DNA from: Rhododendron vialii
Taxonomy: Eukaryota; Streptophyta; Magnoliopsida; Ericales; Ericaceae
DNA length: 64,000 bases
Direction of reading: 5' to 3'
Assembly: GCF_030253575.1 (NCBI RefSeq)
Contig: NC_080559.1
Span: 3,308,501-3,372,500, forward strand
How positions within the stretch are numbered: position 1 is the stretch's first letter; each line of letters opens with the position of its first letter. Of this stretch, positions 1-64,000 are shown in pieces. A program made the position numbers and the translations under genes. The notes below the pieces were generated by a model. The model was given only the letters and a program-made list of their open reading frames with translations. It was not told the DNA's origin and did not search any database.

Positions 1-2400
1 AAATTCAAGTCAAAAAAGAAGTTGAAGGTCTTTACATGCTCAGAGATGATCAATGGTAGAGGGTTCCCACAATTTCACACGCCCTAGCTGTCAACGAAGG
101 CGATCAAATTTAGGTAAAAGTTAGTTTTAAGAGTCAAATGAAGCTTTTCGGATCCCATTTGTAGCTATACTAGCAAGTTTAGATGATAGTTTCAGCTCTT
201 TGCTGGTGCATAACTTCCCTTTTGTTTTGAAGGTCGTGTACGGAAAATTTACTACAAAAACATCTTAAAATTGGAGGAAATTAAAACAAAAACCTTGTAA
301 GATAAACTTCACGACTTCAGCTTCTCAAAATTCGTTACCATAATTTAACTGTATGAAACAAATATCCACTAAAGATCGGGCCGTGGAACGGCACGATGAC
401 AAGTGCTATTTGCCCCACAAATTTCACCATGATTCCACGATCCACACAAATACTTTAGCATGCAAAAGGTAAAATATCAGCAAATAACACATTAATAGTA
501 ATACAATGTCAATCCACTGCTACCCAGACAACAAATGATAGCAACTTAAGTTTAGTGTCATTTCTCATCAAACCATATAATTACAAGATGTTCTAAGATA
601 AACTCAGAAGAATAAAAGAAAAGATAGAAAGGAAACTGCCTAATCGATCCAAGCTTCGTTACCACTATCAAGCAAGCTCTCCGACTCGACTCGACTCAAA
701 CCAGCACTAAAAGATTAACTGCGTGCTATTCCCCAAGACCAACTGGATATTAAGAGGGAGTAGATTGTTTTTTCCTGCAAGATTCAGAAAAATTCAAAAC
801 TCTGACGATAAAACATAAAAAGTAGTAAATGTCAGCAAAGCTTTCATAAGTGAAATAACCCGTCCATTCATGTTTCTCTGCAATCGCCTTGTTCTTGATC
901 TCGCTAAGGGCAGTTTTTTTTTTTTTTTTGGTAAGTAATCGGAACTAAAATGGGAGTGTACTTATCTAAGCAGCTTTTTCCTTCACAATACATCCAACAT
1001 GTATGAACTCATGGGGAGAGACACAAAAACCACCAAACTAGAACAGTTTTCACATTGGGGTGCACAATTTTCTCCATTTCTCATAATCTATTAATATAGG
1101 GCCTCAACTTATTAAAGAGCAGCAGTTTAACACATATTGCTCCGTGCTTGTTGATGTTCTACGTAGAAGAGGAACCAGGTTGGAAAACGAGGCGTGTTGT
1201 AGGAATATGGCGCAACAAATACATGTACGAGCAACTACACGTGACTGTGCAAACACCAATATTTTCCCGAGTATGTGTAAATTGTGTGCATAGATATATA
1301 GTCATTTATACGGCTACACGGATACATACACAATGAGGTCATCAAAACATGGAAACTGCTTAGGACACTTGGAGATATTCAATGATAAGAGGGATCAAAA
1401 ACACACAACCCACAAGCTAATTGCTTTACAAATTACCCTCCAGTTGCAAGTCAGGCAATGGCTTCTTCCCTCCTTCCCCCTGGCCGGCTGAGGTTGCCCA
1501 AACAAATTAGGACGCCTTGCTCTAGAACAAAGAGCATGGACCAGACCCACAAAAACTATAGCATATAGCTTGCCCGCTGGTGGTCAAGAAATATGGGCAT
1601 CTACTGCAGTAAGACCTGTGGAATTCTGGTTCTTGATCATCGAAAGCAATCTTTACTGACACAAGGATCTCCTCGAAGATAAAATATAGGACAAAAAATG
1701 AAGCAAAACAAGACCATAGATCTTCAAACACAGAGAACACAAACTACATTTTTAAACCTTCGATAGATTCGTTAAGACTGTTTACCTCTAAACTCTTTTC
1801 CTCATCATGTTTGAGAGTACTTGCTGGGAGGATCAGACTTTATACTACTCATTATAATGCAACAGATGGTGCTTTTTTCATCGTCATAACGGACATTGTT
1901 TAGAAGACAATACTGAAGATGCTCAATGCCTGAAAATGTTATCCGCAGTTCTGGTTCATATCTAGATATTAAGCAGTATTCTAAAAGCATATTCCCTTGT
2001 ATAGCGACAACTCGTCATCACTCTAAGATCTACGTACCTCCAGTCAATTCGTACTCCAAAGCAGGCAACCTAACTGAAACTTATTTGTTGTTACAAAAAG
2101 CTACTACTTGTGCAAGTTATCCGGTCCTGCGTGAAGATGATTACCCTTCCTCCCCCCGTCTGTTTTAAATCTCTAGTTTCCCAATCTTATGTACTCTCGA
2201 CCAGATATATATAGAAATAGTGGACAAAAACACTCACAATCCACGCTCGGAGGGGGAAAAATAAAGGTTAAGGTGATATTGTAAGAATGAAATATGGTTC
2301 CAAAGGAAATAGAAAACACAACAAAAAAAATTGACAGAAAATAGCACTGGGATAAAGCAATTAATTGAAACCAAAAGAAAGGGAAGGGGTTCGAAGCAAC
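1..2400. other. Upstream non-coding stretch, no supportable gene
   Basis: No reading frame here has recognisable domains. A poly-T run lies near 908-928. On the minus strand, about 780-905, an open stretch reads LSEIKNKAIAEKHEWTGYF and could be an exon of an unseen gene. I could not find convincing splice sites or a partner exon, so it is not called. The part from about 2170 to 2400 lies just downstream of the kelch gene and probably holds its 3' untranslated region. Confidence 0.5.
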
Positions 2401-3681
2401 TTACATAACGAAGCAACCAACTGCGGCGTAACTTGTATTGTAGTTTTCGAGCCCAGGGGCAAACAAAGAGCTGCGGAGTTCTTCAGCACCAAATACTTGA
2501 ATCTCTCCAATAACCTTGTTGTGATCACGCTTTTGGACACCTGGTGGAGGTGGGGGCAAGGGCAACAATCTTTGACCCTCCGGCCAATACTTCGATTCGT
2601 CAAAAGAGACCTTATCCATGCGCTTTTTGACAAGATGAAAGACGGTAGCAAAAACGTATGCCTTCCCATTGGCGAAGCCCTCCTTGTCGTTGCCAAATTT
2701 GAGAAGACAAACCCAGCCATTCCCCATGTCAAGGACATGGTAATAAATGCCATAGGCTAGAGGTGGCTTGGGAGTACGACGGATAGTCTCGAGGCCTTCA
2801 ACCTCTCTCCCTACCAATCCAAAATCTGCCGTGAGATTGAAAGTACTAATGGGGGACCTACGGTGGACAGAAGTACTAATGGCAGCCCACGCAGAGTCAA
2901 ATATCGGCATGACTGCCCCCTTAAAGGGCAAACGGAACCCGTTGCGGACCTTCAAAGGCGTCCATTGGCGGTTGTAGACATCAAAAACGTCCACTTGCTC
3001 CTTTTTGGTGGTGAAGAAAAAAATCCTTTGGCCAACAACAGCATGCGAGACAATCATGCCTGCACCGTTAATCTCAGTGCTCCCGTGGTTACTAGAGCGG
3101 CGATAGAAAGGAGGTCTGGGCAAGGAAGACCACTCTCCCTCACCCTCATTACCCTGTGGGTCGAAAACCTCGAATAATGGCTCCTCCTCACTGTAGAAAG
3201 TATAGAGACTAGGCAGAGCTGAAATGACGTATATCATCCCATCCACATGAATGGCCAGCGGTGACCTCTTACCACCTTCCATATGAGGTGCCACTGATAA
3301 AGGTGAAGAGGAGGAAATGGCAGCAGCAGTATCAAAGAAATACACTTTTTCGGAGATGCGTCGAGTATTTCTGCCTCCCTTGGCAGTAATACCAACTTCA
3401 CCGTTAAATCCAACTTCACCCCCAAGCAGATAGATCCTAGAGCCCAGGGCAAAGGAGCCCATACTGCGGGGATATTTCTCACTAGGCAGTTCGAATACAG
3501 TAGTCAAATTTCCCTTATTATCATCATTACCGATAGCACTAGTATCAAGCTTGTACATCACATACCTAACAGGACCACGATAGATATCGTAAAGCAGATA
3601 TACCTCAGAATCGTTGAAATCAAACCTTGTTCTTTTCCATGATGATGACGAAGAACCCACAAAATCCCTCTTCATTGACAT
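2401..3681 (-). CDS. Kelch-type beta-propeller protein, intact single-exon gene
   Basis: The 426-residue frame is open from its ATG to its stop with no intron. It contains kelch-like blades: a hydrophobic strand with a double glycine (GSRIYLLGG, about residues 80-88), a second blade with PLAIHVDGMIYVISALPSLY followed by the FEVFDP...WSSLPRPPF pattern, and a third with GQRIFFFTTKKEQVDVFD then W-T-P-L. This repeat type is known from plant kelch and F-box-kelch proteins, which act as substrate-binding adaptors. No F-box is visible at the N-terminus, which is serine- and basic-rich (GSSSSSWKRTRF). A proline-rich run lies near the C-terminus. The start is the first in-frame ATG; another Met two codons on is equally possible. 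It is the only clearly unbroken complete gene in the window. Its partner and biological role cannot be read from sequence. Confidence 0.85.
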   Translation of the reverse strand: MSMKRDFVGSSSSSWKRTRFDFNDSEVYLLYDIYRGPVRYVMYKLDTSAIGNDDNKGNLTTVFELPSEKYPRSMGSFALGSRIYLLGGEVGFNGEVGITAKGGRNTRRISEKVYFFDTAAAISSSSPLSVAPHMEGGKRSPLAIHVDGMIYVISALPSLYTFYSEEEPLFEVFDPQGNEGEGEWSSLPRPPFYRRSSNHGSTEINGAGMIVSHAVVGQRIFFFTTKKEQVDVFDVYNRQWTPLKVRNGFRLPFKGAVMPIFDSAWAAISTSVHRRSPISTFNLTADFGLVGREVEGLETIRRTPKPPLAYGIYYHVLDMGNGWVCLLKFGNDKEGFANGKAYVFATVFHLVKKRMDKVSFDESKYWPEGQRLLPLPPPPPGVQKRDHNKVIGEIQVFGAEELRSSLFAPGLENYNTSYAAVGCFVM

Positions 3682-4464
3682 CGGAAATGAAATCGAGCGA
3701 CAACGGAGGGAGATATATTGGTACTGTACTGAAAACGATTTGATCTTTAGTTTTTTTTCAAAAAATCTTGAAACCCTAGAATACCAAAAGAACGAGCTCG
3801 AATTTGCGAAATGGGTGTATCCTTAATATACAAGGGGAAATTGCAAAATAAACCCTCTTCTTTGGTCAAAATTGCAGTAGCCTACCTATCCTTTGGTCAA
3901 TTACAACTAGACACCTGAACTTTTAACCCCGTTAGCAATTAAGTCATCGACACCAGCTTGTTGGAAGAGAATTTGGACAATCAAAGGGTGGCACCGATAG
4001 CATACGCCCGTCTTGTTGATGGAAGTGTCACCAAACCAGCCACCAATCAAGTGGAGCTTGAGCTTGGGGACGATGCAATGACATGGTTATTTTGTGGATC
4101 CTCAACTCTATTGATAAATCTCTCACCGTCAGTACTATTTTACACAGACACTGTCCATAGTGTTTGTTCGACCTCAATGCCTATTTCACAGGAGTGAGAG
4201 AACTTTCCACAATCACCAAGGTTTACAAAGAAATCAAAGATCTCACCAACACTTTATTAAACAAACTACCATCAAAGTGGAAAGATCTTACCAAATACTC
4301 TCCAACACAATTGGAAATGAGAACCCGAAACATAGAACAAAAGCTAACTGAAATAAGCTGCCAAAATTGGAAGCTTTACGAAGTTGCACTTAAAGCTTGT
4401 TCTCCACAGTAAAAACACCCACATAGGGCACTGATGCACCAACCTTGTCCTCCTATTTTTCACC
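3682..4464. other. Intergenic stretch with an unidentified coding-like fragment
   Basis: The first part is the 5' flank of the kelch gene. On the plus strand, 4164-4412 is open for 82 codons and reads like real protein (ELSTITKVYKEIKDLTNTLL, LPSKWKDLTKYSPTQLEMRT, EISCQNWKLYEVALKACSPQ). The preceding 3958-4140 region has coding-like composition in a different frame. I do not recognise the family. It may be the tail of a decayed gene. Confidence 0.35.
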
Positions 4465-4791
4465 CAGTGACGGAGCTAAGATTTTGAATTCGGAGGCCCA
4501 GCTTAATAGACACATATTTTTTATCAGAACATTTACTTATTATATCATAAGGTTTTTACTTTCAATTCATTACATTTTGTATATTGAAAGGATTCTTTAA
4601 GCTACTATAACTATCACATACTTATTTTTTATTTATGAAAGAAATTGAGAAATGAGAATGTAAAATAACTAAATTTTTATCAAATCAAACCAAAATTATT
4701 AAAATTATAAGTAGCTATATATGAATAATTGTCAATAATATTCAAAATTAGGTATATAAAAAACATCGGCCCCCAACATAGCTCCACCTTG
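4465..4791. mobile_element. hAT-type MITE, 327 bp
   Basis: The left end is CAGTGACGGAGCTAAG. The right end, read in reverse complement, is CAAGGTGGAGCTATGT. The shared GGAGCTA core is typical of plant hAT termini. The flanking 8-mers TTTTCACC (4457-4464) and TTTTTCCC (4792-4799) match at six of eight positions, consistent with an aged 8-bp target duplication. The inside is AT-rich and non-coding. Confidence 0.7.
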
Positions 4792-4910
4792 TTTTTCCCA
4801 ACTCCAGGTCCAGGGTGAGTGTCGTAAGATCAAGTCGGTTAAAGTCTTGTGGCTATAGTGCTCTTTATCAGGCTCTCTACCAGAATATCTTGTTGGTTGC
4901 CTTTGATATG

Positions 4911-6412
4911 TGTAGACACCCTATTCTAGGTTGTCCAGATTAGTTTACTTATGGTTTTTAATTCCCCGATGATGATTAAGGTCAAGAACATCCCGAGATT
5001 GTTAACGTGTTTGAGCTTTGAGCGTTCTGAGCCTCATTCAAACCTCTTCTTTCATCCCTTGAAAGAGTAAGCAAGGAACCTTTTCTCCACATACCACAGC
5101 ATCCTTACACTCATCATCCATCTCTCATACCTTAAGTTCAAAGCTCCAACACTCCATCAAACTTAATCCAAAGGTATACCACCTTTTATTCTGTAACATG
5201 TTCTGACCCCTAAGGGAGGCTGGTAGAGTCAAGGCTGGTAATCAATACCAGTCCTGGCCCTAAAGTTGGCAAAGTTTCAAAAATCGTGTAGAATCATCAG
5301 TGGCACACGCTTGCCCTATACAGCCGTATGCCAGTTATGGCAGTACGTGCAATACTGGCGTGGGGATCATTGATCGTCTATTTTTTTGCTTTCCTTTTCG
5401 TTCTATCACCTTTTTGCATGCTAAGAACTAGTTTACAGCTTTCTGTATTTTAGAACTGTATAGTAGTTATGTGTTTCTTTTGCTTTGGAAGGCCTTCTAG
5501 AATCTTTTTGGTCATGTTCCAAAACCTGGATGATGCAAAGCTAAGCACTAGATAAATGATAAAACTGGCGTACAGTCCCTTGTGACTGGCGTACGACAGT
5601 TATATCAAGGTCCAGAGGCTGGCCCTTGCATGGCAGCTAAGCCTTGGCCTCTATTTGTTCCCCCACACTATTTATGGGGTGTTCTGTTCATTTTATTTCT
5701 CTAGATCCATTCCTGTTGACTGTACCTGTATTTATTCTGCCATATTATTTGTGAGATTTGTCCTGGGTGTGCACTGGTCATTTCTAGAGTCCAGAGGGTT
5801 GAGAACAGAAGCTGTGAACTTAGATCTATCGGCGCACGCTAGTTATGGAGTGAAGTACGCAGATCACTTCTGTATGCAGTGACATGGTCAGTGCATACAG
5901 ACTTCTACTTGCGTGCCGCATTCTTGTCCAGTGTGTTCCAGTTTGTCTAAAATGTTCACAGGTGCTTGTTCTCAATCTATATTCATTGCCTCAATGAATC
6001 ATTCATATCATTTTGTCATATAAATGCAACTTGTCATGGTATTAATCCCCTTTAATTGTTCCCCCACCCTAATTGGCTAAAGAAATGATCAAAGAAAGAA
6101 AAATGCAAATGTTTTACAAAATGTCTGAGTAGAAATCGATCTCCGGATTGAGTGAGAGAGGTGCCATAAAACCCTTTCCCTCTTGTAACCTGGCTCCCAA
6201 ACCTCAGATATCGAAGGTGACAACGGACCGGTCTACAAGCCTTTTTCAAATCAAAAACGTAGCAGAACGTTTCAAGTTCGGTTCCTTGGGTGCATACCGC
6301 TAAAACCCGAGTGGCGACTCTGAATCAAAGCGTTTCGCTGCGCTTTCCAAACAAAAAAGGGCGCACCCGATTTTATACACAAAAATTAAAATTTTTGGGG
6401 CGTGTGCCCACA
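4911..6412 (+). mobile_element. Solo LTR of a Ty3-type retrotransposon, about 1.5 kb
   Basis: It begins TGTAGACACC and ends GTGCCCACA, the short TG...CA borders of an LTR. It is flanked on both sides by the same 5-mer ATATG (4906-4910 and 6413-6417). There is no internal coding sequence or second LTR beside it, so it is what remains after recombination between two LTRs. A related LTR lies inverted at 36778-39336. Shared landmarks include an AAAGGTAT...TTTT block, a CCCCTAAGGGAGGCTGGTAG-like block near 5208-5230, and TAACCTGGCTCCCAAAC near 6187. The terminal region (GGGCG...TGCCCACA) recalls Tat-lineage Ty3 elements, which is an inference. It is a fossil with no coding capacity. Confidence 0.8.
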
Positions 6413-6417
6413 ATATG

Positions 6418-9400
6418 GTACAAGGCTAGGTGAAACCTGAAACTAATGTGGTTGAAACCTACCACACAATGTTGCTGTATGTTTTAGTATAGCCACTGCA
6501 GTTTTTCGAGAGTTGGGGGGTCAAGCCTAGATTTAGGAGGCATCCATAAACAAGTACATGGTCATTTGGCTAAACGTTAGAAACTACAATGGTCGCAAAT
6601 AAGCTGCGACATGGTGTGGTGCCCAGGTTGGCGTTTTGTTTTTGAATAGAAGGGTATTGGTTCTCTTAGATGACACTCACATGCATTCCATTTTGAAAAC
6701 CACGAAAATAAGAGATGAATCAATTGGAATAGCTCGTGAAGCTTTCTCTGAGGACCCTCCTTTGTTTATGTTCTAGGAGTAATATAATATATCGTAGCGG
6801 AACAATAGTCTTTGTTATTTAGGACTCGGTTGCTTAAGATTTTCAGAAGTACTTTAACCCCACCTTTCCCCTTCCCCCGCGAAACCCGAAAGTTTACTTC
6901 CAACCTAGATGACGTTTATTTTGGATCTGGGTTCCTTCCCCATTCGGTACCATCCAAGACGTTCCCCATTCGTTTATGTAGGATCTGCGATTACTTCAGT
7001 TCTTTCTATCATTTCGTTTTCTCTTTCCTTTCTTTTTCTTCCTCATAATATCTGCAGACAAGGCTGGAGTAATGTCATTTTTTTTTTTGTTGCTTTTTCT
7101 AGAGAATCCTTCCCTTAGATGTAAGCTCTAGTTGTTAAGGCGTTAATTTCCATTTGCCATGCGATTGCAATGTGGTAGGTGTAATGCGACATTTTAATTG
7201 TTATCGTTACTAGGTGTGTGCCCTCATGCTCACACGATGATTTCGTGCCCGTGAATTTCTTTTTACTTCATATGTTGGCATAATATGAAATAACTAAATT
7301 GGACTATTTGGAGGGCAGAACTATGTGCAGAAGTTATTTACAGAAATTTACAAGTACTTAATAATCCCAAAGCTTAGGAGCAAACTGTCTGAACCAAAAA
7401 ATTTGCCTGGTGAATAGACAACATTGCAAATCATTGAGACCAAAAGATTTGCTTTGTTGTCTAGCGTAAGAGCTGAAGCAAAAGATCAAATGTATTCAAG
7501 CTAGACATAGTTGCAAATCATGCACGCCAATAGATTTGCTTTGATGTCTATTTTGCTATGATTGTTTAACGGGATTAGATGTGAGTACTATTCTTTCTTG
7601 TGCTTGTGTTTAACAGGATTAGATAGGAGTAACTAATATATTTGCAATAGCAACACAAGCAAATTTTATTGGATTAATATTCTACGGCAAAAGACAAACC
7701 AAAACCAGCACTGTTTTGAAAGCTAATACAAAAGTTATACAACCTAACTTAATATTTTGCACATGCATTCCTCTTACTATTCTCCCCGAATAGTTTATAA
7801 ATCCCTTCAACGCATATGATTGCGCATACTGCACATGTATCTGAAGCACTGTATTGTTTTCCAAAACTCACCTTAGTCAACCATAAGTACAAGTAGCAGC
7901 ACAAGTCATAACCATTCATATACTCTCTTGCTACTCTACATTGCGTCACCACCACACTATACGTAGGATTTGCCAACGGCGCAAAGAACATAATCTGTCC
8001 ATTCCAGCTGCAGAGCTCGAAAAAATTGAAGGAACATGGGATAGTTGGGAGACAGGTCGCTATAAAGAATGGTCCAAGTTCGATTGCGCATTTCAATTGA
8101 AATCTCTTTGATGTTTAAATGATCAAGAACTGGACAGTCTTTTCAGAAATTCCTACACAATAAGAAATTGTAGTTTAAATATGTAACCAAAAAGATTGAT
8201 TAGAAATAAACCAAGGAATTTATCAATGTCTAATACCTAAGTAAAAAAAATGAACCAAGCAAGTTAATGGTCAAATGTAGAAAGCCAACATGATGTCTGC
8301 ACAGAGTCATACCTTGGCATTAAAAATTTCCGTTCAACACATGCACACAAATTTGGTCCGAGCAAGTTAATGGTCAAATGTAGAAGGCAAACATGACGTC
8401 TGCACATGATAAAATCAATTTGTAACCATTTCCAAGCTGGTGCTCTGCACAGAATTTGCTCCAACCCCACCCCATTACATTATCACAACACAAACTGGCC
8501 ATGATCTTGACAACACAAACTGGCCATGATCTTGAGCCATACCTTAATACAATCCAAACAGTCATGTTACAACTCTCGAGAAACTTCCTACACCTTGTGG
8601 CAAAAGCTATCGAATACATATGGATTGATCTACTGAAAGCAACAATAACCAAACTGAACCTTAAAAATAAGGGGGAAAATAAACCATTAAACCAGTTAAG
8701 GTCCAGTTCTGCAACAAGTACTAAGTACCAGCAACAACCAACACCTATAAGTGGAAATTTAAGCCAATAACCACTCATACAATTCTATACAGGTACAATA
8801 AAATTAAATTTGTCAAAGGACTAAAACAGTAAAGCAACAAAGTTAAGGCTTAAGATATATAAACATTAATATACGCAGATACGAAGTACTAAGCAAATAC
8901 CTAGAATGCTGTGCAAATCACCCACCAATCCTAACCGCTCACCATAATCATGAATGAATTTGTAATCTGGTTTGTAAACGGTGTTATCATTTCTTCTCAG
9001 TACAATACAGCAACAACCACTTTTCAGCTGTCGCAGTTAGAGCATAAAGAAAGTCACCCATTCCTTTTCCAGCAATTGGATGCCTTTCAAAAGTGCAGAA
9101 AACAAACGGATTCTCAATAACCACAGTGCCGCAGCATAGAGCGAGAGTTAGGAATAAAAAAAACAAGTTCTAAGTATCATCATTATTCTAATAATCAGCT
9201 TCGAAAAATACAATTATATCAATTGCAAAACCAACAACAAAAACACAAGTAAAGTCCCCCATGAACTTGCAAATTACACCACAAACCTATTTCTCTGTGC
9301 TCCATACTATGTTTGGTTATTGGAATTTCTTAAATGCATGCTATAAATTTTTATTTAACCGAGTTTAATATAGAAATTTATTTTAAAAAACAATTTATTT

Positions 9401-11856
9401 CAATATTTGAAGTAATCGATAGCTATATAAATACACAACCAAAACATCCAGCAAACAGAACCAAATAAAGCAAAAATTCCTTCTACGAGAAACTCCAGAC
9501 ACACAAAAACACCCATCTTCTAATGAATGAAATGAACAAACGTACAAACCATTCACACCCAGAACTCATGCAAAAGCAAGATCGATTCAACCCAATGATA
9601 GCAAGACTCCATTGAAGACCCAAACTGAACACATTGTACATCAAAACATCCAACTCACTTTAAACATGCAAAGAATTTCTCAGAACCAAAATCCTTTAGC
9701 CAAAATTGTACTCATAGGACAACTCAAACAGGCTCAATAAGCAAAATATAGCAGCAATTGCATCGAGAATAGTACTCACCATGAATCGCAGTAGTTACCG
9801 CAGCAACACTTGGAGGCAACACCAAACCCTAAACGCTACTCCTATTCGCATAAGCCTTTGGTTCTGTCTGGCCTGAAGTAATTTATGCGACATTTCTGAA
9901 ATTTGATGCTGGTACTGTGCTAGTCTCAATTATTATGGATTGCGTTCTTGTGTTTATTTTCTATTTAACTTGTCTGACCAAGGTTTTGTAGAGCTAAAAA
10001 TTGATTGCTTTGTGTACTCCTTAAAACATTTAATACCAATTTCTGGTAGATATCTGCTCAAATAAGTAGAAAAACAAATAATTTGTGTATACAATAGTAA
10101 CAGGTTCTAAAGCACTACGATTTTGCCATACATAGAAGTCAAGCACTTTTAGACCTATTCATTAGAGGGAGCATTCTTCAAATCCTGATTTGAACCCCAA
10201 AAAATTGATCATCATTCATCACAGCTATTTTCAACAACAATAGATATGTACAAAATCAATACCCTAAACTATCGCCAGAGGGCGAGAGAACATCCAACCA
10301 CTGGGAAAATACAAAACCCACCCCAATCACAACGCATTCCACTGAAAATCAAGGAGAATGAAGCACAAAAAACTTCGCCCAGGGAGCCTAAATGCTCGCT
10401 CTCCATCACCCAAACTACAATAGAGCTATTGAGAAAGACACAGCGGTAGAGAGACAGAAGGCGATTCCTAATATGTATTTCCCAGACAAAAATCTACTGC
10501 GAGATTGAATTTGTCGAGAAAAATGAGAGACAGAAAGAAAGAGGTAGAGCAAAATATGTCTCGCTCCCTACGTGGCCTCATCTGTTCCACGGGATATACG
10601 GCTCAGTTGAGAACAACATTCATCCATAGCCTTTGACATTAATACCCTGAAGGCAAAGCTAGAACCCCTCCAATCCAGGGGCTCAATTGGAAAAACTGAA
10701 CCAAAAATCCCCACCCATCCAATGTTCTTTTATTATAAGGTTAGATATAAGTCCAATGAATAAAAGGAGCATCAATTACCATATTGTCAGACTATAAGAT
10801 ATAAGATAAAATTAAACACAGTTCTAAAAATCCAAAGCTATACAAAGCCATGACTTTGGAAGTCAAGGACCCAACAATCTTATACAAAAGAGATATCACA
10901 AACTATAAACTTGTGTTCTAGAACTCAGAGACCATACAAAGCCCTGACTTTTGAACTTATGAAACTTATCAATTTGAGGTAAACAAAACTGTGAACTAAG
11001 AAATAGAATTTCTCTTCAGTGGCCCAACAACAATCTCACACAAAAGAAAAGTTATGAATTTTTATGTAAAATATAAAACAACCGCCATTTAAGAACCAGA
11101 CCCAATTACAAAATACACAATCCAATCACACAGAAATCTGATCCCAAAGCAAAATCAACCAAACACAACAACAATAGAAGAAATAAATTCAACAAAACAT
11201 CCATGAAAGCACCAAAAGCACCAAAGAACATGCAAAGGATCTCCCAAAGGCAGAATCATTCATAAGAAAATAGTACTCTAAATTCGTGGAGCAACTCAAA
11301 CAAACTCGAGCTGCACAGAAAAGAAGCAAAATACAGCAGAAAATTGCATCGCGAATAGCACTTAACGGGCAAAATGGGCAAAGCATACACAAACCAAACC
11401 CTAAGCGCACACCGTGAATCGTAGGAACTGCTTCGCAAATAGCACTCACCGTGAATCGCAGTCACAGGCAGAGGAACGATTTGAGGCAATCCAAACCCTA
11501 AGCGTTGTCAACCAAGCGATGGAGTATGCAAACACTCGCACGGCATCAGAAGCAGGGCTGAGAGGCCTGGGTTCACAGGCGTAGTGTCGTTTAGAAGAAT
11601 CCAGATGAATAGCGACGAAGAGGGAGGAAGAGAGAGAGGAAAAAACCTGGATCGCACGTGGCTCCATCTTTGATAATTCTTAAAAGTCTTTTCTGATATC
11701 GGATTGAGATAATTTTTTATAGAGACCGTAAATAATATGTTTTGATCAAAATGAGAGGCTCCGATCATTTTGCGGGATCCGAGACGGGCGCAAAACCCAT
11801 CTGAACGGGATTGCTGTACATCTGTACGGGGCTGCTGTACACTCACTGCTATACCA
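6418..11856. other. 5.4-kb stretch without a supportable gene; small duplications
   Basis: No frame shows a known domain. Seen here: a 25-bp perfect tandem pair (8486-8510, 8511-8535); a 24-bp motif repeated 103 bp apart (from 8259 and from 8362); and two diverged copies of a longer segment (about 9671-9840 and 11233-11507). Both copies end in a minus-strand stretch CTGCGATTCA(T/C)G followed by GTGAGT, which looks like a splice donor. This may be a pair of old duplicated first exons, but no downstream exons were recognised. Confidence 0.45.
8486..8535. repeat. 25-bp tandem duplication
   Basis: Two identical head-to-tail copies of a 25-bp unit beginning CAACACAAACTGGCC. No function is evident. 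Confidence 0.9.
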
Positions 11857-11859
11857 TTA

Positions 11860-12210
11860 GAGCAAGTACATCGAAAGAGCTAAAATAGATTTTCAGCTAT
11901 TTTACCTAACCAAAACCCCCAAATGAGCATTGCACTAGATTAGGTAAATGGTAAGGCAAAATGCATCCATGCATAGGTAAATATATCTAAGTACTATTCA
12001 CCATGTATATATTATTTTATTAATTTCCCCCTCACTGTCTCTCCTCTTCTCCCCTCCTCCTCTTACCGATGCATAGGTTAAATTAATATTCTAATACATA
12101 ATAAGTAAAATAGATAATATTGGTATAGTGTTAAAAAAAATATAAGTAGATAAAATGAAAAAAATGCACTGTTCACCAGCATTTTTAGTTATGTACTGGT
12201 GTACATGCTC
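11860..12210. mobile_element. Tourist-type (PIF/Harbinger) MITE, 351 bp
   Basis: The terminal inverted repeats are GAGCAAGTACATC at the left and GGTGTACATGCTC at the right. They are flanked by TTA at 11857-11859 and 12211-12213, the 3-bp target duplication of PIF/Harbinger elements. The inside is AT-rich and non-coding. A second member of the same family lies at 54239-54619. Confidence 0.8.
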
Positions 12211-12245
12211 TTAGCAGCTCTCTATTGGTTTTCCTCTATTCCGGT

Positions 12246-13121
12246 CAATGTTTTAAAAGTCGCTCGGCGTTCGTCGCTCGGTCGACCACCTTCGAGTTTC
12301 GAGACCTATTAATCGCCGATTAATCGGCTTGTAGCAATTAGTCGGATTTTTGTTTATTTATACATAAATACTCCCCCATGACAACTCTCATAAAAAATTG
12401 AACATTCATCTATCAATCCAACATCAATTGTTTTTCAAATATGACATAGAAATATCTCCTTTACAGAAAACTGTTAACATGATTATAACACCAGCTGGTA
12501 CTGGGTATGGGCAGTTCATTTATTAGTCACTTACCAATTATAATAACTTTATTTATATTCACCAAACAATACTACAATTTGTGTTAAGATTTAATAAAAA
12601 ATTATTACTACACTTTGTTTCCAGAATCACTAACGTGTCAATATGGGTATTGGCTTTAAAAAAAAAAAAAAAAACACTAATGTTCGAGGTCGGTGGAGAC
12701 GTGGAGTGAGAGGAGATCTCGAATTTGAGAGAGAGAGAGGCGATAGGCGGCTCGGAGATCTCGTGCTTTACACAAAGATATGACAGGTGACTCCGAGATC
12801 GATCAATCGATAACTGAGTGTGGAACAAGCCCTAAAACTGTGATTCAAAGCCCTTAAACTAGTATGAGTATATAACAGTTACCCCCTTGATTTTTCAAAA
12901 TTATAGATTTTACCCCTATTAATCACCGATAGCCAACTAATCGCCCATTAACCGATTAATTGACTTATCACCGCTAGACACCGACTGACCACTCGCCGGT
13001 TAATCGCCAACTAACTCCGATTAACCTCCTGACCTACTAATTCAACCTTCTAGGCATTAATCTAATCGGTTTAGCCAAATTTCTAATTAATCGGCGATTA
13101 AATCCTTCTTTTAGAACATTG
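12246..13121. mobile_element. Non-autonomous hAT-like element, 876 bp
   Basis: The ends are CAATGTTTTAAAAG and CTTTTAGAACATTG, inverted with one mismatch over 14 bp. The flanking 8-mers ATTCCGGT (12238-12245) and ATTTCGGT (13122-13129) differ at one position. Subterminal regions hold many short inverted copies of a TTAATCGGCGATTA-like motif, as expected for transposase-binding sites. A poly-A run lies near 12659-12674. No transposase is encoded. Confidence 0.72.
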
Positions 13122-13129
13122 ATTTCGGT

Positions 13130-13490
13130 CCACCGTTTTGTATGTACCAATCCAAACTGCATCAGATTTTCGTGCCCATTTTGAACCAGAAAGTCTACAC
13201 ATACATAAAATCTGTGCACAGATTTTGTTGTGAGACCCATCATGAATTCCACACAAATTATCCGAACCGTTCATTAAATGTAAAATATTTTTTCAAGGGT
13301 CCCCGTAAAAAATAAGCTCAATCCGATACCTATAGATGGTTGGATGAAGCACCTATAGGTATCGGATTGAGCTTATTTTTTACGGGGACCCTTGAAAAAA
13401 TATTTTACATTTAATGAATGGCTCGAATGATTTATGTGGAACTCGTGGTGGGCTCCGCAATGAAATCTGATTGTCTTTGTGTGTAGCAAG
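13130..13490. repeat. Fold-back element with perfect 65-bp inner arms
   Basis: The 65 bases 13271-13335 are an exact reverse complement of 13353-13417, with a 17-bp loop between. Outside this the symmetry continues but is diverged: about 13200-13270 and 13418-13490 still match in blocks such as GAATTCCACA against GAGTTCCACA. The DNA could form a very stable hairpin. The content (ACCGTTCATTAAATG, AAGGGTCCCCG) resembles the fold-back at 61767-62144, so both probably belong to one MITE superfamily. Exact outer ends and target duplication were not resolved. Confidence 0.85.
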
Positions 13491-13717
13491 GCTCATTTTG
13501 AGCTCTTCAAACTCGCTTCTCACCTCTTTAACATATTCAAAATCACTCCGAATCACACTAAAACTTTACAACACATACGCACACGTCCCTCCAAACATCC
13601 CTCCAAACATCCGGTCCCCTAGGATTAGTGGGTAACATTTACTGAATGCATATATCGGTTTTGCTATACTGTGCCCAATGGGCTTAGCATTGGGAGGGAC
13701 AAATTACAGATTCTTTA

Positions 13718-13958
13718 GGCCCCGTTTTATTTTTTCTAAAAATCTTCTTTTTTAAAAAGAAGGTAATTTTAAACTTAAATATAACGAAAATAAAAAATAT
13801 TTTTTCAATTTTTTTTACATCGTTTAAAAAATCTCAATGAGATCTATCAAACAAGATTCATATTGGTAGAAAAATTATTTGCGTAAACATATAATTTTTT
13901 GCCTTGAAATTTACCTTCTTTTTTAAAAAGATACTTTTTTAGAAAGTGGAATGACCTC
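13718..13958. mobile_element. TA-flanked MITE, copy 1
   Basis: It begins GGCCCCGTTTTATTTTTTC and ends in the inverted counterpart CTTTTTTAGAAAGTGG...CC. TA lies at each side, and the inverted repeats run for about 55 bp with mismatches. The inside is AT-rich. Related copies lie at about 15210-15437 and 15475-15708. Confidence 0.55.
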
Positions 13959-14988
13959 TAAATATAAAGCTTCCACGTGTAAAATCTGTACCTTCCTTCA
14001 ACAGATTTTTTAAAAAGTCTCCTGCACTATTGTTTCTTTATTTTAATGCCCTTTTTGCCCTTAAGCATTTTTATTTCTTTTTTGGTAGTACTGATTTTCG
14101 CTGTTCATTTTTTTTTTCTGGCCGAGTCTCCTCTCTGTTCATTCTTTCCCTCTCTGTAGATGTATAATCCTCTCTCTGTGTACTAATGTTTTTCAAAATA
14201 GTTGCTTAGGTGTGGTAAAAATTAACTCCAGATATCAGTTAGGCCATTTACAAAACAACTAACTCTGCTTCAAAATTTTACATGGATTCTAAAACAAAGT
14301 TTGATTTTTGTAAACACCTTACAGTTATCAGATGAAGCTGATTTTTTTTTAAAAACAAAAATAAATATTTTTAACAAAATAAACTACTCTGATCATCTTT
14401 GTGGAGTCAGAAAAGGGTCCTAAATTGCACGTACACGTTATGTACAGTGTTTTGATGTACTCATAGCAGCTCTCTATTAGACCCACTCACACCAAGTAAA
14501 ATCTCCAAACCATAGAGATTGAGATTTGGAGTCTTTTTTAGGTGTTTAATTGGTTGTCCGCAGAACCGTCCCGTGTGTATATCAACCACATCAAAGTCTC
14601 ATGTCCAAAGATAAAGGAAAAAAATTGTTCAATTAGTAGAGGATGGAAAGAAAAGTAGAGGAGACAGAACAAATGATACCAAAATCCATCCACAAAAGTT
14701 AGCTCTTAAAATAACGAACCCACTTTTTTTACGTACATTTGTTTTAGGATTTTTCATGAGAATTGGTTTTCACACTCTTTTTTGATAGCCAGTACCCACA
14801 CTCTTTTCTTTTTTAATGTTGAAAGTGTATGTATTTTTGTTTTTAAAAGACAAAAAATGATATGTAAATATAAAAAAAAAAAGTGTGTGAAAATCAACTT
14901 CCTTTTTTATTCATTACTTTCTCCCCTCTTTCTGTGTGGTCTTGAAATTAGAGATGTAAAAACAAATGGATTCATATGCATTGTGGTA

Positions 14989-15195
14989 CTCCATATGTCC
15001 CAAATTCTTTGTCTGGTCCTCAAAACGGAGTGTTAAAAATAATACAATTTTTGCAAGAAAAAATCAAAAGTTTTTCAACAACTTACTAGATATCAATGAG
15101 TATTTTTAATTTGTGAAAAAAAATTTGAATTTTTTCTTGAAAAAATTGCATTATTTTTAACACTCCGTTTTGCGGACAATTTGGGACGAAGGGAG
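14989..15195. mobile_element. Stowaway-type MITE, 207 bp
   Basis: The left end CTCCATATGTCCCAAATT and the inverted right end CTCCCTTCGTCCCAAATT carry the Stowaway signature CTCC...GTCCCA. TA flanks both ends. The inverted repeats extend inward over about 80 bp, including AAAACGGAGTGTTAAAAATA on both arms. Confidence 0.85.
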
Positions 15196-15209
15196 TAGGT
15201 GGGTTCTAG

Positions 15210-15437
15210 AACTCAAAATAAGCCCTTATTTTTTAAGAAGGCAATTTCAAACTCAAAAAATGAGAGGCTTATTGAAATATAAAAATATGCACTATGGATC
15301 TTGTTTGAAAAATCTCGTTGAGATCTTTTATACGAAGCAAAAAAAATTGAAAAATTATTTTTCATTTACATTATTTTTGAATTTAAAAATATGAAATAAG
15401 CTGTTTATTTTTTAAGAAGGTTTCTGAAACGGGGGCC
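15210..15437. mobile_element. TA-flanked MITE, copy 2 (left end approximate)
   Basis: It shares the TTTAAGAAGG(C/T) blocks and the terminal ACGGGGGCC followed by TA with the copies at 13718 and 15475. It contains the family's central GATC-TTGTTTGAAAAATCTC segment. The left border is eroded and was placed by symmetry. Confidence 0.45.
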
Positions 15438-15474
15438 TAATATTTACCTATTTCATGGTGGTACTGGTAGTATA

Positions 15475-15708
15475 AGGTGGCGTTCCAACTAAAAAATAGG
15501 AAGGTTTTGGGAAAAAGAAGGTAATTTCAAGTTCAAAAAATTATGTATTGGCGCAAATAATTTTTCTATCAATATGGATTTTGTTTGATAGAGATCTTTT
15601 ATACAGTGCAACAAAAATCAAAATATTATTTTTCATTTTCATTATATTTGAGTTTAAAAATTAAAAAAAAAGAACTTTTAAAAAAATAAGGTGAACCGGA
15701 ACGGGGCC
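15475..15708. mobile_element. TA-flanked MITE, copy 3
   Basis: Bounded by TA on both sides, starting AGGTGGCGTTCCAAC and ending GAACCGGAACGGGGCC. The interior matches copy 1 in the AAGAAGGTAATTT and TTTGTTTGATAGAGATC blocks. It is the third member of the family within 2 kb. Confidence 0.5.
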
Positions 15709-17512
15709 TAAATCTACGGTCCAGATAGAAGGAGAGAGGGAGGGGACAGTCGGACAGAGAAACTTGATGGGGTAGTTTTGTACTTTGCTTCATACATTAA
15801 CCACTCAGAACCTCCTTACTGCGCGTGTCCAACACTTCTGACATTGTCTTGGAAAAGTGTGACACAATCGTGCACCCTTTGGGCTTATGTTAGCATTTGC
15901 CATGTTGATTAGTCCTTTTTCTTTTCTTATAATATTCGACTGCATTTTTACCTACTTCCCTTTGGTTATGGCACAGAGTTATTTGAGAGAGAAGTTTATA
16001 AGATTCTTTAAACGCGAATTTTCCATGTTTCTAACTACTTATTGCCATGAGCAAAAATTCGCACGGAATTTGAATACTAGTGGGAGTAATAAGAAACTGA
16101 AATTATGCGGAAGCGGTGGAACTACACCTAGAGGGGGTGAATAGGAGTTTTGATATAAAAAAAAAAATTTACTAGTTTTACAGAAGATTAATAGATTAAA
16201 ATTTAATATAAATGAACATGTTTAACTCGATTAACCCAAACCAAAACTCGAGTAGTGTAGTAAAATAAAAATGAGACAAGATACACACAATTTACGTGGA
16301 AAAACTGAGAGTCCTAAATAACTCTAGGCCAAAACCACGGCCTAACACTACTGATTTATTCTATTAATAAAAAAGAAATGCAGATTACAAAATAGTAAAA
16401 ACCTTACCCAATCCTTCACCTATGCTCGCCAATCCCGATGCTTCTAGAGCTTCTTCAAGATCCAATAGATACACCACGGACTTCATGCCGGATCTTTGGA
16501 TTCAACCAGCTTCGAATCAATCTCCAAAAGATTCGGCCACAGCAACAAACGGCACCAAAAACCATGACCAGTGAATGAATGAATGATATAATGTGAACGT
16601 GATCTAAAAAACTCAAAAGTTGTTTGAAGCAAAAACTCTTGGTGCAAGAAACGATTAAACGAACAGTGCATAATGATCCTTTGTCGTGAACCCCTTTCTT
16701 TCTTGTTTAGAATAAAAAAAAAAAATTGAAATTGAAAAAAAAAACCTCTCGCCTCCACCGAAAACCCCAAAGTCTCGGGCAACCCTTGCCCTTTTCTTTT
16801 CTTTTTTTTTTTTATAACCAAAAACTCACATCTTTCTGTAATTTTTTCTCGTGCCTAATAGTTGACAAGATGCCAGACTGAAGATAGAAACAAGGGTTAC
16901 AAAAAAGTTTTTCTCGGGAGGATTGATTTGCCTAAGGTTGAACCACCTCTTTTATACATCAATTTTTCCTTCCAACGAAAGTCTTTTACTGATGCATAAA
17001 TGGAAAGTAGATTTTCGGACCTTTTAAAAGAAAATTAATTTAGGATACAAATATATATGCAAAACAAGTTTTAAGGAGAGTTTTATAGGAAAGACAATCG
17101 TGCAAAAATAAAATTTTGAATCTCGGAAATAATATGCAAGATGTATTTTGTAATGTTTTTACCTCTCACGCAATATGATTGAATTTGCAGCGGTCAACTT
17201 GGCGCAAAAAATGGAAGGAGCATCAAGCGAGCAACTACCCCCTAATAACCTACCCATTACAATCAAATGGAGCCGATAAAACAAAGACACCAATGGAGAT
17301 TTTGAACAATCCTAAAAATTGCCAAAATATCTAATAGAAACACAATGGGCCATGAACAATAACACTTCCGACTCCAATTTGGTGTCTGTTTCTATTTTGC
17401 CAACTGCCTTAATGGAGATCACGTGATTATAAATTAATACTAGTAGTAAAAATTCATCAATTGGGTTTCCTTTCTTCAAAGGAGATCGCGGATTCCATTG
17501 GTCATTAGATCA
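15709..17512. other. AT-rich stretch without a supportable gene
   Basis: Several homopolymer runs are present (near 16159, 16720, 16800). The phrase ACACCTAGAGGGGGTGAATAGG near 16127 and the phrase ACGTGGAAAAACT near 16294 recur in plant LTR-derived and long non-autonomous repeats. This may therefore be an old repeat fragment, but no ends were found. Open frames here have no recognisable domains. Confidence 0.35.
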
Positions 17513-17600
17513 CATGTTCCTAATTCTCTGCCCAATCTCCTGTACCAATTCCCCTAATGTTCCTAATTCTCTGCCCAATCTCCTGTACCAATTCCGCTAA
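17513..17600. repeat. 43-bp tandem duplication
   Basis: Two near-identical copies of a unit beginning TGTTCCTAATTCTCTGCCC lie head to tail. Confidence 0.8.
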
Positions 17601-17705
17601 ACAGCCATGGGTGCATCAAAAAATCCCAGCAACCAAGACAACACAACGGCGGGTAACAAAGAGTTTCAAGCACAACCTTTCAAACAAACAACAGAATTAC
17701 AGATC

Positions 17706-17868
17706 AAGTTTGCCAACATAACAAGTAGAAGTTTCCACACAACCGTTAAAACAAACAGAATTATAGAACAAATTTGCCAATATAACAAGTAGAAGTTTCA
17801 GCACAACTGTTCAAACAAACAGAATAACAACAGAACAAGTTTGCCAACATAACCAGTAGAAGTTTCAT
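17706..17868. repeat. Short tandem repeat array of about 64-67 bp, three units
   Basis: Units start at about 17706, 17770 and 17837 and share AA(G/A)TTTGCCAA(C/T)ATAAC(A/C)AG and AGAAGTTTC. The last unit runs to the stop codon of the minus-strand KEN gene, so the array lies in its 3' flank. Confidence 0.7.
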
Positions 17869-20800
17869 TCATAAAGTAAAAAATGTGGTTCCAAATACGC
17901 CGAACAACCTCGTCTCGATCTCCACTAGGAATCCAGGGAACACAATCGATATCATATCATCAAGTTTCTCCTGAGTGAACTCACTTCCCTAAACAAAATA
18001 GCAAGAAAATTTATATCAGTATTGTCAACAATGACTCAAACCAGTGTAAGCTCTCGTTCTCACCCTTGCCTCTCCGCTCTCGTCCTTGCCTCTCCTAGAC
18101 AGATATCAAACTAGTGTAAGCTCTCGCATTTGCTCCCTCTCTCATCTCGTTCATAGCAAACCCTAAAAGTCCTAATTCTATTCTTTCTTCAGAAACCACT
18201 ACAAGAAAAATGGGGTCTCACGACATTTGGAAACCGACGCTCTGTGGAATGGTGTCATTGGGGCAAGTATATCCGCGCTTCATCCAACGCTGAGTAAGTT
18301 TTCTACTCAAAATCGAATCTACCTAAATCTCTTGTTTGAGCTCACGATCTACATAAATCTCTTGTATGAGCTCAAAGAATTCTAAATCCGAATCTTTCTT
18401 TGACTTTGTCAATATCTCTTTTAAGCCCTTATTTCTAGAGTCTATGGCGTTCAAAACTTTTGATTTCTTCTTTCAGCCCTAATTTCGATAGTCTCTGTGT
18501 GTGTTTGATTTTGTCAATTCCTCTTTATGCCCTAACTTTGAGAGTCTCTCTCTCTTTGTGTGTTTACATATACATATACATATACATATAGAGATGTATG
18601 CATTTGTATGCATGTAATTAATTCTTTGCTCATTCAAGTCTGCAGTTTAAGCTCATTTGTAATTAATTCTTTGCTCTTTCGAGAGTCTCTCTATCGCTCT
18701 GTACTCTCAATTGCATCTTGTGTCCATGTGAATTGTGATGAAGAGAAACATCAAACAATAAAGCTAAAAGTGCAGGAAATCCTCTTGGGACCAAAATGTC
18801 TAAATCACCAAAATCAATGATTAAGGAGTCAAGAGAGCAGCTATGTTCAGAAATAGAGAGGAAGGGGCAAATTGCAGACGAGTCCAGTATGTTTTGTGAA
18901 TCATTGTTCGTAATAATAGAACTGCAGTTTATTCCTCCCTTAAATTTGCTTATAGTGATGTAGAAGTTGGTGGAATACGGGACACAATGTTTTCAGGTGC
19001 GCAGCATATGCACGGAAGCAGTTGGGCATACACGAGGCGCCAAATATCTTGACAATTGTTTTGAAGAGGTTTCAGGTACTATTATCTGTTCTAAAGAGTT
19101 TTTTGGAGTTCTTTTCATTACGACATTGAAGGGATTATGTTTCTGGAGGATCTATACACACATCATTTCTCTGAATTCAGTTGCTAACAAATCTTACACT
19201 TGCATAATATCCTAAACAGTTTTTCTACTTCAAAATGTGTGTTTAAAGTTCAATGCTAAGCCAAATGCATAATGATGTTTTGGATTTTTTGTATGTGTAT
19301 TTGTTATTTGTTAAATGGACATTTGTTACGTTGTTTGTTAAGTTGATCATGAAAAAAGCGGCGACTATTCCCCGCGTTTACAAAACAGGGAAGTATCCCC
19401 GACACGGGCAGGCGCGGCATTCACAAAAAAAGACAGGATAAACGCCAAGAAGACTTTAAACAACGTTAATTTCACATTTGCATGCGTTTAATAAACACCG
19501 GGAAATCCGAAATATATTGTAGTGACTACAACAGTAACCACAATATTTTGTAAAGGAATATGGTGTTCCATTTTGGGTTAGATAACTAGAAACAGTTGAA
19601 CACAAATGCATTGAAATTTGCGTTCCTAACTAGGGGGAGAAAAACCTTAGCAACAGCCCCGTATCAGAGTTAAAATGCACTTAACATAAATACCTCGTCA
19701 GAATATACACCAATGTGTCCAACAGCATTACGAAGCAATCGAGCCAAGCAATGAATGCTTTCAGAATATTCACCATCGTCCTTCCAATCAATACACTGTT
19801 GAATCGGAGAATCTTCTGGAACCCTATGTTGCCAAGTATAGCCTGAATTCGGACCAAACCAATCCAATTCTAAACCATCAAAAGCCTCTATGTAGGTTTG
19901 GTACAAAGCACCGACAAACGAACTCCAATCCCAAATGTTTCTTAAGAAGACAAGTCTCCTACCCAATCCCCATAAGCTGGGATGATCGTAGATGTTATCC
20001 TCATTGCCCCTAATACCAAAAGGAAACATCGTTAAACCAGATAAGCCTCTCTTTTTTATTGACTAGTAAAAGTGCACATGATTTGCATATGCGTGACTGT
20101 TTTTTTTGGAATCAAAATGTTTGTGACTTAGAGAATGATAATTTGAAAGGTTATTTTTTTTTATCATATCATTTCAAGTTGCTAACTGGCTGGACTACTT
20201 TCTCTATAGAACAGCTTCTTCTTTTTTTTCTTTTTGCAAAACCTAGGTATCAACTACATGCCAATTTCCAAACAAAGATTTTTCAAAGTAACGTAGCATT
20301 TGTGTCATTTTGTTATTGGTATTTCTGTGTATGCAGACAAGGATTATATTCTGAGAACAAGGTCAGTATGCAAGTAAAACACAGCTAATGTTAATACATG
20401 ACGAACAAGTGCTAAGCATTCGTAGGCAATGTAAAACTATATGCAATTAATGAAGTATGATGGCTGTAATCATAATATGGCACAAATCAACCAAATTTTG
20501 AAATAGAAAGACCATGTATATTTTACCTTCCCTTAATTCTAGTGGCACAAAATGCTTCTCTAACTCTTTCAAATCTTACGTGTTATATATAATTCCATAA
20601 TATCTTTCACCACTGTAGCTAAACCCTTACCCAGAACATCAAGCAACATACTTGCACAAATGTCAGTGGCGTCCATGCATAGATGGCTTACCCTAATCGC
20701 CCGTAAGAAAAACATAGTATACTCGTCCCTTGAAAGAACAACTTCCAGCTAACTTACCAAACCAACCAAAGATATGAAACTGGTGGGATATGGTGGAAAA

Positions 20801-23760
20801 AGGTACACATATTTGGCGGGAAGTTGGTTTTTTTTCCCCTCAGGTTAAGGATAAATCCACTTTATCCTTTGTGGTTTGAGGCCTAAGCGAATTATCTCAT
20901 TGATGTTTAAACTTCACCACATAAACCCTATGTACTTGCAGGACTAAAATGCACCATGAACTTCACTGACAGATTGAAGAAGAGGACCTTAGTGCCCCAC
21001 TCTTCTTTCTTCACCTTTGCAATGGCTTCCAGGGAGTGCAACCCCATTTCCTCCCACTTCCTATACCATCATCCCTCACCACCAGATTAATAGAAAGCAA
21101 CAGATCCATATGAAGATCCAAGGACTTCCATCTCCATATGCATGTTAGATTTGTGTACACGGTGTACAGAAATGTACAGTATACGTGGAAGTTGAGAGAG
21201 GCACCATTAAACTTTTTGCCACCGCAACTTCCTCATAGAGACGACCCTATAAGCAATCATCGCCGTCTTGGGGCTATAATAACAAAGTTCGACAACAATG
21301 ATGTATTATTGAAGCTTAGCTTGGTCATCAAGATGAAGTTGAAATCCTTTTTATCAAAACTGTTCACCCCCTATACTCCCCATAAAACATTAAGTGAGGA
21401 AGTCGCCTTATGGCCTCAATCTAACATTGAAGCCCCTATTGCTCAGGAACGGAATTGCTCAAGACAGAGAAGGATTATAGTCTTTTAGGTTTTGGGGTTC
21501 GGCGTATGGCAGGAAATAGAAGATTAATAATAATTCAATTCGCATTTGTTATACAGAAAATTACAAAGTTGGAGGACCCAAATTAGATCCTCCACCCTAT
21601 CTTTTTAAAAATAAAAGAAGAAAGTTATCCTACTCAAGTCGGTCTTTTCACGCAGGGAAATGTGACTGCATATTTTGTTAATTAGAACAGAAAATATGAC
21701 CATACATATAGTCCAGAAACTACAAAGAGGTTAAGCGGTCAAGTTTCAAAGACAAGGAGGCGATTCACACAAGCCTTAAATCACAATAGGCTAGAGCGAA
21801 CTTTACCAAAAAATAACCACTAAATATGCAAGTTAAAAATACAACACAACAAATTTCCGTTTGACCGGGAAAAAAAAATACAACACAATTAAGAACCAAA
21901 AAAAGCCAGCTTTATCTTTTTCCCATTATCTTTCATCTAAGGGTACTAAACAACAACTGGGCTGTTGACAAGTTTAAGAATTCCCAATATGCTTTTTCTT
22001 TTTTCTCTACTTCTTGCAATCTCTGAATTAGTTCAGTAGGCAAAGACCAAGAAATTGATAAAAGACGAGATAAATAATACAAGGTCTGACGCGGTATTTC
22101 AATTTTAGAATACATCCCGGAAATAATAGTATAAATTAACTACGCTTAACATGTGTTCTGTGCCTGTCATTTTCCTGAAGAACGATATCCTATCATTTCC
22201 AATGTCTTCCCAAGCTACTGCTTCGTTTATATCAAACACGAAGGTTCAGAACGTTGCTTCTTTTAGGAGGCGCGAGAGTGGACGTTGCATCTTTTTGCAT
22301 TTTGGTGTCTTCTGGAAAAGATTCAGAATGGATTATTGTGGTATTAATATGGGTGGGTTAGATATTTCAAGTGTTTTGAAGAACAAGATGTAATAGCTTC
22401 TTTACAAAACTGTCACATTCCTAGCCTATCATATTCCTAGCCATTAGAGAGGCAGAGAAGGAAAATACGTCCGTGTGAAACATGTTAGGATAATTCTCAA
22501 TGCTGAATGAAGCAATTCAACAAACACCTAAAGTGCAATAATTTTTTACTACAACAAATTATGTTCTGATCCACAACTCAACATAAGATCAACACGTTTG
22601 GGAATGCCTACCATGTGGAATTGTAGAACTCGGAAGGCGATGGAAAACGAAAGCCTTACTGGCCGTCGCAACATGGAGAAGCCAGTGTAATTGGGAGGAG
22701 TCGGTGAGGGAACGAATGTACACTTTGGGGGGGCTCCACAGTAGGGATTCATTTTGTTTCGTTTTGTATTGAACCGTTTATATCAGAGGCTTCATTTGGG
22801 TAATCGACTGTCGTTTAGGGAACGGTACGAGGGTTGTAAATTTGGGTTGGAACGTTATTTCAAGTGTCCTCAAGGGGTATTTTGGGTAGGAAAAGTGTGG
22901 GAAACACTTTTGGGCTTTTCGATTTTTAAAGTAGAGAAGATTAAATGCAAAATCTTATAAAGATCCAACCAGGTTCTAGGGACTATACAAGAAACAAATA
23001 CAACAGCAAATTTAAGGCAACAACAAAACAATATAACAAAACCAAAACCTATCCATAGAATTTTAAGAATCCTATACCTGAAATTGCCAAGTTGGTCCCT
23101 CAGCATCCGAAGCTCGATTGGAATATACTTGTATTGATAAATATAGTCAATGATAGCATCAATCGCCTTGAAATCAGCTTCAACCCGATCATCATTAGAG
23201 GGGTACACAATAATACCCACAAGTTTTGGCATATCACCACACATCACGATATTGTCAAGTGAAAATCCATTAAGGGCTCTTTTTTTGGAGTGGAAGTACT
23301 TGAGCAAACCCATCAAATTACTGCAAAAAATAAAAAATAAAAGCTTTGTTTATAAAAAAAACAATAGATAAAATTTCAAAATACTTAGCAATTGAAAAAA
23401 ATTACCGTAACAATCCTTTAACATCATCGTGGACCATTAGGTGAGTTAGTCCATAATGAGTACTCTTTTTCAACCATTCCCCCCTTCCAATCCCCTCCCG
23501 TACATACCGCCTGAAATCTTCAGTATATCGTTCATATACGATTGAGAAACGACCACTAGATGACACGTGTCCACAAAAGCTCCGAAGCAAACTTGGATGG
23601 GTGTACACAGTGGATGAGTACCAAGCACGGCAAAATAACTCACGGTCCTTAAAATGCCTAATGTAGGCTTGGTTGTGCCAGGGGTGCATCGACCCCCAAC
23701 TCTCCACGACATAATCGGCTGTTACATCGTACGTGCAATTACCAGTCTCCATCTGGTTGA
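17869..23760 (-). CDS. Pseudokinase plus KEN endoribonuclease domain protein (RNase L/IRE1-like), 5' end not found
   Basis: Four minus-strand exons join in phase with no stop: 23760-23406, 23320-23078, 20009-19694 and 17988-17869, each with AG/GT borders, giving about 344 codons. The first two resemble a protein kinase: YTHPSLLRSFCGHV (alphaC/beta4 region), SIVYERYTEDFRRYV (hinge), GLLKYFHSKKRALNGFSLDN (catalytic loop) and PKLVGIIVY. The catalytic HRD is replaced by LNG and DFG is not recognisable, so a pseudokinase is inferred. The last two fit the KEN nuclease of IRE1 and RNase L: HPSLWGLGRRLVFL, IDWKDDGEYSESIHCLARLL, LLRNAVGH, and ending FPGFLVEIETRLF. The R-N-x3-H set and a nearby Tyr, catalytic in IRE1, are present. 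Known KEN proteins cleave RNA after dimerisation. The kinase N-lobe is missing; upstream exons were not identified. An ATG at 23821 would add a hydrophobic leader but reads through a plausible acceptor. A CACTA-like element sits in the last intron. Confidence 0.75.
18197..19524. mobile_element. CACTA-like DNA transposon, non-autonomous, about 1.3 kb
   Basis: The left end is CACTACAAGAAAAATGGGG, the classic start of plant CACTA elements. The right end ATATATTGTAGTG gives CACTACAA in reverse complement. Subterminal blocks rich in CGACGC, CCGCGCTT, GCGGCGAC and CCGCGTTT lie inside both ends. The 3-bp flanks (AAC and ACT) do not match, so the right border is less certain. No transposase is recognisable; short unrelated frames inside (for example a Lys/Ser-rich one near 18790) may be captured DNA. 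It lies within the final intron of the KEN gene. Confidence 0.55.
20010..23077. other. Large intron of the KEN gene, 3 kb
   Basis: This lies between the kinase-like exon ending at 23078 and the KEN exon starting at 20009. It is AT-rich and holds no recognised mobile element. Frames such as 21933-22115 (minus) show no domain and would not keep phase between the flanking exons, which join directly (AG + G). Confidence 0.55.
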
Positions 23761-23821
23761 CTATTGCCAAAGTAAAATGAAACATGAAAACACACAAGCA
23801 ACAAAAGGAAACCCAAGTCAA

Positions 23822-24519
23822 ATGTCAACGAAAACCATTTAAGGAAAAATATCACAATACATGGTTTAATTTCACATATTACATTCTAGGAACCAAAACT
23901 GCAACAGATCAAATTTGCTATCGGTAACAAACATAAGAGAGTTAAAGGGAGAAACATGGGTAGACTAGAGAGGATTATAATTTCTACGGCGAGAAGAGGT
24001 ATACATGCATGGTGTGGTGAAAGGTCTAGTAGTCGAGATGGTGAGGTCTAAAATTGCATGATAGGGTCTTGGAAAAACATATATGGAAGAAAAGAAATTC
24101 CCCCATTTGTTTGATGATGGAAATAGCCCAAGCTATCCCAAAATATTGTTGTGTTTTTAAGTATCCAATTGTGATGATATTTCTCCTGCGATTGGGAGAA
24201 GTTGTGTGTCTATTCATTGGGTGAGTTGGTCCAAGTTGTGTTCTTGTAAATTTGATGAATGTGTATTTGGAGATGCTCGAAAGACCAAGATACTAATCAC
24301 ATACGAGAGAGGCTTGAGATGTCAAAAAAAGTAACTTGTGAATTTTATTTTCCTTTTTACCACGAAAAACAAATATTAAAAATAAAAGTCCTGTGGTCTA
24401 ACTTCTGAATTTGTTAAAAAGAAACTGAGCTTTTTGAAATGGTAAATTCTAAATACAACTCACTTGCTAAATAAAACTACCATTTTTTTTCCTTTTGACA
24501 TGCAAGAAGTGTTAGTTGT
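23822..24519. other. Non-coding stretch upstream of the KEN gene
   Basis: No exon with a kinase glycine loop or beta3 lysine was found on the minus strand here. Promoter elements could not be placed. Confidence 0.4.
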
Positions 24520-25394
24520 CAGGGATGGCATTCGGGGCGTTCAGGCGGAAATGGGGATTTCCATCCCCGAAACCGATATACCACCCATATCCGCCCCAAT
24601 AACCAAACGGGGAGGAAAGTGTAACCATATCGGCATATCCGAACCAAACAGATATCGGGTATTTTCAGAACTGAACAGATAACCGAATCTGGTAAGAAAA
24701 TCATTTAACCATTTTATAATTTTATACTATAATCTGGTAACAAAATCAATCCCATTTCAATTTTTTTCTTTTTTTTAAACCTCAATTCACTAGTCTGATT
24801 TGCAGAATTAATTAAAACAGCAAAACAAAGGTAGATTAAGAAAGGCAAAACAAATGCTATTCACAACAAAGACAGATTAAGAAATACTGCAAACAAAGGC
24901 AGATTAACCATTTCATTTTCTTTTTTTTTTTAAACCTCGATTCACAATAGCTACCCACATTCACAACAAAACACATTTCACAACAAACGTAAAGAAATTT
25001 AACAAAAGCCAAAGGGAAAGGAGTTAAAACATTTCACACCACGTTCCATTTCAAAAAATTGTCACAAACCAGAGACGAACACACAAACACACAGAGAGAT
25101 AAACCAGAGATGTGAATCGATTGCGGAGTGCGGACTGCTTGAATGTTCAGTGGGGAGTGCTTGAATCGATTGCCTGCAAAAACCGAGAGATGAGAGACGA
25201 GATCGAGAGAGAGAGAAATCTCACGATCTCTGAATGCCTCATTGTCACCTGCAAAAACAGAGTTACAGAGACATGGATGAGAGTGTGTAACAGTCACAGA
25301 GAGTCCAGATCGATCGATCGAGAGAGATATTCGCCTCGGGGTATACCTGATGTCGAGAGGAGTGGAGAAATGAAAAAACCCTAAATGAAAAATG

Positions 25395-25442
<48 letters not shown>

Positions 25443-25686
25443 GGGTTATTTTTGTAAATAATCTGATTCGGTTCGGTTCCGGAAACAGTTCGGTTATCAG
25501 CTGAGCCGTATCCGAACCAAACTCGTTTGGTTATCTACCACCCTCCACCATATCTGCACCAACGGGGAATTTTTCAATTATGGTTCGGGAAAAAAAATTG
25601 CACCAACGAGAAATTTCGGTCATGATTTAGGGGAAAAACAGTTACTGTTTGAGTACCCATCGATTCGGTCGAGATTGCCACTCCTA
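24520..25686. mobile_element. Non-autonomous hAT-like element, about 1.17 kb
   Basis: The left end CAGGGATGGCATTC and the inverted right end TAGGAGTGGCAATC match at ten of 14 positions and fit the plant hAT type CAGGGGTGGCAA. Subterminal regions carry repeated GGTTCGG/CCGAACC and CGGTTATC motifs on both sides. The flanking 8-mers do not match clearly. An AT/AC microsatellite lies inside. No transposase is seen. Confidence 0.55.
25397..25442. repeat. (AT)n(AC)n microsatellite
   Basis: About 17 AT units run directly into six AC units. Confidence 0.95.
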
Positions 25687-26969
25687 AATTATTACTAGTT
25701 AGAGAAATTTCACTCTTAATCTTGGAGTAATTATGTGCATGAGATCGTATACGGTTACTTTGAACTTGGCTACCACCTTCAATTGCTAACATGTTTTTTA
25801 CGGCTCACTTAGAAGGTAAAAAATGGTGAGATAAGAAAGAAGAGAAGTCAATCAAAACATTTTTATTTTTACATTTTTCTATTTATTTTTCATCAAAATA
25901 GTTAATTCAAATGAGTGATTAGGCTATAAATCAAAATCCTTTCTTTTCTTTTCTTGAAATCACTCCATCCAAAGGGACTGCTAATTCTTTCGCCTCTATT
26001 CTGATTGCCTAAAAGCATCTCTAATCCTTACCGACTTCATAATCCATACCCAAAATTTGAATAGAAAACCTAAAAACACATCTCTAATGTCATACCCATT
26101 TTCTCATCCAAATTTGACAAATGGCATTCCATTTTTCTTTTATTATTCTCTTTTATTATTTTGAACTCAAATTGGCAAATGGCACCCTCTCGAACTCCAC
26201 CTGTATCCATCAGTGCAACCTCTCCTTCTCTTGGATGCTGGGGACCCCCTCCCCAAAAAACAGTCATACAAATTCTCTTTTCTCATTTGGGTCACCGGCT
26301 TTCCATTTCTCTATCCCACCACTGCATGCAATTCTCATTCTACTCTCTCTCTCTCTCTTTCTCTCTCTCTAGGTTTCATATGATGCTCTTCAGCCAGCAA
26401 TGTGGGTTTTGTTGAATTTTGACTAATAATTGAGTTCTACAGCATTGTAGTATCCGACAAGTAAAGGTTGGTATTTTAGTTATTGATTTTATATGTACTT
26501 GTTTGTTGGGTAGATGAACAAAATGTGGACGGAGGATACGAAGTTGAAGACTTTCCATTATTTTTATAGCTGTCTTTGTGTTTAATGCATGATACACGTA
26601 TATGATATTGTTCATTCTTATCCCAATTTGAGTTCAGAATAATAAAGTAGAAAATCTGAGTGGAGATCAAAGAATATGGTTTAGGTGAGAATCTGCCAAT
26701 AAAATCACTTGAGAAGATTTGGGAGATGAAAATTGTGATTTAAGTTAAGGAATTCAAGTGTTTGATATATTGGGGAAACAAAACCAACATCAGAATTAGA
26801 GGTGGATTGTTATTGAAATCTGATTTAATTAGTTGAGAAGATTTCAAGCCTCGTGAGGTTGGAAGGTGCAAAACCCATATAAAGAATGGGGAGATAGTTT
26901 TCGATTTCTGTGCTTCTGAGAAAAAGTAAGCCTTGTGAGATATAGGGAGTACACAATTTGTAGGAGGTG
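25687..26969. other. Non-coding flank of the GPDH pseudogene
   Basis: A (CT)n run lies at about 26343-26371. No gene is recognised. The last few hundred bases would be the former promoter and 5' leader of the GPDH copy. Confidence 0.45.
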
Positions 26970-29900
26970 ATGCATGTTCACACCTGCGTAAATGGGGTAC
27001 AAAACCATAATGGCGTGTAGGAGAAGCTCGATGAACTCCGACGAGTTCTTGCTAAAGCCAAGGGTGATTTGTTAAGGATTGTGGGTGTTGGAGCCGGGGC
27101 TTGGGGCAGTGTTTTCACAGCCGTACTTCAAGATGGGTATGGTCAATTCCGCGATAAGGTCCAAATCCGAATACGGAGGCGACCCGGGAGAGCTGTGGAC
27201 AGATCCACAGCTGAACACCTCTTTGATGTGATAAATTCAAGAGAAGATGTGCTGAGAAGGTTGATTAGGTGATGCGCATATTTGAAGTACGTGGAAGCAC
27301 AACTGGGTGAATGGATATTTTATGTGGATGAGATATTGAAAGATGGGTTTTGTTTGAACATGATCGACGCGCCGCGTTGTCCTTCGAAAGTTGTGACTAA
27401 TTTGCAGGAGGCGGTTTGGGATGCCAACATTGTTGTGAATGGGTTGCCTTCAACGGAGACACGAGAGGTGTTTGAAGAGCTCAGTAAGTATTGGAAAGAA
27501 AGGATCAGTGTGCCCATTATTCTCTCTTTGGCAAAGGGCATAAAGGCTGCATTGGAAACTGTTCCTCATATAATTACGCCAACACAAATGATAAATCGAG
27601 CAAGTAAGATTCTTCCTCTAACTATCACGTCTTTTGTTTCTGCTATTTGTCTTTCCTCCTCCCCATACACATTGAAAGACACAAATTCCATGGTGTCTTT
27701 GTAAAACTAGCATTAGTTTGTCTATAACGTTCATTGCTACCATGAAAGGATGGCAAAATTATAGTGACTGAAATCTTGTAACCTTGTACCTTAGATGAAG
27801 GAAAATGAAATTTTGAACCTGTAAATCATTAACTCACGATATCAAGATTACTGATCATGTCAACCACGTATTTGGTTGAATCCTGGTAGGATCAGTCGGG
27901 AGTAGAACAATGGGTAGTGCGAAATGAAAGCATGTATCAACAACTCTAACTTTGTACAATAATTTGCAACTTCTCACAATAGAGAAAAGCGGAAAGTGGG
28001 TGTTTTATTTTTATTTTTTGGGTACTTCCGAATTTGGAAAGTGGGTGTTTGCATAAGAGAGGAAAATGGAAAGTGAAGTGGTGCACACTTTCTATTCTAG
28101 AACTTAGCACAAGAGGGGAAATTAGAAAGTGCGTTTTTGCTTTTTGCATGTGAAGCGGCAAACTTAATATTCTTAAGTAGAATAGGGTGTAGACAATATA
28201 TCTAACTTTCTTAATGATAACATGTATATACACAACCAAAAAAGTTGCAACCCGCACAACATAACCATACCTGTTTTCATATCTGATTATACTATGCAGT
28301 TTTGGCTTAGAAGATTAATTATTTACTTTTCTGCTTTGAAGTGGAAGTACATTTTCTATCCTTTTCGAAACCATAGTCTAAAAACATGGCAGCTGGAGTA
28401 CTATTAGATAACATTCTTTATCTGGGTGGACCGAATATTGCCTCAGAGATTTACAACAAGGAGTATGCTAATGCTCGAATTTGTGGTGCTGAGATGTGGA
28501 GGAAGCCACTTGCAAAGTTCTTGAGGCAACCCCATTTCATTGTGTGGGACAATAGTGACCTTGTCACTCATGAAGTTATGGGAGGATTGAAGAATGTCTA
28601 TGCCATTGGCGCTGTTAAGTGTAATTAGTTTCTTGATACACAGTGAGCGATGGGTATGTACAGGTAAATTGAAGGACAAATTCTAAGTTTCCTTCCTATT
28701 CTTTGAAACCCTTGTTAGGTTAAAATGAAGGCAGGTAATCATGCAAAAACAAATTCACGAGCATTAAAATGGTAGGCTGCACCTATTATCTAGGATCAGA
28801 GTTCTTTATGCTACACTACAACAAATGGTGGAATGTTGACCATTGAATTTAATTTTTTTTTTTAAACAGCAATGACCGTTGAATTGTTAACTCGCACAGC
28901 TATCACAGAAATCCAGTTAGTTGCATTTAATTTCTACCAACTTTTTTTTAAAAGCTTCTAATTATTCTAAATTCTTGATGCATGGAGGCTGACTAGCTGG
29001 ACAGTGGACATGACTCGAGAAACACTACATTACTCTATGTATTGTGACAGATACAGGCTAGAAAAGAAACTGTCTTCTTTACAATAGGACTGGTTGACAA
29101 CACAAAAAGTAATTCCTTTATTAGACTAGAGTGAATGACAACTGTGTCGAGTTTGTGACCTAAGTTCCCAACACTTGCTTTGGATTCGGTTTCACAGGAA
29201 TGGTAGCAGCTCTAACAAGTGAAAGTGCCACCAGCAAATCTGTATATTTTGCACATTGTACATCAGAGATTCAGAGATGATATTTATCACCCATTTGTTG
29301 GCTTAAGAACGTGAGAAGCTTGCTGGGCCTCTATTGGCTGATACTTACGTAACCCTTTTGAAAGGTCGTAATGCATGGTATGGTCAAATGATTGCAAGGG
29401 GGGAACTGAGCCTCGACATGGGTGATAGCATTAGCGGGAAGGGGATGATCCAGGTACTAATCCCAGTTACAGTACTTGGCTAGTTAAACATTGAAATAAT
29501 TTTCTTGTCCGAGTCTGGTAATTATGCTATTGGAGATTTGAAAAAGTCTTAATTATTTTCTTAGAAGACGAAGGAAGTATCTTGTTACCACTTATGAAAA
29601 CTTGCGTTGGCTTATCTGCAAAGTGATCAAGAAGACTAGAGAAAATTATACCCAAACTATACACTGTACAGTACCCCGGCATCCCAATGATTTACTTTCT
29701 GTTTTGAAAATTGGAAGAGGTGGTCTTGATTCTAGGAGAAATAGGATGTGTCTGACATTCCCGTAGTGGCTTTGTGGAAGTTATCTTTCTCCATAATGAT
29801 ATCTAGGAGGTGGTGCTGTTTCCTTGCAAGATTTTGATGAGTTTGCAATTGAATTGACTAGTTTTATACCATGCACTTACCGTAGAGTTGGGGGATTTTC

Positions 29901-31909
29901 CTTCTTCAAAACCTAACATAGTAATATGCATGCATTCCACATCCTGGTCATATTAACATTCTGAAATTGAGGTAGCATTCATTAAGGATTTATACAATGC
30001 AAATTGCAAACTACAATCCAATGCATTTCTGTGGTCAGGTAAGTTTCAGTAAGATAATTTTTATGGAGTTCTTTTTTCCTCCCCTTTGCCCTAGCATATT
30101 GAGTTCTGCATCACATTTAGTAGAACGGGACCTCATCGATCAGGCCAACCACTTGGCCTCAACTTAAATTGGTTAATACAGAAGAAGAAGAAAAACAACA
30201 ACAACAACAACAACAACAAAGTAGACAAATTTAGGGTTTTGATCTTGGTGTCTGGTTTGTATGGGAGTTTCCCCGTGGTTATTGATTGGTTTTTGTAACT
30301 GAATTAGTTTACCAATAAAAGAAATAAGAAAATAGGCAAAACTGGATAATGCAATTCTTATTATGCATGTAATACAAGCAGTGGCGGAACCAGAATTTCG
30401 TTACACTGGGGTCAAGCCGTCGATGGTTTCAAAAAAGAAATTTCCTTCAAACTGTGAGTTCTTCATTCTGCATTTTTTCCGGAGAGAGAGAGGGAAAAAG
30501 TGGCTGGAAAACCAGAAAAAAGGGAAAGTGAGAGAGAGAGAGGAGGAAAAAGTGGGAAAATGGCAACACTTGTAATTTGGTTGGTGTATAAGGGCAAAAT
30601 GTTTAGAGGACATATTCTAGGGGGCAAGTTTACATAAATACCCCCGAAATTGCATTACTCTCCACATTAATTTTCCAGTCAGTGGAGTCAAGGGACCCCC
30701 CTTGCCCAACAGTAGTTCCGCCCCTGAATACAAGAGTGCTACAGAGTTGAGCTGATTGCATATCATAGATACATTTGAGTTCTCTAGATCGTCTATACAC
30801 TTTCTATAATCCTGACCGAAAACTGTTTTTTGACTGTGCCCTTTTGTTCTTCCAGGGGGTATCTGCTGTAGGAGCCTTTTACGAACTTCTGAGTCAACCA
30901 AGTGTGCCGCATCCTGAGGAAAACAAGGCTGTTGCTCCTGTTGAGCTATGTCCCATCCTGAAGACTCTTTATAAAATATTGATAAAGAGGTAAAAAATTG
31001 TACTTCTCTGAATTTCTATGCATATGATGCTAAATTAAGTTTCGCTTTTGGTTCAACCTGTGGTTATAGATTTTGAATAATCGTATCATAAGCGTGCTAT
31101 GGTGACGAGACAAAACATGGCACAGATGATAAAAGTCACATTTCGGTAAATAGTCGGAAACACAGGGGAATAATTTTCAAGCATTTCAAAATGTTTATGA
31201 ACAAAAACAAAAACGAAAATAAAATAATGATTAATGTATTCTGTATTACTGTAGTAATTAAGATCACTTGAGATGTAGGAATATTAGAAACTCATTTAAG
31301 AAAAAGTTTAAAGGCCTCGAGGAAGGGGTTTTCCACTCTGAGAAGACATAAGATTTTTAAAGAAAATGCAAATTTCAAGTAGTACTGAAAAAGGAAAAAA
31401 TGTGGCAGTGATAATTTTGAGAACAAGTACATGGGCATAACAAATAAAGAGAATAAGCGACTCAGTAGTTGAAGCTTGGCCTATATAGAACTTCGAGTTT
31501 GTCAGTACAGCCACTTTGTGTGAAAGGCTATGTTATGTCTATTCTGTTAACATGGAAATGACAAAAAATACGGTTGGCAACTGGTTGTACCAATTCATTT
31601 GAGGTCATGCTGAATTGGAGGAGTTTGAATGCTCGAAAGAGATGCTTAGGGATAGAAAAGAATCCCAAATTCTGTACAAATCATGCTAACCAAGTTCGAA
31701 AGAAGAAAGCTTTTAATAATCTTGTGTTGATGAACAAGTCAAGTTCTATGTATCTTATGCCTGCCATGGTATTGCTGATTTTCAGGGAACAGAAACCACA
31801 AGCAATTCTTCAAGCATTGAGCTATGAAACCTTGAATGATCCCAGGGACCACATTGAGATTGCACAAACCCGTGCTTTTTATAGGCCTTCCCTTCTCGGG
31901 CAGCCTTAA
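26970..31909 (+). pseudogene. Glycerol-3-phosphate dehydrogenase [NAD+] pseudogene (GPDHC1 type)
   Basis: Five exons (26970-27603, 28393-28614, 29198-29453, 30856-30989, 31786-31909) follow the plant GPDHC1 protein end to end. The family reduces dihydroxyacetone phosphate to glycerol-3-phosphate with NADH. Seen: the dinucleotide-binding [45 protein letters not shown], the catalytic-lysine region [29 protein letters not shown], and the C-terminus [12 protein letters not shown]. Damage: in-frame TAG at 27018, TGA at 27270 (family residue Arg, a CGA-to-TGA change), TAA at 29304; the exon-2 donor reads TT at 28615-28616; and TCAGAGAT is duplicated (29263-29278), shifting the frame. Introns are kept, so this is a decayed duplicate, not a processed copy. 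Intron 3 carries an hAT MITE. The C-terminal half is well preserved, implying fairly recent loss. Confidence 0.93.
30379..30726. mobile_element. hAT-type MITE, 348 bp, in a GPDH intron
   Basis: The ends are CAGTGGCGGAACCAG and, inverted, CAGGGGCGGAACTACT. The 8-bp target duplication AATACAAG is perfect (30371-30378 and 30727-30734). A purine-rich AGAGAGAG stretch lies inside. Confidence 0.9.
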
Positions 31910-33259
31910 ATTTTCCATCGCAAAATAATGGGTAATATATGACTTAATACCTATGTAGATTCTCACTTTTTGGAAGAATCTAGAACTGTATTGTGAAGCT
32001 AAACAGGGATATACTGCCTTTGTAATGGATACTTTGTCGTCATAATATGTTGAAAAGTCAGTTAATGGGTTCTAAAAATGTTAGGTCTAGTGAAACAGGT
32101 GGATCTTGATTTGTCTTGTCTAAAACCCAATACTGATCCTGGGACTCTACTTGCGATTCAAATGATAGAATTGGCAGTTTAGAGCATTTCCATTGGCTAG
32201 GCAAAGAACTTGCGGTTGTCAAACTTTGGCAGGTCATCAAAAATCCAGTCCATTGGCTAGTTATCCTTCTAGTCAAATTTGTGGAATGCCGTTTGTTATG
32301 CCAATTGATCCTCCTCTCTACCATCAATTGGTTTGGCAATGTCATCTGATACAATGTTTGTGCGAAAATATGGCTGGTATATCAGTGGAGCAAGTGACTA
32401 AATTTTGGCCTTTTTCATATTGTTGTATGCCAAATTTTTACAGCGGTCGCAATACTGTCTTAGCAACTATCGATGGAAATGCTCTTCATTCAATGCACGG
32501 TCCATGGAGGATATTGCACAACCTGAACCTGCAGAAATGTTATGGGAAGGCTACCAAAGCTTCCAACTGGGCATCCATTGCACAACCTGAACCTGCAGAA
32601 ATGTTATGGGAAGGCTACCAAAGCTTCCAACTGGGCATCCACCAATCCCTCGTGAGCAACTAATGCCACCACGGTCTTAGACAACTACACTAGTTTGTTG
32701 CTTCCCACTTATGGTTCCTCGCATCTGAAAAAGTTGAACCAGTGTGCCACGTTTTCAATTTTTCCCGGAATTTTTACTTTCAGCAGGCCAACCCACAATA
32801 TTCTTGAGAGTGTATTCGGAGAATGGATATTATGAGAAAACCTTCTCAAATTATTTTAGAAACATCTCATTCTGCTTTACTTATGGAACTGCTCAACTAA
32901 GGAAACAGGTATTGAAAATACAACCAAACTACCGAAGGAACCTAATTTGTTTGTACAATATCACTATCTCTTATCATTTCCTTGCAATGAAAACTTCACC
33001 AAAAGTTAGTGTACAGAAGCTAAATTGGAAACAATACCATCAATAAGTCACCCTATCCTCAATATGTCCTTTCTGTACAAAGAACTAGCAGTTCCATTGA
33101 CAAATGATTTGTCAACACTAAAAGATGCTAGAAACCTTGAACTTAACTTTCCTTGTTAGAACAACTACGGCACCTATTTACCTTTTCTCGGCTTGGCATA
33201 TCCAAAAATATTACCTACGCGTTATCTGAAAAGAAATGAGAGGACTGGGTGGATCGGTA
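31910..33259. other. Region between convergent GPDH and Rho-N gene copies
   Basis: The two genes point toward each other across this stretch. A fragment beginning GAGCATTTCCATTGGCTAGG (32181 on) resembles the terminal phrase of common plant MITEs. A 64-bp perfect tandem duplication lies at 32514-32641. Open frames over it have no recognised domain. Confidence 0.45.
32514..32641. repeat. 64-bp perfect tandem duplication
   Basis: Two exact head-to-tail copies begin TTGCACAACCTGAACCTGC at 32514 and 32578. Exact identity implies a recent event. Confidence 0.95.
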
Positions 33260-35243
33260 TTATGTACAACCACCTCTAACCATTAGCTTCAAACTCGATT
33301 CTTCTGTAAGCTTAGATTTCTTGAGCGAACTGTATCCCCTTATCTTTTGTTGTTTTGCAATGGCTTTTAGATCCACTAACGTCAAACGCTCCAAATCCAA
33401 GAAGACTCTGGCTTCTGGACATGGTCTTGGAGTCTCACTATTCACTGAATCACCAGGGAACAGGCATTTTTTATCGGAAGGGTCTTCCGCAGTTGTACTT
33501 GCAGTTGTATTAGCACATGATTAGGCTAGACTAATTTTGAAGGCTCTTTAACTTTTTAGCTTCTTCAACGCCACGTGAAGTTTGATGCTTTCTTTTCTTT
33601 TCCTTGTCAACATCCAGAACCTGCTTAGCTTTCTGCTTCTGTTGATGCTCCCTATTTTTGCTCTGCTTTTGTGGCCTAGGACACAAGTTTGGATTGGATT
33701 CGCCGACAATAGCAGCTAATCTAGATTTCCCCTTTTGCTGTTTTTTGTTCTTTAGAAACAGTAGAAGGGGGTCTACTGCTTTCTTTTCAGTATGAGTAAG
33801 ATCAACAACTGGACGCTTCAGTTTTCGTGGAGATTTTGTTCTCTTCTTTCCTACCTTGAATGATGAGAGTGGAGGCTCGATATTGTTGGTCGGAGCGGAA
33901 TCTAGGCCTTCAGTTAGTTTTGGGTTCACATCAGACTCTTCAGTTACTTCATGCAAAGGGCATGACCTGAACTCCACAGGATGATTCGCAGGCTGGCAGA
34001 AACAAGAATATAAACCATCTAATAAACGTACTTGATTCTGAGTGTTACAATAAACTCCATTTCAAAAACAAAATAATCACCATATATATCCTCCTAATCT
34101 TCTAGTGTATATCTTGATGTCGGGCCCCTTCTTCCACTAAGGTTTGGGGTACTTTCTTTCCAAAACATGATTACAGATCAGAAACTTAAGTTGTTTCACT
34201 AACACAAAATTAAGGAAGAAAATTTGAAAGCTCACTTCATATAAAATACAACAAAAACACAACAAGCTTCATGATTTAATACTTCTGGTAAACTGGAGTT
34301 CAACATAAAGTTGACGGGACTTGCACATGAGCAATTAAATTTTAAACTCAGCTTTATTTGGACTAAAAACATGATTTAAACAACAAAAAAGAGCTGTTTG
34401 TACTCAACTACCTCCTGAAATGTTTGATTCCCTTCCTTCCCGCCGAAAAGAGGATTTCAAAATTATGATTTGAACTGTAGAATTGTGCCCTTCGACTTCT
34501 TTACTCCCATTTACTTCTGAGACAATCCTGCTGTTCTTCCCTTTGGGACTATTTGCTTGTTTTGAGGCATCTAAACTGGAAGCACTAGAAGGCTGTTCTC
34601 AATGTCAGTGGAGAACAGTTCACAGATTAATCCAAGGAGAAGTAAATATGTCAACCAAACTTTGAAGCATGAAATATGTGTTAAGCTAGTGCATTATCGA
34701 ATACTTTATAATGTCAGAGAGTTTACACCTTAAGAACAGAGTAGTCAATAGTTCAAGCAGAAAAATGTACCTCAAACGTTCTTGGTAAAATTCTTCCTTT
34801 TGCTGCAGTTTTTAATGTTGACTTGATGACAAGACTTCTTTCCTCTGAACCCGAATTGTTCTTTCCGAGTCCATCTTTTCTATGAACTTTCAAATCAAAT
34901 TTGACTAATTCTTTCTTCTCACTTGTTTCATCAGTTTCTAGTCCTGAAGTATCTGAGCTCAAATCCTTGATGATAGTGTGTGCATGCTGAAGGATATCAA
35001 GACATGTAGAAGCTCAAGTAAGCACATCTGAGACAATATAATTTGGAAATGGACCATATGACCTTACAGGTCGTGCAAATCATGTCTATCATTCACCTAA
35101 TCTATATCATCCAATCAAAGGTTTCAATGCCAAGAGTTGCAAAGGAGAAGAGAGAGCTTCTTTCATACCTTGTCCTTCTCTGCTACATCCTTCTTTTCAG
35201 TTTTCAAAGATAGATCGTCCTTTGAAACAACACTGTTCACAGT
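33260..35243 (-). pseudogene. Lysine-rich protein with C-terminal Rho-N motif, degraded copy
   Basis: Minus-strand exons with good borders: 35243-35169 (TVNSVVSKDDLSLKTEKK), 34986-34771 (DTSGLETDETSEKKELVKFD) and 33992 onward (PANHPVEFRSCPLHEVTEE). They join in phase 0. A further exon-like block, 34570-34412, keeps phase only with a one-base shift. The last exon is strongly basic (KKRTKSPRKLKRP, KQQKGKSRLAAIV, KEKKRKHQTSRGVEEAKKLK) and reaches a TAG at 33531. Beyond it, in another frame, the conserved end LTLVDLKAIAKQQKIRGYSS follows to 33260. That pattern (L..LK.IAK...I.GYS..KK..L) is a Rho termination factor N-terminal motif, a small nucleic-acid-binding fold. The separation of motif from body suggests a frameshifted pseudogene. 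Arabidopsis At2g41550, as I recall, is a Rho-N protein next to GPDHC1. The 5' end was not found. Confidence 0.65.
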
Positions 35244-36777
35244 CTGTTCATTCTTGTTAATGAAAGAAGAATACACCATATCAGTTATTCAAGGTTGATT
35301 TTATCAGAGAATACTGTAAATATAACCTAGCTAAAGAAGGTAAATGCGTTCATACTTATGTAGCACGGATAGGGATGCGCGACACAACACAGAAATCATT
35401 GAGGGCTTTAAATGTGTATGCACATACATATATTTATTGTCTAAATGAAAAATACTAAATGAGGCTCTAACTATGATCATTTTGTTATGAATGCTTTACT
35501 CAGATACATCATTATATCATTCACAAAAGTGCTCCACCAAAAACCGTTTCATTGTTTGCATGTGCCTTCATAATCAATACAAACCACCATCTTCCCCACA
35601 AAATTAGACAACACACTCATATTACCCAACATATTTCTTAATCTCCTTCATTTTCTAGGTTAAATGGTGTTAACAAGGTTCCATATAGCATTTCATACAG
35701 AATATCACTGTTTAATGCATAGTCATACAGTAAACTACAATGGATAAATAGGTCTCAAATGTGAAGGCCCGCCCAAAATATCAGACACATCGCATGCCCT
35801 TACCCATATCCCATACCCTTACCCCTAGATTCTAATACGTACTTACGGAGTTATACAGTTACCTACCACTACGGTCCACGTAAATATGCTTCCAAGTATT
35901 GAGTATCCGAAAAGGATCCTCCATGGACTTGAGATGAATATGACAATGTCGGCCTAATTTAGTTTCCGTAATTGTCTGGGAGAATGAGCATTTACAGATT
36001 TCTTCAGATTCACAGGGACTAGTATAAGGGGAAGTCATTAAAGTTTTTTTTTTTCACCACAATACTGCACTGCTGATAACCTGTCCACGTAGTGTACATC
36101 TGTATATAAAGAATGTTGTCTAGGACTCTAGGGATATTAGGAGCCGATAAAATAGTGCAACTACTTGCACAATCTCAGCATTTAATGCTTAACTTACTTC
36201 TCTAAACTATATTTCCAGAGGTTTAGGTCCTAATACAACAGTGTAACTACTTAAAAAAAAGAAGAAGTTAAAAACTTAAAATGTACTAAACAAACTGTTA
36301 AATGTAGGCTGATAGTGATAGTGGATGCTTCACAGCAAATGCATAAAAGCTCAAACTCAAAGCTTCTGTGAAGGTTTAGGAGGCTCTGCTATTTGACTTG
36401 TATCCATACATAATGTTTTCTCTGTTTTGGAGCCCGAGTTTAACCCAGCATATTCTCAACCTTTTTCATTCATAATCTGTTGAGAAAACAAAATCGCACT
36501 ATATCAAGGGGGGCAAAGGAGAAGACTTGGCTTATGCATAAATCAACCTGATGAACATTTTGCATGGTTGAGAAGAAAAAGATCTGCCTAAAACCAACAG
36601 AAAGCAATAAGAAGCTTTGGGAGTCAAACCTGCTCATGCTTCTGGTGAAAGTAATTCTCAAGTAAAGGCTGTAGTAATTGATGAATTTTCCCCGCCGGTT
36701 TGCTGTGGGATAGTAAACAACCACCAAATCATGCTCATTATTTACATCTATATTCTCCAGGCTCCGAAGTGAAATAT
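35244..36777. other. Probable introns and 5' part of the Rho-N gene, unresolved
   Basis: On the minus strand 36777-36640 reads SLRSLENIDVNNEHDLVVVY and then YPTANRRGKFINYYS, which looks like coding sequence that ends where the LTR at 36778 begins. On the far side of the LTR, 39430-39337 (minus) reads LGELDECLEIFDVTRTSSM. Both may be 5' exon pieces of the Rho-N gene split by the insertion, but neither was matched to a family. Confidence 0.35.
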
Positions 36778-39336
36778 TATGGGCAACATGCCCTTAAAAA
36801 AAAAAAATTCCGGTTTTAAGAAGGCCAGGATCGAGGGAGCGCTAGCGGGAACAAGCGCTCGAAATTCGACGGAGTCGTCACTTGGGTTTGAAAGTCCGAC
36901 ACTCAAGGAACCAAATTTGGAACGCCCTACGCGATGTTTGATTTGAAAAAGTGAAAGCACCAGTCCGTCATAACCATATCCGGGTTTGGGAGCCAGGTTA
37001 CGAGAGGAGAAGTGTAACACCCCGTCCCACATCGGAAGTCTACATGGATGATCTTGGGCATAACACAAACCTTATGGGCTACTACTAGTACCTTATGCTT
37101 AAGCTCTTGGGCCATGTGGTGTGGCTTGTGGATCAAAATCAGGGTACTTGGCCAGTGGTTTGCTTGGGGCGTTACAAATGGTATCAGAGCCATCCATGTG
37201 CACGACCATGTGGGCCTTGGAGTTTGGTTTGATTTGGTTGTTGGTTTGATTTGTATTGGTGATTATAGTGTTCAACCCCTCGCGAGGGTGCGAGGCTATA
37301 AAGTTGGGGAGATTGTAACACCCCGTCCCACATCGGAAGTCTACATGGATGATCTTGGGCATATAACAAACCTTATGGGCTACTATTAGTACCTTGTGCT
37401 TAAGCTTTTGGGCCTTGTGGTGTGGCTTGTGGATCAAAATCAGGGTACTGGGCCAGTGGTCTGCTTGGGGCGTTACAAATTGTAACACCCCGTCCCACAT
37501 CGGAAGTCTACATGGATGATCTTGGGCATATAACAAACCTTGTGGGCTACTACTATTACCTTGTGCTTAAGCTTTTGGGCCATGTGGTGTGGCCTGTGGA
37601 TCAAAATCAGGGTACTGGGCTAGCGGTTTGCCTGGGGCATTACAGGAAGGGTTTTAAGGCACCCCTCTCGCCCAATCCGGAGATCAGTTTCTCTTAGGCA
37701 TTTTGTGAAAACATTGCGATTCTTCCTTTTTAATCAGTTTATTAACCAATTAGGGCGGAGAAACAGTTTAACGGGGAATTAAAACTGTAACAATTTGCAG
37801 GATATGACAAAAATAGCACAGATGAATGATTTAACGACTAATAAATGGGATAAAACAGTACATTTATTTGGAATTTGGCACAAATTGGGACAAGCTTGCA
37901 TGCATGGATCTATGTGCATGCAAGCCTTCCAACGCATGCCAAACTCAAACAAACGCGCGTGTGTTGTCTTCGTTCAAACAACTTTGATTTTTTCCCCTTC
38001 TGGGCTCTAGAAAGACCAGTGCTCGCCCAGGGCCAAGCCAGGCAGTTTAACATGTGCAATAAATAAATATAATTTATAGATAAAATGAATTTAATTGAAA
38101 TATACCCCATAAACAGTGTGGGGAGATAAAACAGAGGCTCAAGGCCTGGCTACCCATGCAAAGCCAACCACTGGCAATAAGTCCACTGGCGCGCACAGAT
38201 CAAGCACAGGCGTGCGCCTGTTCTGACTGGACTTCCAGTAGTTGGTGTTGCATTTTTGGGCTCTAAGACATATCCAGAAGCCACCTAGGGGTATTCCAAA
38301 GAAACAGAAAAGCATGCTGAACAATCACTAGCAGTTTTAACATAATAAGTAATGAACATATTTTAGCATGCATCATGGTGATTTAAGAACTACTAAAAAC
38401 ATAAATTACCAACACCCCTGTCCCCACGAAGATCAATGCGTGCTGCCAGAGACTAGCGCCTGCTAAAAGTCAATCAACGCGCGCAGGTGAGTTGATCACA
38501 CGATTCTTGCAACTCTACCAGCTTTAGGACCAATATTGATTACCAATCTTAGCCCTGCTAGTCCCCCTCAGGGATCAAAACAGTAAGTAGAAAAGGCTTT
38601 ATACCTTTGCTTAAAGTTTGAAAATGGATTTGAGCAAGATGTTTAGTGACTGAAAGTAAGAGTATGGGTGGTTGCTTGAGTGGTAGTAAAGTGAATGTGC
38701 TTGAATGGAAGAGAATTAAGGTTTGCTTGCAAGGGATTTATGCTTGAAAGCTAGTAACCCTTTCTTTGAAAGACTAATAGGGGTATTTACAGGAGAGAGT
38801 GGAAGGTGGGAGAAGTGGAGAGACAACCAGCCACATGGGCTGGTTGTGTTTGCTTAGTGGGGAGGATTCACCAAAAGGTGATGGGAGTGGGTGTGAGGGT
38901 GGTGCACCCCAAGCCTTGCAAAATACTGTTCAGATGACCAAAACAGAGCCTCTACAACACAGTAGACCACCTGATCATCACAAAATTCGGCTAGCAAAAA
39001 GGTGATAGGACAGGTGTTAATTGGCATGCGTGTGTCTCGTACTGGGGCGCGCGCAAGCCACCTACCCATGCGCTGGTCAACAATCAAAGCTTTGACCTTT
39101 GACCAACACCTGGCAAGTTGTCTGGCGCACGTGGGTACCAGACTAACCCACGTTGGTCAAACCTAGGTTTAGGGTTTTGACTTAGGGTTTTGAGGTTAAA
39201 AAAAAGGGGTTCCGAACAATCCAAGTTCAAATTTTTTTCATTCTCAAGATTGTCTTTGATCCAATTCATCATTGGGAAAACAAGAAACCGAAAAATAGAG
39301 TAAATCAATTGGGAGACCCAAATTGGAGCGTCTACA
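36778..39336 (-). mobile_element. LTR of the same Ty3-type family, inverted, with a TRIM inside
   Basis: Read on the minus strand it begins TGTAGACGCTCC at 39336 and ends in GGGCATGTTGCCCA near 36780. It matches the solo LTR at 4911-6412 in order: the AAGCAAAGGTATAAAGCC block with TTGATCCCTGAGGGGGAC (about 38560-38620) and GGAGCCAGGTTACGAGAGG (36990-37008). No internal coding region flanks it, so it is probably a solo LTR. Without the TRIM it is about 1.9 kb. A short target duplication is not clean. It appears to interrupt coding-like sequence of the neighbouring gene. It is a fossil. Confidence 0.7.
37013..37644 (+). mobile_element. TRIM retrotransposon with three 164-bp LTR copies
   Basis: Three LTRs of equal length lie at 37013-37176, 37314-37477 and 37481-37644, each starting TGTAACACCCCGTCCCACAT and ending GGGG-CRTTACA. 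After the first LTR comes a tRNA-Met-type primer binding site, TGGTATCAGAGCC, at 37179-37191. A 137-bp non-coding internal part ends in a purine-rich tract, AAAGTTGGGGAGA. Between the second and third LTR only AAT remains. Flanking 5-mers AGAAG and GGAAG match at four of five positions. It sits within the inverted LTR at 36778-39336, whose sequence resumes on both sides. TRIMs encode no protein and move with help from other elements. Confidence 0.88.
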
Positions 39337-39630
39337 ATAGTTCCTCTTTGACGGCACATGGAGCACCATTGAACTGGTACGGGTAACATCAAAGATTTCT
39401 AGACACTCATCAAGTTCACCCAAAAGGTGATAAAAATAGAAAATGCAAACATGTATATATAAAATACTGTGCACCGAGGGATCAAAGATAGGCGAAACAT
39501 CGTAAGATCCTTGTAAGAGAGTCCGGGCTCTGCTTGGGGAAAGAGAGAATCCTAGAAGAGTGGATCAACTTCGATTGTCGAAGAGAACTCTCTTAGAGAA
39601 TAAACTGATGTAGACAGGCGAACCATCGTC
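39337..39630. other. Spacer between LTR and minisatellite
   Basis: Contains the possible minus-strand exon fragment LGELDECLEIFDVTRTSSM noted above. Otherwise nothing recognised. Confidence 0.35.
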
Positions 39631-40234
39631 GGACGGATAGATCGTCACTGATTGAGATTAGACAGATAGATCGTCACTGATTGAGATTAGACAGATAGAT
39701 CGTCACTGGATTGAAATTGAACGAATAGATCGTCACTGAATTGAAATTGGATGGATAGATCGTCATTGATTTGAAATTGGACGAATAGATTGTCGTTGAT
39801 TTAAAATTGGACGGATAGATCGTCACTAGATTGATAATTTGATGGATAGATCATCGTTGATTTTGAAAGTGGATGGATAGATCGCCGCTGGATTGATAAT
39901 TTGATGGATAGATCGTCGTTGATTTGAAATTGAACAGATAGATCGTCGTTGATCTGAAATTGGACGGATAGATCATCATTGATTGATAATTTGACGGATA
40001 GATCGTCGCTGGATTGTTAATCTGACAGATAGATCGTCACTGATTTTGAATTGGACGAATAGACTGTCGTTGACTTTGAATTGGACGGATAGATCGTCGC
40101 TAGATTGAAATTGGACGGATAGATCGTCATTGATTTGAAGGTGGACGGATAGATCGTCGGTGATTGATAATCTGACGGATAGATCGTCGTTGATTTGAAA
40201 TTGGACGAATAGATCGTCGTTGACTTTGAATTGG
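39631..40234. repeat. 30-bp minisatellite, about 20 units
   Basis: The array has the core unit GACGGATAGATCGTCGTTG followed by ATTTGAAATTG, with unit lengths of about 29-32 bp and scattered substitutions. The plus strand has a stop (TAG) in one frame of each unit. On the minus strand a consensus unit can read as ten codons (LSVQFQINDD), but unit length varies, so no long frame exists. It ends just upstream of the PMD gene region. Confidence 0.9.
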
Positions 40235-40889
40235 GAATCCTATGGGGATTAATGTGAACGCAGACGGACCACCGCTGGGTATATTAAGGCCTCAGATTGA
40301 AAATGGAAACTCGGAAGGATCCAAAATTTTTGAAATTCCAGAAATAAGAATCAAAGGGCCGTTGAAAAGCAATAAAGTTGATTGGGCCCGCACTCAATGT
40401 TGATTGGGCCTGAGGCCTAATTCGATCAACGCGCTCTGCACTGGGATTCGTGTGTGCGGGTGGGTTGCTAAAGCTTAAGTCCAGATTAGGCTCAAACCCG
40501 GCCCATACCTATTTTTTACCCTTTTTCTTCCCCGGGATGCTTCAGAAATCGCACAGAACAGTTTTTGAAATTTTGAAAACTCTTTTCTTTCTCAAACTCT
40601 CCCCCTTGACTCCTCTCTTCCACAAACCTCTCAACCTTCGAAACTACAAACCCTCGTACACCCATCCACCCATGACTGAACACAGCAACAGAGGCTGTGG
40701 AGAAGACGTAATTGATTATCCAGAGGATAAATGAGGGCCTATGGGGGTCAAGACAGAGGATCGAACGGTGACAGTGGAGACCACAGGCCAGGGTGCAGCG
40801 GTCACAAGTGACGGAGATGGCGACTGAGGCCAAGAGCAGGAGGTTGAAGACAAAGCACAGCAACGCGCACGTCAGTCACTGAGGAGGTA

Positions 40890-43800
40890 GTGGGGCCTAG
40901 TGTTCAACCGTTGAGTCCCAGTATGGCCGTGGGAGGTTCAGTGGTGACTGGCAGAGGTTTTGATGCTACCGACAACAGTGGGGTTGGAGGTGGCGTCGAC
41001 GATAGCAGTGATGCCAGACTGAGTCGATCCCCGCCGAGGGATTCGGCGAGGGGTAAGGGAGTTGTAATCGAAGAGGAGACGCCCGTAGAAATTTAAATAG
41101 GACCAGTTGAGTTCCAACCGGCAGTGGGGTCTTTGAGCCACGAGCTCGTCTCGAAGGGTGACTTTGCGAAATTCATAGATGACTTTACACCCGTTCAATT
41201 GCTGCGAGATAATCTAGCCATCGTAGCTGCGGTTGTGGCTGCCCGAGAGGAAAGACAAAAGGCCATAGCTTTGGCCCAGGAGGAAAAACGTTTGAGAGAT
41301 GAGGCCAAGAGGGCTTGAGTTGAGGGCGAGGACATTTTGAGAAAGACAGAGGCTACTGAGAGGGCCCGAGCTGAGGCGGAGTTGCCAAGGGTGCCAGCAA
41401 TGACAGTGGCGGCTGGTTTGACGCGTGCCTCCTTTTCAGTGATGGCGTACGTACCGCCTACGCCTCAATTGTTTTTGTCGTTGGGTTTTGCCGCCTACAA
41501 GCCGCGATGAACGGACTACGACGCCGAGCTAGTTCTGAGAGATCTTGAGACTCATATCTCGAGGACTTGGACACAGGTACATTCCCGAAAACCTTTCCTT
41601 ATTCATTTCGCTTGAACATACTTAAATCGATTTGAATAGCATATGATAATTCTTGAACTTTATGGCATGCTTGCATAACTTGAACCAACCATTTGTATTG
41701 CATTGATTATCTGGAACTTGAAAATGAAATCTTGTATGCTGATGTATTTCCATATTGCTTAACTTTGTGCTTGAAACAGGAGAGAGCGAGACAATGGGAC
41801 ATTCGGTGCCATGGAGGCACGAGTAGTTCCCAGGCTTTGTACGGGCGGCTGCCAGAAAGAGTGAGATAGTTGGTGGATGAGGCAGGCTTTGGCCAGTTTG
41901 TATAGATTCTATCCCTAGTTAGGAACGATCACGCTGTCCTCTTTGCACTTGCCAAGAGGTAGAGGGATACCACCAATACCTTCCATTTACAATCTGAGGA
42001 GATGACGATGACGCCTACGGACTTTGCGGCGATCACCAGGCTGAGAGTTAGGGGAGATCCTATCCCGTTCGATACAGGCATCCATGAGATGTAGCGGCAC
42101 TGAGGTGGTTCTTAGGGGAGGTGCCCCTTCTGGATGAAGAAATGGTGAAGTATGAGCAATTCAAGAAGTATCTGAAGAAGAAGAAGGTGACCACAGATCA
42201 GGAGGCAGAGCAAATGGCAATGGCGTACTTGTTATACCTTTTCGACGCTTCCTTTGTTTCCGGGCAGGAGTAGCAAGGTGTACCTGTTGTACTTGCCAGC
42301 GTTGAGGGACTTGAGGACTGCCTCACGCTTTGACTGGGTTGGACCAACGCTTGGCACGGCCTACGGCTTCCTGGGAGACTCGGCGAGGACTGAGCAGGGA
42401 GCGGCTGGATATTAAAGGATCTGGGAGGTATGGTTTCAAAATATAAAGCACAATTTCAATTTTACTTGTATCACTTGATTGCATAGCTTGCTTGAATGTA
42501 TAATTGTATAACTGTATATCCCATGACTGATGCTTTTGAATGCTTGAAAACTATATAGTTCTGGGCTTACAAGGTGCTAAAAATGTACCCTCTGCAAACG
42601 AAGTGTCCCGACCTGAGGACTCTCCCCTGTGCGCTCATCTGAAGCAAGGAGAACATGGGAGAAAAGAAGGGGAAAGGTGACCTGAACGCATTTAGGCTGT
42701 ACTTGGACGATCTTAAAGCCTTGCAGGTATAATACAAAACCCTGATAGTTAATCACGCATGTCTATATTGCTTTAATGCTATCGTTGATCAATATTTGCA
42801 CTGTCTGCTTGTCTTGATTGCAGGTCGAGTGGGATCCCTGGAGAGTGACAGGGCCAGAGCCTGAGTACTTAGCTAGGAGCAAGGCTGTTATAGTGAGCAG
42901 GGTGCTGCTGAAGTCGGCTTTCGGCCGGCAGTGGTATTTAGGCGACCAAGTGACTCGACAATCACTTGGTTTGTCTGAGTTCCAAGTGCCAGGGCCACTC
43001 CCACCCCGTGCGTCACACACTGGAGAGTACATGTAGGCCGAGCTGAAGGAGTACATGAGACCTGACACCGACCTAGCGCGTTACTTGCGACCCAAGCGGG
43101 ATTACACTGCCTACCAGAAAGACCAATTGGCAGGGCCGCTCGGAGTTCGGGATTTCAGGGAGGTCCGGAGTCAGGCTCGTGGAGCTGCTGAGGAGAAGAG
43201 GGCGGCCGCAGAGAGGACATGACGATCTTGTCAGACGGAGTTTGAGCGGTCCGGTGGTAGGCGGGCCACCTGAGCTGCTATGGAAAATAGCGATGGTGGA
43301 CGCGCAAGGCAATCTAGCGGAGGTACACCTTGCAACTGCCAGGGTGGAGCCTGCACCAGTGACTATCCCGATAAGACTTAGCTTCCATTCTTGTCTTTTG
43401 ATAAACTTGAATTAATGTTGGAATCTGATAATCCCAAACTGTATGCAGGTGCTTGTCGAGTGGGTGAACGAGGTTGTTCGTCATATGCTTGCGATGGAGA
43501 AAGTGATTAGAAGAGCGGCAAGAGGCTTGCCATTGGACTTGTACTATCAAGCTCCCAATCCACCACCGGTCTAGTCGCATGTTGTATCGAGGGCTCAGGT
43601 ATACACTCCAAAAAATGATACATTCCATGCTTTCGATACTTGTATTATAGAACTGCTTCTGATACATGTGTTTTGATAGCCCTTTGAATTGATAGCTGAT
43701 AGAATGTACCTGCTTTCAACATTTGATATACAATATACACAATGTATGCTAATGCTTAAAATGTATTGACAATGTAGGCACAGGGCAAGGCGGCTCCTAG

Positions 43801-44226
43801 AAGGAAGAGTGTATGGGTTCCTCCACGGAAGGAAAAGGCAACGAGCACACCTACAACTCTGGCCGCTACCCAGCAATAGACGAGTGTCAAGCAGCCAACC
43901 ACCGGAGACTATCGAAAAGCCTAAAAGGCTGTGGCATGAGCGGATTGAAGTACCAGATGAAGATGCACGAGAAGCCGACCCAGGTGGAGCCAAATCACAA
44001 GAAGAGACAGACGATCATGCCTGAGGTCCTCGAGGATGAGGAGGAAGAAGAGGAGCAAGAAGAAGAAGAGGAAGATGAGGAAGGAGGAGAAGAGGAGGAA
44101 GAGGAAGACAAGGACGAGGACGCGGACGCGAACGGTGGTGGCTTTGACGACTCTGCTGACAATCCGGCATACAAGAAAGATCCTAGAGAGGAGAAAGACG
44201 ACGACGACGACTGGCTCAACGAGTGA
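40890..44226 (+). pseudogene. Plant mobile domain (PMD, aminotransferase-like) gene, broken
   Basis: Six exon-like blocks with AG/GT borders: to 41576, 41780-42427, 42559-42726, from 42824, 43449-43598 and 43778-44226. The first encodes an Ala/Glu/Arg-rich coiled-coil-like region (AAREERQKAIALAQEEKRL). The second carries the PMD signature: LVDEAGFGQFV, then NTFHLQSEEMTMTPTDFAAI, LRVRGDPIPFD and YLPALRDLRTASRFDW. The third has FWAYKVLKMYP, CPDLRTLP and LNAFRLYLDDL. The fourth has VEWDPWRVTGPEPEYLARSK and ASHTGEYM. The last ends in a long Glu/Asp tail and WLNE. PMD proteins occur in Mutator-like and retrotransposon-related elements and in host MAIN/MAIL genes that act in silencing. Several stops and frame changes break this copy. 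No terminal repeats were found, so element or host origin is open. Confidence 0.75.
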
Positions 44227-45503
44227 GGGCTACCATCGAGCCTCGCTTTTACTTTCTGCACTTGCTTTTGATTTCAAGCTTGTGTGCCTAAGTAAATAGC
44301 TTTTGAGTGGGCCGATGTGCCCTAGCTGACATTAGTACTGGGCCTGCGTTCCCTTTTCGACTTGTGGACGAATGTGCCTTGGCAGACATGATATTTTGGT
44401 TTTAGGCGAAGTGCCGTACGTACATTTCCACCGGTAGATATGGAGATGTTATTTGATGTTGAACGACCGATTTTATTTATGGACTGGGTTCAACCCATCA
44501 TATTTAATCCCCCTTTGGCTGGATTAATTAGTCCCAGGCATAACTTATCCGGGCATGAAAACGGATTATCAAACCAAGGCAAACCTTGCTTTTTGTGTCT
44601 ATCTGGGTAGATTAGCTAATCCCCTTGCTATGGCTGCATCCAAACGGGCCAATAGTGTGGTGTTGAAAAGGGATAACGGTGTTTGGGTGGTTGTTGCTGG
44701 TGGAAGGTGCGGTTTTGGGCGGTGGTAAAGGCGACTATGGTGGAGTGAAAGATAATGGGTGATGGTTTAACGTGGTTGTAGCCTAAAGGTAATTAGCAAA
44801 CAATGGCGATGGGTTTTGTGGAAGATGAGTATTGTGTTGGCCAGGCTCAAGGGTGAAAAGGTAAATACAAATCTTCGGTTAACAACATTCACTCAATTTT
44901 GAATCTACATACTTTGAGGAGGTTAAGTGTTTGAGTTTAAACATTAAAGGGCAACTCAGGAATGGGTGATAGTTGAAGGAGGTTTAATGTAATTTACTCA
45001 CAAAATAATAAACCCATCCAACCCTAATTTCCGATTCAAAATCCAACTAATATGTAAAATTGCAAATTTTTCTTCTTGTTTTAAGAACCAAACACAATCC
45101 ATGGTAGCAGTAGGTATATTTTTGACTAATTGGCTCATACTAAGACAGAAATTAATAAAACAAGCAAACCAACTAGTACAATTTTAACAAAGCAATCCAG
45201 AGATTTGCATGGGATCCAAACTTCATACTCCAAGCAAGAAATTAATCAAACAAGTCCAAAATCAGTCTTTTTCCACAATTCCAGATTCTCCACATCACTT
45301 CTTTAAAATCAGTCGTTCAACATCAAATAACATCTTCAAAATCAAAGAACATCAGTTATCAACATCAAAGAGAGAGAGAGAGAAATCGAACCTTGTTCTT
45401 CTTCTCCTGATATTCTTGTTCTTCGTTCTTCTTCTCGTTCGATCGCTCTTCATTTTGAAAGAGTTCATAGAGATTTCTGGTATCTTGTTTGTTGTTTTTT
45501 CGG
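44227..45503. other. Intergenic stretch with a MITE-like fragment
   Basis: Near 44508-44655 a segment running from CCCCCTTTGGCTGGATTAAT to CATCCAAACGGGCC looks like a short transposon relic. Ends are not clean. The first exon of U1C (a Met-Pro-Arg start) was not found here. Confidence 0.35.
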
Positions 45504-47625
45504 GTATTATTGTGACTATTGTGACACTTACCTGACACATGACTCGGTAACCTGTTTTCCTCTATCATTAAGTTCTTGTCCTTTGATATATATATATATT
45601 CTTACCCAAAAAAAGGAAGAAGAGACAAGTGTGTAGAAATATATACTGCATAATCTTTTTTTGGTTACATTTTAGAAGAATCTTCAATAGCCCGATCCCA
45701 ACCCCGCTTGTAGAAAAGGGTTTCAATCTCCTATCCATGAGGGTTGAACCAGCCACCTCACTGAACAATGCAAAATTGCGCATTCGCTTGGCCAACGGCC
45801 GCAGTTTGCTATACTTGGTGAACTGCCACTAAAAGTTCGTGAAACCCTTGAAGATTTTCAAGGGTTGGAGACAAATTACTGATGTTATTCGTTTCAGTCA
45901 TCTCTCTCTTCGAGATTTGTGACCCTCCCAGCAGATTTCCCATATGCCTAAACCACCATTGTTATATGCCAACCCCCCTCCTCAACATCTCCATTAAACT
46001 CATCTTTACAACAAGGTTACGTTTTCTGGAAAAAAAGACCCTAACCCAGATATACGTTTTTTTTGCAAGCCCTTGGTTATTGGTGAGGTTTTAAATAGTT
46101 AAGTTGTAGTCTTATATTTCGAGCCACTCTCCCTTTGCTCTTACAACTACCTTAAAGTTTGTCTATTGATTATTATCTCTCTCTGTTCTCTCTGTTCTTT
46201 CAGGCTACAGGCACAAGGTATATTATTCAAGCATGCTTCTCTCTATTTTTGATGGGTAATGCCACATTATTAAATTTCTCTCATTGGGGTTCTATGAAGG
46301 CAAATGTCAGAACGTATTATCAGCAATTTGAGGCACAACAAAATCAAAGTTTGATCGACCAAAGGATCAAGGAACATCTTGGTCAAACTGCTTTGTACCA
46401 GCAAGTTGGTGCTGCATACACCCAAATGAGGCCCCGTTTGCCTATTCTTCCTACTCCCATGATGCCAATTGCAAGGAATGGCCAATTTCCTGTTAATTCA
46501 CTACCTGGAGTTCGACCACCAGTCTTCCCGAGACCACTTCCTGGTACACCAGGTAAACAATGTAGAAACAGTGTATTGTTTACACATGACATATTTGTGG
46601 GAGTGTAAAGTATGAACACAAATTCATTGACCCCCATCTAATTAGCTGTCAACATCTTTTAGTAATCTGAACTGTTGTTGCATCCAGTTATTGCATGTGG
46701 TTGCATTTGCATGTAGGTCCTGGAATTTTGTGGTACTTGATTCTATGCCAAACTGCCTGCTTGTAATTTAGTTACTTTCACTGTAGACAAGGCCGTGCAT
46801 GTAAGGAATATCTACTTGGTTTACTTGTGGGGATATACCTTTAGGAGACTGATGTTCAGGACTGGCAATATGTTTTTTCTGTCTACTACCGCTGGTGAAA
46901 AAGAACTGTTTTGAAACAAACAGAATTTGATAGGGATTGTTAAGGATGTGAATATCTCCATATGACTATTATCTAGAATATACCCTTTGCTTGTAAATGG
47001 TGTAAAGCGTGGGAAGTGTCATGAGAGAGGCTATTTGAGAGACGAAAATCTTAATGGTTGTATCTATGCTCCGATAAACTTGTCAATGTGTTCTCCATCT
47101 GGATATTTAGATGTATGTTGTTGGTTTATACGATGTTTTATACTGATTTTATGCGGTCACATAGACTAGCAAGCTCTTTTTGTGTATGCTTCTGATTTAA
47201 ATGGGCAATTTTATTTTTTTTGGGGGTATGCTTCTAAGCATGCTATGCTTGATCAAATTACCGGCACTATGTTCCCAATAGACTTATCCAATTGCTTTGA
47301 ATGTGTCATCTATCTTGCTTTGTGGGATGTTTTCTCTGATTTCTGTTAACATTGTCAAGTTAGGTGTCCGCTCTTATTATGCCACCGATAGGTGGCGCCA
47401 CCTGTTGCTCCAATGCCTGGTCAAGTTAATGGTCTCCCAAGACCACCACCAATGAGTGGCCCCACAGGAGTTCCAGGAAGCATGGCGACACCCACTGCTA
47501 GTGGCGCCACCTCAATGGTTTTTCCAGTTACATATCAGGCTTCTTCAGCGGCACCCACAAGTGGAAGTGGTGGTGGTTTCGACTTGAATGCTCAACCTCC
47601 TGAGGCTAATCACTTGACTGGTTAA
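45504..47625 (+). pseudogene. U1 snRNP-C (U1C) pseudogene
   Basis: Pieces of plant U1C, the U1 snRNP protein that helps recognise 5' splice sites, lie in order. 45504-45546 encodes YYCDYCDTYLTHDS, the first half of the matrin-type zinc finger with both Cys. 46204-46217 is a 14-nt block encoding GYRHK with the last finger His. 46300-46552 encodes ANVRTYYQQFEAQQNQSLID, RIKEHLGQTALYQQVGAAYT and the Pro-rich start. About 47362-47625 gives the Pro/Gly-rich tail to a stop. Damage: the acceptor before 45504 reads CGG instead of CAG; the part encoding PSVRKQHNA, with a zinc-binding His, is absent; a one-base shift lies near 47391-47396, beside an in-frame TAG at 47389; no start exon was found. Introns are retained. 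Function as a snRNP protein is very unlikely. Confidence 0.85.
45655..45815 (-). mobile_element. Possible tRNA-derived SINE
   Basis: Read on the minus strand, CCGTTGGCCAAGCGAATGCG resembles an A box and GGCTGGTTCAACCCTC a B box of an RNA polymerase III promoter. The 3' side runs into an A-rich tail (poly-T on plus near 45655). It lies in the U1C copy where the finger exon is missing. No target duplication was resolved. Confidence 0.35.
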
Positions 47626-50344
47626 ATTTTTCTCCATAATCTGGTAGAACTGATTGGATCTAGGAGCTGTATGATGTTCTTCGAGATACAAAATATGGTG
47701 CGAGTAAGGTGGACTATGTCAACGAAGGAAAGTAGATCGCTGGCTTGAGCATTTATGGTTTGAGGACTTTCTGAAAATTTATCTTTTTCTTTTTTGGGAG
47801 TGGTTGATTTGAGTTGTAGATGTGTATGTATGTTGAATAAGAAACTACGGTATTGTGGATATGAAAACGATGTTTGTGGTTATCTTGGAAGTAGTGCTTA
47901 TAAAACTGAGCTGCCCAATTTGGAACCCATAAGAGTTGTAGCAAGGATACGGACATGACGGGAGACACGGTCATGACAATTCTCAAAAAAGGGGACACGA
48001 TGCCTTATGTCTTCAGTAGTAGTTTAAGGCCGTGTTCATTTATGGTTAGAATGAACTTCTTTACTGAACTTGCATCCCCACTTTCTGGACATGCTAATCG
48101 AATTTGATTCGTGTAAAGCGATTGTTATACAAAATGTCTCAGAAGTACATTATGATACATAACTCAAAGATTCATGAAGCACTTAGTTTTAGTCACTTCA
48201 TCTGGTTCTTTTTAGGGTTTGTTTGATTAAAACAACATGAATGAGGGAACTAAAGTGAAGTAAAGAAAAAAAAAATTCCATTCGTTTTGTTGAAACAACT
48301 TTTTGAAAATCTTGACAGACATGTTTATAATTACCCTTAGCAGACAATCTCTCAATTTTCCTCCCAATACTCTTGTTTGGGATTCCAATAAAAAATGACA
48401 GATGGAAAATTAAGAGATGCAGACAATTAAACTCTCACGCGTCGTCTATTTCTAATCTAATATGGAAAAGGGCTACCCACTTTGGTGTTTACGCTTTTTT
48501 TGAAGCTGGGTTACAAAAGTGTTTTTCATAACTAACCAAGTTTTACACTTTTTAATGGGCTTTTATGTACGCAAGTAAAGAGTAAACACAAAAAATAAGG
48601 CAAAATATCTACTCCATCTTTTTGGCTTATTTTTATCATTATTCAAAAAATTATGAATTTCTGTCATAAATTTTTACTCTTTTGACTCCTTTCGTCGAGA
48701 CGAATCAATAATTCATACAAGTTTGATACGAAACTAATAAATGCTAAAAAAAATCTAAATATATATGAAAAGATAAGCCAAGTGGCTTAATTTGCCAAAA
48801 TGGGCTGCTCCCTCATTTTGTACCAAGTATGTACCAAAACGTTTTCTAATTTAACATTTCTGTTACTTCGTGAAATGAAAAAAAAATTGCAAATATCATA
48901 TTCGCTCCATCCCCATTTGTTGGTCTCAGTTAACATTTTTGGTTGTCTAAAAAGATTGTTCCACTTCAAAACTAAATGGGCACTATTGAATGAATTTCCT
49001 CTTTTACACTTTCCAAGCTTAGTGTTTAAAAATTAGTAATACTAACCAAGTAAGAAAAAGGTAATGATAGGAGGGTGAAATTGAAAAATTAAAATCTAAA
49101 AAATTCTAATGGTCGTATTCCCTTGTAAAATTGAAATCTCCAAAAGAGACCAACAATGGGGACAGAGGGGTAGTAAAATCATTGGAATCCAAGAAGAAAT
49201 GAAACATTCTACTTGTTTTCTGTGCCATGTTCATGTCGAGATTGGGGAGAAATTTTTGGGTGTTAGGTGAGTACCAAGTCATCTGGCCGACATAGTGTCC
49301 GAGCATCACATTCAGGCCGTTCAAAAGTGTATTTGACGGTCCAGATTGAAACATTCTCTCTCCTTTCACCCCAACACTATCTCTCTAAATTCGAGCCGTT
49401 CAAAATCGAAATGAACAACCCGGATGTGCCGAGCAATTACCACGTGATATCTGCTCACTGAAAATATTCTTGAGATTGGGGGACTCTATTGTGCCTGGCA
49501 GAGGCTAGAGAATTTCTGGAAATATCTAGAGTTCCGTAGGATCCTAAAGAATTTCTAGAACTATCCCTTAGAATAATCTATGTTATTGTACATAATTCTA
49601 GATTTGTGCAAGATATTTGTATAGAATTCTAGAGTAATAGTTCGAAAAGCTTTCAGAGATTAGTTTGAGATGGGGGCAAACTGGCCTAAGATACTCTATA
49701 TTATCCAAGAGAATGTGAAAGCATCTTGACCTAATTCACACAATGCATGAAAGTGACCTTGAAAACATTCTAAGCTAAAAAAATTTTAAAAATTTGTGAG
49801 AGCCTCTCAGAACTTTTTAGATGGTTTGATTTTTTTTTCTCATCTTGACTCTTCCCTGCAAAGGCCTCGTTCGGTAATGGAAAAATATGGAAAAATCAAC
49901 TTTTATGTAACTTTTTACGTGTTCAATTATCAAGAAAGTTATAGAACTTTCAGTTTCAACTTTCCCACAAGTCTTGCCAAAAGGAAGAAATTCATGTTTT
50001 TTGCAAAATTTCTTGTCATGAGAATACACATAGGAAAATAAATTTATTTTTCTTTTGCTTCACCTCACTTTCACTTTTTCTGGAAACCAATTTTTCTTGA
50101 CAACTGAACAAAGAAAAGAGGGGAAAATCCAATCATCTCTCCAGAAATTCCAAAGAAGATTACCAAAGCGGCAACCGCCAAATGTCAAAAGCAGAACGGA
50201 TGGAGCCATGGAGGTAGATATGCAAAAGCTAGCTAAAAGACCTCTTTACTTACTTCGTCCCACATCAACAGTAGAAGATAACTCATTGATCTAGCAGCTC
50301 ATATAAGTATTGAAGAGAAGGCTAGTGACCAAACTGCCTTAAAC

Positions 50345-50470
50345 TAATGAGTAAGGAAAACAATGCGAGCGGCGAGAGCTGCGAAAATTAATGAGTAAGG
50401 AAAACAACGCGAGCGGCGAGAGCTGTGAGAACTAATGAGTAAGGAAAACAAAGCGAGCGATGAGAGCTGC
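50345..50470. repeat. 44-bp tandem repeat, three units
   Basis: Units begin TAATGAGTAAGGAAAACAA at 50345, 50389 and 50433, followed by GCGAGCG and GAGAGCTG, with a few substitutions. Confidence 0.9.
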
Positions 50471-51047
50471 TCGCAGTGCCTTGTAAGGGTTAATAAATAG
50501 GTGAGGGTCTCATTTGCCCAAACCACTTGAAAGACTTGTAATTCAAGTTCTCATGGTAGAAGTACTTTCTTTCTCTACAAATTTCTCATCCTCATGCTCT
50601 TTCATCTTTCGTCCTTATCACCATTCCGCCGCTGTTATTACTTTCTTGATTTGATTTCTTCGTCTTTTTAGGTTTTTTTTCCATCTATGACAGTAACTTA
50701 AAATGAGAAAGAAAAGTGGGTTACAAAACAAAGAAAATTAATCTGACAGAACGGCGACGTGCCGTGGAATATGATTTGCTTGAATAGTTTGATTAACATT
50801 GACTAGGTATGCGGCGGTGGTATTTGTTGACTCCATGTGAGTCAGTTTGATCCACGTATGAAGCATGTAAATTGGGATTCAACTTGGAAATAGGAGCCTT
50901 CGGGCGGCGCTATGGAGGACAGTTAACGGTTGTCAAATAGGAAGGTCCAATCGGGTGATGGTTTTTAGAAAAAGTTATGGGTGATCATTGGTCCGATGCT
51001 TCAGTATATTGGCAACACCACCGACCCCTTCTTGTGTTGTGCTGCAA

Positions 51048-51109
51048 CGGATGACATGTCATATTTGTTGGTCAGTCACGGATGACATGTCATATTTGTT
51101 GGTCAGTCA
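51048..51109. repeat. 31-bp perfect tandem duplication
   Basis: Two copies of a unit beginning CGGATGACATGTCATATTTG, at 51048 and 51079. Confidence 0.9.
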
Positions 51110-51871
51110 CAATTGGAGATGATTGTGGACATGTGACCCGTTTGAATAAAAATACGGAAAACATTGTGGAGTTCCCTTTCAACATTGGAGGTGGAATTAC
51201 GTTGGATTTCTTCCACAAAAAAGTATAAGATTTGGGATAACTGCTACTTTTGACTTTTGTGCATTTTCTGGTGTTACTTGATGTCTTGAACTTTTAGTTG
51301 GTTTCTCATTTTGACGCAACTCTCGTTTGGTCTCTTTTATGTAGTTTTTGTGGTTTTAACGAATTTTAGACATCTATGCAAATGAGGTTGTGGTTATTTT
51401 CTTTTGGCAATTCCAAAAGAATTTTTACGTGATGTCTTAACCAACTTTTACTTTTACTTGTTTCTCATCGGAGGTTGTGGTTTTAACGAACTTTTACTTG
51501 ATGTCTTGAACTTTTGTGGTTTTTGTGGTTTTAGTTGGTTTCTACAATATTTACTCCTTGCGTTATCTCAGAAGTTCTAATCCAAGAGTTTCCTTGGGCA
51601 TCAAATATGAAAATAAGCTCTTCCCAGTGAGTCAAATTCCCTTCGGTGTCCTCACATCATAAGCATAACGTACGGATAACATCAACAAACACTTTTGGAT
51701 CCACCACATGAATTAAAAGAGTGGCCTAAAAATCTTTATTATAAAACAGAGTGGTTTTTGTTGAAAATGTCTTGGCATATAAATGAGGACAAACTCTACA
51801 ACCATTAGATCACTTAATATTAAATCTATAGCCATCAAGTCATTTCTTTTTTAAAAGATACATAAAATATT

Positions 51872-52012
51872 GGGAAAATGACGGCCAATGACGTGTTTGA
51901 TAATTAATACCTTCCAAGGACATTTTCAGCATTAACAAATGTTCTCAAATGTTATCAGCATGTCATTGGCGGGTATTAATTATCAAAACACGTCATGGGC
52001 CGTCATTTTCCC
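51872..52012. mobile_element. Mutator-type MITE, 141 bp
   Basis: Inverted termini of about 41 bp: GGGAAAATGACGGCC at the left and GGCCGTCATTTTCCC at the right, each continuing to TAATTAATACC. The 9-bp target duplication TAAAATATT is perfect (51863-51871 and 52013-52021). A 9-bp duplication with long inverted repeats points to the Mutator superfamily. Confidence 0.9.
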
Positions 52013-52021
52013 TAAAATATT

Positions 52022-52554
52022 CTCCTAATAAATCCATCTCTCTCTGTCCTTACTTTTTAGGCATTGCATCTCTATGTAAAATGATATTGCCTCATATGAT
52101 TAAATAAGAAAATATCTCAAAATGGTAATTGGCGGTTTGTGGATGTTACAACTATCACATAGAGCAGTCGGGTAGTAGTACACACAATTTATTTAAGTTG
52201 ACACTTTGATACATTCCAACGTGCCTTTAGGCACGGACATCCGCTAGTGGCACCACAAGAAAGCTAGTGTTCATGCGGTTTATGAGGAAATAAACAGAAA
52301 GAAGCAAGTAATGAGTTTCTGCAAGAATATAATTTAGGAATATTGATCCCAGCAGGTTCCCTTGGAGACCCATCAGAGTACGCATTGAAACAATTTGAAA
52401 GGTACCACTAGGTCTCTCCGAACTCCCCCCTGTTGGTATCATATATAGGTAAGCCATCTCCCGCCTCTTAACTCCAGGCGGCTCCCGATTCAGTAGAGCC
52501 AGTCTACTATACGTCCAGAGTTGAGTTCGTTGCACATCTCACTGAACGGACCGC
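52022..52554. other. Intergenic stretch
   Basis: Nothing recognised in 52022-52225. 52226-52554 may hold further decayed 3' sequence of the F-box fragment on the minus strand. Confidence 0.3.
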
Positions 52555-52830
52555 GCCAACCCCAGAATTTTTCAGACCGAATATTGAAGGAACCAATATT
52601 GTCCAGGCAATTATTTGAACCATCAGGAGTTATAAACCAAACAAAGTCCCGCTGCAATCTACGTATTCAGGAGACTTGGGATAAAATGGAACTTGGCGGA
52701 TGTCTCTCCAAGACTCCGAACCAAGTGTGTGTATGGCACCCTGCAGAAAAAGACGAGTGTTTGGCAATGCTGATCCAAAGAGAACAATTATGTGTTCCTT
52801 GGTTGTGGACGAATACCCAAAATCCCCACC
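52555..52830 (-). pseudogene. F-box-associated interaction domain fragment
   Basis: Two adjacent minus-strand frames read like the F-box-associated (FBA) domain of plant F-box proteins. 52765-52642 encodes LGSESWRDIRQVPFYPKSPE followed by YVDCSGTL, matching the pattern L-x-S-x-S-W-R...P with a following G. 52640-52555 encodes WFITPDGSNN then LDNIGSFNIRSEKFWGW, matching the downstream HWL-x-S-F-D motif. A frame change separates them and no F-box or start is nearby. It is therefore a broken piece of a host SCF substrate-adaptor gene. The family is inferred from these motifs only. Confidence 0.55.
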
Positions 52831-53100
52831 ATTTTATCAGAAAATCCTCATCAAAATAAGAAGCCACATGCACTTTTTATTTGCTCTCTGGTAATTGGAT
52901 TACATATTAAAACAGTCCTTATTGTCATTGAAAACTGCCATTAAGCCACCTGATGTCTAATGTCTTCGGACCATCCGCACTCCAAAAGTAGTCCGAACTC
53001 CGAAAGAAATTCTCATCGCTTCAATACCATCCGATATTCTTTTAACATTTAAGTCACGATACGAATCATTGAAGATTGAACCTAGAAATAGGGCCAGGAT

Positions 53101-53449
53101 CAGGGCTGGCCCAAGGGGAAGGCCCAAGAGGCCGCCGTCTTGGACCTCCACATTTTGGGTCAAAAAATGGGACACCCCTTCTTAGATGAGTGTATATTTT
53201 TTCTGTGTGCAATTATAATACAAACTCATTTGTTGGTTTAGCAATAAATTGTTTGCTCTTGCACATAAGATGCATGGTCCAAGCCCTGGTAGGATATTTT
53301 TTTGAAATGTATTTTTGCCAAAAAAAAAAATTATGATTGTATGATATACAGATAAGTATTTCTGTTTATTATTTTTAAATTAAAAAATTTATGTCGGGCA
53401 CAATTCCACCACTTGGTCTAGGACATCCAAATACCTTGGGCCGGCCCTG
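53101..53449. mobile_element. hAT-type MITE, 349 bp
   Basis: The ends CAGGGCTGGCCCAAGG and, inverted, CAGGGCCGGCCCAAGG differ at one base. The flanking 8-mers GCCAGGAT (53093-53100) and GCCAAGAG (53450-53457) match at six of eight positions. This terminus is common among plant hAT MITEs. Confidence 0.85.
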
Positions 53450-53457
53450 GCCAAGAG

Positions 53458-54235
53458 TGAACTTATAAGGCCGTGACATTTGCCTTATCATTAGAGTCCC
53501 TTCATAAAAACCTCCTCTGTATTTTTTCAACTTTCTTAATCACTGATGTGGAAATCTTAAATAGAGACATAATCTAGCTCTAAAGTATATACTAGGATAT
53601 TACAATTGTTTTTGTCGAGTTTTTATATTTGAAATCATTGTATAATAGGCTTATTATTGACGCTATCAAGTACATCTCTTTCGACATAAGCAATCAAGCA
53701 ATCAATCATGAATCATCCACTAATCTCCCATTCGATTGTTTAGATTTCTCTTTTGTGGGCTGATTTTTTGGATTGGGTGTTCAAATATTTCTGGATTAGA
53801 TGTTCAATAAGAGATAAACTAAACTAAAACTAAAAATATTGCAGGTATTCTGAAAAGAAAAAAAAATTGAAGTGTTCATGTGACCATCCTTGGTCAAGTG
53901 TAGAGCTGCCCCTAGCAGGGTCGATCTCGACCACATTTGGGCTCCACTATCGTGTATGGAGAAATGTCCCGGAGCACTGCGATGGTGCTTCAGGAGGAGC
54001 ACTGAATGAATAATCAATGGCAGAGCCATTAAACCATTAAAGGGTTGGGGGTGGTCTAAGATCCCCGGGTTTTTTTTTGCATGTGAAGTTTTTAACAATA
54101 TAAATTTTATTCTACTAATACTAATTTAGAGAAAGGATATAAAATTGGTGGGTTTTAACCCTCGCTGTAAAGAATATAATGTGTTCATTATTTGATTGCC
54201 AGTTAATTTGTCACATGGAGAGCGAAATAACACTC
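53458..54235. other. Intergenic stretch, nothing recognised
   Basis: AT-rich. The only open frame (53796-54098, minus) has no domain. Confidence 0.4.
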
Positions 54236-54238
54236 TTA

Positions 54239-54619
54239 GAGCATGTACACCAAGCAAAATGCATTTTACCTATTTAACATTTCACTTTTTTTATTTTACC
54301 TACTCAAATCTCTCTCAACCCTATACCAATTCTCTCTATTATCTTCTCTATTCTTATAAAATAATATTATTGTATACTATAACAGAGAGAGAGAGGAGGT
54401 GGATGAGAGGGCAGGAGAACACTTTTCAAGAGGGAGAAATTATTGTTTAACCAATTGCTCATGAATAGTTCCTCGGTAACTATATCGACCCAATCCATTA
54501 ATGGTATTTTAGCGCTTTGTTTTGCTATTCTGGGGCAGTCCAATTTTGAGGCTTTACTTCTCTATTTTACCTAATATGCCACATATACCTGCCACATATA
54601 CCTATGTACATGCATGCTC
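54239..54619. mobile_element. Tourist-type MITE, 381 bp, second member
   Basis: The left end GAGCATGTACACC matches the inverted right end of the element at 11860-12210. The right end TACATGCATGCTC is followed by TTA, and TTA also precedes the left end (54236-54238 and 54620-54622). Confidence 0.8.
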
Positions 54620-54642
54620 TTACAATCATTTTTTTTTTTTAA

Positions 54643-55018
54643 AGTTTAGTTTAATTTAGTTTTGGCAGTGGATGAAGAGAGAAATAAGATAATAATTGAA
54701 GGGAGGAATAATGATTGAAGAGAGATAGAGAGAAATTAAAAAGTAATAATTAAAAAAATAGAGTAATAATTGAAAAAAAAGTAAGGTAACAATTAAAAAA
54801 CAAAATTAAGAACCGAATTGGCTTTGTTCGTTTGCCATTTTAGTTTTGTTTTAGTTTTGTTTTTCAATCATTATCCTACTTCTTTCTCCAATTATTATCC
54901 TATTTTTCCAATTATTATTTTCACATCTCTCTCTATCTCTCTCCAATCATTACCCCTATCTTCAATCATTACTTTATTTCTCTCTCCACCCACTACCAAA
55001 ACTAAACTAAACTAAACT
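54643..55018. repeat. Long imperfect fold-back element, 376 bp
   Basis: The left arm from AGTTTAGTTTAATTTAGTTT onward is mirrored by the right arm ending AACTAAACTAAACTAAACT. Symmetric blocks include TTTTGGCAGTGGATGAAGAG against CTCTCCACCCACTACCAAAA, and AATAATGATTGAAGAGAG against its complement. Arms extend to about 180 bp around a centre near 54830. Probably a MITE; no clear target duplication. Confidence 0.75.
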
Positions 55019-56116
55019 CTCAACCAAACACAACCAAAGCATTTAAATTTTCCTTTTCTGTCAAATTTTTATCTTCTCTTTAGTTCCAGGGCGGACATCC
55101 TACCTCCGCCACTGTTAATAATCCCTCCGAAATCCGAAGTGGCCTCTAGTCCTGAACTTGCGACGACGCCCGTTGGCCGAGTCCGCGGTTTCTCTCTCTC
55201 TCGCTCTCTCCATGCACACAGCATGCCTCTAACCTGCGCCTCATCGCTCCGCTTAACGTACGCATCTGTGTGTGTCCAAGATTACACCGTAGCAATTAGG
55301 GTTTCGTAATTTGGAAAATCGTAGATGTTGGAGTTGAGAAAGGAAGTTTTAAGCTTGAGTTGAAAGAACAACACAACTAGGCGTATTCATCACCGGCATT
55401 TAAAAGTGTTAGATTTTCAGTTTCATTTACGCTGAGCTGTTGAACTTTTGATTTTTCCATTTCACTCTGCGTTTTCGCGGGAGCTAAACGAAGCACGGCC
55501 TACATTGAAATGAATCCGCCTTTTTGCCTCTTGAAATTAGTAGTAAAACTTTTCGAGGAGAACATCTATTTGCTTAAACAAACCAATAAATGTTAGAGCC
55601 CTTTTAAGTTTCATTGGTGCTGAGTTGTTTGCAATAATTTTGAATTTCTTATCTCATTGCCTTTTAGCGGGAGCTAAACGGAGCACAGAGAGGGGCTACA
55701 TTGAAATGAATATGCCGTTTTGAGTCTTGAACCTAACAGTTTTTTCGAGGATAACATCTTCGTTAAACCAACAGATATTAAAACGCGTCTTTTGTTTCAG
55801 CTGGTAAAATGTGTTCTGATGACAACGATTTCTTGTATTTGGTTGCAACACTGAAATGATGGGACTAGTGCCTGTTTAGCGATGGTGGTGGGGCAGTGGT
55901 GGCTAGGGCGGTATAAGTGGTGGTGGTGGTGGTGGTGACGGGGTTTTACCGTTTTAGTGTTGATTTGGCAATTGTCCCTCACCTCTCAAAAGTGAACATG
56001 TTTACCGCCCAGATTAAATGATTTTTCATTGATCATGGAATACATAAAACATTTTCTAGAAAATGATTTTGGTGAAAACAAACGGAGTGTGAATGATTTA
56101 AAACTGTTATGTTGAC
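55019..56116. other. 5' flank of the ARP gene
   Basis: Contains two similar blocks about 180 bp apart (CGGGAGCTAAACG(A/G)AGCAC at about 55478 and 55666, each followed by CTACATTGAAATGAAT), so a short segment was duplicated. A GGT-rich run lies at 55918-55936. Likely former leader and promoter, with no sites placed. Confidence 0.4.
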
Positions 56117-59100
56117 ATGAAATTATGTAGGTTTGCAGGTATTCCAAGTCTTTGCGCATTGGATCTTATCACAGCAAGAACGATTGGGTCTAAGCGACTC
56201 CTTTGTTATCCATCCACATCTGCAAAACTAAGTGAAACTATGGATATCAAGACAAAATCTGGGAAGGTTGTTTTTTTAGGCTACTCTGTTGGATATGTCT
56301 CTTTGATTCATTCATTCTCTGTTGCCTTCTGGTGTTTGGGTTCATACGGATTACATGTGGATTTGAGTGTTTATAGGAATGTCTGTCGAAAGGTAGCAAA
56401 GTGGAAGCTGATATCATTGGGGAAGATTTGGCTACAATTGAAAGAATGATGGTTCAGGAACTCCGATCAAAATTAAGGTAGCCGCACTATGACGCTTTAG
56501 ATGTTTTTGTTATCTCAAGTATGTGTCAGAATAAATGAAAACTGTTTCTTTTCACTTGAGCATCAAGTTGATTAACATATACCTGATATGGGTTGAGGAG
56601 GAACAGTGGCCATAGAAGTAAGTTTGAGGATTTTATCAACCATACTTACCATATCTTCCAATAAGATTTTCATTAACAAGAGATGATAATGCTGTCCTAA
56701 CTACCTCAGATAGATGTTCGACCTCAGTTCATTGGAGATCAATCCCTTTTGCTTTCTTCCAGTAATTGCATTCTCTTTTGACATCTTGTTGGTTCTCTCA
56801 CTTTCCAACATCTGTGAGGGTTGTTAGGTTCTTTTGGAATATGTGGAGGGTGTGGGAGCTAGAGTGAAGTGAGGAAGACTTACAATTCAACCAAGAATCA
56901 CAAATATGTGTGTCATGTCTTCTGGTAATTTACTTCTTAACTCTCTATTGGAAACACGATACTGTATTATGACGTACAATTGGTTTCAGCCGTTTATACT
57001 GATTTTCAATTTTTTATATAGCAAAACCACATATTTGATGATTTCTACATTAGATCTACCTGGTTTGAATTATCTGAGATAGCAAACCACATGGTCTGAG
57101 ATGCAGCTAAATAATCAAAGACCTCTGCAGCTGATGCATAGTAGGGGATATCACTGTATCATTTTTTTTGAGGAAGGGCAAGAGGGTAATTTCACTTACC
57201 AAACTCACCTAGGCAATTGCTGACTAGGGAGAGGTAGAGTGAACCCTTAGGGAGGGATCCGACCTCTGGTGTAGGCCCCTTTGGCTCGCTGTCGTTGTGC
57301 TGCGTTTCGCGGCGAGACTCTTGGGTCTGCGTCAGTTGGGCTGGCTCCCACATTGGGAGTTTGGGTTCGTGTGTGTGTCTGTATCATTTAAGTCTGTAGA
57401 AATGAGAATGTTAAATGTGAGTCAGCAGCTCTATTTTAATTCTTGAAACTTCGATGACTTTCTTTCCTAAGGTCCTGTTTCAGGACATTTATTGTGTTTC
57501 GAAGTTTGTGCTTCTCAATATGCATTATCTCACATATATATGATGGTTGCTTGTAGGTGATTGAGTTCTTAAATTTGCAGGAGTGTTGGGGTCGCCACCA
57601 AAGGTTGTAAGAGCGATCTCGTGTCTACCTTGAAGGATTTCCTAAACAGTAAAGTAGAAGGTATTCTGTTTACTATTCATATATAACCTATACTCCTCTC
57701 AGAGTCGGTTAGATTCAGTTTGATTGCAACCCTAACGACCAAGTTCTCTGTGCTTTTATTTATCTTCTTGGCTACTACAGAAGTACTGAATTATTGTTTT
57801 AAAAAAAATCTAAACTTTATCCATTGCACTGGTTAAGTTTTCCAATATGTGCAGGGAAGGGTTCTCCGGTGCTAGATGGTCAGCAGTTCTCTGGAACGAA
57901 ATCTAAGCGAAGTAAAACAGATACATTGAAAAGGAAGACTAAGAGTTCAGCTGTAGAAGAGCATGCTCAGGAGTTAAACTCAGTTTTGGAGGTCTCTGAA
58001 ATTCAATCTACTAAGAGAAGAGTCAAACAGGTCCAAGTATCTAATAACAATGAGGAAGTCAAAACTACCCTTCTGGCAACGTTGGTGTCGCATAAGCTAT
58101 CTATCAAAGTTGATGAAGTTTCAGGTGCTTCATTTTTTTGGATTTATTTTTGGAAAAAATGTAGTAAACACGTGAATATGGAGGATGTAGTAGGTGTAGG
58201 TGGTATTTTACACTGGTTTATGTTTGTAGGAAAAGAACCCTCCCGAATGAACGGAAAACCACACCCAGAAGATGCTACTGGAGTTGGAGCTTCTGGTGAG
58301 GTTAATCTCCCCGATAGACCAAAAGGAACCCTGGACAGTTTTTGCCCACAAGAAGCCACAGAAGGGGTGGAAAGTATACAATCCCAGGACTATGAGGCCT
58401 CCACCACTAAGTGGTGATACAATATCTGTGAAGTTAATGTCATGGAATGTCAATGGGTTAAGAGCTTTACTGAAGCTAGAGGGTTTCTCGGCTCTACAAC
58501 TTGCACAAAGAGAAGATTTTGATGTGTTGTGCTTGCAAGAGACCAAACTACAGGCAAGTTTCCCTTTCCCTTTCCTACATTCTCCTTGTTTTCAGCTTCT
58601 TCCATTTACCTTAAGGCTAATGAAATTGGACCAAAAAGAGTCATAAGAAGAGAAATAATAGGGTTGGATGCAGAAATTGATTTGAAGTCGTTCCGTAATG
58701 TTGAAAATTGTGCAATTGTGATGCATCTGTAGATAATTATATCTTCTCTGTGATTTACTTATTACTTTATTCTGCAGTTATTATCTGCGCTGTAATTTAA
58801 TTATGAAAAACTTCTTCCAGTAGTGCAGTATTTTGTGTCTACATGATTACAATGTTTTCCTTTTCCTTCGTGATTGGTTAAGATTTTACATATGCGAAAT
58901 TATCTAAACACAGATGAACTACGTGAATGACTGGGAGGTTGAGGAAGTTGAAGGATTTTCTGAGTAGTGTATAGAATGGAAGGAGTTGGCGAACAAGAGT
59001 TACGAGATGACTAGATTAGGTAATTGGTTCAAAATCCATATGTTGTAAGGTGAAGACGTTTGAGGAGACACTTATTGAGACCCATCAAAGGTGTGTTTCA

Positions 59101-59954
59101 GTATGATGAGTTAAAAGCTCTTTCCAATCTTACCTCTAAAAGGTTAGTGACAGAGTTGATAATACCATTATTCTAGCACAGTTGTGGCTTGAGTCGTAGG
59201 GAATATTTTCCATCACTTCTCCTACGAGAACCCCTTCGGCCTTTTTCCCCCAGTTTGTGTATATTGTTTACACATGAAAAGAAAAACCCCATTGTGTGAA
59301 TTCATAGAAGGTGTAGAAGGACTCAAAGACATTTTGTGGATGGCATCAGTATTTTTTGAAGTTCGGATACTAGTTGTTGCCTATTCCATGTAGTTCTGGT
59401 TTTCCTTGTGCTGTTATAATGCAATAAAATAGGCTTGGGAGTAACTGCATTTTCAATCTGAAATGCAGGAGAAGGATGTTGAGGCAATCAAACAAAATCT
59501 CCTTCAAGGCTATGAGAATAGCTTTTGGACTTGCAGTGCTTCCAAACTTGAGTATTCTGGTACCGCAATTATTTCACAGGTATGGTTACTATTTCTATTG
59601 GTGATCTGTTGTATTGCATGGACTCTTCCGAATATATGATTGCTTGTATATGAAACTCAACACTTGGGGTATGGGATACCAGTCCAACATTTGTGGTTCG
59701 GCATATACCTGATGGGCATATTTATAAACTGCAATATTATGCATGCCATTGCATGGAATAATAGAACACACCTTGAGCCATTGTTTTACGTTTAATAGGT
59801 TTTGCAACATTGTGAAGTTTCTTGTTGTATGGTTGCATCATTCCAGGTGTTCAACATGAGCTTGAATATTTGCTTTCATGTTTCTTGCTATTTGACAGAT
59901 AGAGCCACGATGGTGAAGGAAGGCTTGTTACTATGGAGTTTGATATATATTATC
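56117..59954 (+). pseudogene. AP endonuclease/redox protein ARP, frameshifted and interrupted
   Basis: Exons 56117-56266, 56377-56477, 57581-57660, 57855-58124, 58230-58553 and 59469-59579 fit plant ARP, a base-excision-repair enzyme cutting DNA at abasic sites, likely plastid-targeted. The first exon reads like a transit peptide (FAGIPSLCALDLITARTIGS). Exons 2-3 make a SAP DNA-binding motif (MMVQELRSKLR, GVATKGCKSDLVSTLKDFL). Exon 4 is a basic linker. Exon 5 starts the exonuclease III fold: [40 protein letters not shown] (metal-binding Asn and Glu). Exon 6 gives [19 protein letters not shown]. Exon 5 is one base too long for phase; the shift lies near 58320-58330. The intron after exon 5 begins GC (CAG/GCAAGT). 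A piece of the next exon (SHDGEGRLVTMEFD, about 59900-59950) is cut by a copia LTR at 59955. The C-terminal nuclease half is not in the window. Confidence 0.88.
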
Positions 59955-61251
59955 TGTGAAGATGTAGAGAGAGACAGAGGCGTAGAATGGGAACCCTCAA
60001 ACTTAGGGTTTATTTCTCATACGTTAAAGTTATATACAAGAGAAGAAGGTAATTACACTAAGACCCTTCTCTCACCACTAATTATACATTACACCCATAT
60101 CTTAACACTCCCCCTCAAGTTGGTGCGAAGATATCAATCAAGTCCAACTTGAACACAATGGGGTGGAAACTCTTGCTACCAAGCCCTTTTGTGAATATGT
60201 CAGCTAGTTGATCTTCCGATCTCACAAATGGCATACATATCAAACCATTACTCAGCTTTTCCTTGATGAAGTGCCTGTCAATCTCTATATGCTTTGTTCT
60301 GTTATGTTGAACATGATTATGAACAATGTTAATGGCTGCTTTATTGCCACAGTAGAGTTTCATACGACCACTATGAGAAATTCTCAAATCACGTAACACG
60401 GTTTGGAGCCACAAGAGCTCATAAACACCATGAGTAATAGCTCTATACTCGGCTTCTGCACTAGACTGGGCGACAATTGATTACTTCTTACTTCGCCAAG
60501 TAATCAAATTTCCAAAAAGAAAGTACAGTAGCCAAAAGTAGAGCGTCTATCATTCATAGAACCAGCCAGGCGGCATCAGTGAATGCCTTCAATCGCAAGT
60601 GACCATGATTAGAGAACAGAATGCCTCTCTTTGGAGCTGATTTGAGATATCTCAAGATCCGATAAATTGCATCCAGATGTGAAGTACGAAGATCATGGAT
60701 AAACTGACTAATAACACCCACTGCATAAAGTAACATCCGTTCGAGTGTGAGCTAAGTGTCCCACAAGTAGCTGATACCTCTTTTTATCAGTGCGTTCTCC
60801 CACATCTGCACTAAGATGATGATTCTCCTCAATAGGAGAATTTGCAGGTCTACAACCCAACATATTTGTTTCTTTCAAAAGATCAAGTATATATTTCCGT
60901 TGGGAGACAAAAAATACCTCTATCTGACCTGGCCACTTCCATTCTAAGGAAGTACTTTAGTGGTCCATTTTCCTTAATCTCAAATTCTTGAGCCAAACTA
61001 GACTTAAGATCAAGAATCTCATTCTCATCATTGTTTGTCATTATTATATCATCAACATAAACAATAAGGACACCAATCTTACCAGCACCCTTTTTGATGA
61101 ACATAGTGTGAAGGAATGTATTCGTCACATCAAACTGGTGAACAGGCCAATTCAAATTGGCAGCACAAAAAAGTAGAGCTCGCCTTAGTAGCAGGATTCG
61201 TGTGAACTGGCTTCGCTCCCAACATAGAAGCGCAAATTTTTCGCTCCAAAG

Positions 61252-61355
61252 TTAGATTTGTGACTGGAATGCCATCCCATCGACAGAGGAGCGCGATCCC
61301 AAGTTAGATTCGTGACTGGAATGCCATCCCATCGACAGAGGAGCACGATCCCGAC
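61252..61355. repeat. 52-bp tandem duplication
   Basis: Two near-identical copies beginning TTAGATT(T/C)GTGACTGGAAT start at 61252 and 61304. Confidence 0.85.
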
Positions 61356-61766
61356 TGACCTCGAAGCATTTGGTCCTCTGGTTCCAAAAAAAGGAAGACA
61401 AAGAGAGAGAAAAAGACAACGAAGAGAGAGAGAGAGGTACTGACCCTCGAAATCAAAGACAATGAAGAATTGCAGTAGCTGCTTTTGTTGAGTTAGGGTT
61501 TTACTCATACTTTTTTGCTTTGGGCCATTTGTGGGATTGGGCCAACATTTTTATTATATAGCCCACTTGTCCAAAGCTTGTACATTTTTCAACTAATGGG
61601 TTATAAAGACATTTCTTTAACTAATGGGCCATAATAACACATGCTTACTCCCTATCATTTTTAATATTTGGGCTTGAAATAAATAAAATCTAAATAAGTG
61701 GTGATATTTTAAAAGGTAATTGCATTTATTTCAATAATTAATATATATATATATATATACACACAC

Positions 61767-62143
61767 GGGACGGTTCAAGGGACACCCAAAAAAACACCTA
61801 AAAAAACACCCCAAATCTCAATCTCATAGTTCCTGATCAAATTTTTATGATCCAAACCGTTCAATGTGTGCAGAATGTGATTTTAAGGGTGCCCGCGAGA
61901 AATTAGTAAAAAAAATGACCGGAAAAGGCTTGATTTGAGCAGTTTTTATTTGAACCGTTCAATAAAAAACTGTTCAAAACTGTTCGGATCAAGCCCTTCC
62001 CGGTCTTTTTTTTTTTGCTGATTTCTTACCAGTATTCTTAAAATCACGTTCTGATCACATTGAGCGGCTCAGATCATCAAAATTTGATCGGGAACTATGA
62101 GGTGTTTTTTTAGGTGTTTTTTTGGGTGTCCCCGGAACCATCC

Positions 62144-62144
<1 letters not shown>
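61767..62144. repeat. Fold-back MITE inserted in a TA microsatellite, 378 bp
   Basis: The arms mirror one another: GGGACGGTTC...GGGACACCCAAAAAAACACC at the left, GGTGTTTTTTTGGGTGTCCC...GGAACCATCCC at the right, with TCATAGTTCC/GGAACTATGA inside. The centre lies near 61955. (TA)n tracts flank it at about 61739-61759 and 62145-62175, so it probably landed in, or grew, a TA repeat. The family resembles the palindrome at 13130-13490. Confidence 0.8.
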
Positions 62145-62177
<33 letters not shown>

Positions 62178-62697
62178 GCTCCTAAGACGCTCCTAACCTT
62201 AAGAGCTTCCATATATCCCCACTCCCGCTTTGTGCAACTAAAGAGCTCGCACAGTGTTCATCTTCGCCACCAGAGCAAACGTTTCCTCGTAGTTAATATC
62301 ATAGGTTTGAGTAAAAACCCTTGGCAACAAGTCTCGCCTTGTATCTCTCAACTATACCATCAGCATTCTGCGTAACAGTGAAGACCCACTTGCATCCTAC
62401 TAATTTCTTTCCCCCTGGAAGTAATGTGAGCTCCCAAGTATCATTTTTTTCCGAAGCTATCATCTTTTCTACCATAGCTCCTTTCCACTTAGGTATCATG
62501 AATGCATCCTGCCAATTCTATGGAATAGATATAGAAGAAAGAGACGAAGCAAAGACATAGTATGAAAGAGATAAAACGATTATAAGAGACAAACTGGGAG
62601 ATGAGATGTTAAGTACATGACCTAACACATTTTCAAAGGGCAATAGGAAGATTATCAGAATCAATAAATGGAGGTTCAATGGGAGAAGATCTATGAA

Positions 62698-63097
62698 GCA
62701 CCGACACCTCTAGAGGTCGAGGTATCGCAGTGTCGGATACGGGGACACGTATGGGACACACCACGTGGCGTGTCCGATAATTTAATTTGAATTTTTCACG
62801 GGGACACTACGAGGACACGCCTGGGGACACGGCAGGGGCCAAACTTCAATTTTTTAAAAAAATTTAGGGGCCAAATTGTAATTTTTGAAAAAATTGGGGG
62901 TCAAACTATAATTTTTTTTTAAAAAATTGAGGCCAAATTATAATATTTTTAAAATTTTTGGGTGCCAAACTATAATTAATTAATTATTTATATATATAAA
63001 TAAATAAATAAATATACACGTGGCGTGTCCCCCACCGTGTCCGTGTTCCCATTTTTTTAGAATTTCCGTGTCCCGGTTTCGGTGTCCGTGTCGGTGC
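62698..63097. mobile_element. Non-autonomous DNA element, 400 bp, nested in copia
   Basis: The inverted ends are GCACCGACAC and GTGTCGGTGC, perfect over 10 bp. Subterminal blocks rich in GTGTCCG/GGACACG occur on both sides, and the centre is AT-rich. The flanks (ATCTATGAA, ATCATAAGA) show no clean duplication. It interrupts the copia element between its integrase and reverse transcriptase regions. Confidence 0.65.
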
Positions 63098-64000
63098 ATC
63101 ATAAGAGAAGATTTATTACCAGAGGAGTCCAGAGCAGGCGATTGTGATTGGCAAGGTGGCATCACACAGGGTGGTCTATTTTTCCATCTAGTTCTAGCGT
63201 AGACCTTCAGGTTAGACCCTTGCAGCCGTTGTGGTAGTTCCTCGATGTCATCACCAATGCCATGTGTAGCTCTTTTGGTAGATATTCCCCTTTAGATTTT
63301 TCCTTCTCCCCCTCACCATGATTATGAAAGGTAAAAAAAATTTCCTCACTCATCTCGTCCTTCTTATGCTCCCTCTGAAGATATGGAGTGGAGGGAGAGC
63401 AAAAAGACTCTTTTTCTCAAAAGGTGACATCCATAGAGACAAAAACTTTCTGGAGTGAAGATTATAACATTTATAGCCTTTTTAGGTGAGAGAGTACCCA
63501 ATGAAAACACATTTATAGGCTTTAGGACCTAACTTGCCACCAGAAGGGTGAGGGGCATGAACAAAACACACACAACCAAAGACTCTTAGAGGAAGAGTCG
63601 TGACACAAAAACTACTAGGAGACACTCAATCGGAGTTTTAAAGTGGAGAACACTAGATGACAAACAGTTGATAAGATAAGTTGCAGTCAAAATTGCTTCT
63701 CCCAATAAATATTTGGGAACATTCATGGAAAACAAAAGAGAGTGAGCAACTTCAGCAAGATAACGATTTTTGCGTTCAACAATTCCATTTTGTTGTGGAG
63801 CGTCAACACAAGTCGTCTGAAAAAGAATGTCATTTTCATCTAGAAAGGCCCTAAAAGTTTGATTGATATACTCAGTGCCATTGTCACTACAGAGAATTTT
63901 GATATTCGCATAAAAAATGAAAGTGGAAGCTATAATAGATGGAGAATCAATCCGAGCCATTAGACGCCTGAGAGTTTGCATCTCCCCTTGAGTAAAGCCA

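What the first reader, a model, noticed from the sequence alone, without database searches (positions are those of the whole stretch)
17869..23760. A plant gene fusing a degenerate kinase to an RNase L/IRE1-type KEN nuclease
Four exons join in phase without a stop. They give a kinase-like segment whose HRD is LNG and whose DFG is lost, followed by a KEN domain that keeps the R-N-x3-H set (RNAVGH) and the FPGFL end. Animal RNase L pairs a pseudokinase with an active KEN nuclease. Plant IRE1 proteins normally keep an active kinase. Such an architecture in a plant could be a stress- or virus-responsive RNase with an unknown ligand. The catalytic prediction is inference from motifs.
Basis: partly seen in the sequence, partly recalled or inferred. 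Interest (0 to 1): 0.78.

Follow-up and report, generated by a model that had tools for sequence, protein, structure and literature searches.

The report
Rhododendron IRE1-derived dead-kinase KEN gene
This is a small rhododendron gene that descends from the stress sensor IRE1: its kinase half is wrecked but the residues its RNA-cutting half would need are kept, an arrangement that resembles the animal antiviral enzyme RNase L and appears to have arisen separately.

Summary
The four exons join in phase and match, over 341 of 341 residues, NCBI's uncharacterized LOC131319462 of Rhododendron vialii. Pfam and PDB sequence searches find no KEN or kinase in it, so other proof was needed.

Profile-profile alignment to 64 proteins from an IRE1-KEN search gives 96%, score 75 against at most 21 in 60 shuffles. 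Its three introns sit at, or for the third within two residues of, IRE1 intron positions in the same genome, same phases. A broken C4 relative exceeds Pfam's KEN cut-off. The modelled C-terminus matches IRE1 and RNase L, from an alignment holding IRE1s.

The kinase looks dead: Gly at the HRD Asp position, no DFG, about 59 residues lost. KEN Tyr, Arg, Asn and His are invariant in six compared sequences. An intact paralog and dN/dS 0.64 argue against a pseudogene.

I read it as an IRE1-derived pseudokinase-KEN protein, RNase L-like by convergence. RNase activity, expression, ligand and antiviral role are untested. Relatives were found only in Rhododendron.

The parts
23406..23752 (-). Exon 1: start codon and degenerate kinase N-lobe up to Arg116 (split codon, phase 2)
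   Evidence: intron at the position and phase of an IRE1 intron
23078..23320 (-). Exon 2: kinase remnant, residues 116-197; 81 residues between the first two introns' Arg where 11 IRE1-like proteins have 135-161
23266..23274 (-). Residues 132-134 LNG in place of HRD; Gly134 lies where the catalytic Asp should be (+18 from the intron Arg)
   Evidence: Aligned so; spacing +18 in the 11 proteins, which were chosen for holding HRD
23209..23217 (-). Residues 151-153 GII, where DFG/DMG would be if KLVGII is set against KLSDMG by eye; one search's own alignment puts the Asp column at Tyr157 instead; no D-x-G motif lies in 144-175 either way
   Evidence: alignment of this place is uncertain
19694..20009 (-). 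Exon 3: first part of the KEN domain, HPSLW...RLVFLRN, Tyr278, RNAVGH
19970..19984 (-). HPSLW (206-210), KEN start motif, matches HPLFW of IRE1
19766..19768 (-). Tyr278, aligned with the conserved IRE1 KEN Tyr; one residue nearer the Arg than in IRE1
19715..19732 (-). RNAVGH (290-295), nuclease motif R-N-x3-H
17869..17988 (-). Exon 4: end of the KEN domain (FPGFL, FFTL tail shared with relatives) and stop codon; the intron before it is phase 0, as in the C10 IRE1-like genes
17926..17940 (-). FPGFL (319-323), aligned with FP.LL of IRE1 KEN; outside the stretch that one search aligned, which ends at His295

Best explanation
A duplicated, sensor-less plant IRE1 gene lost its kinase and became a small protein (341 aa, no membrane segment in the annotated model). 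Supported by the calls: descent from IRE1, loss of the HRD Asp, of DFG and of about 59 residues around the activation segment, retention of the KEN Tyr-Arg-Asn-His set, and a frame kept open under selection in two intact copies. Inferred: the shrunken kinase is only a scaffold that lets two molecules pair back to back, and the paired KEN domains then cut RNA as in IRE1 and RNase L, but without phosphorylation and probably without ATP. With no sensor or ankyrin part, activity is likely set by its amount or by a partner protein, possibly intact IRE1 itself.
Against: No KEN or kinase hit from the protein itself in Pfam or PDB; L009 and a stop-free C4 KEN piece also have no KEN hit. The RNA-binding Arg of yeast Ire1 (R1039, passages of PMC8104961) has no clear counterpart by eye: Lys near that place here, nothing basic in L009 (sequences). 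The Tyr is shifted by one residue. The model is poor (mean pLDDT 53, kinase blocks 28-53), Foldseek TM-scores are only 0.20-0.30 (rows 1-12), and the model's alignment held IRE1 sequences, so the match is not independent. Five other family loci are fragments, rearranged or carry stops. The start is uncertain: the frame is open 24 residues further 5' with a hydrophobic stretch. No expression data were seen.
Confidence: 0.6

Rival explanations
1. A regulator rather than an enzyme: it pairs with intact IRE1 through the kinase and KEN surfaces and modulates it (decoy or helper), with the nuclease residues kept mainly for shape or for a mixed active site.
For: Intact IRE1-like genes exist in the same genome. 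The substrate-binding Arg has no clear counterpart (by eye). The IRE1 active site is built from two molecules (passages of PMC8104961).
Against: Tyr, Arg, Asn and His are all invariant among six KEN sequences that share only 16 of 91 ungapped columns, which a pure decoy would not require.
Confidence: 0.2
2. A dying duplicate: an IRE1 copy that lost its function and is drifting, caught while two frames are still open.
For: Five other loci of the family are fragments, rearranged or carry stops. dN/dS of 0.64 is high. No annotated protein closer than the R. simsii pair, 39-41% identical, was found outside R. vialii. No protein record matching the intact L009 copy came up in those searches.
Against: dN/dS bootstrap range 0.46-0.88 stays below 1. 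1 of 2000 neutral simulations stayed open at this divergence. GT-AG splice sites and the nuclease residues are kept in both intact copies.
Confidence: 0.17
3. Not an IRE1/KEN relative at all: the motifs are coincidence in an unknown plant family.
For: No direct Pfam or PDB hit.
Against: Shuffle-controlled profile match, shared intron sites and phases, C4 relative above the KEN cut-off, L010 KEN exon with PF06479 as its only listed Pfam match, below cut-off (E 0.083).
Confidence: 0.02

Closest known systems
Plant IRE1 / IRE1C (Arabidopsis AT3G11870)
   Same: IRE1-derived kinase-KEN protein without the ER-lumenal sensor. The window gene shares intron sites with Rhododendron IRE1-like genes. IRE1C papers PMC6788458 and PMC6883098: passages seen.
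   Different: IRE1C keeps transmembrane, kinase and ribonuclease domains (PMC6883098). This protein has no evident membrane segment, no HRD Asp, no DFG and about 59 fewer residues around the activation segment.
RNase L (animals)
   Different: RNase L has ankyrin repeats and is activated by 2-5A, and its pseudokinase binds ATP through largely conserved residues (passages of PMC4718504). Here no ankyrin match is listed and the HRD and DFG Asp are gone.
Plant KEN expansions in the HEPN survey (PMC3710099, abstract and passages)
   Same: Lineage-specific expansion of KEN proteins in plants besides ordinary IRE1.
   Different: The survey reports them mainly in monocots such as rice and separately from the kinase domain; this one is in a dicot genus and keeps a kinase remnant. 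The survey's sequences were not compared here.

Membership tests
KEN nuclease (Pfam PF06479 Ribonuc_2-5A) | Score over the curated cut-off of 23.3 bits | tested here: not met
   No KEN row with limit E 10 for the window protein. Relatives: C4 locus 28.3 bits, over, with a stop; L010 exon 13.5 bits, under; L009, a C4 piece and L011 none
KEN nuclease (Pfam PF06479 Ribonuc_2-5A) | Homology shown by profile comparison with a shuffle control | tested here: met
   Whole 96.2%, score 75.2 vs maximum 21.4 of 60 shuffles; KEN part alone 90%, P 1.6e-6
KEN nuclease (Pfam PF06479 Ribonuc_2-5A) | Tyr, Arg, Asn and His of the nuclease site | tested here: met
   Y278, R290, N291 nearly invariant and H295 invariant in 59 rows; all four invariant in six family KENs. 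Roles of R, N and H: PMC3710099 passages; that the Tyr is catalytic is recalled
KEN nuclease (Pfam PF06479 Ribonuc_2-5A) | Measured RNase activity | not testable with these tools
   Needs protein
IRE1 | Gene descent: shared intron sites and phases | tested here: met
   Three of three introns, compared with the P0033 gene on C10; the third is two residues nearer the His here and is absent from the C6 gene
IRE1 | Active kinase (HRD Asp, DFG Asp, activation segment) | tested here: not met
   Gly134 at the HRD Asp; no DFG-like motif; 81 residues instead of 135-161
IRE1 | Membrane segment and lumenal sensor | tested here: inconclusive
   Annotated protein starts at the kinase N-lobe, maximum 19-residue hydropathy 1.4 (2.0 in P0033, 3.2 in P0005); but the 5' end is not proven and the frame is open 24 hydrophobic residues further
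RNase L | Pseudokinase joined to KEN | tested here: met
RNase L | N-terminal ankyrin repeats binding 2-5A | tested here: not met
   No ankyrin match in the annotated protein; further upstream exons not excluded; 2-5A binding not tested

The most novel reading that the evidence does not exclude
A plant lineage has independently built an RNase L-like enzyme: a sensor-less IRE1 copy that dropped kinase chemistry altogether and works as a phosphorylation- and ATP-independent RNase, then multiplied in Rhododendron by birth and death as defence genes do.
Probability: 0.3. Interest if true: 0.75.

Novelty: new variant of a known kind. Interest (0 to 1): 0.5.

Why it matters
In IRE1 kinase state is coupled to the RNase, and RNase L keeps an ATP-binding pseudokinase. 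A natural KEN protein whose kinase has lost its catalytic residues and activation segment would show how little of the kinase is needed to run the RNase, and would be a second, independent route to an RNase L-like protein. It could also be a regulator of plant IRE1. The predicted protein is small and without an evident membrane segment, so the question can be tested directly.

Tried and rejected
Direct Pfam and PDB sequence searches of the protein, of its two halves and of the three-sequence profile listed no KEN or kinase; the only rows were chance-level (Ac110 family at E 0.8-1.5, a bromodomain factor at 1.1). A model from two sequences was useless (mean pLDDT 38). Rfam listed nothing. RNase L orthology and a true gene fusion were rejected because the introns are those of IRE1 and no ankyrin match is listed. 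An upstream exon with the kinase N-lobe was considered; it is not needed, but an upstream exon or a start further 5' is not excluded. Paper searches showed no title or abstract start on such a plant protein among the papers listed; several lists were capped (20 of 5,447, 15 of 286, 8 of 20) and the library is partial, so this does not show that nothing is in print. The own-genome search with P0002 never ran, and scores only its best candidates, so the number of family loci is a lower bound. Of the 93 proteins, the 64 of 300-610 aa formed the IRE1 set without further choice; a few of these lack a kinase or a full KEN. One search's second alignment used 51 motif-filtered proteins plus P0001-P0003; 59 rows went to the second structure job. 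could place all four anchors, HRD among them, in 11 of 96 proteins, so its spacing result comes from proteins chosen to hold HRD.

Full report
What is there. Four exons on the minus strand (23752-23406, 23320-23078, 20009-19694, 17988-17869) join with GT-AG introns into 341 residues without a stop. The product is identical over its full length to 'uncharacterized protein LOC131319462 [Rhododendron vialii]'; the window is G000:C3:3308501-3372500 of a 532.6 Mb genome. The first search over about 5.8 billion proteins returned 2 proteins at E up to 0.01, this one and an R. simsii protein (40%); a search with the two aligned returned 3 at E up to 10, adding a shorter R. simsii neighbour that largely repeats the second. 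Those searches need shared five-residue words, so unannotated or more distant relatives are not excluded.

Is it really a kinase-KEN protein? Direct HMM searches say nothing: no Pkinase or KEN row with a limit of E 10, whole or in halves, no relevant PDB sequence. More sensitive evidence is strong. A profile of P0001, P0002 and L009 against 64 proteins from an IRE1-KEN search (those of 300-610 aa) gives probability 96.2%, E 2.5e-9, score 75.2, colinear from the HP motif of the N-lobe to the His of RNxxxH. Sixty column shuffles reach at most 21.4; the KEN half matches on its own at 90% (P 1.6e-6) and the kinase half, more weakly, at 76% (P 2.2e-5). In the same genome a C4 locus that matches P0001 scores 28.3 bits on PF06479, over the cut-off of 23.3, though it carries a stop. 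The KEN exon of L010 has PF06479 as its only listed Pfam match, below cut-off (E 0.083); L009, a stop-free C4 KEN piece and L011 list no KEN.

Gene structure gives evidence that does not depend on protein similarity alone. In the R. vialii IRE1-like gene for P0033 (C10) an intron splits the Arg of LMR|DVV in phase 2, another splits the Arg of ELR|PKA nine residues before the His of HP in phase 2, and a third follows the RNxxxH motif by nine residues in phase 0. The window gene has introns in Arg116 (phase 2), in Arg197 nine residues before the His of HP (phase 2), and seven residues after His295 in phase 0. The first two sites agree exactly in the alignment, the third within two residues. The third is missing from the C6 gene (L027), so in structure the family is closer to the C10 genes. 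A further P0033 intron between the first two is absent here, together with the coding stretch around it.

The kinase. In the alignment the HRD Asp falls on Gly134. In the 11 of 96 proteins where all anchors could be placed (HRD was one of the anchors) the Asp lies 18 residues after the first intron's Arg, and Gly134 is 18 after Arg116; the stretch between the two intron Arg is 135-161 residues in those 11 and 81 here. No DFG-like motif is present; by eye its Asp would be Gly151 (KLVGII against KLSDMG), while one search's own alignment sets Tyr157 there, so this place is uncertain but not the loss. The beta-3 Lys seems to be Arg or another residue (by eye, uncertain). In the family copies that reach the HRD region I read Gly, or in one L014 copy Glu, and no Asp. 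The C4 copies seem to keep Asp at the DFG position (KFIDVDV, by eye), which would be an earlier stage of the same loss.

The nuclease. In an alignment of 59 proteins Tyr278, Arg290 and Asn291 are nearly invariant and His295 invariant. Among six family KEN sequences (P0001, L009, P0002, L010, two C4 copies) 16 of 91 ungapped columns are invariant and all four residues are among them, hypergeometric 7e-4; the six are not independent, since the two C4 copies are near-identical and P0002 and L010 are close, and three of them come from stop-bearing or rearranged loci. L011 has lost this part. Against full function: the RNA-binding Arg of yeast Ire1 (R1039) has no clear counterpart, and the Tyr is one residue nearer the Arg than in IRE1.

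Is it a living gene? A second intact copy lies about 140 kb away on the same chromosome (L009, C3:3472531-3473898): same four exons, 343 aa, 51% identity. Between them dN/dS is 0.64 (bootstrap 0.46-0.88) with dS 0.56, similar in the kinase and KEN halves (0.63, 0.65). Evolving the window coding sequence without selection by half that divergence, substitutions only, left an open frame in 1 of 2000 runs. Other loci (L010 to L014) carry stops, are rearranged or are fragments, so copies die often. Expression was not seen, and no protein record for L009 came up.

Mechanism. In IRE1, RNase activation goes with back-to-back dimers of the kinase part (PMC4536996, abstract and passages); in RNase L the pseudokinase is thought to act as a scaffold for homodimerization and binds ATP (PMC4718504 passages). 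By analogy the remnant here would be only a scaffold. A protein without sensor or ankyrin part could be controlled by its level, by a partner such as intact IRE1, or by an unknown ligand. These steps are inference.

Comparison. IRE1C of Brassicaceae shows that sensor-less IRE1 can have its own role in gametophyte development while keeping kinase and RNase (PMC6788458, PMC6883098, passages). The HEPN survey reports plant KEN expansions, mainly monocot and separate from the kinase (PMC3710099, abstract and passages). What is different here is a dicot family that keeps a kinase remnant without kinase chemistry. It works like RNase L at most by convergence and is not a member of that family. It is a divergent IRE1 descendant, and I rate it a new variant of a known kind.

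Noticed in passing
P0055, P0068, P0072, P0073 (Morus notabilis IRE1-like proteins): The opposite decay in 4 of the 6 Morus rows: HRD and DMG kept while R-N of the KEN R-N-x3-H motif is changed or the motif broken (for example IGDMLNH); P0063 and P0086 keep it. This suggests kinase-only IRE1 copies in mulberry.
   Followed up: no
G000:C10:37015080-37200851 (L016-L023, L025, L028, L029): A cluster of IRE1-like genes and fragments in R. vialii (9 of the 13 PF06479 matches); one (P0033, 569 aa) has hydrophobic N-terminal stretches and is too short for a large lumenal domain, resembling Arabidopsis IRE1C.
   Followed up: partly
L013 (C4:43726500-43734000): Two copies of the same family on opposite strands, with stops; they seem to keep Asp at the DFG position and one exceeds the Pfam KEN cut-off, so they look like an intermediate stage.
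   Followed up: partly
L010 (C3:26148500-26155000): Rearranged copies on both strands related to the R. simsii pair P0002/P0003; the forward copy has a stop in exon 1 in R. vialii while the R. simsii protein P0002 is intact.
   Followed up: partly
window 2401-3822 (-): Open frame of 473 aa with a DUF1668 match (E 1.9e-19) and a weaker kelch match.
   Followed up: no
window 27273-27704 (+): Open frame of 143 aa matching the N-terminus of NAD-dependent glycerol-3-phosphate dehydrogenase (27.1 bits, cut-off 23.1).
   Followed up: no
window 23753-23824 (-): The exon 1 frame is open 24 residues upstream of the annotated start, with a hydrophobic stretch and another in-frame ATG; it may be an intron end or a longer N-terminus.
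   Followed up: no
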